Origin: Acidobacteriaceae bacterium
Lineage (GTDB): Bacteria > Acidobacteriota > Terriglobia > Bryobacterales > Bryobacteraceae
NCBI GenBank assembly: GCA_020247055.1
Contig: JADCJL010000212.1
Location: 1-62,639 of the forward strand
Direction: 5' to 3'
DNA: 62,639 nucleotides
Shown here: piece after piece, positions 1-62,639 of the stretch
How positions within the stretch are numbered: the stretch's first letter is position 1
How the letters are laid out: each line of letters starts with the position of its first letter
Made by a program: the position numbers and the translations under genes
Notes under the pieces: generated by a model
Database searches by the model: none
Seen by the model: only the letters and a program-made list of their open reading frames with translations
What the model was told of the DNA's origin: nothing

Positions 1-41
1 GCAAATGATTGATAATAAGTGGCCTATGTAAAACTCGGCAG

Positions 42-371
42 TCAGCTCGCCCGCCTCAGAGAGTCCTCCACGGCCTCGGGGTGTTGAGCGATCACGGCCA
101 GCAGAACCCGCGCCGGACCGTCCGGTCTCGTCCGGCCTTGTTCCCAGTTGCGGAGTGTCGCGGGCTGGAACCCGAACTTGGCGGCAAATGCAGCCTGGCT
201 CAGGCCCAGTTTCCGCCGCACCTCCCGCACGTCCACCGTGGGCACTTCCACCTGCGTGACGCGAACAGCAACGTCTTTTCCTTCCGCCCAGTCTACTGCT
301 TCTCGCAGACTAGCCACGATCCGGCTGCCCGCGCTCGATTTCCTTTCCATGCTGGTGCGTGCCTTCTTCAT
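42..371 (-). CDS. Helix-turn-helix antitoxin of a type II toxin-antitoxin pair
   Basis: A 109-residue protein with an XRE-type helix-turn-helix at about residues 48-92 ([14 protein letters not shown] then LRNWEQGR). It should bind DNA and neutralise the RelE-like toxin encoded just upstream; its ATG overlaps the toxin stop by 4 bp. The order toxin then antitoxin, and an XRE-type antitoxin with an extra N-terminal segment, fit HigBA-like systems. Such antitoxins usually repress their own operon through the HTH. The family call is from motif recognition and the exact subfamily is uncertain. Confidence 0.85.
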
Positions 372-724
372 TTTGGCATTCTCCTCTGGTAGCCGGCGAC
401 GAGTCGCGGCACCAACGACCTCAACTCGTTGCGCTCCGCTTTACTCAGGTTGGCCTTTTCGTTCTTGGCGAACACGTTCAGGAGGAACAGCGGAAGCGCT
501 TCGGAGTGATAGTAGTAAATCACGCGAACACCACCTCGTTTTCCTCTCCCCTGCGTGCCCCACCGGAGCTTTCGGATTCCGCCTGTTTCCGCCATCACGA
601 TTCCGGCTTCCGGATTCGCGGCAAGAAACGTCACCAGTTCCTGGCGCTCCGGCTCGGTCAACGCGGACGCGGCGTCTCGCAGGAACCAAGTCGTTTCCAC
701 AACGGCCATTGGGACGGAGAACAC
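368..724 (-). CDS. RelE/HigB-family toxin
   Basis: A 118-residue small basic protein carrying the RelE/ParE superfamily core: RKLRW (51-55), GGVRVIYYY (64-72) and [10 protein letters not shown] (85-94). Family members are mostly ribosome-dependent mRNA interferases. It is the first gene of the pair and overlaps the antitoxin by ATGA. The start could also be the ATG six codons in, at 709. Location beside a transposase remnant suggests an accessory island. Its target is inferred only from the family. Confidence 0.85.
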
Positions 725-828
725 ATCTACGAGTGTACGCTAAAAGCGCATGGCTTGCCAGCGCGAAATCATCGTGCCTTCGGGCCGCCGGTACACCCCC
801 TCTGCTCTGCCAGAATTGGATCGACGAG

Positions 829-1907
829 ATGTCGAAACTGCTGGATCCCTTCCGATTCCTGTTGGTCACTGTCGCCGGCTGGATGAACCAACGCCAACTT
901 CAGGTGATCGAGTACCTGCGCGAGGAGAATCGCGTCCTCCGCGAGCAACTTGGCCCCAAGCGCCTTCGCTTTACTGACGATCAGCGCCGCCGGTTGGCGG
1001 CCAAAGCGATGGGGTTGGGCGGACCATCCTGGCGGAAGTGGCTACCCTTGTGACGCCGGAGACGCTGCTTGCCTGGCACCGTAAATTGATCGCTCAGAAG
1101 TACGACGGGAGCGCCAGGCGGGGCGCTGGCCGGCCGCGGACCGAGGGTGAACTCGAAGCTCTGATTGTGCGATTGGCCGGGGAGAACCGCGATTGGGGCT
1201 ACCGGCGCATCCAGGGTGCATTGTCCAACCTCGGCCACGAGATCGGCGAAAGTACGATCGCTGCGATCCTCAAACGGCACGGACTCGAACCGGCGCCGGA
1301 GCGCACCCGGAAGACGACATGGAAGGAGTTCCTGACACGCCATTGGGACATGATCGTCGCGACGGACTTCTTTACCGTGGAGGTCTGGACCAAGCGGGGC
1401 CTGCAGCGATTCATGGACCTGTTTTTCATCGACCTGGCCACCCGCAAGGTGGAGATCGCCGGCATCGCGCCGGTCGTCAATGGCCTCTGGATGAACCAGG
1501 TCGCGCGAAATCTCATCGATGCCGTTGATGGAGTGCTGGCCGGGAAGAAGTTCCTCATCCACGACCGCGATCCATTGTTCACTGCGGAGTTCCTGCGGAC
1601 GTTGGAGGCTGCCGGCGTGAAGTCGGTAAAGCTGCCGCCCCGCTCGCCGAATTTGAATCCCCATGCCGAGAGATTCGTGAGAACCATCAAAGAGTCCTGC
1701 CTGGATCGGATGATCTTCTTCGGGGAGACGTCCCTGCGGACGGCCGTGCAGGACTTTGTGGAGCACTATCACTCCGAACGAAATCACCAAGGCCTCGAAA
1801 ACCGGATTATCCGTCCGGAGGCGGGGCGCCTGGGCGCGACGGGTGCCATCCAGCGGCGCCAACGACTGGGCGGGATGCTGAATTACTACTACCGCGACGC
1901 GGCCTGA
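829..1907 (+). pseudogene. DDE integrase-core transposase, frameshifted
   Basis: The N-terminal part runs from the ATG at 829 (a helical region with [17 protein letters not shown]) and stops at 1053. The rest, from about 1020 to 1907, lies in the -1 frame and reads on naturally ([21 protein letters not shown]). The shift falls in the G-rich stretch around 1012-1022, where one base seems to be missing. The downstream part has an HTH-like region and an rve core with candidate catalytic residues D110 (VATDFF), D176 or D178 (HDRDP) and E211 (NPHAER), counted from the GTG at 1038. No A6G-type slippery site is visible, so a dead copy is more likely than programmed frameshifting. I found no terminal inverted repeats. 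Confidence 0.8.
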
Positions 1908-2167
1908 TCGGGCGGGTTAAGGTCGGCCAGTACGGACAGCGTTGGGCTTGAGGCAGTGGAGGCGTGCGCGGAATCCGGGATTGGTGCGTCTGCTTCGTGA
2001 TCCGCAACGACCGGGGAGTGCTCGGCCACTCAGTTTCCTGCGCAAGATGGGCATTCCGCGAGCCTCGCGAAGGGGTGTAACACCAGGCTGGTCAAGGGAA
2101 TGGTGCCGTTTGAGTTTTCGCACCCTACGCCCATCACCCGCGTTTGGTCGGTTTGCCACTTCAAACG

Positions 2168-2196
2168 CAAACGGATCCACGATGTGGATCCGTTTG
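2168..2196. repeat. Perfect 13-bp inverted repeat with 3-nt loop
   Basis: Arms CAAACGGATCCAC (2168-2180) and its exact complement (2184-2196) flank a GAT loop. There is no T-run after it on either strand, so it is a weak terminator candidate. It may be a mobile-element relic or protein-binding site. Confidence 0.75.
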
Positions 2197-2250
2197 TACT
2201 CATATTGAAGGAGTGTCCCTACAAAAGTCCCTACAGTCGTCATTTTTTGA

Positions 2251-2269
2251 GGGAGGAGGGAAGGGAGGG
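2251..2269 (+). other. Potential G-quadruplex motif
   Basis: Four GGG runs with loops of 4, 2 and 1 nt lie within 19 bases, about 25 nt beyond the tRNA-Asn 3' end. Only the sequence motif is seen. Confidence 0.4.
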
Positions 2270-2295
2270 ATTGTCGCTAAGACCTTGAAAAGATT

Positions 2296-2370
<75 letters not shown>

Positions 2371-2428
2371 ACACATAACTCGCCAACCCCTCTATTTCAG
2401 CAAATCGAGGCGGAAAGTGTCAACTCCA

Positions 2429-3286
2429 TCAGCGTCTTTTCAGCCAATCAGCCAACCGGCCCGGCCAACTCGACAGCGCCAAATCGCTCCAGCCCAACCC
2501 CACCCCGTGCGGCCCCTTCTCATAAATATGCAGCTCCGCCGGCACGCCGGCCCGGCGCAACGCCAAGTAAAACAGCACGCTGTTCTCCGGCGGTACCCCC
2601 GTATCCTCATTCGTGTGGAATAAAAACGTCGGCGGCGTTTCCGCCGATACCTGCTTCTCGTTCGATAGCAGCTCCGCCAGCTGCGGATCCGGCGCCTCCC
2701 CCAGCAGATTCCGCCGCGACCCCTTATGCACAACCTCCTCCTGCGTCAACGTAATCACCGGATACGCCAAAATCGCAAAGTCCGGTCGCGAACTCACCCG
2801 TTCCACCGGATCCGCATCGCCCACCTTCCCCCGGTCGAAATGGGTTGCTGCCGTCGACGCCAGATGGCCCCCGGCCGAAAACACCCACACCCCAATCCGC
2901 CCCGCATCCACCTTCCACTCCGCCGCCCGGCTCCGCACCGTTCGTATCGCCCGCTGCACATCCTGCAGCATCACCGGATGCCGGTAGCGCGGCCCCAGCC
3001 GGTACTTCAACACAAACGCCGAAATCCCCTGCGAGTTCAGCCACTGCGCAATCTGCTTGCCCTCATGCTCCACCGCCAGGGCCCCGTACCCGCCCCCGGG
3101 ACACACCACCACCGCCTGCCCGTTTGGATTCTTCGCCAACCACGGCGTCAGCGAGGGCTGATCTTTCTCCGTCTCTCCTACCGCCCCCGGCGCGCCCCCC
3201 GGCCACAACAACTGCGCGGCGGGTTCGGGCACCGGACGCTGCCCATACAACGCACCAAGGCTTAAGAAACAAAGCAGAAAACGCAT
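2429..3286 (-). CDS. Exported alpha/beta-hydrolase, acetylxylan-esterase/lipase type
   Basis: A 285-residue protein starting at the ATG at 3286, which gives a signal peptide ([15 protein letters not shown]). The alpha/beta-hydrolase core has an oxyanion-hole motif CPGGGYG (62-68), the nucleophile elbow FSAGG with S137, a likely acid in [13 protein letters not shown], and the histidine in GPHGVG. The family includes periplasmic feruloyl/acetyl esterases acting on plant polysaccharides. It is the last gene of an apparent operon behind the SPFH and ribbon-helix-helix genes (gap 13 bp). The substrate is not readable from sequence. Confidence 0.85.
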
Positions 3287-3299
3287 AGATCGTAATCTA

Positions 3300-3458
3300 T
3301 CACTCTCCCGCCTTCCACCGCCCACTCTCCTTGAGCGCCTCCCGCAACAGGTACTCGATCTGCCCGTTCAGACTCCGAAACTCATCGTCCGCCCACCGCT
3401 TCAACAGATCGAGCGTCTTCTCATCCACCCGCAGCAGAAATGACTTCTTCTCGGCCAT
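3300..3458 (-). CDS. Small Arc-like ribbon-helix-helix protein
   Basis: A 52-residue protein beginning [22 protein letters not shown]. The short beta strand (SFLLRV) followed by two amphipathic helices ([28 protein letters not shown]) is the layout of Arc/MetJ-type DNA-binding proteins. It sits between the SPFH gene (4-nt gap) and the esterase (13-nt gap) and should be co-transcribed. It could be a repressor for the palindrome at the operon start, or a membrane-associated helper of the SPFH protein; neither is shown. Confidence 0.75.
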
Positions 3459-3462
3459 CGTT

Positions 3463-4320
3463 CTAGTGGTGCAGCGTTCCCGTGTTCACCACCGGATGCA
3501 CATTGCGCTCACTGCACAGAACCACCAGGAGATTCGACACCATCGCCGCCTTCCGCTCCTCATCCAGATTCACCACCGCCCGCTCGTTCAGATGATCGAG
3601 CGCCATCTCCACCATCCCTACCGCACCCTCCACAATCTTCGCCCGCGCCGCGATAATCGCCCCCGCCTGCTGCCGCTGCAGCATCGCTGCCGCAATTTCC
3701 GGCGCATAGGCCAGGTGCGAAATCCGCGCCTCAGTCACCTCCACCCCCGCCACCGTCAATCGCGACTGAATCTCCGCCTTTAGCCGCTCCGCCACTACCT
3801 CGGTCGCCCCCCGCAGCGAAATCTCCTGCCCCTCATGCGCATCATACGGATACACCGTCGCCAGATTCCGCAGCGCCGCCTCCGCCTGCACCGTCACGTA
3901 GTGTGAGTAATCGTCTACCTGAAACGTCGCCTCCGCGGAATCCACCACCCGCCACACCACCACCGCCGCAATCTCAATCGGATTGCCGTCATGATCGTTC
4001 ACCTTCAGGTGATGCGTCTCAAAGTTGCGCACCCGCAGCGAAATCTTCTTCTTGGAATAAAACGGGTTCGCCCACCGCAACCCCGCATCCTTCACCGTCC
4101 CCACATACCGGCCGAACAACTGCAGCACCACCGCCTCATTCGGCTGTACCGTAAAACTACCCGGCAGCATCACGCAGCCAGCCAACAGCAAACCCATACC
4201 CCACGCCACCTCCACCCACGTCAGCACATTCAGAAAAAAGTACGCACTGGCCCCGAATACGGCCACATTGGCCAGCAACATCAGATAACCACTCTGCACT
4301 CGTGCAATCTGTTCTTTCAT
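3463..4320 (-). CDS. SPFH/Band-7 (stomatin/prohibitin-like) membrane protein
   Basis: A 285-residue protein with two N-terminal hydrophobic segments (about 12-31 and 36-52), then an SPFH domain beginning [24 protein letters not shown] and ending in a coiled helical region ([36 protein letters not shown] is split across the domain end). SPFH proteins form oligomeric rings that organise membrane microdomains and often modulate proteases. It leads the operon with the RHH protein and esterase. The ATG directly abuts a perfect 22-bp palindrome, leaving no Shine-Dalgarno site, so the mRNA is probably leaderless. Confidence 0.9.
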
Positions 4321-4342
4321 ATTGAAATGATATCATTTCAAT
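4321..4342. promoter_or_regulatory. Perfect 22-bp palindromic operator/promoter
   Basis: The half site ATTGAAATGAT is followed immediately by its exact reverse complement. It touches the SPFH start codon at 4320 and lies 40 bp before the PQQ-protein start at 4382. Read on the minus strand, TGATAT/GATATC sits where a -10 element would be for a transcript starting at the ATG, so a bound dimer would block transcription directly. Confidence 0.75.
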
Positions 4343-4381
4343 GTCGCCTCGGGCCAGCGAAAAGTGAGCTATCCTCTCGCT

Positions 4382-5632
4382 ATGCGCCGCCTTGCCTGCC
4401 TTGCTTTCCTCCTTGCCGGAACCCTCGCCGCCGACCACTGGCCCCAGTGGCGCGGTCCGTCCCTTGATGGCGTCTCCCGCGAAACCGGTCTGCCCACCAA
4501 GTGGACCACCGAAGAAGGCGTCACCTGGAAGCTCTCGCTGCCGGGCCGCAGCGGCGCCACCCCCATCATCTGGGGCGAACACGTCTTCCTCAACGTCGCC
4601 GATGGCGAGGATCTGCACCTGTGGGACGTGGACCGCACCACCGGCAAGCTCCGCTGGCAACGCAAACTGGCCGGCGGCAACTACAAAATCAACAAGCAGA
4701 ACATGTCGTCGCCCTCGCCGGTCACCGACGGCGCCTCCGTCTTCGTCCTCACCGGCGTCGGCATCTTTAAAGCCTTCGACTTCACCGGCAAAGAGCTTTG
4801 GAGCCGCGATATCCAGGCCGATTACGGCAAGTTCGGCCTCAACTGGGGCTACGCCTCTTCCCCCCTGCTCTGGAACGGCTCCCTCTACGTTCAGGTCCTC
4901 CACGGCATGAAGACCGACGACCCCTCCTATCTCCTCCGCCTCGACCCCCGCACCGGCAAGACCCTCCACAAAGTCGACCGCCCCACCGACGCCATCGTCG
5001 AATCGCCCGACTCCTACACCACCCCGCAAATCTGGAAGGACGGCGCCAAAGAAGAGCTCATCATCACCGGCGGCGACGTCGTCACCGGCCACGATCCCCT
5101 CACGCTCAAAGAACTCTGGCGCGCTAACGTCCTCAACCCGCAGAACAACCCCATGAACCGCATCATCGCTTCGGCGGTCGTGAAAGACGGGCTCATCTAC
5201 TGCCCCACCCGCGTCAAACCCCTCACCGCGCTGCGCCCCGGCGGCCGCGGCGATGTAACCAAAACCCACGTCGTCTGGCAGAACCCCAACGGCCCCGACG
5301 TCCCCACCCCGGTCACCGACGGCAAGTATCTCTACATCACCAACGATCGCGGCATCCTCTGGTGTCTCAACGCCAAGACCGGCGCCGAAATCTGGGGCGG
5401 CCAGCGCATCAAACCCGCCATCTACTCCGCCAGTCCGGTGCTCGCTGACGGCAAGCTTTACGTCACGAGCGAAGACGGCCTCGTCACCGTCGTCAAGGCC
5501 GGTCCCACTTTTGAAGTCCTCGCCGAAAACGACATGAAGGAGTACACGCTCTCCTCGCCGGCCATCTCCGACGGACAGATCTTCGTTCGTACCGCGGGCG
5601 CGCTCTACTGCATCGGCGCCCGCCGCCGCTAA
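4382..5632 (+). CDS. Exported PQQ-type beta-propeller protein
   Basis: A 416-residue protein; the ATG at 4382 gives a signal peptide ([17 protein letters not shown]). The mature part opens with [15 protein letters not shown], characteristic of BamB-like/PQQ-binding-like propellers common in Acidobacteriota and Planctomycetes. Blade motifs such as [32 protein letters not shown] and [13 protein letters not shown] recur. No dehydrogenase catalytic motif is evident, so it is probably a periplasmic scaffold or quinoprotein-like binding protein. TATCCT six nt before the ATG may be a -10 for a leaderless transcript. Confidence 0.85.
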
Positions 5633-5635
5633 TCG

Positions 5636-6112
5636 CTAGCCTTTGGGCTTGAAGTAGAACACCATCGCCGCCCCGCCCGCCGTGATCACATAGCCGAGCC
5701 ACAGCAGCGGATTCACCTTCGTCTCCGGCGGATGCAGGTACATCGTAAACAGCACGTTGATCAGCGGCGCGCCGCCGAAGACGATCGGCATCACGTAGTT
5801 CGGCACGCCACCGTTGCGGAAGGCAAAAATAATGCAGATAGCCCCCACGGCGCCCAGCGCGCCGCCAATCGAGGCGTTGATCATCCCGGTGCGGTCAAAC
5901 GTGCCCATGCCGCCGCTCGACTGCAACTGCAGCACCGGCACCAGCACCCCGAGCAGAAAATAAGCGCCGCCCACGCACAACAGGGCCTTCATCGGGTTGC
6001 CCAACTTCACCTGTCCCGTATGCAAAATGGGGCCGTAGATTCCCCAGGCGAGCATGGCGCCGAGCGCGAAAAGCAACCAGAGCATACTGCGTTTTTTCTC
6101 CTTGGATGACAT
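5636..6112 (-). CDS. Four-helix integral membrane protein, EamA-like half transporter
   Basis: A 158-residue protein with four predicted membrane segments (about 10-27, 42-62, 80-101, 131-152). Its spacing and glycine-rich helices resemble half of a drug/metabolite (DMT/EamA) transporter, a shape also seen in small paired or homodimeric carriers. It stands convergent to the PQQ-protein gene (3-nt gap) and just upstream of the Oar receptor on the same strand. No substrate can be inferred. Confidence 0.65.
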   Translation of the reverse strand: MSSKEKKRSMLWLLFALGAMLAWGIYGPILHTGQVKLGNPMKALLCVGGAYFLLGVLVPVLQLQSSGGMGTFDRTGMINASIGGALGAVGAICIIFAFRNGGVPNYVMPIVFGGAPLINVLFTMYLHPPETKVNPLLWLGYVITAGGAAMVFYFKPKG

Positions 6113-6132
6113 GGAGCCTCGATTATCGCAAA

Positions 6133-9100
6133 TCAGAACTGCAACCGGAGCGCGAACTGAATCTGCCGCGATGAGGTCACCGTCGACCGGATCCGTCCGA
6201 AACCACCTAGCGGACCGGTGGTGGTGGAGATCGCGAGCAAACTCGGCGGCGCGAAGTTGGCATGGTTGAACAGATTGAACGATTCGGCCCGGAACTGAAT
6301 CCGCGCATTTTCGTTCCAGGCCCCCAGCCGGAACGACTTCAGCGCCGCCAGGTCAAAACCCTTCAATCCCGGGCCGATAAACGTTCCCCGGCCGAGATTG
6401 CCAAGCGTACCCGGCGCCGAAAGGACAAACGCCCGCGGGTCAAAATACTGGTCCGGTCCGCCCAGCACGGCGCTCTGATGCGTAAAGCCCGGCGCGATTG
6501 ACGCCCGGTCCTGCCCTAGGCCCGGCCCCAGTGACGGCGACCATCCCGACCGCGAACGGTTCCCGCTGACGAAAACCGTCAACGGGCTGCCCGACCGCAG
6601 ATTGTTGATGCCCGCCAACTGCCAGTTGGCGAAGGCCGTCTTCTTCCATCCGGAGGCCGAACGCGCCACCGGCAGATCGTAGGTAAAGTTCACCACCCAG
6701 TTATGTTTGGCATGGTAATCCGATAGACCCTTGTTGTAGTTGAATCCGGCAAACTCCGGCATGGCCGATGTCGTGCCGTTCGTTCCATCAGAGAAAAACG
6801 TCGAAGCCTGCGTCGTATCAATGTTCCGCGAAAACGTGTAAGAACTCTGGAACTGCAGGTCGCGCCCCAGCCGCTTCCGGATCTCGAGCAGCCCGGCGTG
6901 GTACCACGAATTCCCATCGCTCGACTTCAGTTCAATCGTTGCCCAGTTCGGGTTTCGCCGCGGCGCGCCGGCCGGGAAGAACAGCGTTCCATCGGCCTGC
7001 CGCACCGGCTCGACGATGTTGACATCGTTTGACCGCAGCAGGTGGATGCCTCGCGCGCCGGCATAGCCGATCGTAGCCACAAAGCCGCCGGGCAGCTGCT
7101 GCTGCACGTTCAGGTTCCACTGCTGGACGTACGGGTTCCGGAGGTTGAACTCGACGGGCCGTACCGTGTTCCCAATCGCCCGCGCAAAGGGCGGCAGCGG
7201 GAAGGTCGGGTTGGCAATCGAAACGCGCGGCGTCGCCGGCGGGTTGGTCACGGTCACAATCAGGTTCTGCTGGTTGTTCGTGTTGAAGAACAGACCGTAG
7301 CCCCCGCGCAGCGACGTGCGGCCGGTGCCGAACACATCCCAGGCAAAGCCCAGGCGCGGCGAAAAATTCTTCCGCGTCGGGTTGGCGTAGAGCGGACCGG
7401 GAGCGGGCGCCACGTCGGTGAACAGGTTTTTCATGTTCGAATCCCGGCCGTAGAGATCCTGCGGCATGGTGGCGAACTCGTAGCGCATGCCCGGGTTCAG
7501 GGTGAACCGCGGCGTCAGCTTCCAGGAGTCCTGCACGTAGAAACCCATCAGCGTGAAGCGCCAGTAGCGGTCGAACGTGGCCGCGGGCGTCAGGCCCAGA
7601 AAGCGCGCCGGCCGGTTTTCGAGAAAGCTGCGGATGTCGTTGAAGCCGAACGTGCCCAGCGAAAACGTCGGGTTCACCATGTTCATCTGATACCGTTCGG
7701 CCATCATGCCCGCCTTGATCAGATGGCTGCCGCGCGTAATCGTCACGCCCGTATCGAAGCTGAACACGTTTTGCGTCAGCCGCAGATTGGCCGAACTCTG
7801 CGTGCCGAACCGCGGCATGCCGCCGATGTCGATGTTGCCCGTTGTCCCGCGCCCGGGGACGAACTCGGCTAGCGGCGTGGCCGTGTTGGCCTCAATGTTC
7901 TGCCCGATCCGCGTCCGGCTGAATCCGGCCCGCACGTGCAGCAGCGTCTGCGGCGAGAGGATATGCCGGTACTCGGTTGTCAGAAACTGATTGCGCGAAA
8001 GGAACTCGCGCGGAAACTGCGGGAAGTCCGTCGGCAATACCTGCACGGCATCGTCCCAGGTGTGCCGCGCAAAAAACTGCCCGCGCGAACCGACGTTCCG
8101 GTCGTAGCGCCCCTGCAAAAAGTTCTGATCCACCGTTTGGTTAAAGCCAAAGATATAGTCGGCCAGACCGCCCCCGCGCGACGCCCCGTTCGGCCGCGGC
8201 ATTTCGTTCAAGAACGGCAGAATGGCCGGCTGCAGCGTCACCGGGCCATCCGGCAGAATCCCGGCGCGCGCATTGTTGTCCGGCACAATCGAGCTGATCG
8301 TACGCCCCAGCCTGTCTCGCAGGCTCTCCACCGTAAAGAAGAAAAAGTCTTTGTCCTTCCGGAGCGGGCCGCCAATGCTGCCGCCGAACTGATTCCGCTT
8401 GAAGTCCGGCCGCTTGGCGGGATCGAAAAAGTTTCTCGCATCGAAGTTGTCGTTGCGCAGGAAATGGAAGAGGCTGCCGTGCCAGGCGTTGGTGCCCGAT
8501 TTCGTGATCGCGTTGATCTGTCCACCGCTGTTGCGACCGAATTCGGCGCTGTAGGTGTTCACCTCCACGCGGAACTCGCGAATCGCCTCTACCCCGAGCA
8601 CCGTTCCCGCCGCCGACCCCGCCGGCCCGTTCGTCATATCGTTCTGTGGCGTGCCGTCAATCAGGTAAACGTTCGACCGCGGATCCTGCCCGTTGATCGA
8701 CGTGCCCAAGCCGTGGGCCACCACCGATCCGCCATCCCGGTGCGGATACGCCACCACCCCCGGCTGCAGCAGCGCCAAATCGGTGTAGTTCCGGCCGTTC
8801 AGCGGCAGTTCCCGCATCGCCGATTCGCTCACCAGATAGCCCAGCTCCGAGGTCGACGTGTTCACCTGCGAGGCCGAAGCGTTCACCGTCACCTCCTGGT
8901 CTACCGCCCCCACTTCGAGAGTCACGTCAATCGTCGCCGACTCGTTCACCGACAGCGAAATCCCCTGCCGCACCATCGGCCGGAACCCCTTGGCTGTAAT
9001 CCGTACCTCCACCTCGCCCACCGGGATCGCCGGAATGCGAAACAAACCCACGCTGTTGGTCAAAACCTGCCGCACCAAACCGGTCGCTTTCTGCGTTACC

Positions 9101-9228
9101 AGCACCTCGGCCCCTTGCACAATCCCGCCGCTCGGGTCGTGAATCGTACCGTTCAGCGTTGCGGTCGTCTGGCCGCAGGCCATTACCACCAGCGAGAAAA
9201 AAAATCCGGTCGCCCGCACCAATTGCAA
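6133..9228 (-). CDS. Oar-like TonB-dependent outer-membrane receptor
   Basis: A 1031-residue protein: signal peptide, carboxypeptidase-regulatory-like Ig domain (ATLNGTIHDPSGGIVQGAEV, residues about 22-105), plug region with LPLNGRNYTDLALLQPGV and SGGQINAITKSGTNAWHGS, then a long beta-barrel ending in an aromatic residue (FALRLQF). Such proteins are massively expanded in Acidobacteriota and probably import or bind oligomeric substrates. The TTG start is preceded by GAGGTGA at good spacing; a GTG nine bases later is possible. No TonB box was identified. Confidence 0.9.
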   Translation of the reverse strand: MQLVRATGFFFSLVVMACGQTTATLNGTIHDPSGGIVQGAEVLVTQKATGLVRQVLTNSVGLFRIPAIPVGEVEVRITAKGFRPMVRQGISLSVNESATIDVTLEVGAVDQEVTVNASASQVNTSTSELGYLVSESAMRELPLNGRNYTDLALLQPGVVAYPHRDGGSVVAHGLGTSINGQDPRSNVYLIDGTPQNDMTNGPAGSAAGTVLGVEAIREFRVEVNTYSAEFGRNSGGQINAITKSGTNAWHGSLFHFLRNDNFDARNFFDPAKRPDFKRNQFGGSIGGPLRKDKDFFFFTVESLRDRLGRTISSIVPDNNARAGILPDGPVTLQPAILPFLNEMPRPNGASRGGGLADYIFGFNQTVDQNFLQGRYDRNVGSRGQFFARHTWDDAVQVLPTDFPQFPREFLSRNQFLTTEYRHILSPQTLLHVRAGFSRTRIGQNIEANTATPLAEFVPGRGTTGNIDIGGMPRFGTQSSANLRLTQNVFSFDTGVTITRGSHLIKAGMMAERYQMNMVNPTFSLGTFGFNDIRSFLENRPARFLGLTPAATFDRYWRFTLMGFYVQDSWKLTPRFTLNPGMRYEFATMPQDLYGRDSNMKNLFTDVAPAPGPLYANPTRKNFSPRLGFAWDVFGTGRTSLRGGYGLFFNTNNQQNLIVTVTNPPATPRVSIANPTFPLPPFARAIGNTVRPVEFNLRNPYVQQWNLNVQQQLPGGFVATIGYAGARGIHLLRSNDVNIVEPVRQADGTLFFPAGAPRRNPNWATIELKSSDGNSWYHAGLLEIRKRLGRDLQFQSSYTFSRNIDTTQASTFFSDGTNGTTSAMPEFAGFNYNKGLSDYHAKHNWVVNFTYDLPVARSASGWKKTAFANWQLAGINNLRSGSPLTVFVSGNRSRSGWSPSLGPGLGQDRASIAPGFTHQSAVLGGPDQYFDPRAFVLSAPGTLGNLGRGTFIGPGLKGFDLAALKSFRLGAWNENARIQFRAESFNLFNHANFAPPSLLAISTTTGPLGGFGRIRSTVTSSRQIQFALRLQF

Positions 9229-9353
9229 TCGCTCACCTCAATTGTTCAGATTATCAAAGCGCCGCGAAACCGTTAAAAAGTTTCCATCATCCAGCCGGAC
9301 GCCGCGGTACCAAACAGAGACGAACGCCCGGCCCGGAAGGTAACCCTGTTGCG

Positions 9354-9359
9354 TATGAT
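9354..9359 (+). promoter_or_regulatory. -10-like hexamer for the DUF3311/SSS operon
   Basis: TATGAT lies 8 nt before the GTG at 9368, placing a transcription start at or just before the start codon. No clear -35 element or Shine-Dalgarno site is visible, so the mRNA is probably leaderless. Confidence 0.45.
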
Positions 9360-9367
9360 GGTGTGTT

Positions 9368-9574
9368 GTGAAAACCCCGCTGGTGGTCACCACGATTGGC
9401 CTCTTCTACCTCCTCCACCAGGATTGGTGGCACTGGCACTCCGCCCGTCCCCTCGCCTTCGGCTTTCTCCCCGTCGGCCTCTGGTACCACGCCCTCTACA
9501 CCCTGGCTGCCGCCCTGCTGATGGCTGCGCTCGTCCGCTGGTGCTGGCCCGCGGATCTGGGGAGCGACGAATGA
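9368..9574 (+). CDS. DUF3311 small membrane protein, symporter partner
   Basis: A 68-residue protein with a GTG start. The motif LLHQDWWHW then [23 protein letters not shown] matches the DUF3311 pattern, with two hydrophobic segments. In many bacteria this protein is encoded directly before a sodium:solute symporter and is thought to be its small subunit or assembly partner. Here its stop overlaps the symporter start by ATGA, so the two are translationally coupled. Confidence 0.85.
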
Positions 9575-11070
9575 TCCCGGCGCTCTTCGTTCTGGGCTAC
9601 CTCGCCATCGTCCTCTACATCGGCATCTTCGCTTTCCGCCGCTCCCGCGGCCAGTCGGAGGACTTCTTCCTCGCCGGCCGTTCCCTCGGCCCCTGGGTCT
9701 TTCTGCTGAGCCTGTTCGGCTCCCACATGACCGCCTTCGCCATCCTCGGCTCGAGCGGCCATGCCTTCAACTTCGGCATTGTTACCTACGGCCTCATGGC
9801 CTCCAGTTCCGCCCTCGTCGTGCCGCTCTGCCTGCTCTTTGTCGGCACCCGCCTCTGGTCGGCCGGCAAACGCTTCGGCCTCATCACCCCCGTGCAGATC
9901 TTCCGCGACCGCTGGGAGTGCGGCCACATCGGCACGCTCATCTTCTGCCTCCAAGCCGCTTTGCTCGTTCCCTACATCATCATCGGCGTCATCGGCGGCG
10001 GCACCACGCTCAGCGTCCTCAGCGGCGGCTGGATCCCCTTCTGGCTCGGCGGGCTGATCGTCGCCCTCGTCGTCATGAGCTACGTCTTCTTCGGCGGCAT
10101 GCGCGGCACGGCCTGGGTCAACACCTTCCAGACGGTCCTCTTTCTCGGCTTCGGCGCCATCGCCGTCACCCTCATCAGCCAGGGCATGGGCGGCTTCGTC
10201 GCCGTCACCGAACGCTTGCTTCAGAACCCCCAAACCGCCAGCCTCCTTACCCGCGAAAAGTTCTCGCTCACCACCTTCCTCGGCTACACCTTCAATCCGC
10301 TCTCCGCCATCGCCTTCCCCCACATCGCCATCTTCTGCCTCACCGCCCGCAAGGTCACGCAGTTCAAACGCACCGTCATCTTCTATCCCCTCTGCCTGCT
10401 CCTCATCTGGCTCCCCTGCGTCTATCTCGGCGTCGCCGCCAACCAGGCCACCGACGTCCCCGCCCTCGCCGCCAAGATCGAAGCCAAAGCCGCCACCGGC
10501 CGCCCCGTCCCCGGCGACGATGTCATGCTCCAGCTCCTTGGCCGCTACGCTCCCGTCTGGGTTGCCGGCCTCCTCGGCGCCGGAATCATGGCCGCTGTCA
10601 TGGCCAGCGACTCGCAGATTCTCGCCCTCTCCACCATGTTCACCGAAGACATCTTCGCCTTCTACGGCGGCAAGCAGCGCTTCGGCGAAACGGCGCAGAT
10701 CGCCACCGGCCGCCTCTTCGTCGTTCTCGTCACGGCCTTTGCCTACTTCACCGCGCTGAATGCGAAGGTCGCCATCTTCGATCTCGCCGTCCAGTACGCC
10801 TTCGCCGGCTACGCCGCCATGGCTCCGCTGTTTGTCGCCGCCCTCTGCTGGCGCGGCTCCACCAAATGGGGCGCCCTCGCCGCCACGCTCTTCGTCGCCG
10901 CCTCCACCGTCGCGCTCTACCTGCTCCCCCGCGGCTTCACCATCGCCGGCTTCGCCCCCGTCGTCCCCATGACGCTCATCTCGGCCGCCCTCGTCTGGGG
11001 CGTCTCGCTCCTCACCCCCAAGCCCTCGGCCGCCACCATCGAACGCTACTTCCCTCCGGCCTCTGTATAA
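9571..11070 (+). CDS. Sodium:solute symporter (SSS family)
   Basis: A 499-residue polytopic membrane protein (about 12-13 helices). The start region [19 protein letters not shown] followed by [14 protein letters not shown] is the conserved SSS N-terminus. Typical later features are [12 protein letters not shown] and [25 protein letters not shown]. The family couples Na+ entry to uptake of sugars, organic acids, proline or similar compounds; the substrate is unknown. The ATG at 9571 overlaps the DUF3311 stop. Confidence 0.9.
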
Positions 11071-11071
11071 T
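11066..11071 (+). promoter_or_regulatory. -10 element TATAAT inside the symporter stop region
   Basis: A consensus TATAAT overlaps the symporter stop codon and ends 7 nt before the MFS start at 11079, giving an internal promoter with a leaderless or near-leaderless transcript. No convincing -35 is seen. Confidence 0.5.
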
Positions 11072-11078
11072 CATCCCC

Positions 11079-12401
11079 ATGCCTCCATCCCACAAGCTCA
11101 CGCCCATTCAATGGCTCATCTGCGCCGTCGCCGCGCTGGGCTTTGCTTTCGACATCTACGAACTCCTCGTGCTGCCGCTCATCGCCGGCCCCGCGCTCGC
11201 CGAACTCGGCCAGCTCAAGCCCGGCACCCCGGAGTTCAACAGCTGGACCGGCATCCTCTTCTTCGTCCCCGCCTTCGCCGGCGGCATCTTCGGCATGGTT
11301 GGCGGCTACCTCACCGACCTCTGGGGCCGCCGCCGCGTCCTCGTCTGGAGCATTCTCATCTACGCCCTCTCGGCCCTCGCCGCCGGCTTTGCCACCTCGC
11401 TCGAACAGCTCCTCTTCTTCCGCTGCACCACCTTCATCGGCGTCTGCGTCGAGTTCGTCGCCGCCGTCGCCTGGCTCGCCGAACTCTTCCCCGACCCCAA
11501 GCAGCGTGAAAACGTCCTCGGCTACACCCAGGCCTTCTCCTCGATCGGCGGCCTGCTCGTCACCGGCGCCTACTTCCTGGCCGTCTCCTGGGCCCCCAAC
11601 CTGCCGGCCATCCACGGCGGCCACGAAGCCTGGCGCTACACGCTCATCTCGGGCGTCCTGCCTGCCATCCCGCTGATGATCATCCGCCCCTTCCTGCCGG
11701 AGTCCCCGCTCTGGGCCCAGCACAAAGCCGCCGGCACGCTCCGCCGCCCCAGCTTCGCCGAACTCTTTAAGCCCCAGTACAGCCGCACCACCTGGGTCAC
11801 CATGATCATGTACGCCGCCAGCTACGGCGCCGCCTTCGGCGCGATTCAGCACCTGCCCCGCATCGTCCCCGGCCTCGCTGAAGTGCTCCCCCTCGCCCGC
11901 CCGCTGCAGCAGAAAGTCGTCTCGAACGTGCAGTTCTTCCAGGAGATCGGCGGCCTCGTCGGGCGCGTCATTCTGGCCTATCTCGCCGTCCGCATCCTCA
12001 GCCGCCGCAAACTCCTCCGCGTCTTCCAGGTCCCCGGCCTCGTCCTCGTCCCGCTCGTCTTCTTCTCCGCCATGGATCTTCCGGTCGACGTGCTCAAATG
12101 GGGCGTCTTCGCCGCCGGCCTGCTCACCGTCGCCCAGTTCAGCTTCTGGGGCAACTATCTGCCCCGCATGTATCCCACCCACCTGCGCGGCACCGGCGAA
12201 AGCTTTGCCGCCAACATCGGTGGCCGCATGCTCGGCACCTCGGCCGCGCTCGTCACCACCACCCTCGCCAACTACACCCCCGGCGCCTCACCCGCCGCCA
12301 AGCTCGCCTTCGCCGCGGGCTGCGTCGCCACCGGCGTCTACCTCATCGGCTTCCTCAGCAGCTTCTTCTTGCCAGAACCGCCCGAAAAGCTGCCAGAATA
12401 G
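11079..12401 (+). CDS. MFS transporter, sugar/aromatic-acid:H+ symporter-like
   Basis: A 440-residue protein with about 12 membrane helices. The loop after helix 2 has GGYLTDLWGRRRVLVW, the classic MFS D-G-R-R/K signature, and helix 4/5 carries FRCTTFIGVCVEFVAAVAWLAELFP. Family members import sugars or organic acids with protons. It follows the SSS symporter by 8 nt and may share its transcript besides the internal TATAAT. The ligand is unknown. Confidence 0.85.
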   Translation: MPPSHKLTPIQWLICAVAALGFAFDIYELLVLPLIAGPALAELGQLKPGTPEFNSWTGILFFVPAFAGGIFGMVGGYLTDLWGRRRVLVWSILIYALSALAAGFATSLEQLLFFRCTTFIGVCVEFVAAVAWLAELFPDPKQRENVLGYTQAFSSIGGLLVTGAYFLAVSWAPNLPAIHGGHEAWRYTLISGVLPAIPLMIIRPFLPESPLWAQHKAAGTLRRPSFAELFKPQYSRTTWVTMIMYAASYGAAFGAIQHLPRIVPGLAEVLPLARPLQQKVVSNVQFFQEIGGLVGRVILAYLAVRILSRRKLLRVFQVPGLVLVPLVFFSAMDLPVDVLKWGVFAAGLLTVAQFSFWGNYLPRMYPTHLRGTGESFAANIGGRMLGTSAALVTTTLANYTPGASPAAKLAFAAGCVATGVYLIGFLSSFFLPEPPEKLPE

Positions 12402-12405
12402 AGGT

Positions 12406-13701
12406 TTGCGGAACTTTTTCGTTCACAATTTCGGTTGCCGCGCCACCCAGGCCGACGGGGCCGCGCTCGAGTCTCTGCTCGAACAGCGCGGTCTCGTTAG
12501 CGCCGGCGAAGCCCGCGCCGCCGACCTCGTCGTCCTCAACACCTGCACCGTCACCGCCAACGCCGACGACGATGTCCGCGCCATGGTCCGCCGGGTCAAC
12601 CGCGAAAACCCCGCCGCCCAAATCCTCCTCACCGGCTGCTACGCCCAACGCGCTCCCGAAGAGCTCGCCGCCCTCCCCGGCGTCACCTGGGTCGTCGGCA
12701 ACTCCCACAAAACCCAGATCCCCGATATCGTCGCCGAGTCCCTCACCCCCTTCCACGGCCAGATCCACGTCGGCGACATCTTCGCCCAGCACGACTTTCT
12801 CTCCGCCCCCATCGAAGACGCCGCCGGCGACCGCGCCCGCCCCAACCTCAAAATCCAGGACGGTTGCAACAACCGCTGCTCGTTCTGCATCATCCCCTTC
12901 GTCCGCGGCCGCAGCCGCTCCATGCCCGCCGACCAGGTCATCGCCCAGGTCCAAAACCTCAGCCGCGACTACCGCGAAGTTGTCCTTTCCGGCATCAACC
13001 TCGGCCGCTGGGGCAGGGAACCGGGCCAGACCCTCCGCCTCGCCGGCCTCCTCCGCCGCCTTCTCGCCGAAACCTCCGTCGAACGCCTCCGCCTCTCCTC
13101 GGTCGAGCCCATGGACTTCTCCGACGATCTCCTCCATCTCATGGCCGACTCCCCCCGCATCGCCCGCCACGTCCACGCCCCGCTCCAATCCGGCTCTGAC
13201 ACCGTCCTCCGCCGCATGCACCGCAAGTACCGGCCCCGCCACTATGCCGACCGCATCACCAAAGCCCGCGCCCTCATGCCCTCCGCCGCCATCGGCGCCG
13301 ACGTCATGGTTGGCTTCCCCGGCGAAACCGACGCCGAGTTTGCCGAAACCTACCGTTTCATCGACGAACTCCCCTTCACCTACCTCCACGTCTTCACCTA
13401 CTCCGCCCGCCCCGGCACCCCCGCCGCCGAAGCGCCCGGCCAGGTTCCCATCCCCCTCCGGAAAGAGCGCAATCGCCAGCTCCGTGAACTCGCCGACCGC
13501 AAGCATCGCGCCTTCCGCCAAAGCTTCCTCGGCCAGTCGCTTTCGGTCGTGACCCTCGGCCACGGCCCCATGGCGCTCTCGAGCAACTACCTCAAAGTCG
13601 AACTCCTCGCCGACGCCCCGGCCAATCAACTCCGCGAAGTCCCCATCGGCTCGCTCACCGACGCCGGCCTGCGCCAGTACGACCCGCTCCGCGTGCTCTA
13701 A
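12406..13701 (+). CDS. mtaB: tRNA t6A37 methylthiotransferase MtaB
   Basis: A 431-residue radical-SAM methylthiotransferase that converts t6A to ms2t6A at position 37 of ANN-decoding tRNAs. The N-terminal UPF0004 domain has the three cluster cysteines in FGCRATQ, NTCTVT and TGCYAQ; the radical-SAM motif is CNNRCSFC (CX3CX2C); the TRAM-like C-terminus is short. The motif NFGCRATQADG points to MtaB rather than MiaB or RimO. I chose the TTG at 12406, the only in-frame start candidate after the MFS stop; AGAGGT abuts it, so spacing is poor and the start is uncertain. Confidence 0.9.
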   Translation: MRNFFVHNFGCRATQADGAALESLLEQRGLVSAGEARAADLVVLNTCTVTANADDDVRAMVRRVNRENPAAQILLTGCYAQRAPEELAALPGVTWVVGNSHKTQIPDIVAESLTPFHGQIHVGDIFAQHDFLSAPIEDAAGDRARPNLKIQDGCNNRCSFCIIPFVRGRSRSMPADQVIAQVQNLSRDYREVVLSGINLGRWGREPGQTLRLAGLLRRLLAETSVERLRLSSVEPMDFSDDLLHLMADSPRIARHVHAPLQSGSDTVLRRMHRKYRPRHYADRITKARALMPSAAIGADVMVGFPGETDAEFAETYRFIDELPFTYLHVFTYSARPGTPAAEAPGQVPIPLRKERNRQLRELADRKHRAFRQSFLGQSLSVVTLGHGPMALSSNYLKVELLADAPANQLREVPIGSLTDAGLRQYDPLRVL

Positions 13702-14301
13702 CTACATCTCGCGGCGGTTCTCGAGGGACTTCGACATACTGACCTCATCGGCGTACTCGAGGTCGCTGCCCACCGGAATCCCCATCGCAATCCGCATCAC
13801 CTTGATGCCGAGCGGCTTCAGCAGCCGCGCCAGATAGGCTGCCGTCGCCTCGCCCTCCACCGTCGGGTTGGTCGCCAGAATAATCTCGGTCACCACCCCG
13901 TCGCTGAGCCGCTCGAGCAAACTTTTGATCCGCAACTGCTCCGGCCCAATGCCCCGCAGCGGAGAAATCGACCCGTGCAGCACGTGGTACAGCCCGTCAA
14001 AAGTCCGCGTCACTTCAATCGGCAGTATGTTCGGCGCCTCTTCGACTACGCAGATGATGTGCTGATCCCGCCCCGGGTTCGTGCAGTAGGGGCACAACTC
14101 ACTATCGCTGATGTTGTTGCAAACTCGGCACAGCCCCAGCTTCTCTTTGACATCGACAATCGCCCGCGCCAGCCGCTGCGCGTCTTCGGTCGACGACCGC
14201 AGCACGTGAAACGCAATCCGTTGCGCGGACTTCGCCCCCACCCCCGGCAGCCGCCGGAACTCATCCACCAGACGCGCGAGCGGTTCGGCCAGGTCGGGCA
14301 T
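13702..14301 (-). CDS. recR: Recombination protein RecR
   Basis: A 199-residue protein with the expected order: N-terminal helix-hairpin-helix ([17 protein letters not shown]), a four-cysteine zinc finger (CRVCNN...CPYC), and a Toprim domain with VVEEAPNI and [16 protein letters not shown]. It works with RecO/RecF to load RecA on gapped DNA. It is the third gene in the conserved dnaX-ybaB-recR order, 6 nt after ybaB, and its stop abuts that of mtaB (convergent, no gap). Confidence 0.97.
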
Positions 14302-14307
14302 GGCGGT

Positions 14308-14616
14308 TTAGAACAGCCCCGGAGGCAGCCCCAGGCCGCCCAGCATGCCGCTCATTTTCTTCTGCGTCTCGTCTTCCACTTTCTTGTGCGCTTCGTTGAA
14401 GGCGGCCAGCACCAGGTCCTGCAGCATCTCGGCATCGCCGGCGGCCTCCGGGTCGATTGTGACGCCCAGGCACCGCTTCTGCCCGTCCATCTTCACCGTC
14501 ACCATCCCGCCGCCCGCCGAAGCCTCCACGCGAATCGCCGCGATGTCTTCCTGCAGCTTGGCCTGCATCTTCTGGGCCTGGGCCATCATGCCTTGCATAT
14601 TGCCGGGTAGTTTCAT
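14308..14616 (-). CDS. ybaB: YbaB/EbfC nucleoid-associated protein
   Basis: A 102-residue protein with the N-terminal MQGMMAQAQKMQAKLQED helix and the core VKMDGQKRCLGVTIDP typical of YbaB/EbfC, which forms dimers that bind DNA like tweezers. Position between dnaX (4-nt gap) and recR is the usual synteny. A Met-rich start (PGNMQGMMAQAQKMQ) is family-typical. Confidence 0.95.
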   Translation of the reverse strand: MKLPGNMQGMMAQAQKMQAKLQEDIAAIRVEASAGGGMVTVKMDGQKRCLGVTIDPEAAGDAEMLQDLVLAAFNEAHKKVEDETQKKMSGMLGGLGLPPGLF

Positions 14617-14620
14617 GCCT

Positions 14621-16531
14621 TTACTCCTTCAAGTTGCGGACGCTGCGCACCTGCGCGTCGGGAAATGTCTCCTGAAACCGTTTCACCGCCGGATGGGCCA
14701 GCGCCCGTTCGGTGGCATCGTCCTGCGCCGCCTGCCGCGCCGCCGGTGGGGGGCCGCTCTGCACCGTGGCCGAAAAGCGAACTTTGGCGCGGACGCCCGT
14801 CATGCCGATGGCCGCCAGCACGCGGTTCACATCGGACTCCTTCATGGTGAACTCGGTCTCTTCCGGCGCGACGATTTCTAGGCCGCCCGGTATCTCGGAG
14901 ATCTCTGCCGCTTCAATCCCATCGGCCGTAAACTTCAAACCCAGCTCGAGCGCCGCGGCATAGAGGCGCGACCGCAAGTCGCCGTCCACGGGCTTGGCGG
15001 TCGCAGCCGGCTTGGCGGCCGTAGCGGGCGGCGCCGGTGGCGCCTTGGGCGACCGGTCGACGAATGCATTGCCCGCCGGAGCCTTCGCCGCAGCCTGCCA
15101 GGGCTTCATTCCCTCGAGTTCCGCCAACGGATCCTCGTCAATCTTCGCTATCGCCGGCGCGGGCGCCGCCGCCTTCGGCTTCGCCTGCCAAGGCTGCAGA
15201 TTCTCTAATCCCGCCAGCGGGTCGCCCCCGCTTCCGGCCCCGGCCGCGGGCGCCGCTACCTGCGGCTTCGCCTGCCAAGGCTGCACCCGCTCCAACTCGG
15301 CCAGCGGATCCCCGTCCTTGCTCCCCGCCGCCCCAAACCGCGCCCCGCCCGGCGGTGCCTGCCGCGCCGGCGGTGGCTTCTCACCCGGCGCCGCCGGACC
15401 CGAACCCGGACCCAGCTTCGCCAGCGCCTCTTCAATGGTCGACAGCTTAGCGGCGTGCACCAGCTTCAATAACCCAATCTCCAAGTGCAGCCGCGGCTGC
15501 AGCGAGTACTGCAGGTCTTTAAAAACATCCAGCACAATCTGCAGATACCGCGTCAGGTCCAACTCGCCAAACCGCCCCGCCACCTGCGCCAGACTCTGCT
15601 TCTCCCGCGCCGAAGCCGCAATCAGCCGCGTCCCCTCACCCGAAATCTTCGCCACCAGCAGGTTCCGGATATGCCGCGCCAACTCCCGGCAGAAGTGCTG
15701 CAAGTTCGCGCCCTTCCGCTCCAGCTCATCGACAATCTCCAGCATCCGCGCTGCGTCGCTCTGCTCGAGCGCCGTCGTCACCTGCTCCATCGCGTCCTGC
15801 GAGAACATGCCCAGCAGCGCCCGCACCTCAGCCGCGTGCAGCGTCGACCCGCAGCAGGCAATCGCCTGGTCGAGCGCCGACAGCGAATCGCGCACCGACC
15901 CCTCGCCCACCTGCGCAATCACGGCCAAAGCCTCCGGCTCGGCCGTAATCCCTTCCTCGCCGCAGATCCACTCCATCCGCTTCAGCAGCTCTTCAAAATC
16001 CACGCTGCGAAACGAAAACTGCTGGCACCGCGACGCAATCGTCGTCGGAATCTTGTGCGACTCGGTAGTGCACAGAATAAACACCACCCACTCGGGCGGC
16101 TCCTCGAGCGTCTTCAGCAGCGCGTTAAACGCTTCGTTGGTAATCTGATGCGCCTCGTCGACGATGAAAACTTTGTAGCGGTCTCGCGCCGGCCGGTACC
16201 GTACGCTCTCGCGCAGCTCGCGCATCTCGTTAATGCCGCGGTTGGACGCCGCGTCGATCTCGATCACATCCACCGCGCCGCCCGCCGTAATCTCCTTACA
16301 GCTCGCGCACACCCCGCATGGATTCGTCGTCGGCCCTTCGACGCAGTTCAAAAAACGCGCCATCAGCCGCGCCACCGTTGTCTTGCCCGTCCCGCGCTGG
16401 CCGCTGAAAATGTAGCCGTGCGCAATGCGCCGCTGCGTAATCGCGTTATCGAGCGTGGTCTTGACGTGTTCCTGACTCACCAGTTCAGAGAACGACTGCG
16501 GCCGGTACTTGCGCGCGATGACCTGATACAT
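14621..16531 (-). CDS. dnaX: DNA polymerase III gamma/tau subunit
   Basis: A 636-residue clamp-loader ATPase. The ATG at 16531 gives the standard MYQVIARKYRPQSF start. AAA+ motifs: Walker A GQRGTGKTT, four-cysteine zinc module (C-X8-C-X2-C-X2-C type, CVEGPTTNPCGVCASC), Walker B VFIVDEAH, and sensor region CTTESHKIPTTIASRCQ. The clamp-loader collar follows, then a Pro/Ala linker with three repeats of DPLAxLExxxPWQAxxK and a C-terminal domain. No obvious slippery site for a gamma product was seen. It heads the dnaX-ybaB-recR operon. Confidence 0.96.
   Translation of the reverse strand: MYQVIARKYRPQSFSELVSQEHVKTTLDNAITQRRIAHGYIFSGQRGTGKTTVARLMARFLNCVEGPTTNPCGVCASCKEITAGGAVDVIEIDAASNRGINEMRELRESVRYRPARDRYKVFIVDEAHQITNEAFNALLKTLEEPPEWVVFILCTTESHKIPTTIASRCQQFSFRSVDFEELLKRMEWICGEEGITAEPEALAVIAQVGEGSVRDSLSALDQAIACCGSTLHAAEVRALLGMFSQDAMEQVTTALEQSDAARMLEIVDELERKGANLQHFCRELARHIRNLLVAKISGEGTRLIAASAREKQSLAQVAGRFGELDLTRYLQIVLDVFKDLQYSLQPRLHLEIGLLKLVHAAKLSTIEEALAKLGPGSGPAAPGEKPPPARQAPPGGARFGAAGSKDGDPLAELERVQPWQAKPQVAAPAAGAGSGGDPLAGLENLQPWQAKPKAAAPAPAIAKIDEDPLAELEGMKPWQAAAKAPAGNAFVDRSPKAPPAPPATAAKPAATAKPVDGDLRSRLYAAALELGLKFTADGIEAAEISEIPGGLEIVAPEETEFTMKESDVNRVLAAIGMTGVRAKVRFSATVQSGPPPAARQAAQDDATERALAHPAVKRFQETFPDAQVRSVRNLKE
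15090..15320 (-). repeat. Three tandem PWQA repeats in the DnaX linker
   Basis: The coding sequence holds three degenerate copies of a roughly 30-residue unit whose core reads DPLAELERVQPWQAKPQ, DPLAGLENLQPWQAKPK and DPLAELEGMKPWQAAAK. They lie in the otherwise low-complexity linker between the clamp-loader collar and the C-terminal domain. Confidence 0.8.
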
Positions 16532-16549
16532 GCGAGGGAGAAATGCCAA

Positions 16550-16648
16550 GCCCCGGGTGATCCGCGGCACACGGACTAAACCACTACCGTTGCTTCCTTC
16601 CGGACCTGGCGGGGTTTGCAGCCGCCCGTTGCACGGAGCCCGGGACCT
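16550..16648 (-). ncRNA. ffs: Signal recognition particle RNA, small bacterial type
   Basis: Reading the minus strand, the universally conserved apical segment CAGGTCCGGAAGGAAGCAAC is present, with CCCGGG arms at both ends (16639-16644 and 16552-16557) that close the long hairpin at about 100 nt. It binds Ffh for co-translational targeting. Location directly upstream of dnaX is a recurrent arrangement. Ends are estimated from pairing and may be off by several nt. Confidence 0.88.
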
Positions 16649-16677
16649 GACAAGAATTTAGTTTAGCATTCCGCCGC

Positions 16678-18381
16678 CTAGGGCAGACGGATTTTTAGCG
16701 CCGGACTCCGCGCCCCGGCCGCCGTCACCAACACCTCCGGCTCGCCCGTCAATCCCGCCGGAATCCGCGCGTTGATCTGGTATAACCCCGCAAAGCCCGG
16801 CGCCAGACCGCTAAAGAGCACCTCGGCCGGCCGCCCTCCCAGCGTCACCGCCACCGCCTCCCGCGTTACCGCCAGCGGATTGGCCGGCGCGGCTGCCCCG
16901 TTGGCTGGCCGGTTCGTCACATCGCCCAGCCCGGTTGCGAACAAAGACACCACGCCCTGCGTAAACGTGGCCACCGCATACACCCCGTCACTCGTAAACA
17001 TCGCCGGCTGCACCGGCTGCAGCGGAATCACCGCCACTGGCGCCGCCGCCCCGCCTACGGCAAGGCTTACCTCTGCCTGCACCCCCGGCAGCGCATACGG
17101 GATGAAAAAGTTGATCTGCGTCGGCGTCACCGCATACAGCCCCACCGGCGCACCGTTCACCCGCACCGTCACCCCGCCCAGCGTCAGCGGCAGCGGGTAC
17201 CGCTCCGCCGTCACCGTCCCGGTCACCCCCGGCAGGGGCGTCGTGAAAATCGTCCCGATGCCCCCCGGCGCCAACCCCCCGGCAAAGCTCGCCGCGTTCG
17301 TCACCGCCCGCACCTGCCACGGTGCCGCCACCGCCGCAATCCGCGACACCACGCCGTCTATATTCACCAAATACAACTCGCCCGCCTCATCCTCCCCAAA
17401 CGCCGCCACCTGCTGCCCCGTCGCCGCAAAACGCACCGCCGCGCCCCCTTTGTAGCCCCACACGTTCCCGTTGCAGTAGTCGGCAAACAGGTAGGTACCC
17501 CGTAGCTCAGCATACTGACTCCCCCGGTACACAAAACCCCCGGTCACCGAACATCCCTCACTCCGCCCATAAACAAACACCGGCCGCACCAGGTCCGTCC
17601 GCGTCTCGCAGTTCCGGTCATCCTGGCAGGCGTGCCCCTCCATCAGGCTCCAGCCATAATTCAACCCCTTCGGCGCGCCAAACGGTTCAAAATCGATCTC
17701 CTCCCAGCGGTTCTGCCCCACATCCCCGGCCCACAGATCGCCCGTCTCCCGGTCAAAGGAAAACCGCCACGGGTTCCGCCATCCGCTCGACCAGATCTCC
17801 GGCTGCGGATTCGCGCTCCCTTCCGTATCGAACCGCAGCATCTTCCCCATCAACGAAGCCGGATTCTGACTCAGCTTCTGCGGATCGTTCGCTGACCCGC
17901 CATCCCCCATCCCCACATACAGCAGACCGTCTTTCGGATGAAACGCGATCTGCCCGCCGTTGTGGTTGGCGTAGGGTTGTCGCACCCGCAGCACCACCTG
18001 CTCATTCGCCGAATCGGCCACGTTCTCGTCCGCCGTCAGCCGTACCCGCGCCACAATCGTCTCCTGCTGCCGGTTTACGTAGTTGATGTAGAAGTACCGT
18101 TTCTGCGCAAATCCCGGCGGGAACGCCAATCCCAGCAGCCCCATCTCGCCGCTGTAGCGCACCCGCGACTGAATATCGAGTAGCGGCGTCGCCCGCAGCG
18201 CCCCGTTGCTCCAAATCCGGATGACCCCCGGCTGCTCCACCACAAACAGCCGGCCCGACCCGTCTCCCGCATGCGTCACCTGCACCGGAGCCCGCAGCCC
18301 CGTCATCAGCGGTTCCAAGCGCAGGGCGGGGAACTGCGCTGCCAAGGGTAACGCCAGCCAGAGACTCGCCAACCACCGCAT
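16678..18381 (-). CDS. Exported PQQ-dependent sugar dehydrogenase with Solibacter-type C-terminal domain
   Basis: A 567-residue protein. The ATG at 18381 gives a signal peptide (MRWLASLWLALPLAAQ) and is preceded by GGAGGA at ideal distance. Residues about 22-355 form a soluble glucose/sorbosone-dehydrogenase propeller (VTHAGDGSGRLFVVEQPG, NHNGGQIAFHPKDGLLYVGMGDGG, WRNPWRFSFDRETGDLW, GLNYGW). The remaining 210 residues, from AVTNAASFAGGLAPGG to the end, look like the lineage-specific domain known as TIGR03437. The enzyme probably oxidises sugars in the periplasm or outside the cell. It follows rlmD on the same strand by 4 nt. Confidence 0.88.
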   Translation of the reverse strand: MRWLASLWLALPLAAQFPALRLEPLMTGLRAPVQVTHAGDGSGRLFVVEQPGVIRIWSNGALRATPLLDIQSRVRYSGEMGLLGLAFPPGFAQKRYFYINYVNRQQETIVARVRLTADENVADSANEQVVLRVRQPYANHNGGQIAFHPKDGLLYVGMGDGGSANDPQKLSQNPASLMGKMLRFDTEGSANPQPEIWSSGWRNPWRFSFDRETGDLWAGDVGQNRWEEIDFEPFGAPKGLNYGWSLMEGHACQDDRNCETRTDLVRPVFVYGRSEGCSVTGGFVYRGSQYAELRGTYLFADYCNGNVWGYKGGAAVRFAATGQQVAAFGEDEAGELYLVNIDGVVSRIAAVAAPWQVRAVTNAASFAGGLAPGGIGTIFTTPLPGVTGTVTAERYPLPLTLGGVTVRVNGAPVGLYAVTPTQINFFIPYALPGVQAEVSLAVGGAAAPVAVIPLQPVQPAMFTSDGVYAVATFTQGVVSLFATGLGDVTNRPANGAAAPANPLAVTREAVAVTLGGRPAEVLFSGLAPGFAGLYQINARIPAGLTGEPEVLVTAAGARSPALKIRLP

Positions 18382-18385
18382 CGTT

Positions 18386-19573
18386 CTATCCTCCGTGCAC
18401 GAAATGCGTAATCGTTTCGATGTGATAAGTCTGCGGAAACAGATCAATCACCTGACACCGCTCCATCGCGTACCCCGCCGCCAGCAATAACTTCGCATCC
18501 CGCGCCAGCGTAGACGGGTCGCACGACACCACCGCAATCCGCCCCGGTTGCAGCCGGATCAGATCTCGCACCACGCCCGCTCCCAGCCCCGCTCGCGGCG
18601 GATCCGCCAGCACAAACTGCGGCTTCCGCTGCATCGTCTCGAGGAACAAATCCGCGCTCGCCCGGTGGTGCTCCACGCTCTTGTTCGCCCGGTTGGCGTT
18701 GAAAACCAGATCCTCCACCGCCGACTTCGAACTCTCCACCGCCACCACCCGCGCAAACCGGTCCGTCAGCGGCAGGCTGAACAACCCCACCCCCGCGTAA
18801 AGCTCCAGCGCCAACTCCCCGGTCGCCTCCCCCATCGCCGCCGCCACCAGCTTCTTCAACAAAAACCGGTTCACCTGGAAAAACGACCGATGGCTCACCC
18901 GGAACCCCTCGTACTCGAGCGGCCCCGTAATCGCCCCCGGAATCTCGCTCTCGCACCAGTCAAAGAACTGCCGCGCCACCCGCCGCCCCGCCATCGTCTC
19001 AATCACGTTCACCTGCACGTGCTTCTCGTTGGTGAACAGCTCAAGCGAACGCAGAAACCCCGGCCAACGCCCGTTCTTGAGCATCCCGCGAATGATCCGG
19101 ATGCACTCATTCAACTTCGGCGACGCAATCGGACACTGCTCAATCGGCTGCAGCTTGTGCGATCCGCCCTCCCGGAAGCCAATCTTCGTCCCGTCAATGT
19201 GCAGTTGAATCCGGTTCCGGTACCCCCACGGGTTCCCCGTAATCGTCTCGATCTCCCCGGGAATCTCGATGCGGCCGATCCGCGCGAATACCTCCCGCAC
19301 AATCGACGCCTTCTGCTCCACCTGATAGGCGTAGGCGGCGTGCTGGTAGTGGCAGCCCCCGCAGGTGCCGAAATGCGCGCACGGCGCCTCCACCCGCTGC
19401 GGCGAAGGCGTCAACACCTCCTCGACGGTCGCCTCGAGCATATCCTTGCGCTCCCGCGCCACGGCCACCCGCACCTGCTCGCCCGGCAGCACGTACGGCG
19501 TCAACACCACGCGCCCTTCCTGACGGCTCAATCCATCGCCGCCATAAACCAATTTTTCAACTTCTATTTGCAC
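18386..19573 (-). CDS. rlmD: 23S rRNA (uracil-5-)-methyltransferase, RlmD/RumA type
   Basis: A 395-residue SAM enzyme of the TrmA/RumA family: N-terminal TRAM domain (VEKLVYGGDGLSR), a 4Fe-4S cysteine set (CAHFGTCGGC plus EQCPIAS), SAM motif ELYAGVGLFSLPL, DPPRAGLG, and the catalytic Cys in VVSCDPSTLARD. The Fe-S cysteines favour RlmD over TrmA, although the exact uridine cannot be read. GTG start with AGGAG four nt upstream. Divergent from trpS with a 37-bp intergenic gap. Confidence 0.85.
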   Translation of the reverse strand: MQIEVEKLVYGGDGLSRQEGRVVLTPYVLPGEQVRVAVARERKDMLEATVEEVLTPSPQRVEAPCAHFGTCGGCHYQHAAYAYQVEQKASIVREVFARIGRIEIPGEIETITGNPWGYRNRIQLHIDGTKIGFREGGSHKLQPIEQCPIASPKLNECIRIIRGMLKNGRWPGFLRSLELFTNEKHVQVNVIETMAGRRVARQFFDWCESEIPGAITGPLEYEGFRVSHRSFFQVNRFLLKKLVAAAMGEATGELALELYAGVGLFSLPLTDRFARVVAVESSKSAVEDLVFNANRANKSVEHHRASADLFLETMQRKPQFVLADPPRAGLGAGVVRDLIRLQPGRIAVVSCDPSTLARDAKLLLAAGYAMERCQVIDLFPQTYHIETITHFVHGG

Positions 19574-19610
19574 TGACTCCTATTGTGGACTAGTAGACTG
19601 GTTGATTGCG

Positions 19611-20603
19611 ATGAAAGCACGCGTCTTCTCCGGGATGCAGCCCACCGGAAACCTTCACATAGGCAACTACCTCGGCGCCCTGCGGAACTGGGTAAAGCTG
19701 CAGCACGACTACGAATGCATCTTTTGCATCGTCGATCTCCACGCCATCACGGTCTATCAGCCCCCGGCCGAACTCCGCGAAAAGATCCGGCAGGTCGCCG
19801 GCCTCTATCTCGCCGCCGGCATCGACCCGAAGATCACCTCGCTCACCGTCCAGTCGAGCGTCCCCCAGCATGCCGAACTCGGCTGGCTCCTCACCTGCGT
19901 CACCCCCCTCGGCTGGCTCGAACGCATGACCCAGTTCAAAGCCAAAGCCGAAGCGGCCGAAACCATCGGCGACGGTCTGCTCCAGTACCCCGTCCTCATG
20001 GCCGCCGACGTCCTGCTCTACAACGCCGCCGTCGTCCCCGTCGGCGACGACCAGCGCCAGCACATGGAGCTCACCCGCGACATCGCCGAACGCTTCAACA
20101 GCCTCTACGGGGAAACCTTCGTCGTCCCCCAAACCAGCCTCCCCATGGTGGGCGCCCGCGTCATGGGCCTCGACGACCCTACGAAAAAAATGAGCAAGTC
20201 CACCGCCGGATCCGGCCACGCCATCGGCCTGCTCGACAAACCCGAAGAGGCCCGCAAAAAAATCATGCGCGCCACCACGGATTCCAATCCCGCCGTCGAC
20301 TTTGAAACCATGGGCCCGGGCGTACAAAATCTCCTCGGCATCTTCCAGGCCTTCACCGACTGGTCCCAGGACGAAATGCACCGCCACTTCACCGGCATGC
20401 GCTACGGCGACCTGAAAAAGCAGGTGGCCGAAGCCGTTCTCGCCGGTCTTGCGCCCATCCAGCAGCGCTACTACGAGCTCATGCAGGACCCGGGGTACCT
20501 CGAAAGCATCCTGCAGGAAGGCCGCGACCGCGTCACCCCCACCGCCGCCGGCATCGTCAGGACGGTGAAAGAACGCATGGGGCTCTACACCATCGACCAA
20601 TGA
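19611..20603 (+). CDS. trpS: Tryptophanyl-tRNA synthetase
   Basis: A 330-residue class I synthetase charging tRNA-Trp. HIGH-type motif GNLHIGNYLGAL, KMSKS loop DPTKKMSKSTAGS, and tryptophan-pocket region MQPTGNLH. I use the ATG at 19611; a TTG three codons earlier is possible. The stop overlaps the next gene (an MFS carrier) by ATGA. Confidence 0.96.
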   Translation: MKARVFSGMQPTGNLHIGNYLGALRNWVKLQHDYECIFCIVDLHAITVYQPPAELREKIRQVAGLYLAAGIDPKITSLTVQSSVPQHAELGWLLTCVTPLGWLERMTQFKAKAEAAETIGDGLLQYPVLMAADVLLYNAAVVPVGDDQRQHMELTRDIAERFNSLYGETFVVPQTSLPMVGARVMGLDDPTKKMSKSTAGSGHAIGLLDKPEEARKKIMRATTDSNPAVDFETMGPGVQNLLGIFQAFTDWSQDEMHRHFTGMRYGDLKKQVAEAVLAGLAPIQQRYYELMQDPGYLESILQEGRDRVTPTAAGIVRTVKERMGLYTIDQ

Positions 20604-21940
20604 CCGAACGCCGCCGCGTCACCATCCCCGACTACTGGAACCTGCTCCGCACCAACCGCAACTACCGGTTGCTGTGGAGTTCGCAGATCATCAGCGAAAT
20701 CGGGGATTGGTTCTTCACGCTGGCGCTCTACGATCTTCTGCTTGAATTCACCGGCCGGGCCGAATCCATCGGCTTCGCCTTCGTCCTGCAGGTGCTCCCC
20801 CAATGCCTCACCGCCCCCGCCGCCGGCGTGCTCAACGACCGCATCAGCCGCCGCCAGGTGATGATCCTCGCCGACCTCTGCCGCGCCGTCATCATCGGCT
20901 GCATGCTCTTTGTCCGCTCGCCGGACATGCTCCCGCTGCTCTACGTCCTGCTGTTTCTTGAAACCGTCATGTGGGGCCTGTTTGAACCGGCCCGCGCCGC
21001 CGTCGTGCCCAACATCACCCAGGGCGACGAGATCTTCGTCGGCAACGCCCTCAGCTCCACCACCTGGAGCTTCAACTTCGCCATGGGCTTCACCGTCGGC
21101 GGCGTCGCCCTGGCTCTCCTCGGCCGTGAAGCCGTCTTTGCCATCGATGCCGTCTCGTTCCTCCTCTCGGCCCTGCTCGTCCGCCGCATGGCCTTCCACG
21201 AACCCCACGCCGAAGGCCACGCCCCGCTTCACTGGCGCGACCTGTTCGACTTCAAGCCCATCGCCGACGGCATCCGCTACGTCCGGCAGGACGGCCGCAT
21301 GTTCGCCACCCTCTTCGTCAAGTCCGGCAACTCCCTCATCGCCTCCAACTGGGTGCTCCTCACCATGCTCGGCCGCGACCGCTTCGCCGTCAACTGGCTC
21401 CATATCGAACCGGAACGCGCCGCCGCCCTCGGCGTCAGTCTGCTCATGGGCTGCCGCGGCATCGGCGCCCTCACCGGCCCCATCCTGCAAGGCTACGTCG
21501 CCGGCCGCAACCAGACCCGCCAGCGCTACGCCATTCTCATTGGGTTCGTTTTGGCTTCGTTTGGTTATCTGCTGCTCAGCCAGGCGCCCAACCTGCCCAC
21601 CGCCTGCCTCGCCGTCATCATCGCCCACCTCGGTAGCACCATCACCTGGGTCGGCTCCACCATCCTGCTCCAGCTCAACACCGAAGACAAGTTCCGCGGC
21701 CGCGTCTTCTCGGCCGAGTTCGGCTGCGCCGTTGTCATCATGTCGCTGGCCAGCTCCTCGGCCGGCGTCCTCATCGACCACGGCTGGACCCCCCAACAGG
21801 TTGCCGGCCTCACCGCCGCCCTGCTCCTGCTCCCCGTCCTCCTCTGGGGCTTCGTGCTGCTCAAGTGGGAACAACTTCGATCGACGCGAACCCTTCCGCC
21901 AACTCCGGCGGACTCAGCCGCTTCGCCAGACGCTCCATAG
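20600..21940 (+). CDS. MFS transporter, exporter-like (MFS_3 type)
   Basis: A 446-residue protein with about 12 membrane helices. The start NRNYRLLWSSQIISEIGDWFF is typical of the enterobactin-exporter/macrolide-efflux-like MFS group, and the 2-3 loop is NDRISRRQVMILADLCRA. It is translationally coupled to trpS by ATGA. Its last 27 codons overlap the convergent kinase gene by 80 bp. The Pro/Ser/Ala-rich tail may not be functional sequence. Substrate unknown. Confidence 0.85.
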   Translation: MTERRRVTIPDYWNLLRTNRNYRLLWSSQIISEIGDWFFTLALYDLLLEFTGRAESIGFAFVLQVLPQCLTAPAAGVLNDRISRRQVMILADLCRAVIIGCMLFVRSPDMLPLLYVLLFLETVMWGLFEPARAAVVPNITQGDEIFVGNALSSTTWSFNFAMGFTVGGVALALLGREAVFAIDAVSFLLSALLVRRMAFHEPHAEGHAPLHWRDLFDFKPIADGIRYVRQDGRMFATLFVKSGNSLIASNWVLLTMLGRDRFAVNWLHIEPERAAALGVSLLMGCRGIGALTGPILQGYVAGRNQTRQRYAILIGFVLASFGYLLLSQAPNLPTACLAVIIAHLGSTITWVGSTILLQLNTEDKFRGRVFSAEFGCAVVIMSLASSSAGVLIDHGWTPQQVAGLTAALLLLPVLLWGFVLLKWEQLRSTRTLPPTPADSAASPDAP

Positions 21941-22313
21941 CCTCCCCCGGCACCACCCGCGCCCGCCCCGCGTTCCGCTCCAAACACACCGCCAGCGGAG
22001 TATCAAAGTACACCGCCACGCACTCGGCCCCGTACCAGTCGGCCAGCTTGATCCACTGCCGCCGCTCCCGCCGCGTCAGGTTCGTCGCGTCAATGTAGCT
22101 CGCCGCCGCCCCCAGCTCAAGCCGCATCCGCAGCAGTGTCCGCAGCAAGGCAAACACCTGCGCGTGGATCGTCTGGTCTGCCTCGTTATCCCGCAGCAGC
22201 AGCCGCATCGCGTCCGAAGAGAGCGCCGTCACCCCGCGCCGCGCGAGCCAAGTGGACTTGCCCGCCGCCGGCAAGCCCACCAGCACATACACCCGCTGCT
22301 TAGGCGAGCACAT
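21861..22313 (-). CDS. Small P-loop kinase (AAA_33, polynucleotide-kinase-like)
   Basis: A 150-residue protein from the ATG at 22313. Walker A GLPAAGKST follows the first strand (RVYVLV), then SSDAMR as in the T4 PNK/zeta-toxin-like kinases, IDATNLTRRERRQW, and VYFDTPLAVCLERNAGR near the lid. The family phosphorylates nucleic-acid ends or small molecules; the substrate here is unknown. Its start overlaps the end of fadE by 14 bp, so it is the last gene of the fadNAE transcript, and its 3' end overlaps the convergent MFS gene by 80 bp. Confidence 0.75.
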   Translation of the reverse strand: MCSPKQRVYVLVGLPAAGKSTWLARRGVTALSSDAMRLLLRDNEADQTIHAQVFALLRTLLRMRLELGAAASYIDATNLTRRERRQWIKLADWYGAECVAVYFDTPLAVCLERNAGRARVVPGEAMERLAKRLSPPELAEGFASIEVVPT

Positions 22314-24018
22314 ACCGCTGCGCGGCCAGCAGTCGCTGCGCAATCTCCTGCCGCAGCGCAATCGTGTTCACCGGCTCAAACTTCGTGAGCCGCTTGAGCG
22401 CCGCCAGTTGCACCCGCAGGTCGTCGCCCTCGGCGCACGCCGCCAGCACCGTCCGCGCCTGCCGCTCCACCTCCTCCATCGCCTCCTGCAGAAACACCGC
22501 CGTCATCTTCGGCGCCACGTTGTGCTTCCGGCTCCGCAGCTGCACCGACTCCATCGCAAACGCCTGCATCGTGATATCGCACAGCCCGGCGAGAATCTCC
22601 TGCTGGCTTTCGAGCTCGTTCAGATACCGCTGATAGGCCACGCCCAGACACAGCAGCGCCACTTTCTTCGCGTTTTTCACAAGGTCTGGCGGCCCGCCGG
22701 CCAGGCTGGGCCCGGCCAGCAGTTCGCCCTGCAGCTTTTTCACCGCCGCCACCAGCGGCAGCTGCCCGCGCTGCGCCCGCTTGAGAATCATGCCCGTCGC
22801 GAGCATCCGGTTGATCTCGTTCGTCCCTTCGAAAATCCGGTTGATGCGCGAATCGCGATACGCCCGCTCGACGAGGTAATCCTGGTGGTATCCATAGCCG
22901 CCGTGGATCTGCACGCCCTCGTCCACCACGTAGTCGAGCGCCTCACTGGCAAACACTTTGATGTAGGAGCACTCGGCGGCAAACTCCTCTACCGCTTTCA
23001 GCTTCACCGCCGCCGCGTCCGCCTGCGCCCAGCTCCATCCGGTGAGCTTCTCTTCAATCATCCCGGTCACCCGGTAGCTCATCGTCTCGGCCGCGAAGGT
23101 CTTGATGGCCATCTCGGCCAGCTTGGCCTGCATCATGCCAAACTGCGCAATCGGCTTGCCGAACGCCACCCGCTGCTTCGAGTACTGCAGCGAAAGCTGC
23201 AGCACGTTCTTCATGCCGCCCACGGCGAACGGCCCCAGCTTCAGCCGCCCCAGGTTCAGAATGTTGAAGGCGATGATATGCCCGCGGCCAATCTCGCCCA
23301 GCACATTCTCGGCCGGCACCTTTACGTTGTCGAAGAAGACCGGCGTCGTCGAACTGCCCTTGATGCCCATCTTCTTCTCTTCGGCCCCGGCTGAGACGCC
23401 GGGCGTTGCCCGCTCGACGAGAAACGCGGTGAACTTCTCGCCGCCCACCTTGGCAAACACGGTGTACAGATCCGCCGCCCCGCCGTTGGTGATCCACATC
23501 TTTTGGCCGTTCAGCGTGTAGTAGGTGCCGTCGGCCGAAAGATCAGCCCGCGTCTTGGCAGCCAGCGCGTCCGAGCCCGCCTCGGGCTCACTCAGGCAGT
23601 AGGCGCCAATCAACTCGGCCGAAGCCAGCCGCGTCAGGTACTTTTCTTTCTGCGCCGGGGTGCCATAGAGCAGCACCGGCAGCGTGCCAATTCCGCTGTG
23701 CGCCCCGTGCCAGCCGGCGTAGGAGCCGTCTTTGGCGATCCCCTCGGCCACAATCATCGCCGAGGTCAGATCCATCTCCATGCCGCCGTACGCTTCCGGC
23801 ACCAGCACCGCCGTCAGCCCGATCTCGGCCGACTTCTTCAGCACCCGCACGGCTACGCCCGGCTGCTGATGCTGAATCGCTTCGAGGTTCGGCTCAATCT
23901 CTTTGGCCGAAAACTCCTCGGTCGCCCGCGCAATCGCCCGGTGTTCGTCGGTGAAGTCCTCCGGGGTGAACACCTGCTCCGCTGTCTGGTCTTCTACTAA
24001 AAATCCGCCGCCTTGCAT
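22300..24018 (-). CDS. fadE: Acyl-CoA dehydrogenase, FadE type
   Basis: A 572-residue flavoenzyme for the first step of beta-oxidation. Motifs: YGGMEMDLTSAMIVAEG, AYCLSEPEAGSDA, KMWITNGGAADLY, the flavin/Q region GGYGYHQDYLVERAYRDSRI and the catalytic stretch IFEGTNEINR. The long C-terminal helical extension is as in Bacillus FadE. I use the ATG at 24018, 4 nt after the fadA stop. It is the third gene of fadN-fadA-fadE. Confidence 0.92.
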   Translation of the reverse strand: MQGGGFLVEDQTAEQVFTPEDFTDEHRAIARATEEFSAKEIEPNLEAIQHQQPGVAVRVLKKSAEIGLTAVLVPEAYGGMEMDLTSAMIVAEGIAKDGSYAGWHGAHSGIGTLPVLLYGTPAQKEKYLTRLASAELIGAYCLSEPEAGSDALAAKTRADLSADGTYYTLNGQKMWITNGGAADLYTVFAKVGGEKFTAFLVERATPGVSAGAEEKKMGIKGSSTTPVFFDNVKVPAENVLGEIGRGHIIAFNILNLGRLKLGPFAVGGMKNVLQLSLQYSKQRVAFGKPIAQFGMMQAKLAEMAIKTFAAETMSYRVTGMIEEKLTGWSWAQADAAAVKLKAVEEFAAECSYIKVFASEALDYVVDEGVQIHGGYGYHQDYLVERAYRDSRINRIFEGTNEINRMLATGMILKRAQRGQLPLVAAVKKLQGELLAGPSLAGGPPDLVKNAKKVALLCLGVAYQRYLNELESQQEILAGLCDITMQAFAMESVQLRSRKHNVAPKMTAVFLQEAMEEVERQARTVLAACAEGDDLRVQLAALKRLTKFEPVNTIALRQEIAQRLLAAQRYVLA

Positions 24019-24022
24019 CGCC

Positions 24023-25150
<1,128 letters not shown>

Positions 25151-25154
25151 CGCT

Positions 25155-27446
25155 TTAGTTCCGCAAGGGCTTGCCGGTTTTCAACATGTGCGCCATCCGC
25201 GCCTGCGTCTGCGCGTTGCCGCACAGACTCAAAAACGCCTCCCGCTCGAGATCCAGCAGCCGCTGTTCGCTCACCAGCGTATCCGCCGCCACGGCGCCGC
25301 CGCACAGCACGTGCGCCAGTTTGCCGGCGATCACCACGTCGTAGTCCGTAATGTAGCCGCCCTGATGCGCCATCCACGCCCCGGTCTTCAGCAGCGCGAT
25401 GCCCGGCTCGCCGGCCACCTTCACGTCCGTCCGCGGCACCCCCGGCCGGTAGCTGTCCACCATGGCCAGCGCCTCGGCCTTGGCCACGCCCAGCAGCCGC
25501 TCCGGGTTCAAAACCACCGTCGCGCCCTTGTCGAGCAAACCCAGCTGCTTGGCTTCGTCCGCGCTGCCCGAGACCTTGGCGTAGCCGATGGTCTCAAACA
25601 CCTTCCGCGGATCCTTGAGCCGCACAATCATCTCCTTGCAGCCGCCCGCGCCGGGAATCACCCCGACGCCCACTTCGACCAAACCCATGTACAACTCGGC
25701 CGAAGCCACCGCCCGCGGCGCGTGGAGCAGAATCTCCGCCCCGCCGCCCAGCGCCCGGCCGTGCCCGGCCACCACCACCGGCACCGGCGCGTACTTGATC
25801 GCCATGTTCGCCTGCTGAAACTGGTGCGCCGCCAGGTTCAGATCGTCCCACTCGCCCTCCTGCGCCAGCATCAGCACGAGCACCAGATTCGCTCCGGCGC
25901 TGAACAGATCGCCCTGGTTGCCGATCACCAGCGCCTGATGGTTCCGCCGCGTCTCCTCGATCGCCTGCGTGATCTCGCCCACCTGGTCGGCGCCCAGCAC
26001 GTTCATCTTCGAGTGGAACTCCAGGCACAGGCAGCCGTCGCCGAGGTCGACAAGCGAGCAGCCCGCGTTCTTCCGCACCACGCCCCCGGCCCGCTTCCGG
26101 TCCGCCAGCGAGATCACGCCCGGCCGCTCGGCGATCCGCCGGTAGTGCCCGGCGGCGAGGTCGAAGAACTCCGTCCGCGGCTCGCCCTTCTCATCCGCCG
26201 AACGGTAGAAGCCCTTGGCGCCGCGTTCAAGCATCGTCTCGATGCCGGCGGGCAGCGCGAGACCCTCCTGCTGCATCCGCTTCGCGGTTGCTTCAAAACC
26301 CAGCACGTCCCACAGTTCGAACGGCCCGTAGGTGTGCGCGTAGCCCCAGCGCATCGCCCGGTCGATCTCGACGGTCCGGTCGGCAATCTCCGGCACGCAC
26401 CACGCCGCGTACCACAGGGCATCGCGCAGCACCTTCCAGACAAACTGGCCGTACTTGTCCTGGCCTTGCGTGAGGGCCCGCAGCCGGGCCGGCAGTTCGT
26501 CGGGCAGCGGCGCCAGGCGGGGCTTGTTCGCCTTGCGGTATGCGAGCGTCTTCCAGTCGAGGGCGTGGATCTCTTTGTCCGGTCCCACGCGTTTATAGAA
26601 CCCCTGCCCGGTCTTTTCGCCCAGCCACCGGTTGGCCATCATCTGCTCGACAAACGGCGGCGGCTTCAGCCGCTCGCGCCACGGGTCGTGGGGCACCATG
26701 CCGTAGAGGTTCTCGGCCACGTGCACCCAGATGTCGAGGCCCACGATATCGAGCAGCCGGTAGCTGGCCGAGTTCGGCAGCCCGATCAGCGACCCGGTCA
26801 GCGCGTCGACCTCTTCAATCGTCAGGTCGTCTTCGATCGTGTACTGATAGGCGCTCGCGCCCCACATGCTGCCGATGCGGTTGGCGATGAAGTTCGGGGT
26901 GTCTTTGCAGACCACCACGCCCTTGCCGAGCCGCCGGTCGAGGAACCGTGCGACGCCGTCAAGCAGCGTTGGGTTCGTTTCGTCACCTGGGATTACCTCG
27001 CATAAGTGTAAGTAACGAGGCGGGTTAAAAAAGTGCGTGCCGAGGAAATGCTGCCGGAATCCGGGATCAAACCCCTCGCTGATCCGCGCCAGCGGAATGC
27101 CGGAGGTGTTGGTGGAGACGATGGCGTCCGGCGCCCGCAGCGCGGCCACCCGGCCCCACAGCTCCCGCTTGACGTCCAATTTCTCGGTCACCGCTTCGAG
27201 GATCCAGTCGCAGTTGGCGACCTTCGCCAGGTCGTCGGCAAAGCTTCCCGGCGTTACGCGCGCGGCGTATTCGGGCAGAAAGAAGCCCCCGGGCTTGGCC
27301 CGGAGCGCGGTGTCAAGGCCTTTGCGCGCGGCGTCCAGCGTCAGATCGAGCAGCAGCACGGAAACCCCGGCGTTGGCAAAATGCGCCGCGATCCTTGCCC
27401 CCATGGTTCCTGCACCCAACACCGCCACTTGGCGGATATTTCGCAT
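25155..27446 (-). CDS. fadN: Bifunctional 3-hydroxyacyl-CoA dehydrogenase/enoyl-CoA hydratase
   Basis: A 763-residue protein with the dehydrogenase first (Rossmann motif [14 protein letters not shown], then [14 protein letters not shown] and [16 protein letters not shown]) and a crotonase-like hydratase at about 480-680 ([17 protein letters not shown] and [17 protein letters not shown]). That order matches Bacillus FadN rather than E. coli FadB. It leads the fadN-fadA-fadE operon and is divergent from the flippase-like gene with only 28 bp between start codons. Confidence 0.92.
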
Positions 27447-27474
27447 GAAAGTCAGCCTATCATGGAACTAACGG

Positions 27475-28500
27475 ATGTCTGCTGCAACTCGGCAACGGTT
27501 CCCGGCTTGGTTGATCCCCACCGCCGGCTATGCCGTCTCCATAGCCTGTCTTGTGCACGTCTACCGCCACTTCAACTGGGCGGAGCAGTGGCCGCGCATT
27601 CAGGCCGTCCCCACGCCGGCCATCCTCGCGGCCGTGTTGACGGACATCGCTGTCTACTGCGTACAGGGCTGGCGCTGGAATCTGCTGTTGAGTCCGCTCG
27701 GCTCTCTGCCGAAGCTGCGCACCATGCAGGCGATTTACGTCGGCCTGTTCGCCAACGAGGTGCTGCCGCTGCGCCCCGGCGAGGTGATCCGTAGCCTGCT
27801 GCAGGCCCGCTGGTCCGGGGTGCCGTTTTCGGTGGTGGTGTCGAGCGTCATCATCGAGCGGCTGTTTGACGGCATCTGGCTGATCGCCGCTTTCTTTGCC
27901 GCGTCATTCTTTGTAGAGCTTCCCGAGTTGCTGGTCGTCGGCAGCCGCATTCTGGCCGTTCTGCTGCTGGGGATTGGCTGCCTGCTGGCGTTTACGATTC
28001 TGGCGCAGGAGCGGGCGGAACGGTGGCTCCAGCGGACCATCTGGGCGCAGGGCTTCCATCATCTTTTGGGAGCTGTGAGTTCGATGAGCCATAGCCGGTC
28101 CTTCTACCAGAGCTTTCTGTTGAGCGGGCTCTACCTGGCCCTGCAGGCGGCGCCGATTTACTTTCTTTCGACCGGCTTTCAACTCGGCCTCACGCTGGGA
28201 GAATGCGCCATCCTGCTCGTGATCATCCGGCTGGGCGCCGTGCCGCCGCAGGCGCCGGGCAACGTCGGCACGTTTCAGTGGCTCGTCGTCATCGGCGTCA
28301 TGCTGTTCGGCGTGGCGAGGGAAACCGCCATCGGCTTTGCGACTCTACTATTCTTGGTGATTACGGTCCCGCTCTGGACAGTCGGTTTCGTGGCTCTGCT
28401 GGCCACCGGGATGAAGCTGAGTCAGTTGCGCCGGGAAGCCGTTAACGAACCGGAAAACCCTCATGCAACTATTTCTTCTTCTCGCTCTGCTGGCCTCTAG
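27475..28500 (+). CDS. Lysylphosphatidylglycerol-synthase-type membrane protein (YbhN/UPF0104-like)
   Basis: A 341-residue polytopic protein with the family motif GLFANEVLPLRPGEVIRSLL, plus VSSVIIERLFDGIWL and PQAPGNVGTFQW. These are the membrane (flippase-like) part of MprF relatives without the aminoacyltransferase domain. The family is implicated in lipid translocation, but no substrate is known. The last 38 bp overlap the PIG-L deacetylase gene in another frame. Confidence 0.85.
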   Translation: MSAATRQRFPAWLIPTAGYAVSIACLVHVYRHFNWAEQWPRIQAVPTPAILAAVLTDIAVYCVQGWRWNLLLSPLGSLPKLRTMQAIYVGLFANEVLPLRPGEVIRSLLQARWSGVPFSVVVSSVIIERLFDGIWLIAAFFAASFFVELPELLVVGSRILAVLLLGIGCLLAFTILAQERAERWLQRTIWAQGFHHLLGAVSSMSHSRSFYQSFLLSGLYLALQAAPIYFLSTGFQLGLTLGECAILLVIIRLGAVPPQAPGNVGTFQWLVVIGVMLFGVARETAIGFATLLFLVITVPLWTVGFVALLATGMKLSQLRREAVNEPENPHATISSSRSAGL

Positions 28501-29323
28501 CATGGCTGCGCAACCTCTCCGCATCATTGCCATCGGCGCCCATCCGGACGACTGCGATATCAAGTTCGGCGGCACCGCCGTTCTGCTGGCCCGGCTCGGC
28601 CACCAGGTGAAATTTGTGAGCGTCACCAACGGCGACGCCGGCCACCATCAAATGGGCGGCCAGATGCTCGCCGCCCGGCGCCGCGCCGAGGCTGCCGAAT
28701 CGGCCCGCCGGCTCGGCATCGCCGAGTACGAGGTGATGGACAACCACGACGGCGAGTTGACTCCTTCGCTCGACGTCCGCCGCCAGATCATCCGGGCCAT
28801 CCGCAACTGGAAGGCCGATGTCGTCCTTACGCATCGCACCAACGACTACCACCCCGACCACCGCAACACCGGCATCCTGATTCAGGACGCGGCCTACATG
28901 GTGCAGGTGCCTAACATCGTGAGCGACGCGCCGGCGCTGCGCAAAAACCCCGTCTTCCTCTACTTCTCGGACTACTTCCAGCGGCCGAACCCCTTCCGTC
29001 CCGACATCGTCGTCGACATTGAAGCCGCCTTTGAACAGAAGATCGACGGCCTCGATGCGCACGTCTCGCAGTTCTACGAGTGGCTCCCGTGGGTGAGCGG
29101 CGTCTCCGAGAAGGTGCCGCAGGACCCGGCCGCCCGCAAGAGCTGGCTGCGCGCCGAACGTTCCAATCCGCGTCTCAACGACGAAGCCAAGGCCTCCTTT
29201 GCCAAATGGTACGGCGCCGCCAAGACCCCGAAGTATCTCGAAGCGTTTGAAATCTGCGAGTACGGACGGCGTCCCACCGAAGACGAGATCCGGCAGCTCT
29301 TCCCCATGCTGCCGAAGAAATGA
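28463..29323 (+). CDS. Exported PIG-L-family N-acetyl-sugar deacetylase
   Basis: A 286-residue protein with a signal peptide (MQLFLLLALLASSMAA). The zinc site motif AHPDDCDIKFGG and the partner HRTNDYHPDHRNTG identify the PIG-L/LmbE family, which removes acetyl groups from N-acetylglucosamine-like moieties. It starts inside the end of the upstream membrane protein gene and ends overlapping selA by 4 bp (ATGA). Physiological substrate unknown; periplasmic location is inferred. Confidence 0.88.
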   Translation: MQLFLLLALLASSMAAQPLRIIAIGAHPDDCDIKFGGTAVLLARLGHQVKFVSVTNGDAGHHQMGGQMLAARRRAEAAESARRLGIAEYEVMDNHDGELTPSLDVRRQIIRAIRNWKADVVLTHRTNDYHPDHRNTGILIQDAAYMVQVPNIVSDAPALRKNPVFLYFSDYFQRPNPFRPDIVVDIEAAFEQKIDGLDAHVSQFYEWLPWVSGVSEKVPQDPAARKSWLRAERSNPRLNDEAKASFAKWYGAAKTPKYLEAFEICEYGRRPTEDEIRQLFPMLPKK

Positions 29324-30582
29324 TCACGGAGCTCACCAGTGTCGAAGCGGTCCTCGTGAAGTTGCGGGCGCTCTATCCGGAGCTCCCGCATGGTCTCCTG
29401 AAGGCGGCCGCGCAGACCGCGATCGCAGAGGTTCGGCAGGGCCGCCCCGCCGATCCCACCGTCGCGATTGACTCCCTAACCCAGCCCTCGCTGCAGCCGG
29501 TGATCAACGCCACCGGCGTCATCCTGCACACCAACCTCGGCCGCGCCCCGCTCGGCGCCTGGACCCCCATCGCCGGCTACTCGCACCTGGAGTACGATCT
29601 CAAAACCGGCCGCCGCGGCCGCCGCGATCACCACCTCGACCGTCTCTTTGGCTACCTGCTCAACGCCCGTGGCCTCGCCGTCAACAACAACGCCGCCGCC
29701 ACTTACCTCGTCCTGCACGAACTCGCCTATGGCGCCGAAGTGATCGTCTCCCGCGGCGAACTCATCGAGATCGGCGACGGCTTCCGCATCCCCGACATCA
29801 TGCGCCGCGCCGGCTGCACGCTGGTTGAAGTCGGCACGACCAACCGTACGCGCCTCGACGACTACCGGGCGGCCATTACCGACCGCACGGCGCTCATCCT
29901 CCGCGTCCATCCGTCGAACTTCCACATTACCGGCTTCACCGGCAAGCCCAGCCTCCGCGAACTCTGCTCGCTCAACGTGCCCGTGTATGAGGATCTTGGC
30001 TCGGGCTGTCTCGTCGATCTCAAAGCCTACGGTATTGACGAACCGCTGGTGCGCGACTCGCTCGCCGCCGGCGTCAGCGTGGTCACCTTCTCGGGCGACA
30101 AGCTGCTCGGCGGCCCCCAGGCGGGGCTGATCGCGGGCGATGGCCCGACCATCGAACGGATCCGGCGCAACCCCATGTTCCGCGCGCTGCGCATCGATAA
30201 GCTTGTCACCCAGGCGCTTGAAAACGCGCTGCGGGCCATCGTCACGGAACGTTGGGACGACCTGCCGGCCATCGCCATGATCCGCCAAACCCCGGAGAGT
30301 ATCCGCGACCGCGCCGAGCGCCTGCGGGGGCACCTCGATCTGGCGGCCACCGTGATTCCGGGCGCTTCGCTCGTCGGCGGCGGCAGCACCCCGGACCAGT
30401 CGCTCCCCACCTACCTGCTTGCTATTCCGCGGCCGGAAATGGAGCGGCGGCTTCGCATGGGGAAGCCGCCGGTGATTGCCCGCGTGGAAAAGGGCCAACT
30501 GCTGATCGATCTGCGCACGGTGTTCCCGCACGAAGAAGCGGCGCTGCTAGGCGCGCTGCATGTAGCTGCCCTCGCTGGTTGA
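29320..30582 (+). CDS. selA: L-seryl-tRNA(Sec) selenium transferase
   Basis: A 420-residue PLP enzyme. Hallmarks are VINATGVILHTNLGRAPL, VNNNAAATYL, PVYEDLGSGC and the PLP-lysine motif TFSGDKLLGGPQAG. It converts Ser-tRNA(Sec) to Sec-tRNA(Sec) using selenophosphate. No selB, selD or tRNA-Sec is in the window. The 3' end overlaps efp by 36 bp. A SelA-like paralogue with another role cannot be excluded, but the length and motifs fit SelA well. Confidence 0.88.
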   Translation: MITELTSVEAVLVKLRALYPELPHGLLKAAAQTAIAEVRQGRPADPTVAIDSLTQPSLQPVINATGVILHTNLGRAPLGAWTPIAGYSHLEYDLKTGRRGRRDHHLDRLFGYLLNARGLAVNNNAAATYLVLHELAYGAEVIVSRGELIEIGDGFRIPDIMRRAGCTLVEVGTTNRTRLDDYRAAITDRTALILRVHPSNFHITGFTGKPSLRELCSLNVPVYEDLGSGCLVDLKAYGIDEPLVRDSLAAGVSVVTFSGDKLLGGPQAGLIAGDGPTIERIRRNPMFRALRIDKLVTQALENALRAIVTERWDDLPAIAMIRQTPESIRDRAERLRGHLDLAATVIPGASLVGGGSTPDQSLPTYLLAIPRPEMERRLRMGKPPVIARVEKGQLLIDLRTVFPHEEAALLGALHVAALAG

Positions 30583-31104
30583 AACCAGGATGGTCTCGCC
30601 TTCGTTGATAAAGGCGGGAACCTGTACGACGAGTCCCGTCTCCATCTTGGCCGGCTTGCCGACGTTCGACACCGTGGCGCCCTTCAGGCCGGGTTCGGTC
30701 TCGACGACCTTCATCGGCACCGAGGGAGGCAGTTCGACGCCCACGGCGCGGCCTTCGTAAAATTCGATGTTAATTTTCAGGTTCGGGATCAGGTACTTCA
30801 CCGCGTCGCCGAGCACCTCTTCGGTGAACCCGAGCTGTTCAAACGTCTCGGTGTTCATGAAGTAGTAGGTCTCGCCGTCGTCGTAGAGGTACTCCATCTC
30901 CTGATCGTCGAGGGCAATTTTCTCAATCTTGTCCTCGGACGCAAACCGGTGTTCAATCTGGGAGCCGTTCCGGAGGTTGCGCATCTTCACCTGCACAAAC
31001 CCGCGCAGGTTGCCCGGCGTGCGGTGCACCATGCTGAAGACCGTATGCAGTTCGTTGTTGAACTTCACCACCATTCCGGGGCGCAATTGCGTAGCTGCTA
31101 ACAT
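30547..31104 (-). CDS. efp: Translation elongation factor P
   Basis: A 185-residue three-domain protein that rescues ribosomes stalled at polyproline. Domain I starts MLAATQLRPGMVVKF; the C-terminal domain carries PAFINEGETILVSTSEGSY. The loop that holds Lys34 in E. coli reads HRTPGNLRGF here, so the canonical lysine is missing. Convergent overlap with selA; divergent from guaB with 35 bp between start codons. Confidence 0.95.
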   Translation of the reverse strand: MLAATQLRPGMVVKFNNELHTVFSMVHRTPGNLRGFVQVKMRNLRNGSQIEHRFASEDKIEKIALDDQEMEYLYDDGETYYFMNTETFEQLGFTEEVLGDAVKYLIPNLKINIEFYEGRAVGVELPPSVPMKVVETEPGLKGATVSNVGKPAKMETGLVVQVPAFINEGETILVSTSEGSYMQRA

Positions 31105-31139
31105 AAAGCCCCAGTTTACCAGCTATCCTGGAGGCTTAC

Positions 31140-32606
31140 ATGATTCCCGATCAGATTCAGGAAGGCCTCACTTTTGACGACGTTCTCCTGCAGCCGGCGC
31201 ACAGCAACGTTCTGCCCGGGCAGGCCGACACCCGCACCTTGCTGACCCGCCGGATTCCGCTGCAGATTCCGATCGTCAGCGCCGCCATGGACACGGTGAC
31301 GGAGGCGCACCTTGCCATCGCCCTCGCCCAGCAGGGCGGCATCGGCATCATTCACCGCAACATGACGCTCGAACGGCAGGTGGAGGAGGTCGACCGCGTG
31401 AAGCGCTCCGAGAGCGGCATGATTGTCGATCCCGTCACCATCCGCCCCGACCAGCCCATCACCGACGCGCTCGAACTGATGAAGCAGTTCCGCATCTCCG
31501 GCGTTCCGGTGACGACCGAGGGCGGCCATCTGGTCGGCATCCTCACCAATCGCGACCTGCGCTTTGAAACCAATTTCCATCTGCCGGTCTCTTCGCGGAT
31601 GACGCAGGGCCGCGACCGGCTCATCACCGTTCCCGTCGGCACCACGCTTGAAGACGCCGAAAGCATTCTGCACCGACACCGCGTTGAGAAGCTGCTGGTG
31701 GTGGACGACAACTACACGCTCAAGGGCCTGATCACGGTCAAGGACATTCAGAAGAAATTGAAGTACCCCAACGCGGCCAAGGACGAACAGGGCCGCCTGC
31801 GCGTGGGCGCCGCCATTGGCTCGACCGGTGATTTTCTCGAACGGGCCCAGGAACTGGTCCGCCGCAAGGTAGACGTCATCGCCATCGACTCCGCCCACGG
31901 CCATTCGCAGGGTGTGATGGACGCCGTGAAAGCCGTCAAGCACGCGCTGCCCGATGTGCAACTGCTGGCGGGCAACGTGGGCACCTACGACGGCGCCCGC
32001 GATCTGATCCGGCTGGGCGCGGACGGGGTGAAGGTGGGTATCGGGCCGGGATCGATCTGCACGACGCGCGTTGTTTCCGGGGCGGGCGTGCCGCAGATTA
32101 CCGCCATTGCCGAGTGCTCCAAGGCCACGCGCGAGGCGGGAGTACCGCTCATCTCCGACGGGGGCATCAAGTACTCGGGCGACGTCACGAAAGCCATCGC
32201 CGCCGGCGCCGATTGCGTGATGATCGGCAGCCTGCTGGCCGGCACCGATGAGAGCCCCGGCGAGACGATTCTCTACCAGGGGCGTACGTTTAAGAGCTAC
32301 CGCGGCATGGGTTCGCTGGGGGCGATGAGCGAGGGCTCGACCGCCGACCGCTACGGCCAGGCGCGCAGCGACAAGATGGTTCCCGAAGGCATTGAGGGCC
32401 GGGTGCCGTACAAGGGGCCGATCGCCGACCTGGTCTTCCAGCTCGTCGGAGGCTTGCGAAGCGGTATGGGCTATACCGGGTGCGCGACGATTCCGGAGCT
32501 GCAGGAGCGGGCCCGCTTCCTGCGGATTTCGCCGGCCGGCCTGCGCGAAAGCCACGTTCACGACGTCATCATCACCAAAGAAGCGCCGAATTATCGGGTA
32601 GAATAG
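31140..32606 (+). CDS. guaB: Inosine-5'-monophosphate dehydrogenase
   Basis: A 488-residue TIM-barrel enzyme making XMP from IMP with NAD+. The start [14 protein letters not shown], a tandem CBS insert at about 90-205, the catalytic loop [16 protein letters not shown] with the active Cys, [18 protein letters not shown], and the flap [10 protein letters not shown] are all present. TGGAGG five nt before the ATG is a good ribosome site. Confidence 0.97.
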
Positions 32607-32695
32607 CGGATCGGGAACTTTTCGCTCCGCGCGGCGTCGAATGGTTCATTAGACCTGGAACTTAGGGAAAAGGACTCAGGGAAAGGGAGTCGGAT

Positions 32696-33397
32696 ATGCC
32701 AGAATCCATTATCGGCTTCGGCTATGAGGATGCTCCGGCGGCGTCCCGGCCGGCGGATGGCCAGCAGGAGGATGCCGCGCTGCTGCGGGCGCTGAAGGCC
32801 AACGAGGAGAGCGCCTACGAGGTGCTGATCGCCCGGTTTCAGCAGCCGGTCTACAACCTGGTGTACCGTCTGTTGAACGACCCCGCCGATGCGAGCGATG
32901 CCGTGCAGGAGGTTTTCCTGAAGGTATTCCGCAACGTGGAGGCCTTCCGCGGCCAGAGCACGCTAAAAACCTGGGTCTACCGCATCGCCGTTAACGAGGC
33001 GTACAACCACCGCCGGTGGTTCTGCCGGCATCGGAAGCAGGAGGTCGGTTTAGAGGTTGAAGAAGAGGGTTCGCGCAGCTGGATTGAGTCCATCTCGGAC
33101 CCGGCGCGCGACCCGTACGAGATAACGCTCAACGAAGAGCGGCATCAGCTGATCGAAGGGGCGTTGCGAGAAATCAACCCCGATTTTCGCGCCGCCGTGG
33201 TTCTGCGCGATCTCGAAGAGCTTAGCTACGAGGAGATCGCCGAGGTGATGCAGGTTTCGCTGGGTACGGTGAAATCGAGGATTTTGCGAGGACGCGAGGC
33301 TCTGCGCCGCGCGCTCGTGGCCAAAACGAACGATGCGAGAGCCTACGGGCCGGTTTCGACCGGGACGATGGCTTGGATGCAGGAGATCGTGAAATGA
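32696..33397 (+). CDS. ECF RNA polymerase sigma factor
   Basis: A 233-residue group 4 sigma factor: region 2 (YNLVYRLLNDPADASDAVQEVFLKVFRN, split by the DxxQE motif) and region 4 (LRDLEELSYEEIAEVMQVSLGTVKSRILRGR). It should direct transcription of a stress or envelope regulon. GGGAG seven nt before the ATG fits a ribosome site. Its stop overlaps the anti-sigma start by ATGA. Confidence 0.93.
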   Translation: MPESIIGFGYEDAPAASRPADGQQEDAALLRALKANEESAYEVLIARFQQPVYNLVYRLLNDPADASDAVQEVFLKVFRNVEAFRGQSTLKTWVYRIAVNEAYNHRRWFCRHRKQEVGLEVEEEGSRSWIESISDPARDPYEITLNEERHQLIEGALREINPDFRAAVVLRDLEELSYEEIAEVMQVSLGTVKSRILRGREALRRALVAKTNDARAYGPVSTGTMAWMQEIVK

Positions 33398-34095
33398 GCA
33401 GCGCGAACAGCCGCCAACATCGGAACGAATGCAAGGCGATTCAGCGCGAGGCGGCCAACTATCTGGACCACTTGTGCACGGCCGAACGCGCGCGCGAGAT
33501 TGCGCGTCATCTGAGCGCCTGTTTGGCGTGCACGCAGTCACTGGATAGCCTGAGCCATCTCCGGCGTAGCGTGCGCGCCTTGCCGCCGCGGGCCGTACCG
33601 GTTAACCTTGCCGTCTCCTTACGCGTTACCGCCAGCCGGCACCACGCGCGCCGGGCTAGCCGCGTGCGCTGGTGGGACCGGCTGCGGATGTGGACCATCA
33701 ACAGCTGGCGCCCGATGGCGGTGCCGATGGCCGGCGGCTTCGCCACGGCCTGCGTACTGTTCGCCACGATTTTGCCAATGCTCTCCAGCCCGGTGCTGGC
33801 CAACGACGATGCCCCGGTGGCGTGGTACCAGAGCGCCGAGTTGAGCGACCTGGGACCCTTCGCGCTGCCGGCTGACCATCTAACGCTCGACCTGGTGCTC
33901 GATGAACAGGGCCGGATGATCGACTACTCGGTGCCGGAAAGCGAGAGTGTGCTGATGCGCGATGCCGAATTGCGCCGTAACGTCGAAAACAACCTGCTGT
34001 TCATGCGATTCAAACCGGCGGAGTTTTTTGGTCACCGGACTACGGCGAAATTGCGCATCACCATTCGCCGGAGCCAGTTGGAAGTCAAGGGCTGA
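33394..34095 (+). CDS. Zinc-finger anti-sigma factor with one membrane segment
   Basis: A 233-residue protein with an N-terminal HxxxCxxC zinc-binding motif (RHLSACLACTQS), a membrane helix at about 110-130 (AVPMAGGFATACVLFATIL) and a periplasmic domain ending in a TonB-like or AMIN-like strand region (LDLVLDEQGRMIDYSV; FKPAEFFG). It should hold the co-encoded sigma factor until a periplasmic signal. ATG at 33394 overlaps the sigma stop. Confidence 0.85.
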   Translation: MSSANSRQHRNECKAIQREAANYLDHLCTAERAREIARHLSACLACTQSLDSLSHLRRSVRALPPRAVPVNLAVSLRVTASRHHARRASRVRWWDRLRMWTINSWRPMAVPMAGGFATACVLFATILPMLSSPVLANDDAPVAWYQSAELSDLGPFALPADHLTLDLVLDEQGRMIDYSVPESESVLMRDAELRRNVENNLLFMRFKPAEFFGHRTTAKLRITIRRSQLEVKG

Positions 34096-34836
34096 TTGGG
34101 GCAGAAACTCGGTCAGCACTTCCTGCACAGCGCCCCGATGGTGGAGCGCATTGCGGCCGCGGTTTGCCGGTCCGGGCCGCGGCGCATCGTGGAAGTCGGC
34201 CCCGGCAAGGGCGTGCTGACGCAGCGGCTGCTGGCAACCGGCGCTGAGGTGATCGCCATTGAACTCGACCCGGCCATGGTGGCGATTTTGCGCGAGCGCT
34301 TTCCCGATCACCCCTGCCTGACGATCGTGGAGGCCGACGTCCTCACTGTCGACCTGGCACAGTGGGGCCCCGCCGTGCTCGCCGGCAATCTACCGTACTA
34401 CATCACCTCGCCGATTCTCGACCGGATCTTTGCCGCCCGCGCGGCTCTCTCCGAGGCCGTGCTGCTGATTCAAAAAGAGGTGGCCGAGCGGCTGACGGCC
34501 GCCCCCGGTTGCCGCGATTATGGCTACCTGAGCGTGGTGACGCAGACCTACAGCACGCCGGAGTATCTGTTCGGGGTCAAGCCCGGTATGTTCCGTCCTC
34601 CGCCCAAGGTGGACAGCGCCGTGGTGCGTCTGACGCTGCGGCCGGCGGCGGATGAGGCCGCGGGGTTCCTGCAGTTCGCCGCCCGCTGCTTTGCGCAGAA
34701 GCGCAAGACGCTGCGGAACAATCTCGTTCCCTTTTACGGCCACGAGGTTGTGGACGCGCTGCCGGAGGCGCCGCTCCGTGCCGAACAACTAAGCGTCGCG
34801 GCCCTGCGGGAACTTTATGGCCGCCTGATCGCGTAA
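34096..34836 (+). CDS. rsmA: 16S rRNA dimethyladenosine transferase
   Basis: A 246-residue SAM-dependent enzyme (KsgA) that dimethylates two adenines in helix 45 of 16S rRNA. Motifs: GQKLGQHFLHSAPMVERI, EVGPGKGVLTQRLL, and GNLPYYITSPI (the NLPY active site). The TTG start follows the anti-sigma stop with no gap, so translation is likely coupled. Confidence 0.95.
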   Translation: MGQKLGQHFLHSAPMVERIAAAVCRSGPRRIVEVGPGKGVLTQRLLATGAEVIAIELDPAMVAILRERFPDHPCLTIVEADVLTVDLAQWGPAVLAGNLPYYITSPILDRIFAARAALSEAVLLIQKEVAERLTAAPGCRDYGYLSVVTQTYSTPEYLFGVKPGMFRPPPKVDSAVVRLTLRPAADEAAGFLQFAARCFAQKRKTLRNNLVPFYGHEVVDALPEAPLRAEQLSVAALRELYGRLIA

Positions 34837-34839
34837 GAT
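34834..34839 (+). promoter_or_regulatory. -10-like hexamer before the OFA-type transporter
   Basis: TAAGAT ends 6 nt before the ATG at 34846 and overlaps the rsmA stop codon, the same arrangement as at 11066. A leaderless transcript is inferred. Confidence 0.35.
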
Positions 34840-34845
34840 TGTGCG

Positions 34846-36087
34846 ATGGCTGTTTCTCGTCTTCGTCTGGCCTCGGCTGCCATTTTCATGCAGGTGCTGC
34901 TGGGCGTAATCTATTCCTGGTCGGTGTTCCGCGGACCGCTGGCGCAGTTGCACGGTTGGTCTCGCGCGGAAACCATTGCGCCCTACCGCTACTCGTTGCT
35001 GGCGTTCGCCGTAGCCATGGTGCTCGGCGGCATTTGGCAAGACCGCAAGGGACCGCGCGTGGTGGCGACCACGGGCGGGGTGCTGCTTGGGGTGGGCTGC
35101 CTGCTGGCGGCCTGGCTCGGCGATACGCTGAACGGGCTGATCTTCTCCTACGGTACGGTAGCGGCCTGCGGTGTGGGCTTTGCCTATGTCACGCCGATTG
35201 CGACCTGCATCAAGTGGTTCCCGGACCAGCGCGGCCGGATTGTCGGCTTGGCGGTGATGGGCTTTGGCGTTGGGCCGCTGCTGTTCGGTCCGCTGCTCGA
35301 AGCGCTGCTTGGCAAGGATCCGGCGCAGTTCGCTGTCACCGTGCCGCGCACGTTTTTGATCCTGGCGGGAATTTTTCTGGTGGGTGTGGTTGGCGCGGCG
35401 CAGTTCTATCAGGTGCCGCCGGCCGGGTGGCGGCCAGCCGGCTGGAACCCGCCGGTGGGGCAGGCGGCCGCGGTTGAGATCGCGCCGCGCACCATGCTCG
35501 GCATGTGGCAGTTCTACTTGTTGTGGCTCGTCTATTTTCTGGGAACGGCGGTGGGGCTGACGGCGATTGGCGAGGCGACTCCGCTGCTGCAGGAGATGGC
35601 GAAATCGACGGCGGTGCTTTCGGCCGGCGCCGCGCTCGGGGTGATGAGCATCTGCAACGGCGCCGGGCGGCTGGCGTGGGGTAGCGTCTCGGACCGGCTG
35701 GGCCGGAAGCCGGCGGTGCTGCTGATGTGCGTTGTCTCGGTGGTGGCCTGCCTGGGGTTTCTGCGAACCGCCGGCAGTTTCAGCGCGCTGCTGCTGGGGC
35801 TGTGTCTGGCTGCGTTTGCCTATGGCGGTTACCTCGCGCTGATGCCGGCTTATACGGCGGACTTCTTCGGCCCGAAAAACGTGGGCGCCAACTACGGCCT
35901 CGTGTTTTCGGCCTGGGGGCTGTGCGGATTTCTGGTGCCGGGCTACTTTGCGGGAATCATGGATCGCGCGCGGCAGGCCGGCGACCTCGCCGCGGGCTAC
36001 AACGAGGTCTATTGGAAGCTGGCGGTGATTGCGTTGGCCGGGGCGGCCGCGGCCGCCATGCTGCGGCCGCCCCGGGCGGAGTCGTGA
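34846..36087 (+). CDS. MFS transporter, OFA (oxalate/formate antiporter-like) family
   Basis: A 413-residue 12-helix carrier. The OFA-like start (MQVLLGVIYSWSVFRGPLAQ), helix 4 (GVGFAYVTPIATCIKWFPDQRG) and the second-half signature WGSVSDRLGRKPAVLLM support the call. Members exchange monocarboxylates; the substrate here is unknown. It follows rsmA by 9 nt. Confidence 0.87.
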   Translation: MAVSRLRLASAAIFMQVLLGVIYSWSVFRGPLAQLHGWSRAETIAPYRYSLLAFAVAMVLGGIWQDRKGPRVVATTGGVLLGVGCLLAAWLGDTLNGLIFSYGTVAACGVGFAYVTPIATCIKWFPDQRGRIVGLAVMGFGVGPLLFGPLLEALLGKDPAQFAVTVPRTFLILAGIFLVGVVGAAQFYQVPPAGWRPAGWNPPVGQAAAVEIAPRTMLGMWQFYLLWLVYFLGTAVGLTAIGEATPLLQEMAKSTAVLSAGAALGVMSICNGAGRLAWGSVSDRLGRKPAVLLMCVVSVVACLGFLRTAGSFSALLLGLCLAAFAYGGYLALMPAYTADFFGPKNVGANYGLVFSAWGLCGFLVPGYFAGIMDRARQAGDLAAGYNEVYWKLAVIALAGAAAAAMLRPPRAES

Positions 36088-36151
36088 ATCTTTGGGACTT
36101 CTGATGGATTGCGGGTACGGTTTTCGCCTATTCGTGATAGAGATCTAAGTT

Positions 36152-36628
36152 ATGAACTTTGCGCCCTTCCTCTCGGCTTCTTCCCCAATGGCTGGCGGTA
36201 TCCCCGCCGGTATGCAGATGGGGGGCTATCAACCGCCCCCGCAGGGCGGCTACCCGCCGCCCCAGCAGCCGTATCAGCCCAGCAGCATGCCGAACAACGT
36301 GGCCGCCACGCTTTGCTATGCGCTCGGTATCATCACCGGCGTTCTGTTTCTATTTCTCGAGCCGTACAACCGCGACCGCAGCATCCGCTTTCACGCCTGG
36401 CAGTCGATCTTTACTTTTGGGGGCGCCTTTGCTTTGCAGATTGGACTTTCGATCATGGGCCTGATCGCCACCCGCATCTTCGGCCTGCTCGGGTTTTTGG
36501 TCGGCCTGGTGAGCTTCGGTGTCAGTCTGCTGACGCTGGGTTTGTGGATCTTCCTGATGGTCAAGGCGTACCAGGGCGAGCGGTTCTCGCTGCCGGTGAT
36601 CGGTCCGCTGGCGGAACAAAAAGCGTAG
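36152..36628 (+). CDS. DUF4870/Tic20-like membrane protein
   Basis: A 158-residue protein: a Pro/Gly/Gln/Tyr-rich cytoplasmic leader (QPPPQGGYPPPQQPYQPSS), then three or four membrane helices with LEPYNRDRSIRFHAWQSI and LMVKAYQGERFSLPVIG. These match the DUF4870 (chloroplast import component Tic20-like) pattern common in Acidobacteriota. Function unknown. Confidence 0.8.
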   Translation: MNFAPFLSASSPMAGGIPAGMQMGGYQPPPQGGYPPPQQPYQPSSMPNNVAATLCYALGIITGVLFLFLEPYNRDRSIRFHAWQSIFTFGGAFALQIGLSIMGLIATRIFGLLGFLVGLVSFGVSLLTLGLWIFLMVKAYQGERFSLPVIGPLAEQKA

Positions 36629-36640
36629 CCGGATCGCCGC

Positions 36641-37690
36641 TTGCCGCGTCACTCTATCGTGGGAATTCGCCTTTCTGTTTCTTTCCTTCTGGCTTTGGGC
36701 CTGCTGCCGGCCCAAAGCGCGAGCTCTTCGCTGCCCCGCATCGGGATTATTGACTTCTTCGGCGTCCGCAAGGCCAGCGTCGAACGCCTGAAGAAGGCGC
36801 TCGAAGTGACTGAGGGAAGTCCGCTTCCGCGCTCGAAGAGTGAGGCGGAAGAGCGGATGGAACTCGTCAACGGGGTGGTCCGCGCGCGTCTGGAAGCGGT
36901 TTGCTGCGAAAACGGCAAGGCGGTCTTGTATGTTGGGGTCGAAGAGCGCGGCGCGCCGGCCTTCAACTACCGCGAGGCCCCGGAGGGCACGGCCAAGCTT
37001 CCGGAGCCGGTGGTGGACGCTTACCTCGACTTCTTCGCCAAACTGCAAACGGCGATCCGGCAGGGCGACCTGGTTGAAGACCTGACGCGAGGCCACAGCA
37101 TCATGGCCAACCGCGAGGCGCAGGCGGCCCAGTTGAAATTCCTGCCGCTGGCCGCCGAGCACGAAGGGATTCTGCGTGAGGTGCTGCGCACGAGCGCCGA
37201 TGAGGTAGAGCGCGCCATGGCCGCTTATGTCATCGCCTACGTCCCCAAGAAGGCCACCGTGGTCAACGACCTGCAGTACGCCCTGCAGGACCCCGACGAC
37301 GGCGTGCGCAACAACGCCATGCGGTCGCTGCTGGGGCTGACCATTCTCAGCGAGAAGCTTCCGGAGCTTGGCCTCAAGGTCAGCGCCACCTGGTTTGTGG
37401 AGCATCTGAACTCCGTCGCCTGGAGCGACCGGAACAAGGCCGCGACGGCTCTGTTGACGCTGACCGAAAAGCGCGATCCCGCGCTGCTCGGTATGCTGCG
37501 GGAACGCGCCCTTGACGCCCTGATCGACATGGCCCGCTGGCGCCATCTGAGCCACGCCCTGCCGGGCTACATCCTGCTCGGGCGGGTGGCCGGTATCGAA
37601 GAGGCGCGCCTGCAGACAGCCTGGAGCGAGGGCAAACACCAGCCGCTCACTGAAGAGATGATCCGCGACCTGACCCGGAAGAAGAAGTAG
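36641..37690 (+). CDS. Exported HEAT-repeat-like protein of unknown function
   Basis: A 349-residue protein with a TTG start at 36641 or a GTG at 36659; either gives a hydrophobic signal (RLSVSFLLALGLLPAQSAS). After a beta-rich region (LPRIGIIDFFGVRKASVERLKK, then VLYVGVEERG; POTRA-like in feel), residues about 160-340 are helical with HEAT-like repeats (LQYALQDPDDGVRNNAMRSLLGL). It is probably a periplasmic scaffold. I do not recognise a named family. Confidence 0.65.
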   Translation: MPRHSIVGIRLSVSFLLALGLLPAQSASSSLPRIGIIDFFGVRKASVERLKKALEVTEGSPLPRSKSEAEERMELVNGVVRARLEAVCCENGKAVLYVGVEERGAPAFNYREAPEGTAKLPEPVVDAYLDFFAKLQTAIRQGDLVEDLTRGHSIMANREAQAAQLKFLPLAAEHEGILREVLRTSADEVERAMAAYVIAYVPKKATVVNDLQYALQDPDDGVRNNAMRSLLGLTILSEKLPELGLKVSATWFVEHLNSVAWSDRNKAATALLTLTEKRDPALLGMLRERALDALIDMARWRHLSHALPGYILLGRVAGIEEARLQTAWSEGKHQPLTEEMIRDLTRKKK

Positions 37691-37693
37691 CGG

Positions 37694-38539
37694 CTAGCGC
37701 AGCTTCTGCTGTTTCAGGTAGGCAATCAGCGCTGCCGGATCGTCGGTGATGATCGCGTCTACTTTCGCGGCGACCAGCTGGTCCCAGTCGGCCGGGGTGT
37801 TGGCCGTCCACGGAATCACCTGCAGGCCGGCCGCGTGTGCCGCGGCCACTTTTTCGGGGGTTACGGTGGGGTAGAGGGGGCTGACGATGGTGGCTTTGGC
37901 CGCCCGGGCGGCCTCGACGTAATCGCGGCCGGCTTCTTCGCGCCGGGCCGGCAGCAGAGCGCTGCGCCGGATCTGCGGCGCCAGCCGCTCCATGGCGAGC
38001 AGCGTCCGGTAGTCGAAGCTCTGCAGGATGACCCGCGGGGCGAGGCCGTGGCGGTTGATGACGGCCAGCACGAGACGGGCGAACTCCTCCGGTTCCGGGG
38101 CCCAGTCCGGATGCGCCGGCGTCATTTTGGTTTCGATGTTGAACTCGACGCGGGCGGCCTTGGCGAGCGTGAAGACGGCATCGAGCGTCGGCACGCGCGT
38201 GCCGGGTACGGCCTGCTGGCCGGGAAACTGCGGATTGGCCCGGGCGCCGCAGTCCCAGCGCTGGAGCTCGGCCAGGGTCATCCGGCGAATCACCCGCTCG
38301 GCCCCGGCCGGACCTTCGCAATAGGCCGGGTTCATCGTCGCATCGTGCGAGACGACGACGATGTTGTCCTTGGTCACGGCCAGATCGAGTTCGAGCACAT
38401 CGACGCCCGCGGCGAGGGCGTATTCGAAGGCCGGGAGCGTGTTTTCCGGCCGCGCCGCCCGCGCGCCGCGGTGGCCGTGAACCTGAATCTGCGCTGTCAT
38501 CGTGGCCGCCATGAGCAACAGTAGAATGGAAGTTCGCAA
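37694..38539 (-). CDS. Exported glycerophosphodiester phosphodiesterase
   Basis: A 281-residue GDPD TIM barrel with a short signal peptide (SILLLLMAATMTAQ). Motifs HGHRGARAARPENT, VLELDLAVTKDNIVVVSHD, FNIETKM and VIPWTANTPADW are diagnostic. It hydrolyses glycerophosphodiesters to glycerol-3-phosphate and an alcohol. The TTG start has TTAGAT 7 nt upstream, which could be a -10 for a leaderless transcript. Convergent with the HEAT-like gene by 3 nt. Confidence 0.9.
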   Translation of the reverse strand: MRTSILLLLMAATMTAQIQVHGHRGARAARPENTLPAFEYALAAGVDVLELDLAVTKDNIVVVSHDATMNPAYCEGPAGAERVIRRMTLAELQRWDCGARANPQFPGQQAVPGTRVPTLDAVFTLAKAARVEFNIETKMTPAHPDWAPEPEEFARLVLAVINRHGLAPRVILQSFDYRTLLAMERLAPQIRRSALLPARREEAGRDYVEAARAAKATIVSPLYPTVTPEKVAAAHAAGLQVIPWTANTPADWDQLVAAKVDAIITDDPAALIAYLKQQKLR

Positions 38540-38604
38540 GCCTTCAATCTAACAGTCTCAGATTGCAATCGCGTAACGATCCGCCCCGTTCCTCTACCAC
38601 TTTC

Positions 38605-39918
38605 ATGAATCGCCGCCAAGCCCTCGCCCTCACCGCTCTCAGCTACTCCCGTATCCTCGGCGCCAACGATCGCCTGCGCATGGGCTTTATCGGCCTCGGC
38701 AACCGCGGTGATCAGGTGCACGATGGCTTTCTCGAGTTCGGCGATGCGGTCACCACGGCCATCTGCGACCTCCGCGACGACTACCTCGACCTGGCGGCCC
38801 GCAAATCCCGCGCCACGCCGGCGCGCTACAAGGACTATCGGAAGCTGCTCGAAGACCGCAACGTCGACGCCGTCGCCATCGCCACGCCCGACCACTGGCA
38901 CGCCCTCATGATGATCGACGCCTGCCGCGCCGGCAAGGACGTTTATGTCGAAAAGCCGCTCTCGCTCACCGTGGCCGAGGGGCGCCGGATGGTCCAGGTG
39001 GCCGCCGAGACGAAGCGCATTGTGCAGGTGGGCATCCAGCGCCGCAGTTCGAAGATGCTCCAGGAGGCCGTCGCCTACTTGCGGGGCGGGGAACTGGGCC
39101 ACATCACCGTCGCCCGCGGCTTCCACGTGCAGAACGAAGCCCCGAACGGTATCGGCCTGGCGCCCGATAGCGCGCCGCCCGATGCCGCGATGTGGGAGCA
39201 GTGGCTCGGCCCGGCGCCCAAGGTGCCGTATAACCGCAACCGCTCCTTTTACAACTTCCGCTGGTTTTATGATTACTCCGGCGGCCAGATCACCAACTTC
39301 GGCGTGCACTACATGGATATGCTGCGCTGGGCCTGCCAGAAGCGTTCGCCGCGCTCGGTGGTCGCCATGGGCGGGCGGTACGCCGTGCGGGACAACCGCG
39401 AGGTTCCCGATACCTGCGAGGTGCTGTGGGACTTCGGCGACATGATGATGGTCTTTGTGCAGTACAACGCCAACGCCGCCCCCGCCGTGGCCGCCCGCGG
39501 TGCGGAAATGGAGATCCGCGGCACCAAAGGCACCATGTATATCTACAGCAACAAATGGGAGGTGGTGCCCGAGCGTTACACTGACCTGCTGTTCGGCCAG
39601 CGCACTCCGCTCGACCGGGAGAGCGAGCGAGGCTACAACCCGTCGAAGAGGGCCACCATTACCGCCCGCAGCATGGAGGGCGCGAGTTCGACGCCGCCCC
39701 ACGTGCGCAATTTTATCGACGCCGTCAAGGCACGCGTGGCGCCGAACTGCCCGGTGGAGGAGGGGCATCTGTCGACGGCGAATACGATCCTCGGCCACAT
39801 CTCGCTCCGGACACGGGCGTTGCTCGATTGGGACGGCAGCGCCGAGCGATTCACCAACAACGAGGCCGCCAACAAGCTGCTCAGCTACAAGTACCGGGCG
39901 CCTTACCGCCTCGGCTGA
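38605..39918 (+). CDS. Gfo/Idh/MocA-family oxidoreductase with Tat-like leader
   Basis: A 437-residue protein starting MNRRQALALTALSYSRILGAN, a short twin-Arg-like or Sec leader. The Rossmann domain has MGFIGLGNRGDQ and AIATPDHWHALM; the conserved lysine is in VEKPLSLT. The C-terminal domain (WFYDYSGGQITNFGVHYMDMLRW) is of the large Acidobacteriota/Planctomycetes exported subgroup. It probably uses a tightly bound NAD(P) on sugar substrates. The last 16 bp overlap the convergent Cys-rich ORF. Confidence 0.9.
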   Translation: MNRRQALALTALSYSRILGANDRLRMGFIGLGNRGDQVHDGFLEFGDAVTTAICDLRDDYLDLAARKSRATPARYKDYRKLLEDRNVDAVAIATPDHWHALMMIDACRAGKDVYVEKPLSLTVAEGRRMVQVAAETKRIVQVGIQRRSSKMLQEAVAYLRGGELGHITVARGFHVQNEAPNGIGLAPDSAPPDAAMWEQWLGPAPKVPYNRNRSFYNFRWFYDYSGGQITNFGVHYMDMLRWACQKRSPRSVVAMGGRYAVRDNREVPDTCEVLWDFGDMMMVFVQYNANAAPAVAARGAEMEIRGTKGTMYIYSNKWEVVPERYTDLLFGQRTPLDRESERGYNPSKRATITARSMEGASSTPPHVRNFIDAVKARVAPNCPVEEGHLSTANTILGHISLRTRALLDWDGSAERFTNNEAANKLLSYKYRAPYRLG

Positions 39919-40088
39919 GAGGCGGGCGCCGGGCGTTCGAGCGGCACATCGCACTGGCAGCAATCGCTGCAGCGACTGCACTTCAGGCACCGGTGCAGAG
40001 CGCAGGAGTCTTTCGTGCACCAGACGCAAAGGTCACGCGAAGGTTCTCCGCAGATCGCGCAGGAGAACAGCAGCGGGGCGGGGTTCAA
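39903..40088 (-). CDS. 61-residue cysteine-rich zinc-ribbon protein
   Basis: Eleven cysteines in 61 residues, in pairs CAIC (10-13), CVWC (21-24), C29, and CLKCSRCSDCCQC (34-46). This would bind two or three zinc ions, like B-box or rubredoxin-like knuckles. Its ATG overlaps the stop of the upstream 193-aa gene by 4 bp, which supports it being real. Function unknown. Confidence 0.65.
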   Translation of the reverse strand: MNPAPLLFSCAICGEPSRDLCVWCTKDSCALHRCLKCSRCSDCCQCDVPLERPAPASQPRR

Positions 40089-40666
40089 TCCTTGGCCCCT
40101 TTGGCCGCCGCGGCCGGTTTCTTGGCCGGGGGCGGCTGCTTGCTCAGGATGCTCCGGCAGCGCTGCGCCTCGGTATCCATGACGTGTAATTCGGATTCGT
40201 GGGCGGCGGCGAGGTCCTTCATGTACTGCTCGAGAAAATCCCGGTTGGCGGAGTTCTCATTGGCGATGCCCATCAGGAGGTCCGCCACGGCGGGGTTCTG
40301 GTAGCGGCGTACGCCCGCCGCGAGCGAATTGAGCAGTTGCTCCATGCCTTGCAGGCGAAAGTAGGTGTCCATGGCCAGGGTGAGCCGGTTCGGATCCCGG
40401 GCCAGCCGCTCGGCCGAGGTTTGCAGGTAGCCGACCGCTTTGCGCGTGTTCTGCCACTGCTGCACGTAAGCCGCGGGGGCGCCATTCTCCTTCCATGCCT
40501 CCGGGTTCAACTCTCCGAGCACCGGTTGCAGCCGATTCGCCGTGGTCACCAGCGCGGCCAGCTGTTTGCGGGTCTCCCATTCGGGCGGCAGACCAGCCTG
40601 GGCCCAGGCGAGCCTGGTGACGAACAGCCCGGTCAGCAGGGAGTAGAAGAGGATTCGTTGACGCAC
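40085..40666 (-). CDS. Exported helical protein of unknown function
   Basis: A 193-residue protein with a signal peptide (MRQRILFYSLLTGLFVTRLAWAQ), an all-helical middle, and a Lys/Pro/Ala tail (KQPPPAKKPAAAAKGAKD). Sequence shows repeated amphipathic helices with no catalytic motif. It lies between the FecR-domain gene (9-nt gap) and the Cys-rich ORF, all on the minus strand. Confidence 0.75.
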   Translation of the reverse strand: MRQRILFYSLLTGLFVTRLAWAQAGLPPEWETRKQLAALVTTANRLQPVLGELNPEAWKENGAPAAYVQQWQNTRKAVGYLQTSAERLARDPNRLTLAMDTYFRLQGMEQLLNSLAAGVRRYQNPAVADLLMGIANENSANRDFLEQYMKDLAAAHESELHVMDTEAQRCRSILSKQPPPAKKPAAAAKGAKD

Positions 40667-40675
40667 GATTCCAGT

Positions 40676-41455
40676 TTACAGAGGAGGAGGCGGCGGCGGC
40701 GGGGGCGGCGTCGCTTCCGTATCGGCGGGACGGCCGCCGCCCGCCGGGACTCCACCCGTTGGAGAGCCGCCGCCACGGGGCACCCGCAACATGATGTTGT
40801 AGTAGGCGTCGGTAGCCGCCTGCAGGGTGCGCCGCAGAGCGCCACCTTTGTCGAAACTCTTCTGCGCCAGCGGCTGGTTCTTATAAACGCGGACATACTC
40901 GCCCGCGTTGAGCAGTTTTGGCTCGCTCGGGGGCATCAGGGAGTGGCGTACGGCCACTTGACCTTCATCCACCGTTACCAGCGTGGTCGCGTCCTGGTCT
41001 TCGATCTGCACGTCGAAAATCGTACCGCGCACCGAAATCACCGCCGTTGGGGTTGTCACCCGGTTCGGGTTCGGCTGGCCGCCGAACTTCTGGATGTGCA
41101 CCTTGACGCGGCCGAGATAGAGATCGAGCAGGTCCTTCCACCCGCCGGCGTTGTTCCGGAAGATGACGCGCGAGTTCGGGTAGACCTCGAAGGTGCTGCC
41201 ATCGCTCACCTCAAAAACGGCAAAGCCGTCAGCCCCGGTGACGATGACCTGCCGGAGATTCACCCAGTCACCCGCCTGCAGCGCCCAGGGTGTGTTGTCT
41301 TTGAGAACCGAGACCTGTCCGCTGCTCTGCATGACCCTCGCCGAGCGCTCCCGTTCCGGAGAGAACAGCGAAGGCGCCTGCGCAAACGATAGCCCTACGC
41401 AGACCGCGCAGAGGGCGGCGAGTCGGAGCGAGGGCGGAGCTAGCAGCAGGTGCAT
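40676..41455 (-). CDS. Exported FecR-domain protein
   Basis: A 259-residue protein; ATG at 41455 gives a signal peptide. A FecR domain spans about 45-170 (VNLRQVIVTGADGFAVFEVSDGSTFEVYPNSRV continues into TPTAVISVRGTIFDVQI, the FecR signature). It ends in a Gly/Pro-rich tail with nine consecutive prolines. There is no anti-sigma HTH or membrane helix beyond the signal, so it is likely a structural FecR-like periplasmic protein. First gene of a three-gene minus-strand set. Confidence 0.8.
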   Translation of the reverse strand: MHLLLAPPSLRLAALCAVCVGLSFAQAPSLFSPERERSARVMQSSGQVSVLKDNTPWALQAGDWVNLRQVIVTGADGFAVFEVSDGSTFEVYPNSRVIFRNNAGGWKDLLDLYLGRVKVHIQKFGGQPNPNRVTTPTAVISVRGTIFDVQIEDQDATTLVTVDEGQVAVRHSLMPPSEPKLLNAGEYVRVYKNQPLAQKSFDKGGALRRTLQAATDAYYNIMLRVPRGGGSPTGGVPAGGGRPADTEATPPPPPPPPPL

Positions 41456-41676
41456 ACACGTAGACGGCAACCCGGAGACCGGATTCCGCTTCTTTAAGAG
41501 TACCACGAAGCGGCCCGTCCTTAGAATGCCACGCTATTTGCAGAGCAAATGGAAGCCCACTGGGGACAAACCGGCAAAATGCTCTCTAAATCAATAGGTT
41601 TGGCCTAGTCCGGTCGATAGATATGAGTAGAATGGAACCAAGGCCTGAGTCAGGCGGAAACATTGCGTTGCAATCC

Positions 41677-43548
41677 ATGCGCCGAGTAACCTTCATCCTG
41701 GTCCTTTGGCTGGCGCTCACCGGAGTCTCGCCGGCGCAGTGGCGCCGCCTTGGGAACACGGCTGTCGATCTTCAGTTGTCCGGTCTGGCTACCGGTCCGA
41801 TGGATCGCGTCGAGTTCCGGAGCGACGACGGTCGGCTATTTGCCCGCGCGAGCGCCGGCCAGTGGTTTTCGACGGTGGACTTTGAAACCTGGAAGGTCGA
41901 GGCCGGCGAGCCGGCCGCCAGTCGGCTGCCGGTCCCGATTCCGGACCGGTTGCCGGAACCCGGGGCCGTGCTGCGGGCGAGTGGAGCACGCGGGGTTATT
42001 TACGCGGCCGGGCGGCATGTCTGGCGGTCGGACGATGGGGGGCGTTCGTGGAACAATTTGACTGCGTGGCGTCAAACCTCTCTGCTTGGGGCGCCGGCGG
42101 CCGATCTCGCGGTGGCGGCCAACGACCCGGCGTCGATTGCCGTAGCCACCGGTACGGGCATCTGGCGTTCGGCCGACAGCGGCCTCACCTGGACGAGTTG
42201 CAACGCGGCGCTGCCCCATCTGCCGGTTCGCCGGATTGAATCGCTGCCCCGCGGGGCGCGGGGAGCAACGATCAGTTTTCTCTCCCCCGCCGCTACCGCC
42301 GGGCCCGATGCCTCCTACGAATGGCAGCCCGGCGAGCGGATTGCCTGGCGGCTCGCCGAGGGCCCGTCTTCCGGCGCGGCGCGACGCGAACTTTCCCGCC
42401 GTCTCGGCGCTAGCGTGACCGTGCTCGAAACGCAGGGCGAGTGGGCTTACGCCGGCTCGGCCGATGGCCGTTTGTGGACTTCCTTTAACCGCGGCGCGGA
42501 CTGGGCGTTGCCCGCGTTTCAGCCCGGCGCCGCCGTCGAGGCGCTCGTCGTCGATGAACGGGATCCGCGCCGGGCGCTGGCGGTCTTCAGCCGTCGGGCC
42601 AACCGCTCCGACCTGGCCCCGCCGCGCACGGTTGTTCTCCGCACTCTCAACGGCGGGCTGTACTGGGACGACATTACGTCCAACCTCCCGGAAGTGGCCG
42701 CCTTTGGCGTGGCTGCCGACTTCTCCGCGCGCGCCGTCTACGTGGCCACTCTCGGGGGCATCTACCAGGCCGATCTCGCCGCGCCGTCCTGGACGCGCCT
42801 GTCGGGTGGTGGTCTGCCGGCCGCTCCGGTGCTCGATGTCCGGCTGGATCCGGCCGGTAATCAACTCTACGCCGCCGTCTACGGCTTTGGCGTCTACACC
42901 GTGATTGCTCCGCACCGCAACCGGGATCTCCGCGTGGTTCACGCGGCCGATTACGCTGTTCGCCCGGCCGCTCCGGGAGCGCTGCTGAGCATTCTGGGTG
43001 CTCCGGTTACCGAAGTCACCGCCGGGGGCCGCCCTGCGGCGGTGCTGCCTTCCCCGGCGGCCGAAACCCATATTCAACTCCCCTACGATTTGGCCGGCAA
43101 CGGGGTGGCGCTCTCATTTCTCGCCGCCAACCAGCGGGTCTCGCTCGGTCTCACCCTGCAGCCCGCCGCCCCGGCCATTTTTGTCGACCCCGATGGCACC
43201 CCGCTGGCGCTCGACGCCGAATCCGGCGTCCTGCTCGACGCCCGGAATCCGGCTCGCGCCGCCTCGACCGTGCAGTTTCTGCTCAGCGGCCTCGGCCGCG
43301 TCTCGCCGGATTGGCCCGTCGGCCAGCCGGCGCCGCTCGACAACCTGCCGCGCGTCGTGGCCGGGGTGAAGGCCTATCTCGATGGCGTTCCCCTCGAAGT
43401 GCTCCGCGCTACGCTGGCGCCCGGGTATATTGGCTTTTATCTGGTCGAGGTCCGTCTGCCCGCTCTGGTCAACCGTGGACCGGCGGAGTTTCACGTCGAG
43501 GCTGGAAACGCGAGCAGTAATCGGGTGCGTCTTCACCTCGACCCGTAA
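41677..43548 (+). CDS. Exported sortilin/BNR-type propeller with Solibacter C-terminal domain
   Basis: A 623-residue protein from the ATG at 41677 with a signal peptide (RRVTFILVLWLALTGVSPAQ). Blades of a photosynthesis-stability/sortilin-like propeller carry Asp-box-like motifs (VWRSDDGGRSWNNL, IWRSADSGLTWTSC, LWTSFNRGADW). The C-terminal 190 residues (from HAADYAVRPAAPGALLSILG) resemble the lineage-specific domain at the end of the sugar dehydrogenase gene at 16678-18381. Probably secreted and ligand-binding. Confidence 0.8.
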   Translation: MRRVTFILVLWLALTGVSPAQWRRLGNTAVDLQLSGLATGPMDRVEFRSDDGRLFARASAGQWFSTVDFETWKVEAGEPAASRLPVPIPDRLPEPGAVLRASGARGVIYAAGRHVWRSDDGGRSWNNLTAWRQTSLLGAPAADLAVAANDPASIAVATGTGIWRSADSGLTWTSCNAALPHLPVRRIESLPRGARGATISFLSPAATAGPDASYEWQPGERIAWRLAEGPSSGAARRELSRRLGASVTVLETQGEWAYAGSADGRLWTSFNRGADWALPAFQPGAAVEALVVDERDPRRALAVFSRRANRSDLAPPRTVVLRTLNGGLYWDDITSNLPEVAAFGVAADFSARAVYVATLGGIYQADLAAPSWTRLSGGGLPAAPVLDVRLDPAGNQLYAAVYGFGVYTVIAPHRNRDLRVVHAADYAVRPAAPGALLSILGAPVTEVTAGGRPAAVLPSPAAETHIQLPYDLAGNGVALSFLAANQRVSLGLTLQPAAPAIFVDPDGTPLALDAESGVLLDARNPARAASTVQFLLSGLGRVSPDWPVGQPAPLDNLPRVVAGVKAYLDGVPLEVLRATLAPGYIGFYLVEVRLPALVNRGPAEFHVEAGNASSNRVRLHLDP

Positions 43549-43570
43549 GCTGATATAAAAGGAAACTTCT

Positions 43571-44131
43571 GTGCGCTATCGTGTCTTTCTCCTCCCCCTG
43601 CTTCCGGCCCTGTTCGGGGCCTCGCTCCTGGTCGGTCAAACCCCGCCGGAAAAAAAGACGCCCAAACTGGCTCCCTACTATCCAACTCCTGAGGTGATCG
43701 TCGAGAAGATGCTGCAGTTGGGCGCCGTCAAAAAGGGGGAAAAGGTCTTCGATCTCGGTAGCGGTGACGGCCGGATTGTGATCATCGCCGCCGAGAAGTT
43801 CGGCGCCAATGCCGTGGGCGTAGAGTTCGATAAAGACCTCTATCAGCAGAGTTCGGACCGGATCCGGAAGCTGGGCCTGTCTGACCGCGCGCGGATCATC
43901 CATGGCGATCTGCTCGAACAGGATTACACCAGCGCTGATGTCATCACCGTCTATCTGCTGCCGGTTTCGAACGAGAAAGTGCGTCCGCTGCTCGAAAGGC
44001 AGTTGAAAAAAGGTGCCCGGATCGTAGCCCACGACTTTACGGTTGCCGGCTGGACCCCCGAAAAAGAGGTTTCGATCGACGATGACGGCGAGGGCCGCAG
44101 CCATACCCTCTACCTGTATCGACGCCCGTAG
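43571..44131 (+). CDS. SAM-dependent methyltransferase with apparent signal peptide
   Basis: A 186-residue protein. Residues 1-23 look like a signal peptide (RYRVFLLPLLPALFGASLLVGQ). The rest is a class I methyltransferase: DLGSGDGRI (61-69), VGVEFDKDLYQQS and IIHGDLLEQD. The motif set resembles DOT1-like/SAM methyltransferases found in many bacteria. Either the start is further downstream or the enzyme is exported, where SAM would be lacking. Substrate unknown. Confidence 0.75.
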   Translation: MRYRVFLLPLLPALFGASLLVGQTPPEKKTPKLAPYYPTPEVIVEKMLQLGAVKKGEKVFDLGSGDGRIVIIAAEKFGANAVGVEFDKDLYQQSSDRIRKLGLSDRARIIHGDLLEQDYTSADVITVYLLPVSNEKVRPLLERQLKKGARIVAHDFTVAGWTPEKEVSIDDDGEGRSHTLYLYRRP

Positions 44132-44149
44132 GCGTCCCCGTGTCTTCCC

Positions 44150-45316
44150 GTGGCCACCTTCCCTTCAGAAAAGCCCATCGTTGCCGATTCAATCCTGCCG
44201 GCCTTCCACTGGACGCGGGCTTTTGCCCTGGTGCGGTTGACGCTGGCGCTCGGCTGCCTCGCGCTGGCGCTTCCCGGACCGGGCCGCTGGATCGGACTCT
44301 GGGCTGCTTTTGCCGGTTATGCCGCTCTCCTGGTGCTCTGGCGGCGGATGGACGGGCCACTGCCTTGCGTTCGGCTGCTGATTGACTCCACATTCCTGCT
44401 CCTGTGCGCCGCCCTGCCACAGCCCTACGTCTCCGCCGTGACGGCGCTGTTTTACCTGTTTGTCCTGCTGGCTGCTACGCTGTTGCACACGATGCGGGAT
44501 GTGGTGATCGTTGCGTTGCTGACGATCGGGTTTTTCTATGCTGTCCGTCCCGCCGAGATGGTCGCCTTTCCTCCCGCCCTCCTGTTAGGAGGTATCGCCG
44601 TGGCCGCGGCGGCGCTTCAGAAAAAGGCGCTGCAGGAGCGGCTGGCGGCCGCCGCCCGGCAGGCGGTTATGTCCCGCTCCGAGGTTGAACATGCCCGCGA
44701 AGACGAGCGCCAGCGTATGGCCGCCGATTTCCACGATGGGCCCCTGCAGAGCTTCGTCGGCCTGCAAATGCGCCTCGAAGTTGTTCGCAAACTCCTCGAA
44801 CGTAACCCGAATCTGGCCCGCGAGGAGATCATCCAGATCCAGGAACTGCTCAAAACGCAGGCCGCCGAGCTCCGGACCTTCGTCCGCAGCATGCGGCCGG
44901 TGGAGGTTGATGGCGCGGGCCTTGTGCCCTCTCTCCGCAAACTGGTTGAAGGCTTCGGCAAGGAGAGCGGCATCTCGACGAGTTTCGTCGGTGGGAACAC
45001 GCGCGTGAGCCCCGACTCGCAGACCTCGCTCGAGGTCCTCCAGGTTGTCCGCGAAGCCCTTCACAACGTCCAGAAACACTCGAAAGCCTCCCGGGTCACC
45101 GTTGGCGTTGGCCGCGAAGGCCACGCGCTTGAGCTGTCGATCGAAGACGACGGCACCGGCTTCCCCTTCAGCGGAGCTTACACCCTCGAAGAGCTCGAAC
45201 TCCTCCGGCTTGGCCCCGTCTCGATTCGTCGCCGCGTGCGCAACCTCGGCGGAGAACTGCTGCTCGACTCTCAGCCCGGCAAAGGCGCGTCGCTCAAGAT
45301 CCGCGTCCCCTTATGA
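44150..45316 (+). CDS. Sensor histidine kinase, NarL/DesK type
   Basis: A 388-residue protein with an N-terminal membrane domain of about six helices (25-175), a HisKA_3 dimerisation region containing DERQRMAADFHDGPLQS (phospho-acceptor His), and a HATPase domain with VREALHNVQKHSKAS (N box) and EDDGTGF (G1). No response regulator is encoded next to it. GTG start at 44150. Its stop overlaps the lipoprotein gene by ATGA. Confidence 0.9.
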   Translation: MATFPSEKPIVADSILPAFHWTRAFALVRLTLALGCLALALPGPGRWIGLWAAFAGYAALLVLWRRMDGPLPCVRLLIDSTFLLLCAALPQPYVSAVTALFYLFVLLAATLLHTMRDVVIVALLTIGFFYAVRPAEMVAFPPALLLGGIAVAAAALQKKALQERLAAAARQAVMSRSEVEHAREDERQRMAADFHDGPLQSFVGLQMRLEVVRKLLERNPNLAREEIIQIQELLKTQAAELRTFVRSMRPVEVDGAGLVPSLRKLVEGFGKESGISTSFVGGNTRVSPDSQTSLEVLQVVREALHNVQKHSKASRVTVGVGREGHALELSIEDDGTGFPFSGAYTLEELELLRLGPVSIRRRVRNLGGELLLDSQPGKGASLKIRVPL

Positions 45317-46311
45317 GGCTGGCCGCGCTCGTCTTTTGCCTTTTCCTCGCCGCCTGCGGCCGGTACGGCGACTTCTCGCTTCCGCCGCCGGCCGGCGACC
45401 TACAGCCCGTGCAGTGGCGCTGGGAGGACTCAGGCTCCCCGGTTCTCGGTCCCGGCCCGGCCGGCAGCTTCGATAGCATCGACGCCCTGAACCCATCGAT
45501 TGTTGCCATCGGGAACCAGCTTTGGAATTTCTACTCCGGCTGGGACGGCCGCCAGTGGCGCACCGGACTGGCCACCAGCACCGATGGCGGAGGCACCTGG
45601 AGCCGCCACCCCACCCCGCTGCTTACCCCCGACCCCGCTGCCGGCGAAGGCACCTACATCAGCGCCAACGGCGCTACCCTCCACCACCAGGGCCAGTTCC
45701 TCCACTGGTATCAGGCCGGCGACCCGCCCCAGATCGCCCTCGCCACCAGCCCGGACGGCCTGCGCTGGACCCGTCACGGCATCGTTCTCCCGCGCGGCCC
45801 CCGTGGAGCCTGGGACGAACGCGGCGTCGCCGATCCCTACGTTGTCACCGCCGGCGGCCGACTCTACCTCTTCCACCTCGGCCAGGACCGCGCCCGTCGC
45901 CAGCGCCTCGGCGTTGCCGTCTCCGCCGACGCCGGCCGCACCTGGACCAAGTTCCGCGCCAATCCCATCCTCGAAATCGGCGCCCCCGGCCGCTTCGACT
46001 CCCTCGGCCTCGGCGAGCCCGCCGTCTGGACCTCCCACGGTCGTTGGTGGATGCTCTACACCGGACGCGACCGCGCCGAACGTCGTAAGATTGGCCTCGC
46101 TGTCTCCTCCGATGGCATCCGCTGGCAGCGCACGAGCGAAAACGCCCTCATCGTCGGCCAGGCCGCCTGGAACTCCCAGGTCGTCTGCGACCCCGAAATC
46201 CTACCTCTGCCCGATGGTAGCCTCCGGGTCTGGTACGGCGGCGGCGATGCCCCGCAACCAGCCGAAAACCTCCACGGCCACATCGGCCTCGGCCGGCTGC
46301 TCCCCCGTTAA
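45313..46311 (+). CDS. Lipoprotein with five-bladed sialidase/GH43-like propeller
   Basis: A 332-residue protein. The lipobox LFLAACGRY marks lipidation at Cys15. The propeller motifs include IALATSPDGLRWTRHG, LGVAVSADAGRTWTKFR and IGLAVSSDGIRW, as in GH32/43/130-type folds and Asp-box sialidases. Catalytic residues cannot be assigned. Translationally coupled to the histidine kinase by ATGA; convergent with the AAA gene by 4 bp. Confidence 0.78.
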   Translation: MRLAALVFCLFLAACGRYGDFSLPPPAGDLQPVQWRWEDSGSPVLGPGPAGSFDSIDALNPSIVAIGNQLWNFYSGWDGRQWRTGLATSTDGGGTWSRHPTPLLTPDPAAGEGTYISANGATLHHQGQFLHWYQAGDPPQIALATSPDGLRWTRHGIVLPRGPRGAWDERGVADPYVVTAGGRLYLFHLGQDRARRQRLGVAVSADAGRTWTKFRANPILEIGAPGRFDSLGLGEPAVWTSHGRWWMLYTGRDRAERRKIGLAVSSDGIRWQRTSENALIVGQAAWNSQVVCDPEILPLPDGSLRVWYGGGDAPQPAENLHGHIGLGRLLPR

Positions 46312-47384
46312 GCGGCCAGCCGGCCCGGCAGCACGTCGAGCCGCTCGCCCGCCGCGTTGGGTTCAAAACGGACCACCGTCCGCGGCGCCACTCGGCCTTC
46401 GGCCACCAGCGCGGCCAAGGGCTGCATTACAAACCGGTGCATCGTCCGCTTCAACTCCCGGGCCCCGTACTCGACGCTCGTCCCGTGCCGCAGCAGGAAC
46501 TGCCGCGTCCGCTTCGGCACCTCCACCTGAAAACTCCGCTCGCCCAGCCGCCGGTCCAAATGCTCCTGCAGGCTCCGCACCTGCAGATCCAGAATCTTAT
46601 CGAGCGCCACCGCGTCCAGCGACTGATAGGTCAACATCAGATCAATCCGGTTGATGAACTCCGGCGAGAACTTTCGCTTCACCGCCGCTACCGCCACCGT
46701 CTCCAGTCGCTTGGCCGCGCTTCGCCCGCCGTCGATTGCCGCTACGGCCGCACTCGCCGCCGGCCGCACCGTCGCCGTCTCCAAGCCAAACTCCGGCCGC
46801 AGCTCCCGCGCCATCTCCCGCGCCCCCAGGTTGCTCGTCAGAAAGATCAGCGACCGCTCAAAGTTCACCGTCGAGTTGTCCCCCAGCCGCAGCGTCGCCT
46901 TATCCAGCACGCCCAACAGCAGCCGCTGCAGCGAACCGGCCGCTTTCTCAATCTCGTCAAACAGGACAATCGAAAGATTATTCTGCTCGCTCATCACCGC
47001 GTTCAGCTTCACCTGCGTCAACATCGGCTGCGTCTCGCGATGGCCCAAATATCCCGGCGGCGCCCCGATCAGCTTGGCCACCTCGTGCTCCATCTGATAC
47101 TCCCCGCAGTCCACCCGCAGCACATTCTTCGCACTGCCGTGCAGCACCTCCGCCAGCGCTTCCACGGTCCGCGTCTTCCCCGTGCCCGTCGGTCCCAGCA
47201 GGAGGAAAACCCCAATGGGCCGTCCCTCTGGCGACAATCCGGCCTGATACATCTGAATGTAGGGGATGATCGCGTCCAGACTCTCCGGCTGACCGATAAC
47301 ACGCTCAGCGAGTTCAGCCGCCATCCTGGCGCCGCGGGGATTCAGCGCGGTCTTTTTCTTGCGTGCAGGCAGTAGGTTCTTCAC
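46308..47384 (-). CDS. Single-ring AAA+ ATPase of the ClpB/ClpA D2 type
   Basis: A 358-residue protein with Walker A GPTGTGKT, Walker B IVLFDEIEKA, sensor 1 FLTSNLG, arginine-finger region RKFSPEFINRID, and the ClpB-type small C-terminal domain (FLLRHGTSVEYGARELKR). The N-domain, first AAA module and middle coiled coil of ClpB are absent. No ClpP-binding loop (IGF/L) was seen. It could be a disaggregase-like or unfoldase-like stand-alone module. Ends overlapping the lipoprotein gene by 4 bp. Confidence 0.85.
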   Translation of the reverse strand: MKNLLPARKKKTALNPRGARMAAELAERVIGQPESLDAIIPYIQMYQAGLSPEGRPIGVFLLLGPTGTGKTRTVEALAEVLHGSAKNVLRVDCGEYQMEHEVAKLIGAPPGYLGHRETQPMLTQVKLNAVMSEQNNLSIVLFDEIEKAAGSLQRLLLGVLDKATLRLGDNSTVNFERSLIFLTSNLGAREMARELRPEFGLETATVRPAASAAVAAIDGGRSAAKRLETVAVAAVKRKFSPEFINRIDLMLTYQSLDAVALDKILDLQVRSLQEHLDRRLGERSFQVEVPKRTRQFLLRHGTSVEYGARELKRTMHRFVMQPLAALVAEGRVAPRTVVRFEPNAAGERLDVLPGRLAA

Positions 47385-47441
47385 GATTCAAACTATACAC
47401 CCACGCCACCAAATAACCCGGTCGGAAAGCGCTCTGAAATG

Positions 47442-47464
47442 GTCACTTTGCGAAACAAAGTGAC
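47442..47464 (-). terminator. Hairpin just after wecB
   Basis: Arms GTCACTTTG and CAAAGTGAC with a 5-nt loop form a 9-bp perfect stem 4 nt past the wecB stop. The following T-run is weak (CCATTTC), so it may be a partial terminator or an RNA-stability element. Confidence 0.5.
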
Positions 47465-47468
47465 GACT

Positions 47469-48605
47469 TTATCTGTCGAAGAATGAATAAGTTGCGTTAG
47501 CAATTCGCTCACTGGAGCGCCCATCGCCATATGGGTTGTGAACGAGTGCCATCGCCTCGCGGATTTTCGGGTCATCGAGCAGCCGGTTGGCCTCGGTCAG
47601 GATCTTTGCCCGGTCCGTTCCCACCAGCTTCACCGTCCCCGCCGCCACCGCCTCCGGCCGCTCGGTCTTCTCGCGCAAAACCAGAATCGGCTTGCCGAGT
47701 GAAGGACCCTCCTCCTGCACCCCGCCCGAGTCGGTGATCAACAGATAGGCGCGCCGCATCAGATCCACGAACGGTACGTAATCCAAGGGAGCAATGCGAT
47801 GGATGTTCGGCCGGTGAGCCAGCAGCCGGTTGACCGGATCCTGCACGTTCGGGTTCGGGTGCACCGGGTAGACAATCGCCACGTCGGGCCTTCCGGCTAA
47901 CTCCGCCAGCGCCTCGCAGATCTGCGTAAAGCCAGCGCCAAAGCTCTCCCGCCGGTGCGCCGTGACCACGATCAGCTTCTTTGCCGGGTCCAGCCAGCTC
48001 CAATCCATCCCGGTGGTCATCGTCCCCTCTTCGAGACCCCGCTTGACGTGCAATACGGCGTCGATGCCTGTATTCCCGGTCACCCAAATCCGGTTCTCCG
48101 GTACGCTCTCCCGCCGCAGATTCTCCGCCGCCCAGGCCGTGGCCGCAAAGTGCAGCTCCGCCATTCTCCCGGTCAGCACCCGGTTCATCTCTTCGGGAAA
48201 CGGCTGCGCCGGGTCGCCCGTGCGCAGGCCGGCTTCGATGTGCGCCAGCGGCACCCGGGCATAAAAAGCCGCCAGCGCCCCGCACAATGTGGTTGTCGTA
48301 TCGCCCTGCACGAAGACGATCTCCGGTCTCCAGCCGTCCGTTCCAGTCAGCACGGGCTCCAGGGCAGCCATCATGCGGGCTGTCGATTGGAACAGCGTCT
48401 GGCCGGGCTGCATCAGGTTCAGGTCGTAGTCCGGCTTCACCCGGAAGGCGCCCAGCACCTGATCGAGCATCCCCCGGTGCTGCGCCGTCACGCAAACCCT
48501 CACGTCGAAACGCTCTGGCTGGCTCTGAAACTGGAGCACCACCGGACATAGCTTGATCGCCTCCGGCCGGGTGCCAAACAGGAAAAGAACGCGGACGGAC
48601 TGCAT
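47469..48605 (-). CDS. wecB: UDP-N-acetylglucosamine 2-epimerase (non-hydrolysing)
   Basis: A 378-residue GT-B-like enzyme interconverting UDP-GlcNAc and UDP-ManNAc for surface polysaccharides. Motifs GTRPEAIKLCPVV, VQGDTTTTLCGALAAFYA, HIEAGLRTGD, FPEEMNRVLT, VTAHRRESFG, and DSGGVQEEGPSLGKP are diagnostic. It starts 10 nt after infA and appears co-transcribed with it. Confidence 0.95.
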   Translation of the reverse strand: MQSVRVLFLFGTRPEAIKLCPVVLQFQSQPERFDVRVCVTAQHRGMLDQVLGAFRVKPDYDLNLMQPGQTLFQSTARMMAALEPVLTGTDGWRPEIVFVQGDTTTTLCGALAAFYARVPLAHIEAGLRTGDPAQPFPEEMNRVLTGRMAELHFAATAWAAENLRRESVPENRIWVTGNTGIDAVLHVKRGLEEGTMTTGMDWSWLDPAKKLIVVTAHRRESFGAGFTQICEALAELAGRPDVAIVYPVHPNPNVQDPVNRLLAHRPNIHRIAPLDYVPFVDLMRRAYLLITDSGGVQEEGPSLGKPILVLREKTERPEAVAAGTVKLVGTDRAKILTEANRLLDDPKIREAMALVHNPYGDGRSSERIANATYSFFDR

Positions 48606-48615
48606 GGGGACCGGC

Positions 48616-48834
48616 CTACTTGTGCCGATACGTGATGCGACCCTTGGTCAGATCGTACGGGGACATCTCAAGTGTCACCCGGTCACCCGCCAACACCCGA
48701 ATCCGGTTGCGGCGCAATTTACCAGCCAGGTGGGCCAGCACAATCTTCTCCTGGTCCAACTGCACACTGAACAATCCACTGGGAAACTTTTCAACAACGG
48801 TGCCGGTGACTTCGATGCTATCTTCTTTACTCAT
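48616..48834 (-). CDS. infA: Translation initiation factor IF-1
   Basis: A 72-residue S1/OB-fold protein beginning [20 protein letters not shown] with the conserved ALxG-type core ([19 protein letters not shown]) and [12 protein letters not shown] end. TATACT with a GAGAGG-type site upstream gives a plausible promoter and ribosome site. Unusually it is followed by wecB rather than ribosomal-protein genes. Confidence 0.95.
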
Positions 48835-48933
48835 TCGCCTCTCAAGTTTCCAGTATAGTCCCAAAAAATTTGCCCGGGTGAACGATCCGGATCCTGCACG
48901 GCCATCCCGTATAATGAAATCCAGACGTACCCC

Positions 48934-49749
48934 TTGCAAGGCAAACGAATTCTCATCACCGGGGCCGGTCGCGGTATCGGCAAGCGCCTCGCCATCGGAC
49001 TCGCTTCGAAAGGCGCCACAGTTGGTTTAGTCGCCCGCACCAAGGCCGAAATCGACCTCACCCATCTCGAAATTCAGCACGCCGGCGGCGTCTCGCTCCG
49101 GCTCCCCGGTGATGTCCGTGAACTCGACCGCATGGTCATGGCGGCGGAGCGTATGCGGGCGAGCTTTGGCGGCACCGACATTCTCATCTGCGCCGCCGGG
49201 GTCCAGGGGCCCATTGGCCGCATGCACGAAGCCGAGACCCGCGCCTGGCGCGAAACCTTCGAAACCAACGTCTTCGGTGTCATGCACGCCTGCCGCGCCG
49301 TCCTCCCGGAAATGGTCCAGCGCCGCGCCGGCAAAATCATCGTCGTCTCCGGCGGCGGCTCCCTCACGCCGCGCCCCCACTTCTCGGCCTACGCGGCTTC
49401 AAAGGCCGCCGTCGTCCGGTTTGTCGAAACCATTGCCGCCGAATATGCCGAACAGAACGTTCAGGCGAACTGTCTCGCCCCCGGCGGTACTTACACGAAC
49501 ATGACCGACGAGATCCTCGCCGCGGGCGAGGAACGGGCCGGCTGGAAGGAGATCGAAGACGCCCGCCAAGTCCGCCTGACCGGTGGCGTCCCCCTCGAAA
49601 AACAGCTCCAATTGGCCATTTTTCTCGCCAGCGAAGATTCCAATCACGTCTCCGGCAAGTTACTCCGCTACGACGATGACTGGAGGAAACTCGCCCGTGG
49701 CTCCGTTAGTCCCGAGTTATACACCTTACGGCGCGTCACCAAGAGCTGA
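48934..49749 (+). CDS. Short-chain dehydrogenase/reductase
   Basis: A 271-residue SDR: NAD(P) motif [22 protein letters not shown], catalytic Ser in VVSGGGS and YAASKA with the YxxxK pair. A TTG start seems required; no in-frame ATG is near. TATAAT at 48910-48915 is an 18-nt-distant -10 candidate. Divergent from infA, convergent with the DUF1080 gene by 3 nt. Substrate unknown. Confidence 0.88.
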
Positions 49750-49752
49750 AAC

Positions 49753-50454
49753 TCACGGCAGTGGCGCCGCGCTCTGCTCCGGCGTCGTCACGCCCGGCGG
49801 CAACTCCAGAATTCGAATGTTCCGGAAGTGAATTTTGGCGCCCTCGCTCTCCAAACACAAATAGCCTTTCTTTTGCGAAGACTTGGCGATTCCGTTCACA
49901 AACTTGCCGTTGATCGCCAGTTTGATCACCCCGTCAACCGCCACCACATCGTAAGTGTTCCACTGTCCCCGCGGCAGACAGCGCATCTCCACCGACCGGC
50001 TCCGCGCGGCTCGCGGATTGTCCGCCACCGTCGTTACCCCGCCCACCCCGAACAGCTCCCCGCTCACGTAGGAATCGGTCGGCATCACGCCATCGCGCAT
50101 GTTCAGCTTCGGCCAGTCGAGCTCCAGCATCTGCACCTCCACCCCGTCCGGCAACCGGTTCTTTTCGCCCGGCCGGGCCCCGCTCCAGACAAACACCCCG
50201 CTGTTGCCGCCCGGTTCCGTATGCATCCACTCGATGTGGAGAATGAAGTTCTCATACATCCGGTCGCTCCGCATCACCCCGATCGGCTTGCCCTTGCAAA
50301 TCAGCTCTCCGTTCTCCACCGACCACGTATCCGGGTCCGTGTTCACATTCACCCATCCCGTCAGATCCTTCCCGTTAAACAGGTCCCGGAAAGCCAACGG
50401 CGGGTCCGCCCCCCAGGCGAGTGCCGCGCAAAAGAAAACAGTCAGCAGTTTCAT
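49753..50454 (-). CDS. Exported DUF1080 (3-keto-disaccharide hydrolase-like) protein
   Basis: A 233-residue protein with a signal peptide ([15 protein letters not shown]). [35 protein letters not shown] shows the DUF1080 laminin-G-like opening (core FNGKDLTGW), with [18 protein letters not shown] and FRNIRILEL. The fold is concanavalin-like; some members hydrolyse 3-keto-glycosides. Shares a 21-bp divergent promoter with the next gene. Confidence 0.88.
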
Positions 50455-50475
50455 TGTTACCTACGATAATAGGTC
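50455..50475. promoter_or_regulatory. Compact bidirectional promoter
   Basis: Only 21 bp separate two divergent start codons. Read plus, GATAAT (50465-50470) lies 5 nt before the ATG at 50476. Read minus, TATTAT (50472-50467) lies 12 nt before the ATG at 50454. One AT-rich element therefore appears to serve both directions, with one or both mRNAs leaderless. Confidence 0.55.
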
Positions 50476-51516
50476 ATGCGGCGTTTGGCTACCCTCCTGT
50501 CCGTTCTTGTCCTCCTCTGTCTTCCCGCCCGCACCCTCGATCGCGCCGAATTCGCTGCCCTCATCGCCCAACTCTCCGAGCCCGAAGGCTACTTCGATAC
50601 CGACAACCTCATCTCGAACGAGTCCACCTTCCTCACCGTTGCCGGCCATCTCCGCGCTCTCCCGCGCGGCGGCGCCTATCTCGGCGTCGGCCCCGACCAG
50701 AATTACTCCTACATCGCGCTCCTCCGCCCCCAAGTCGCCTTCCTCGTCGATATCCGCCGCGGTAACCTGCTCGAACACCTCCTCTTCCGGGACCTGTTCG
50801 CCCGTTCCCGCAACCGCCTCGAATACCTCTGCCTCCTGCTCGGCCGCGCCATCCCCGCCGACCTACCCGCCTGGGACCCCAAGCCCGTCGCCGACCTCGT
50901 CCGCTATCTTGACCACGCCCCCCGGCAACGCCAGACGCCCGCCCTTGCCGACCCCGGCCTCCCGCTCTCCCCCGCCGACCGCCAAACCATCACCTCCTTC
51001 CACCAGCGCTTTGAGGCCGACGGCCTCGACCTCCGCTTCAACTCCCACGGCCGCGAACCCCGACCCTATTACCCCCGGTTCCGCGATCTCGTTCTCGCCA
51101 CCGACTCGGCCGGCCAACCCGCCAGCTACCTCTCCCGCGAAGAGGACTTCCGCTATCTGCAGCGTATGCATCGCGAAAACCGTATTCTCCCCGTTACCGG
51201 CAACCTGGCCGGCGAAAAATCGCTCCGCGCCATCGCCACCTATCTCCGCCGCGAGAAGCTTTCCCTTACTGCGATCTACACCTCCAACGTCGAACAGTAC
51301 TTGTCCCGGGGCGGGGATCTCGCCCGCTTCGCCGCTAACCTCGACGCCTTCCCCCGTGCCCCGGGCGCGCTCCTGATCCGTAGCGGCATGGGTCCCTACG
51401 CTCGCGGCAACTCCTACAGCGATCAACTCGTGCAGTCCCTCGACGACTTCCTTGCCGGCTACGCCGAGGGCCGCCTCCGCAACTTCGCCGACATCATTCG
51501 GGGGAGCCGGCCCTAA
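50476..51516 (+). CDS. Exported conserved hypothetical, methyltransferase-like N-half
   Basis: A 346-residue protein with a signal peptide (MRRLATLLSVLVLLCLPARTL). The middle segment AYLGVGPDQNYSYIALLRP followed by AFLVDIRRGNLLEH and FARSRNRLEYLCLLLGR resembles a conserved family seen in Leptospira (LIC_10091-like), whose motif order recalls a SAM-binding fold. No catalytic residue can be assigned. Divergent from the DUF1080 gene through the shared 21-bp region. Confidence 0.7.
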   Translation: MRRLATLLSVLVLLCLPARTLDRAEFAALIAQLSEPEGYFDTDNLISNESTFLTVAGHLRALPRGGAYLGVGPDQNYSYIALLRPQVAFLVDIRRGNLLEHLLFRDLFARSRNRLEYLCLLLGRAIPADLPAWDPKPVADLVRYLDHAPRQRQTPALADPGLPLSPADRQTITSFHQRFEADGLDLRFNSHGREPRPYYPRFRDLVLATDSAGQPASYLSREEDFRYLQRMHRENRILPVTGNLAGEKSLRAIATYLRREKLSLTAIYTSNVEQYLSRGGDLARFAANLDAFPRAPGALLIRSGMGPYARGNSYSDQLVQSLDDFLAGYAEGRLRNFADIIRGSRP

Positions 51517-52174
51517 TCTCCCCCGGAGCAGCGTCTCGCCGCCATGCGCTTTGCGGCCCGGGCGTCAACGGTACTGGCGTTGCCTGGCGATGCTCTGGAC
51601 AAATCGGCAAATCAGCACCGACTCGGCCAGCCTTCCGAGCGAAGTCGTCTTCCGCGCCCAACCGCTCCTCGCCGCCGAAACGCTTGGGGCGGGCCTTGCT
51701 CCACCGCCTCGAGTACCGTTCCTTGGCGCAAGGGCGCGAGAAAGAGGCTCGCGTCCCGTTTTGCGGCGGTGCGGGGCAGGCCGGCGAACCGGGATTGCGA
51801 GCGCCGCAAACCGTAGCCGGAGCTTTGGCTCCGCGAGCGACTACGAAGAGCGGAAACAGGAGCGTGGCCTGGGGCACTACGGGGGCGCCGTGGGCATCCC
51901 GTTCGCCAGAGTGCCGGCAGGGCGGCTTCCCGGCCATCAACGGCGTTCTCCCGGCAACGGCTGTTTTTGCGGCGGCCAATCTGAAATGGCCCGAGGTAGC
52001 CACCTTATCGTTCACGCCGAAGGAATGGCGCTGATGACCGGTTCCGAGTACGTCGGCAGCACCGGCTTGATTCTCATGGCTATGAGCCTGGGGACGATTC
52101 CGTCGAAATCTTCCGGCTGTGCCTTTGCGGTTGGGGTGGTGTCTCCGGGACGGATCGCGGGTGTGGATGGGGCG
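51517..52174. other. 650-bp stretch with no recognisable gene
   Basis: Open frames exist on both strands (for example 51684-52034 plus and 51494-52015 minus), but none has recognisable domains or a ribosome site. Some of the minus-strand translation reminds me of sequence I associate with dispersed non-coding repeats in this lineage, which I cannot verify. The G versus C balance of the plus strand changes sharply here. Confidence 0.5.
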
Positions 52175-54181
52175 TTATGGCGCGTTACGGGGGATGGGAA
52201 AGGGCCGGGGGGAAGGTCGGGAGCCTGGTGCGGTTTCGGCGAGGGCGCCGAGGGCGGTAGCGGTGGTGAAGACGCCATCGTGATCGAGGTAGCAGGGCCC
52301 GGAGGCGAGTTTGCTCCAGGGCTCGCGGCAGGCCGGGTCCGGAAGGCGGAGCCAGGCGCCGGGCTCCCAGGAGCCGTCGGGCCGTTGGAGGCGGGCCAGG
52401 GCGTCCTGCTGGGCGGCGAAGGAGAGACCGAGTTCGCGGCGGGTAAGGACGAGCAGCGCCTGTTCGAAGGCGCCGGTGGGGCTCCAGCCGGTGATGGCGT
52501 CGAGGAGGCGCTGGCGGGGGGCGGGGGGCAGGTGGGGGCCGAAGACGCGGGCAACCCACCAGGTGGGGTAGAGGGGAGAGACCCACCAGTAGCCGTTCCA
52601 GAGGCCATCGGGGCGCTGCCGGCCGAGAAGCCAGGCAAGGGTGCGGGCGGGGTCGGGCGGGGAGAGGCACTCGGCGACGACGGGGGTAACGTCGACGGTA
52701 CTTTCGCACCAGGCGCCGCCGGGCGGGGTGCCAGGCGGGTAGGTGGCGACGCCCCCGTCGTCACGATAGCAGGAAGCGAGGAAGCGGCGGACATCGACGG
52801 GGCGGCCGGCCCGGGCGAGGGCGAGGGCGGCGAGGGCGGTGGAGTCGGCGTCTTCGGGGGTGGTGGCGTTGTAGCCCCAGGCACCGTGGGGGCCGCGGAG
52901 GGCCGCGAGATCTTCGCAGCCGAGTCCGGTGTGGAAGGCAACGTAGGCGGTGACCCAGTGGTCGGCGGGGCCGACGGGGAGGGCGAAGCCGGACCAGCCG
53001 CCGGCGGGGTGGCGGCGGGCGGCGAGCCAGGCGAGGCCGGCGCGGGAGACCTCCGGCCGGTTGGGGTTCGCGGCCCGGCGGGAAAGGCGGGGGCGGGCGG
53101 GGGGGAGAGCGGGGGCAGGGGGTTCGAGGTAGATGTTGGCCCGGCGGGTGCCGGAGGGGTCGGTGCGGAGGCCGATGAGGCGATGGATGGTGGGTTGGTG
53201 GCCGGGAGGGGCGAGGGCGGCGAGGGCGTCTTCGTAGGGCCCGGCGGGGATGGCCATGCGGTGGAGGAGCTGGCGGACGCGGGCGGCGGTGGTTTGCTCC
53301 GTGGGGCTTGGCCGGTTGAGTTCGAGTTCGGTTTTGAGGGCGGGGGGGCGGTCGCCCGGGGGGAATTCGAGCGAGACGACGATGGCGCCCGGGGGGGCGG
53401 GAGTTCGGGAGGGAGGGGCGAAGATTTCGAGCAGGAGGCGGGCGTGTTCTTCGGCGTGGGGGTAGCCGCAGGCCAGATACCAGCGGGAGAGCCAGGAGGT
53501 GGTTTCGACGGCGCCGGAGCGGAAGTAGATTTTTACGCCGCCGATGCCAAACGGGCTGAGGGCGATGGCGATGCCGGCGGGCCAGGAGTCGCGGGAGGCG
53601 AGGCGGGAGCAGTGACAGAGCGATTCGAGGGCGGTGGCGCGGCCGAGGGTGGCAAGGAGTTGGCCGGCGCGCCGCCAGCGGGAGGCGGGATCGCCGGCGG
53701 TGAGGTTGCAGTAGATTTTAAGGGCGATTTGGTTGTCGGCGGCGCCGGCGGCGGTCCAGAGGGCGCTGCGCCAGTGGACGGGCCAGGCGTCGGGGAGGAG
53801 GTGCTGGCGGGTGAGCTGTTCGGCTTCGCGGGCGGCGTCTGCGGCGCCGATGAGGCGGGCGGCTTGCCGGAGGCGGGCGAAGGAGTTGGCGAGGCGCTCG
53901 GGGCCGGGGGCGCCGACGGGTCCGCATTCGGTGAGGAAGCGGACGGAGGGGAGGGGTTCTCCGGCGGCGACGGACCACTGGAGGGGGAGTCCGCTGGCGT
54001 TGATGTGGGAGAGGCCGGGGTAGTGGGGCTCGGCGGGGCGGTCGAGGGCATCGCCGGAGAGAAGGGAGAAGACCTGCTGGAGGCGGCGTTGGTTGGCGGG
54101 GGGGAGTCCGGCGGCCGCCGAGAGCAGTTGGAGCTGCTGTTCGGCGGCCTCGCGGAGCAGGGGTAGGGCGGTGGTGGACAT
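52175..54181 (-). CDS. Fusion of ABBA-type prenyltransferase-like and terpene-cyclase-like toroid domains
   Basis: A 668-residue protein from the ATG at 54181, 7 nt after the glycine-rich gene. Residues about 60-360 show the strand pattern of ABBA aromatic prenyltransferases: SGLPLQWS with VRFLTE (E85), IALKIYCNL (K155), GGVKIYFRSG (K217), LKTELELN (K283) and RANIYLEPP (347-355). The alternating lysines are where these enzymes bind diphosphate. Residues about 380-650 form an alpha/alpha toroid as in squalene cyclases and prenyltransferase beta subunits: GLAWLAARRHPAGGW, PEDADSTAL (DADST at 444-448, close to the class II DxDD acid motif), and QW-like QRPDGLWNGYWW and QRPDGSWEPGAW. Both calls are from motif reading; the reaction is unknown. 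Coding strand is very C-rich. Confidence 0.7.
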   Translation of the reverse strand: MSTTALPLLREAAEQQLQLLSAAAGLPPANQRRLQQVFSLLSGDALDRPAEPHYPGLSHINASGLPLQWSVAAGEPLPSVRFLTECGPVGAPGPERLANSFARLRQAARLIGAADAAREAEQLTRQHLLPDAWPVHWRSALWTAAGAADNQIALKIYCNLTAGDPASRWRRAGQLLATLGRATALESLCHCSRLASRDSWPAGIAIALSPFGIGGVKIYFRSGAVETTSWLSRWYLACGYPHAEEHARLLLEIFAPPSRTPAPPGAIVVSLEFPPGDRPPALKTELELNRPSPTEQTTAARVRQLLHRMAIPAGPYEDALAALAPPGHQPTIHRLIGLRTDPSGTRRANIYLEPPAPALPPARPRLSRRAANPNRPEVSRAGLAWLAARRHPAGGWSGFALPVGPADHWVTAYVAFHTGLGCEDLAALRGPHGAWGYNATTPEDADSTALAALALARAGRPVDVRRFLASCYRDDGGVATYPPGTPPGGAWCESTVDVTPVVAECLSPPDPARTLAWLLGRQRPDGLWNGYWWVSPLYPTWWVARVFGPHLPPAPRQRLLDAITGWSPTGAFEQALLVLTRRELGLSFAAQQDALARLQRPDGSWEPGAWLRLPDPACREPWSKLASGPCYLDHDGVFTTATALGALAETAPGSRPSPRPFPIPRNAP

Positions 54182-54188
54182 GCGGGGG

Positions 54189-54839
54189 TTAAGCCGGCTG
54201 CTCGATGATGTTAATGGAGCCGTCTCCGCCGCCGGTACCGTTCTGGCCGGTGGCGCCGTTGGCGCCGGGGTTGCCCTGGCTGCCGGCGTTGCGGCCATTG
54301 CCGCGCTGACCGCGAACGCCGCCCGGGCCGGCGGCGCCGCCGAAGCCGGGTTGGCCGCCTTCGGCGTTGGCGTTGAGGGTACCGGTGGTGATTTTTTCGG
54401 CGACGATTTGGATATTGCCTCCTTTGCCGCCGTTGCCGCCGCGGCCGCCGTCGCCGCCGGTGCCGCCGTTACCGCCGTTACCGCCGTCGCCCTGATCCTC
54501 GCAGCCGGAGCCGCTGCCGCCATCGCCGCCATTGCCGCCCGCGCCACCGGCGCCGCCGGGGCCGCCGTTGCCGCCGTTGCCGCCGCGGGTGTCGATATCG
54601 ACGCCGACGATGAAGTCGGAGACCTGAATCAATACGTCGCTGCCGTTGCTGCCGTTCTGGCCGGCGTTGCCGGGGGAACCGTCGAGTCCGCGTCCTCCGT
54701 TGCCGCCGTTACCGGCGGGGTCGTCGCCGTCCCAATTGCAGACGGCCGCGCGGCCGGGGGTGCCATCAAAACCGGGCTGGCCCGCGGTTCCCGCGCTGCC
54801 GGCCGCTCCATCTGAACCTCTTGCGACAATGTTTGGCAT
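54189..54839 (-). CDS. Glycine-rich collagen/polyglycine-like protein
   Basis: A 216-residue protein, over a third glycine, with no signal peptide. It alternates Gly-X-Y collagen-like blocks (GTAGQPGFDGTPGRA, GGVRGQRGNGRNAG) and GGNGGxGG blocks of the polyglycine-II type with short beta strands (DVLIQVSDFIVGVDID, GNIQIVAEKITTGTL, GSINIIEQPA). Two Cys lie in AVCNWD and SGCEDQ. A strong TTAGGAG site stands 9 nt before the ATG, which favours real expression. Middle gene of the three-gene cassette, 11 nt after the upstream gene. It might be a structural fibre or the substrate of the prenyltransferase-like enzyme. Confidence 0.8.
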   Translation of the reverse strand: MPNIVARGSDGAAGSAGTAGQPGFDGTPGRAAVCNWDGDDPAGNGGNGGRGLDGSPGNAGQNGSNGSDVLIQVSDFIVGVDIDTRGGNGGNGGPGGAGGAGGNGGDGGSGSGCEDQGDGGNGGNGGTGGDGGRGGNGGKGGNIQIVAEKITTGTLNANAEGGQPGFGGAAGPGGVRGQRGNGRNAGSQGNPGANGATGQNGTGGGDGSINIIEQPA

Positions 54840-54850
54840 CTGATTTGCTC

Positions 54851-55549
54851 CTAAGATTCTTTCAAGAAAGTGGTGTTGTTAATGAGGTTTGCAGTAGCAG
54901 TAATGCTAGTCCATTTATTTTTGTAATCTCCATTAATTCTTTGGCAATTAATGGTGGTTGGGCCCTGGCAAACGATACGACCGGAGCCATGGATACGGAT
55001 GTTGCGCGCGTAGAGGGCGTGGGTGCCGGGAGCGATGACGAGGGTGGCGCCGTCCTGGATTTCGATGTCCGCGAGGAAGGCGAGGTTGAGGACGGCGTCG
55101 GTGAGTTGGACGTAGCGGTCGAGGAATGCCTTCTGGGAGGCGGAGGCTTGGGCACCACTCCTGATATAGTTGCGGGCGTCGAGGCGGGCGGCGGAGAGGG
55201 CTTTGCCGCGCACGGCGGGTTCCGGGGAGTCGAGTTCGTCGATGTTGCGGAAGCGGCCGGGCTTGCTGCAACCGCATCCTGGAGTAGCGCCGGGTTGGGC
55301 GGCGGCGAAGGCGGCGACGGAGGGAGAGACGCCGATGAGCTGACGTATCTCATCGATCGACCGCGGTTTCATTTGCCGGAAGGCGGCGCGAAAGCGTTCC
55401 GATTCGAAGGCGAGCAGAACGGTCTCGCCCTTTTCGACTTTGAGACCGGCCCCATCGGCAGCCACGCCACAGTCTTTGGAGACTTGGTCGTATTGCACGG
55501 CGAGGAGCTTTCCCAGTGACGGTCGGTTGACACCAGATTTTAGATCCAT
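54851..55549 (-). CDS. Unknown protein leading the prenyltransferase cassette
   Basis: A 232-residue protein from the ATG at 55549, with AAAGGA nine nt upstream. No signal peptide. The N-terminal half is mixed (VEKGETVLLAFESERFRAAF), the middle has a GCGCSKPGRF segment with a CxC motif, and the C-terminal 90 residues look like right-handed beta-helix rungs (IEIQDGATLVIAPGTHALYA, NIRIHGSGRIVCQG). Further Cys: KDCGV, INCQR. I do not recognise the family. Its position first in the cassette suggests a carrier, chaperone or scaffold for the glycine-rich protein. Confidence 0.7.
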   Translation of the reverse strand: MDLKSGVNRPSLGKLLAVQYDQVSKDCGVAADGAGLKVEKGETVLLAFESERFRAAFRQMKPRSIDEIRQLIGVSPSVAAFAAAQPGATPGCGCSKPGRFRNIDELDSPEPAVRGKALSAARLDARNYIRSGAQASASQKAFLDRYVQLTDAVLNLAFLADIEIQDGATLVIAPGTHALYARNIRIHGSGRIVCQGPTTINCQRINGDYKNKWTSITATANLINNTTFLKES

Positions 55550-55651
55550 CTTGATTGTTCCTTTGTGAATTCCTGCGAAAATCGCATCTGGATAGTCAGT
55601 GAAAAGAAGGGACCAATGGTTACAAAAGTTTTCGGGGAAACTTTTGCGGCC

Positions 55652-55687
55652 GGGGTGGGGTTGGGGGTGGGGGTGGTGAGGGGAGGG
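55652..55687 (+). other. Strong G-quadruplex motif between divergent genes
   Basis: GGGG-T-GGGG-TT-GGGGG-T-GGGGG, followed by GGGGAGGG, lies about 100 bp upstream of the cassette start and 20 bp before the receptor pseudogene. It is among the longest guanine-run sets in the window. Whether it folds is not known from sequence. Confidence 0.6.
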
Positions 55688-55706
55688 CTCGAGACCGCCG
55701 CCGGGG

Positions 55707-58700
55707 TTGGCCGCTCGTTCGCCCTCGGGAGCTTTTTGTCTGCTCGCGGGCGCCAGTTTGGCCAGCGCGCAGACAATTACCGGCTCCGTTACAGGTACCG
55801 TCACCGATCCTTCGGGCGCAATTGTCGCCGGCGGGTCTGTCGTGGCCACCAACAGCGACACTGGGGTACGCACTACGCTCACCGCGAATAACGAGGGCAT
55901 TTACACGTTTCCGTTCCTCCGGATTGGGAACTACACCATCTCTTTCGAGGCCAAGGGCTTTAAGAAGTCCGTGATTGGTCCGTTTAAACTCGAAGCTAAC
56001 CAGGTGGCGCGTATTGACGCCAAACTCGAGCTTGGCGACATCAGCCAAACTGTGGAAGTTACCGACGTGGGTCCGCTGCTGCAGACCGAGACGCAGGCGA
56101 CGCGCGACACGCTGAGTTCGACCAAGTTGACCAGCATTCCGCTGAACGGCCGGAACTTCGCTTCGCTAACCCTGCTGATTCCGGGCGCGGTTTCGACCTC
56201 GCCGGGCGCTATGAACACGGCGGCCCGCTTTCAGGGTTCCGGGTCGCGGCCGCAGGTGAACGGCAACCGCGAACAGACCAACAACTTCCTACTGGATGGC
56301 GTGGACATCAACCAATCGGTGGACAACCAGATTGGCTACCAGCCGAGCGTGGATGCGCTCGAAGAGGTGAAGGTAGTCACGGGCAACGCCGGGGCCGAGT
56401 TTGGCAACGTGGGCGGCGCGAGCGTCGTGATGTCGATCAAGTCCGGAACGAACGAGTTCCACGGGAACGCCTTTGAGTTTCTGCGGAACGAGAAGCTGGA
56501 CGCCAACGGGTTTTTCGCCAACCGCAACCGGACGCAGCGGCAGGCGCTGCGCCAGAACATTTTTGGCGGCACGTTTGGCGGCCCGATTTAGCGGAATAAG
56601 ATGTTCTTCTTCGTGGACTACGAACAGACTGAGCGGCGGATTGCGGGTCCGGCGACGGGCGCGACGCTGGCGGCGCGCACCCCGTTTCCGAACAACCAGA
56701 TTCCGGTCTCGCGGTTCAGTAACACGGCGCGGTTCCTGTTTAGCAACCCGTCTCTCTATCCGCTGGCGAACAACACCGGCGTGGGGAGCCTGGAGGTGAG
56801 CAGCAACTACATTGGGGGCACCCGCAACTTCCTGTCGAACAAGCAGGGCGATGCGAAGCTGGACTACCGGATTTCCGAGAAAGACAACCTGATGTGGCGC
56901 TATTCGCGCGCCTTTTACGACACTTTCGGCTCTCAGGCGGCTCTTCCGATCTTCATGACGGGCGGCAACCAGGGTCCGACGTGGTCGACGGTGGGCAACT
57001 GAACGCGCACGTGGAGCGCGCAACTGGTTTCGGATAACCGTTTCTCTTACAGCAGCGTCGGCATTGACGACCGGACGGTGGACTGGTCCGGGCAGTTGGG
57101 CGCCGATGGGAACCAGAAGTTCGGGATTCCCGGCGGTCACCCGATTCCCGGCCTTTCGGCTTTCGGCATTGGTGAACAGCTCAGCGGCGCGGGCGCCGCG
57201 GCGACGATTGCCACGAGCCGCGACAAGAAGTATCAGTTCCAGTCGAACAACACCTACCAGGCCGGCGCGCACGTGCTGAAGTTTGGGGTGAACCTGCCGC
57301 GGAACATGCAGACCCGCTACTACGCCGGCAACAACGGCGCCTACTCCGGGCTCACCATCGGCGACTTCCTGCTGGATACGCTGGCGGGCAAAGGCCGCGG
57401 CGCGGTGGCGCCTCCGTGGAATCACATGGGTTGGCGGAACATCATTTTCGTGCAGGACAGCTGGAAGGTAACGCGCAGCCTGACGTTTAACTTTGGTCTG
57501 AGCTGGGAGTACACCTCGCCGATCTATGAGAAAGAGGACCGGCAGGCGAACATCAACACCTTTACGGGCGAACTGATCTACCCGGGCAAGACGCAGTACG
57601 GTCGGGCGCTCTACAACGCCTACAAGAAGCAGTTCAATCCGAACCTCGGCCTGGCGTACACGATCAATCAGAAGACGGTTGTTCGCGCCGCGTACCGGCT
57701 TTCGAACTTCCTCGAAGGCACGGGGGCCAACCTGCGCCTTCCGCTGAATCCGCCGTTTTTCACCGAGTCCAACGTGACGTATGACGTGAACGCTCCGGGA
57801 CGGATTGCGACCGGCTTCGGCGACCTGATTGCGCGCGGCGACCTGACCGGTCCGCGGTCGAGCCCGACGGCGGCCCCGTTCTATCAGGGCCGGGCGTGGG
57901 ACCTGAACCTGCGGCCGCAGATGACCAACCAGTTCAACTTCGCCATTGAGCGGGAGATCGACAAGGCCACGAGCGTGAACATCGCCTATGTGGGCCAGCA
58001 CGGTACGCACCTGGTGATTCCGCACGAGGCGAATAACCCGCTGCCGGGCACGGGTCCGTTCAGCACGTGGGCGCCGATCAACGATCGCCGTCCGCTGGCG
58101 CGGGTGTTGCCGAACGTGGGCAACATTGCGCTGACCGAGTCGAGCGGCACGAGCTGGTACAACGCGATGCAGCTTTCCGGGCGCCGCCGCATGACGGGCG
58201 GGTTCGAGATGCTGTTCCAGTACACCTACTCGAAGACGAACACGGACGGGCTGGGCTACTACGGCTGCGGCGGCGTGAACGCCGAGGGCGCGTACTGGCA
58301 GGATGCCTACAATCGCCGGGGCAATTATGGTCCGGCCTGCTTTGACGTGCGGCATAACTTCACGACGGCCGGCATCTACAATCTGCCGTTCGGCAAGGGC
58401 CAGACGTTTGGCTCGGGCATGAGCAAGGCGGCGGATCTGTTGCTGGGCGGCTGGAACATCAACTACAACCTGGCGCGGCGCGGCGGTTTCCCCGTGACGG
58501 TGTTTGCCAGCCAGCAGAATACGAACTCCGGGCGGTCGCCCCGCGGCAACGCGCGGGCGAACCGTTACCGGCCGGCCAACTTCTCCGGTACGCGTACCGT
58601 GGACAGCTGGTTTGGCAAGGTGTTCACGGCGAGCGACTTCTGCGCGGCGGGCGTCAATAACGGCACCTGTGCCTACGGCGTACCGGCTCTGGGCGAATTT

Positions 58701-58946
58701 GGTTCGTCCGGCGTGGGTACCGAGCGGGCGCCGGGCTTCTTCAACCTGGATACTTCGATTGGCAAGACGTTCCGCTTCACGGAGCGCCACCGCCTTGAGT
58801 TCCGGACGGAGATGTTCAACGTGCTGAACTTCGTCAACTGGGGTCCTCCCGGACGAGATATCAACTCGCCTTCCACGTTTGGCCAGATCACCGGCCAGAT
58901 CGGATCGCCCCGCAACATTCAGTTTGGTCTGAAGTACTTCTTTTAG
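55707..58946 (+). pseudogene. Oar-like TonB-dependent receptor with two in-frame stop codons
   Basis: One continuous frame of 1080 codons interrupted only by TAG at 56589-56591 (GGTFGGPI, stop, RNKMFFFVDYEQ) and TGA at 57000-57002 (WSTVGN, stop, TRTWSAQ). The parts otherwise make a full Oar protein: signal-like start (LLAGASLASAQ), carboxypeptidase-regulatory domain (VTGTVTDPSGAIVAGGSVV), plug (LNGRNFASLTLL, FLLDGVDINQS), and barrel ending NIQFGLKYFF. Single-base changes could explain both stops (AAG to TAG, TGG to TGA). The TTG start and short n-region are also odd. Followed by a terminator. Confidence 0.85.
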
Positions 58947-58971
58947 AGCTTCAGCCGCTGGTAACTGAGCC

Positions 58972-59009
58972 AAGGCCTTCGCCCTTACCGGGCGGAGGCC
59001 TTTGCTTTT
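58972..59009 (+). terminator. Intrinsic terminator after the receptor pseudogene
   Basis: A 13-bp stem (AAGGCCTTCGCCC with GGGCGGAGGCCTT, one G-T pair, 5-nt loop) followed by TGCTTTT. It lies 25 nt past the receptor stop, fitting Rho-independent termination. Confidence 0.8.
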
Positions 59010-59041
59010 GCGCGGAGGTGATAGGCTTTGGATAAGTTCCC

Positions 59042-60295
59042 ATGCCAATCCGGATGCGAAGAAGAGAGATACTGCCGCTGCTGCTGGCGCCGGCCGCCGC
59101 ACTGGCGGCGGCCCCGAAATTGAAGATTACCGGGCTGAAGACGTTCGTCGTGGACGCTTTCCGCTGTAACTGGGTGTTTGTGAAGATTACGACGGACCAG
59201 GGGCTGACCGGGTTGGGCGAGGGGACAACGGAGATGAACGAATTGACCGTCGAAGCGGCGATCCGGAACATGAGCCGCTACCTGGTGGGGAAAGATCCAT
59301 TTGCTGTCGAGTACCACACGCACATCCTGCGGCGGGAGTCTTACTGGCGAAACGGGGTGATTCTCCGCAGTGCGCTGGCGGCGGTGGAGGCGGCGCTGCT
59401 GGACATCAAGGGTAAGGCGCTGGGGGTACCGGTATATGAACTGCTGGGCGGGCGTTACCGGGACCGGATCAAGTGTTACGCCAACGGTTGGTTTACGGGG
59501 GCCAACCGGCCGGAGGAGTTTGCGGCGAAGGCGGCGGCGACGGTGCAGCAGGGGTTTCAGGCGTTGAAGTTTGATCCGTTCGGGAAGGCTTACCTGACGA
59601 TGAGCCCGGCCGAGCAGGAGATGGCCGTGGCGCGGGTGGCGGCGGTGCGGGAGGCGGTGGGGCCGCGGGTGGACATTCTGGTGGAGGCGCACGGGCGGCT
59701 GGATGTGCCGACGGCGGTGGCGATGGGGCAGCGGTTGGCGCCGCTGCGGCCGCTGTTCTACGAGGAGCCGGTGCTGCCGGAGAACCTGCGGTCGCTGGCG
59801 GAGGTGAAGCGGGGGATGCCGTTGGCGGTGGCCACCGGGGAGCGGTTTTACGATGTAGAGCGGTTTCAGGAGGCGCTGCGGTTGGGGGCGGTGGACTATC
59901 TGCAGCCGGACGTGATTCACGTGGGGGGGATGCTCGAGACGAAGCGGGTTTGCAGTTTGGGACTGGTGGAGGACCGGCCCGTTTCGGCGCACAATCCCAA
60001 CGGGCCGGTGTGCAACGCGATGACGCTGCAGATTGCGGCTTCGACGCCTAATTTTGTGATGCTCGAAACGGTGGTGACGGATGTGCCGTGGCGGAAGGAT
60101 GTGGTGCGGGAGGATCTGGAAATCATTGACGGGGAGATGGTGATTCCGGATAAGCCGGGATTGGGTTTGGAGTTGAATGAGACGGAGGCGGCCAAGCACC
60201 CGTATGTACCGCATGATCTGCGGCACTATACGGGGGCGTTGACGGCGATCCGGCCGCCGGATGCGGCGCCGTACTGGCGCCTGGGGCGGCCCTAA
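59042..60295 (+). CDS. Exported enolase-superfamily dehydratase (mandelate racemase/muconate-lactonising type)
   Basis: A 417-residue protein with a twin-Arg/Sec-like leader (MRRREILPLLLAPAAALAAA from the ATG at 59042 or 59054). Lid motif WVFVKITTDQGLTGLGEGT; barrel motif FQALKFDPFGK (Lys); metal ligands in VEAHGR, YEEPV and ATGER; and the base in SAHNPNGP. It resembles galactonate-type dehydratases for sugar acids. Export of such an enzyme is common in this lineage. Codons end mostly in G, unlike the C-ending codons of plus-strand genes at 4-22 kb. Confidence 0.88.
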   Translation: MPIRMRRREILPLLLAPAAALAAAPKLKITGLKTFVVDAFRCNWVFVKITTDQGLTGLGEGTTEMNELTVEAAIRNMSRYLVGKDPFAVEYHTHILRRESYWRNGVILRSALAAVEAALLDIKGKALGVPVYELLGGRYRDRIKCYANGWFTGANRPEEFAAKAAATVQQGFQALKFDPFGKAYLTMSPAEQEMAVARVAAVREAVGPRVDILVEAHGRLDVPTAVAMGQRLAPLRPLFYEEPVLPENLRSLAEVKRGMPLAVATGERFYDVERFQEALRLGAVDYLQPDVIHVGGMLETKRVCSLGLVEDRPVSAHNPNGPVCNAMTLQIAASTPNFVMLETVVTDVPWRKDVVREDLEIIDGEMVIPDKPGLGLELNETEAAKHPYVPHDLRHYTGALTAIRPPDAAPYWRLGRP

Positions 60296-61089
60296 GGAGC
60301 GGGCGGGGCGAGGAAGGCGCCGCTGATGCGGGCGAGGAGGCCGCGGGAGGTGAAGCGGGCGGACTGGGCCAGGAGCCAGTTGCGGAGGCCGACGATGTGG
60401 GTGGGGCCGGGGGCGTGGAGGGCGTGGAGGCAGGCCTGGACGACCTCGTCGACGGTGAGGGGGGTGGCGCGGAGGAGGGGCGTGGACCGGGCGCCGCCGC
60501 CGAGGGCGTCGAGGAAGGGCGTTTCGACGGGGCCCGGGCAGACGGCGGCGACGCGGAGGCCGCGGGAGCGATATTCGGCCCAGAGGGCTTCCGAGAAGGA
60601 GAGGACGTAGGCTTTGGTGGCACCGTAGGCGGCCATGTAGGGGGTGGGCTGGAAGGCGGCGGTGGAGGCGATGTTGAGCACTGTGCCGCGGCGGGCGAGG
60701 AGTTCGGGAAGGAACAGGCGGGTGAGTTCGGTGAGGGCGACGACGTTGAGTTGGAGCATCTGGGAGAGGCGTGCGGGGTCGTTGTCGGCGAGGGGTCCGA
60801 AGAGGCCGAAGCCGGCGCAGTTGATGAGGGTGTCGATGGGGAGGCCGAGGCGCTGGACTTCGTCGAAGAGTTGGCGGGCGGCGCCGGGGGCGGCGAGGTC
60901 GAGGGGGAGGACGGTGGCGCTGCCGCCGGCGGAGTGGACCTGTTGGGAGAGTTCGGCAAGGCGGTCGGCGGAGCGGGCGGTGAGGAGGAGATAGGCGCCG
61001 CGGCGGGCGAGGGCGACGGCGAGGGCGGCGCCGATGCCGGAGGAGGCGCCGGTGAGGAGAACGACGGAGGGCTTGCTAGACAGTGTCAT
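60292..61089 (-). CDS. Short-chain dehydrogenase, TetR-controlled
   Basis: A 265-residue SDR: VVLLTGASSGIGAALAV, NCAGFG, NIASTAAF with catalytic Ser, and YGATKAY for YxxxK. It is divergent from the TetR gene with operator-like repeats between, so it is probably repressed by it. A consensus promoter (TTGACA, 17-nt spacer, TTAGAC) ends 8 nt before the ATG at 61089, giving a very short or absent leader. Confidence 0.88.
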   Translation of the reverse strand: MTLSSKPSVVLLTGASSGIGAALAVALARRGAYLLLTARSADRLAELSQQVHSAGGSATVLPLDLAAPGAARQLFDEVQRLGLPIDTLINCAGFGLFGPLADNDPARLSQMLQLNVVALTELTRLFLPELLARRGTVLNIASTAAFQPTPYMAAYGATKAYVLSFSEALWAEYRSRGLRVAAVCPGPVETPFLDALGGGARSTPLLRATPLTVDEVVQACLHALHAPGPTHIVGLRNWLLAQSARFTSRGLLARISGAFLAPPAP

Positions 61090-61126
61090 GTGACAATGTC
61101 TAACACGGTTTGGTTGACAGTGTCAA
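61079..61126. promoter_or_regulatory. Divergent SDR/TetR promoter-operator
   Basis: GACAGTGTC occurs at 61079-61087 and, within the palindrome TTGACAGTGTCAA, at 61116-61124; TGTCATGTGACA (61084-61095) is a further dyad. The copies are 37 bp apart. The second overlaps the -35 of the minus promoter (61126-61121) and the first overlaps the SDR start codon, as expected for TetR repression. Confidence 0.7.
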
Positions 61127-61137
61127 GCGGTAATGGG

Positions 61138-61725
61138 ATGCTGGGGGATATGGCTGTGGATTTACGGGAGCAAGTCTTGTTGGCGAGTGTGGAGTTGATT
61201 GGGGAGGCGGGTTTGGGGGGCTTGTCGATGCGGGAGGTGGCGCGGCGGGCGGGGGTGAGCCATCAGGCGCCATACCATTATTTTGGGGACAAGGCGGCGA
61301 TTGTGGCGGCGTTGGTGGGTCGGGGATTTGGGATGTTGGCCGAGCGGTTGGAGGAGGCGGCGGCGGGGGCGGGTGGGGTGACGGAGCGGTTGGAGCGGGT
61401 GGGCCGGGCGTACGTGCGCTTTGCGTTGGACGAGCCGGTGTATTTCCGGCTGTTGTTTCGGCTGGAGGTGGGGGATTTGGGGCGCTATCCGGAGGTGGAG
61501 GCGGCGGGGGCGCGGGCGTTTGGGGTATTGGAGCGGTTGGTGGCGGAGAAGGCGGGCGCGGGGGCTAGCCAGGGGGAGCGGGAGGCGTTGGCGTCGCTGC
61601 ACTGGTCGGTGGCGCACGGGTTGGCAACGTTGTTGGTGGATGGGAATTTGGGGTTAAAGCTGGGGACGCGGGCGGCGCAGGAGGGTCATGTTGACGAGGT
61701 GCTGCGGTTGTTCGGGAGGCGGTGA
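61138..61725 (+). CDS. TetR-family transcriptional regulator
   Basis: About 195 residues from the ATG at 61138 (others at 61096 or 61150 are possible). The N-terminal HTH reads VELIGEAGLGGLSMREVARRAGVSHQAPYHYFGDKAAIVAAL (core ARRAGVSHQAPYHYF), and the C-terminal half has a WHG-like TetR_C domain (VYFRLLFRLEV). Ligand unknown. It lies opposite the SDR, its likely target. Confidence 0.87.
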   Translation: MLGDMAVDLREQVLLASVELIGEAGLGGLSMREVARRAGVSHQAPYHYFGDKAAIVAALVGRGFGMLAERLEEAAAGAGGVTERLERVGRAYVRFALDEPVYFRLLFRLEVGDLGRYPEVEAAGARAFGVLERLVAEKAGAGASQGEREALASLHWSVAHGLATLLVDGNLGLKLGTRAAQEGHVDEVLRLFGRR

Positions 61726-61757
61726 GGCCTCCCGAAGAGCCGGTTCTTGGTGAGGGT

Positions 61758-62639
61758 TTACTTGTCGCCTTCGCCGAGGACGACGAGGGGGAAGACGCCT
61801 TTGCCATCGCCCCAGAGGACGCTGTCGCCCCAGAGAACGCTATCACCCCAGAGCACGCTGAAGCCGGCGTTGCGGGAGTCGCCCCAGACGACGCTATCGC
61901 CCCAGAGGACGCTGTCTCCCCAAAGGACGCTGTCGCCCCAGAGGACGGAGCTGCCCCAGGTGGTGGCGGTTTTGGAGTTGGTGAAGAAGGAGTTGGCGGC
62001 GTGGGTGATTTTGACGCAGCCGGTGCCGCCGGCGGCGCCGCAGGTGTAGGTGGCCGTGGGGGAGAGGGCGGATTTACCGGCGGGGGCGGCGTCGGGGTTG
62101 TTGAGTGCGGCCATGACATCGAGGTAGCCGGCGCCGACGGTGAACATGTCGTACTGAATGGTTTGGTTGCCGAAGGTGCTGCGGGTGGGGAACGACTTGG
62201 TGGCCGACTTCATGAGTTTGGCTTTGATGGTGTCGGGGGTGATGGCGGGGCCGAACTTCTGGACGAGGAGGGCGGCGGCGCCGGCGACCATGGGGGCGGC
62301 CATGCTGGTGCCGGAGAGTTCCATGAATTCGCCGCTCCATGCAGTTGGTATAGTTGGTCCGGTGTTTTGATTACTCGTGAAGTACTCGGTGTTGGCCACG
62401 ATGTTGGTCGGGAAGAGCCTGGTGAGCGTTGACCTAAGGGGAAAGTCATTGTCGACAAATACCCCGTCGAAAGATACTCCGCCGACGAGCCCAGTTAGGC
62501 GACTAACGGACCCAGGCCGCTGGGCGGCGATGATCCGATTGCCGGGGGCGACGAGATCCGGCTTGACGATCTTGTCGACGTTGGTGGGACCTTTGGAGCT
62601 GTAGGAGGCGACGAGGTCGTCGGTGCGGGTAGGGGTGCC
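61758..62639 (-). CDS. Subtilisin-like (S8) peptidase with WGDSVL repeats, 5' end outside
   Basis: About 293 C-terminal residues are in the window; the gene runs off the right edge. It contains ASYSSKGP and KPDLVAPG of the subtilase core and the catalytic Ser in LSGTSMAAPMVAGAAALL. After the peptidase domain come 6 or 7 copies of WGDSVL (with one SVVWGDSRNAGF spacer) near the C-terminus. The start and the Asp/His catalytic residues lie outside. Probably secreted, with the repeat acting as a surface or sorting region. Confidence 0.9.
   Translation of the reverse strand, partial: GTPTRTDDLVASYSSKGPTNVDKIVKPDLVAPGNRIIAAQRPGSVSRLTGLVGGVSFDGVFVDNDFPLRSTLTRLFPTNIVANTEYFTSNQNTGPTIPTAWSGEFMELSGTSMAAPMVAGAAALLVQKFGPAITPDTIKAKLMKSATKSFPTRSTFGNQTIQYDMFTVGAGYLDVMAALNNPDAAPAGKSALSPTATYTCGAAGGTGCVKITHAANSFFTNSKTATTWGSSVLWGDSVLWGDSVLWGDSVVWGDSRNAGFSVLWGDSVLWGDSVLWGDGKGVFPLVVLGEGDK
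61808..61947. repeat. 18-bp tandem repeats coding WGDSVL
   Basis: The plus strand carries near-identical 18-bp units (CGCCCCAGAGGACGCTGT and variants): three at 61808-61860, then after a 19-bp break about four more at 61880-61947. They encode the Trp-Gly-Asp-Ser repeat of the subtilase. Confidence 0.85.

Follow-up and report, generated by a model that had tools for sequence, protein, structure and literature searches.

What does an enzyme that seems to join two isoprenoid-enzyme folds in one chain act upon, when its gene lies tightly behind that of a glycine-rich protein? The question is raised by a 62,639 nt stretch of DNA from an Acidobacteriaceae bacterium (contig JADCJL010000212.1), which was analysed as a whole and is referred to below as the window. 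Three ORFs, all on the minus strand (as are all features described here), form a cassette. The first encodes a 232-aa protein of unknown family (nt 54851–55549), the second a 216-aa glycine-rich protein (nt 54189–54839), and the third a 668-aa fused prenyltransferase-terpene cyclase, identified by profile searches (nt 52175–54181). The intergenic gaps are 11 nt and 7 nt, respectively, and both coordinates and spacing agree with an earlier interpretation of this DNA (the sequence-only reading). That reading had also placed an ABBA prenyltransferase and a cyclase in one chain, an assignment supported by profile searches of each half.

Distribution of the cassette

The cassette was found in three of 101 genomes, the window's own counted, and two of these three are near relatives. 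A search for the same gene order elsewhere, as suggested by the sequence-only reading, was productive: the order is the same in the sister MAG (L009/G015), at 91–96% identity to the window, and in genome G009 (locus L022), at 26–46% identity. The enzyme is fused in the two near relatives (G000, G015) and split into two genes in G009; there the cassette is followed by P450 and methyltransferase genes. Strong matches to the 232-aa family occur in three of the 101 genomes, and those to the glycine-rich family in the same three; the glycine-rich version is represented in two independent lineages only. The L009 stretch is identical to that of G015. In the window, the roughly 5 kb nearest the cassette showed no recognisable leader, exporter or maturation protease, as judged by eye and, for four neighbours, by Pfam; nor was a lasso B1, B2 or C protein, NHLP leader or exporter seen by eye in the window's gene list.

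The prenyltransferase half

The N-terminal part of the enzyme (about residues 1–355, nt 53117–54181) is a predicted DMATS-type ABBA prenyltransferase. A six-member family profile of this half, A12, matched PDB entry 6zrz best (E = 3.2e-15, profile positions 19–353 of 360), with further matches to 7w8u (1e-9), 5inj (4e-8), 4yzj (1.4e-6) and 6os3 (3.8e-6), and eight of the nine rows at E ≤ 10 were DMATS-type enzymes. A four-member profile reached 1.5e-8 against the PDB. When the window and L009 were left out, a profile of the other four members recovered the window with an E-value of 1.2e-18; among 208 controls, none did better than 1.1e-5. As a single sequence, the half matched TIGR03429 alone (E = 0.0035 for the whole protein, 5.4e-4 for the half), with 16.7 and 19.3 bits, far under the cut-off of 163.85; three of the six family members matched this model at E ≤ 1, the best at 2.4e-5. 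No Pfam family was matched by this half in any of the four members scanned. Single-sequence phmmer with the window's half reached L092 alone (1.4e-16) of four relatives; kinship to the others rests on profiles. Four of the six members share 23–25% identity with the window in A12, and the family aligns full-length with DMATS enzymes.

Residues S58, N61, G64, P66, Q68, R168-W169, K283 and Y351 are invariant in the six-member family. Gln68 (nt 53978–53980) takes the place of a Glu (PVE) in the aligned DMATS structures (four printed alignments, three distinct enzymes). In DMATS enzymes that Glu contacts the indole NH. As all six members have Gln here, the enzyme may handle Trp differently, or its acceptor may be something other than Trp. 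The motif K155-x-Y157 (nt 53711–53719) aligns with VKVYLN of DMATS enzymes, and we take it to be a diphosphate-shield position; K217-x-Y219 (nt 53525–53533) aligns with AKVYLR, is R-x-Y in L021, L091 and L092, and presumably belongs to the same shield. Position 155 is K in three of the six members and A or T in the other three, with Tyr157 replaced by His in one; position 217 is K or R in five of six, and its Tyr is kept in five of six. Both K-x-Y motifs are intact in the window. Between the window and L009, the dN/dS of this half is 0.79, calculated from few changes. The domain resembles known DMATS-type enzymes (6zrz, 7w8u 6-DMATS, PriB, CymD, TIGR03429) in its full-length profile similarity and, less uniformly across the family, in its K/R-x-Y strands, but differs from them in its low TIGR03429 score, in Gln for the PVE Glu, and in having a cyclase fused or adjacent.

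The cyclase half and its fusion

Behind a Pro-rich linker, about residues 377–668 (nt 52178–53053) match PDB entries for monodomain class II terpene cyclases. The C-terminal half matched 6ij1 at 4.9e-16 as a single sequence and at 2.5e-59 by profile, and whole-domain profile matches to MstE/6ij1 (2.5e-59 and about 3e-52) covered about 290 aa, with no second cyclase domain. Pfam returned SQHop_cyclase_C alone for the window enzyme, below threshold. The acid motif and two QW-like repeats pointed out earlier are present: DADST, the class II general-acid motif, at Asp444-Thr448 (nt 52838–52852), QRPDGLW (nt 52598–52618) and QRPDGSW (nt 52367–52387). Of 14 cyclases, 13 have DADST or DADTT as the acid motif, and L096 has DAEST. 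These features, and the single domain, are shared with the known monodomain enzymes (6ij1 'Prenylcyclase', MstE, 8pak, 8paj), from which the window cyclase differs in being fused to a prenyltransferase.

Prenyltransferase and cyclase are encoded by adjacent genes in G009, G039, G538 and G609, and in all four of the 101 genomes with a strong prenyltransferase match, a cyclase is either joined to it or lies next to it. From these fused and adjacent arrangements we conclude that both halves act in one pathway. A tree of 14 cyclase rows, in which three of 11 inner branches are starred and which carries a long-branch warning, has too little resolution to tell when the fusion arose.

The sequence-only reading knew of no described enzyme joining the two folds, but such an enzyme exists. 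NctPC, according to a 2026 review (PMC13290415), combines an ABBA prenyltransferase with an MstE-like cyclase in one fused protein, which puts a geranylgeranyl chain on tryptophan and cyclises it afterwards (PMC13290415, citing Hubrich et al. 2024, Chem 10:3224). Known here by that description, NctPC shares with the window enzyme an ABBA-barrel prenyltransferase and an MstE-like cyclase domain in a single chain, and the sequential prenylation and cyclisation proposed below; it differs in adding C20 onto tryptophan, whereas the neighbours in the window are the 216-aa glycine-rich and 232-aa proteins, with no known RiPP leader. ChrPC, described in the same review as a trans-IDS-like P domain with a cyclase domain, is also a prenyltransferase-cyclase protein and acts on Trp, but its prenyltransferase is of the isoprenoid-synthase superfamily and not ABBA. 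Cyanobactin prenyltransferases (F family) have the ABBA fold and peptide acceptors (PMC13290415), but no such model was among the matches listed at E 1 or better. From what the review says of NctPC, the enzyme design itself was already known, and what appears to be new here is the setting and the partner proteins.

The partner proteins

The glycine-rich protein (36% Gly, with GGX triplets) is a plausible target of the fused enzyme. Its sole Trp, Trp36, lies in Cys34-Asn35-Trp36 (nt 54732–54740), the candidate prenylation site; C-x-W is also found in L022, so that the Trp is kept between proteins that are 46% identical. Cys34 and Cys113 are conserved to the same degree. Four glycine-rich paralogues, from genomes G001 and G032, in neither of which the prenyltransferase had a match, have no Trp at this place; the Cys34-place Cys is retained in two of the four, and two have C-S-S. 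A literature search for glycine-rich targets turned up no paper that matched three of its four terms.

Relatives of the 232-aa protein show 93% (L009) and 26% (L022) identity, and its strong relatives are found only beside the prenyltransferase. It has no Pfam match and a single NCBIfam match (E = 0.17), and its Trp is missing in the L022 counterpart. No leader model was matched at E ≤ 1 by this protein or by the glycine-rich one.

Other prenyltransferase-cyclase pairs

Homologues without the two partner genes, which the sequence-only reading had counted against itself should they have a known unrelated role, do occur: L091, L092 and the truncated L021 are prenyltransferase-cyclase pairs with another partner family. 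No such role was found for them. The partner beside the prenyltransferase has a Cys pair in L092, where Trp is lacking, and a WCGC loop in L091; the glycine-rich family has no match at either locus. Relatives of the cyclase are also found in RiPP clusters. Fused proteins carrying a related cyclase lie in the lasso clusters of L094 (B2 protein, 5.2e-18) and L095 (5.1e-23), the lasso precursor candidate of L095 having a Tyr and no Trp, and a further relative is in an NHLP/TOMM cluster (NHLP leader 5e-18, SagD-type 5.5e-81, SagB-type 2.1e-44). No RiPP gene was recognised by eye near the cyclases of L023, L093 and L096, and those of L023 and L096 are without a recognised prenyltransferase.

An hhalign comparison (E = 0.003, probability 10%) is suggestive only of one family uniting the 382-aa protein of L056/L057 and the N-terminal half of the L094/L095 proteins. 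Neither matches the window's prenyltransferase, and their joint profile found nothing related in the PDB.

Proposed function and alternatives

Because NctPC, as the review describes it, acts on tryptophan, and because relatives of the cyclase occur in lasso and NHLP/TOMM RiPP clusters, prenylation followed by cyclisation on a ribosomal product, which the sequence-only reading had suggested, is by analogy the best reading of the cassette. We hold with about even confidence that it is a post-translational isoprenoid-tailoring operon acting in that order, most likely on Trp36 of the glycine-rich protein. The activity and order of steps that we infer are as follows. The DMATS-type ABBA domain would take a long prenyl chain off its diphosphate and attach it to an aromatic residue, most probably Trp36 of the co-encoded protein; since a cyclase follows, the chain would probably be C15 or C20. 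The DADST acid of the fused class II cyclase would then protonate the chain, giving a polycyclic terpenoid. The 232-aa protein may serve the glycine-rich protein specifically, as its cap, chaperone or presenting subunit, and in G009 the P450 and methyltransferase would further decorate the product.

The product could instead be a small-molecule meroterpenoid, formed by prenylation of a free aromatic (indole or phenol) and cyclisation of its chain, with the partner proteins serving as a storage, scaffold or carrier system. The closest solved relatives (DMATS-type prenyltransferases, MstE, 6ij1) are presumably small-molecule enzymes, and such a role would fit the P450 and methyltransferase genes of L022, as well as the L023, L093 and L096 cyclases, around which no RiPP gene was recognised by eye. 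However, inspection by eye showed no small-aromatic precursor gene near the cassette, in all three genomes the enzyme is accompanied by both partner genes, which come before it in the operon, and the fused proteins of the lasso clusters carry a related cyclase; we regard a small-molecule product as rather unlikely. Nor need a ribosomal acceptor be modified at Trp36: the prenyl chain might go to one of the cysteines in the glycine-rich protein, to some residue of the 232-aa protein, or to a peptide whose gene lies elsewhere. This would suit the Glu-to-Gln change in the putative active site, the conserved Cys34 and Cys113, the Cys pair or WCGC loop of the L092 and L091 partners, and the Trp-less precursor candidate of L095. 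DMATS-type enzymes, however, act on aromatic rings, the 232-aa protein's Trp has no counterpart in L022, and the Cys34-place Cys persists in two of four paralogues from prenyltransferase-less genomes, and an acceptor other than Trp36 seems distinctly improbable. That the prenyltransferase half is degenerate, leaving the cyclase to work alone, might be argued from the dN/dS of 0.79 and from the cyclases without a recognised prenyltransferase (L023, L096), but the six-member family, four of whose members share 23–25% identity with the window, its full-length alignment with DMATS enzymes, its invariant residues and the intact K-x-Y motifs of the window make this very hard to believe.

Taking tailoring of the glycine-rich protein as the preferred reading, a larger claim is possible, which we advance tentatively and with more doubt than confidence. 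It is that of a previously undescribed modification, in which a polyglycine-type protein of about 216 residues, and not a short leader-core peptide, would be prenylated on its single Trp and the chain cyclised in place, giving a polycyclic terpenoid, by a fused ABBA-cyclase with the Glu-to-Gln change. The cassette would then be one branch of a wider group of pairs modifying several unrelated ribosomal scaffolds (glycine-rich proteins, the L091/L092 partners, perhaps lasso and NHLP/TOMM peptides). If the glycine-rich protein is the acceptor, entire repetitive proteins could have terpenoid rings assembled on them, which would amount to a new type of lipidation by a compact two-domain catalyst. 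The natural fused and split versions of one pathway offer a direct test of what is gained by fusion, and the relatives hint that lasso and NHLP/TOMM peptides with isoprenoid modifications may exist in Acidobacteriota. With a small-molecule acceptor, the enzyme would still provide a one-chain route from an aromatic to a polycyclic meroterpenoid.

Weak and rejected matches

Searches of 396 phylum genomes with a two-member profile of the N-terminal half returned the window and four matches at E 0.004–0.01 over 48–85 positions, and with a four-member profile the window and six at 4e-4 to 0.009. These ten weak matches were taken for chance. Since no match came from G009, G015 or G039, the relatives that matter lie outside the 396-genome samples. 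Weak prenyltransferase matches in G007 and G013 belong to one family of 197–199 aa, of which only about 45 positions align; they score 1e-6 to 3e-4 in leave-out tests, which defines the noise level, and were rejected. One more weak match lay in G070. A tblastn search of plasmids gave one Deinococcus record only.

The first 232-aa profile returned, from 297 phylum genomes, the window and five weak matches, at L016, L017, L018, L019 and L020. Those of L016, L017 and L019 were rejected, their neighbourhoods consisting, by eye, of a GntR-like regulator and unrelated genes. L016 is the awkward case, as it reached 1.9e-6 with a three-member profile; it is read as a chance match. Homology between the 232-aa protein and the N-domain found in longer glycine-rich paralogues (L050/L052) is not supported: the hhalign probability is 2%, and hmmsearch gave no signal that stood out from 225 control proteins. 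The two are alike in architecture alone.

Cassette organization

The cassette (nt 52175–55549, minus strand) begins with the gene for a 232-aa protein (54851–55549), followed by those for a glycine-rich protein (54189–54839) and a 668-aa enzyme (52175–54181); the intergenic gaps measure 11 and 7 nt. A 349-aa ORF spanning the first gene was rejected: its start lies too far upstream, and the start at nt 55549 is retained in the sister genome. The latter, the MAG 'Bryobacteraceae bacterium CoA2 C42' (L009), is the nearest named match and carries the three-gene cassette in unchanged order, with identities of 93% (232-aa protein), 96% (glycine-rich protein) and 91% (enzyme). L009 and G015 have the same sequence over this stretch and are therefore a single genome. 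The gene order pointed out in the sequence-only reading recurs there and, with the enzyme split, in G009. Beside the cassette, an outer-membrane-barrel gene (TonB-type by eye; 55707–58946, plus strand) consists of three separate ORFs where L009 has one of 1189 aa, and reads as broken or as containing sequencing errors.

Domain identity of the enzyme

On its own, the C-terminal half scores 4.9e-16 against 6ij1 'Prenylcyclase' and about 2e-12 against MstE, and as a seven-sequence profile it reaches 2.5e-59 and near 3e-52, respectively; DADST or DADTT is present in 13 of 14 compared cyclases. The N-terminal half alone has a sole, weak match to TIGR03429 of the DMATS family (E 0.0035 when the whole protein is scanned; 5.4e-4 for this half). 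A six-sequence profile of this half detects 6zrz (3.2e-15), 7w8u (1e-9), PriB (4e-8), 4yzj (1.4e-6) and CymD (3.8e-6) in the PDB, and 8 of its 9 rows at E≤10 are DMATS-type prenyltransferases. When members were left out, a four-member profile recovered the window at 1.2e-18 and L009 at 2.1e-17; homologues from relatives were likewise recovered (L021, 1.1e-39; L091, 4.9e-41; L022, 5.4e-17; L092, 5.1e-57), while the best controls gave 1e-6 to 3e-4, save for a Deinococcus neighbour protein (see below) at 8.2e-10. The prenyltransferase grouping survives these tests. PDB matches of both halves, leave-out tests and cyclase motif together bear out the two-domain description at sequence level, and the enzyme is very probably an ABBA prenyltransferase joined to a terpene cyclase.

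The TPVE motif of three DMATS enzymes (6zrz/6zs0, 7w8u, PriB) aligns with P-x-Q of the window family, in which Gln68 is Gln in all six members. Because the Glu of TPVE, which contacts the indole NH, is replaced by Gln, an altered acceptor chemistry is suggested; its loss counts against simple transfer to free indole.

Relation to known systems

The sequence-only reading held the fusion to be without described precedent, which is wrong, as this architecture is already known from NctPC. A 2026 review (PMC13290415), drawing on Hubrich et al., describes NctPC as a bifunctional protein in which an ABBA-barrel prenyltransferase domain is fused to a cyclase domain resembling MstE, and which attaches geranylgeranyl to tryptophan before cyclisation; ChrPC follows the same steps with a trans-IDS-like prenyltransferase. 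The function proposed earlier, prenylation and possibly cyclisation on a ribosomal polymer, is close to this biology as the review presents it. Literature searches, covering few subscription journals, turned up no study that places such enzymes with a glycine-rich partner. What appears new in this variant of a known enzyme type is the setting, in which the fused ABBA prenyltransferase-terpene cyclase occurs together with two partner proteins.

Distribution of prenyltransferase-cyclase pairs

The window enzyme belongs to a larger set of such pairs. Among 101 genomes (the window's own, G000, included), strong prenyltransferase matches occur in four, either fused to a cyclase (G000, G015) or split, with the cyclase adjoining (G009, G039). 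The 232-aa family is found in three (G000, G009, G015); the glycine-rich family is strong in the same three, with weaker matches in G032, G060 and, for two genes, G001. The G009 operon (L022) starts with the 232-aa homologue and continues with the glycine-rich protein, the prenyltransferase and the cyclase, then an 89-aa protein, a P450 and a methyltransferase, with a 27-nt gap behind the first gene and overlaps of 4–17 nt thereafter.

A second cassette type, in G538 (L091), G609 (L092) and G039 (L021, cut by the contig end), has prenyltransferase and cyclase downstream of another protein family. With the 252-aa protein of this family in L091, the 202-aa one in L092 shares 46% identity and the fragment in L021 shares 69%. 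Further proteins lie upstream (L091:9514–11240, 301 and 268 aa; L092:8808–9371) and may be substrates of this cassette. The 301-aa protein has a stretch rich in Cys and Trp, and no NCBIfam match.

The acceptor and selection on the cassette

A ribosomally made acceptor is likely. A single Trp occurs in the glycine-rich protein, at the same aligned position in the window (C34-N-W36), L009 and L022 (C-H-W), although the window and L022 proteins share only 46% identity. Four paralogues align over the glycine-rich part; they come from G001 and G032 (loci L050, L052), where the prenyltransferase gave no match. All four lack Trp at this position, two retaining the Cys with Ser in the place of Trp. 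As, in addition, the Trp of the 232-aa protein is missing in L022, Trp36 is the best candidate, on the basis of two lineages. Cys34 and Cys113 are conserved equally well, and it counts against Trp36 that the prenyltransferase-adjacent partner has Trp in L091 and none in L092; the chances that this Trp specifically is the acceptor are about even. The paralogue loci (L050:3682–6194; L052:1498–4224) contain paired neighbouring proteins of 398–457 aa with an N-terminal domain and a collinear glycine-rich part, and no prenyltransferase was called nearby. For the L050 pair, NCBIfam gave nothing at E 0.1, and Pfam a single weak hit (E 0.094).

Between the window and L009, dN/dS is 0.18 for the glycine-rich protein, 0.33 for the 232-aa protein, 0.40 for the cyclase half and 0.79 for the prenyltransferase half. 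The last value, with a dS of only 0.035, gives no sign of constraint; family-wide conservation does. This dS is about six times lower than that of the cyclase half (0.21), perhaps through recombination within the enzyme gene (52175–54181; L009:10001–12004).

Cyclase relatives in other clusters

In 90 of 200 sampled genomes of the class the cyclase profile has a match at E≤1e-10; judged by frame length, most of those weaker than about 1e-20 are read as ordinary squalene-hopene cyclases. Eight genomes of this sample have matches better than 1e-25. Two of these (G277, L094:1677–7711; G338, L095:5079–11551) encode proteins of 705 and 692 aa, respectively, ending in an MstE-like cyclase amid lasso-peptide genes, including a B2 protein (5.2e-18 in L094; 5.1e-23 in L095), PqqD-type chaperones, lactam-cyclase relatives and HPr-kinase-like proteins, some scoring below curated cut-offs. 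Their N-terminal halves show no detectable likeness to the window prenyltransferase. A precursor candidate in L095 (8911–9063, minus strand) has Tyr and lacks Trp; one pattern gave no candidate in L094. These loci suggest terpenoid-modified lasso peptides.

In G080 and G070 (L056:6229–11723; L024:1152–8927; L057:977–7625; L025:7563–15228) the family cyclase lies in NHLP/TOMM clusters alongside NHLP leader peptides with RCCCCF or RCCCCA at the end, a SagD-type cyclodehydratase, a SagB-type dehydrogenase, NHLM-like exporters (by eye) and an unassigned 382-aa protein, possibly a divergent prenyltransferase, making an isoprenoid-thiazole hybrid peptide a possible product. At L093 an ORF running off the contig (4323–4757, plus strand) overlaps the cyclase gene end; neither Pfam nor NCBIfam gave a match at E 0.1, but by eye it resembles isoprenoid-synthase-type prenyltransferases. 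On the Deinococcus sp. QL22 plasmid NZ_CP097152.1 (L055:5968–8133), the annotated cyclase ORF runs on into a prenyltransferase-like stretch (profile 20–91, 5e-4), and the next ORF, a hypothetical protein, contains another (profile 203–356, 1.3e-6); the domain order is reversed relative to the window enzyme, with the cyclase first, across two ORFs.
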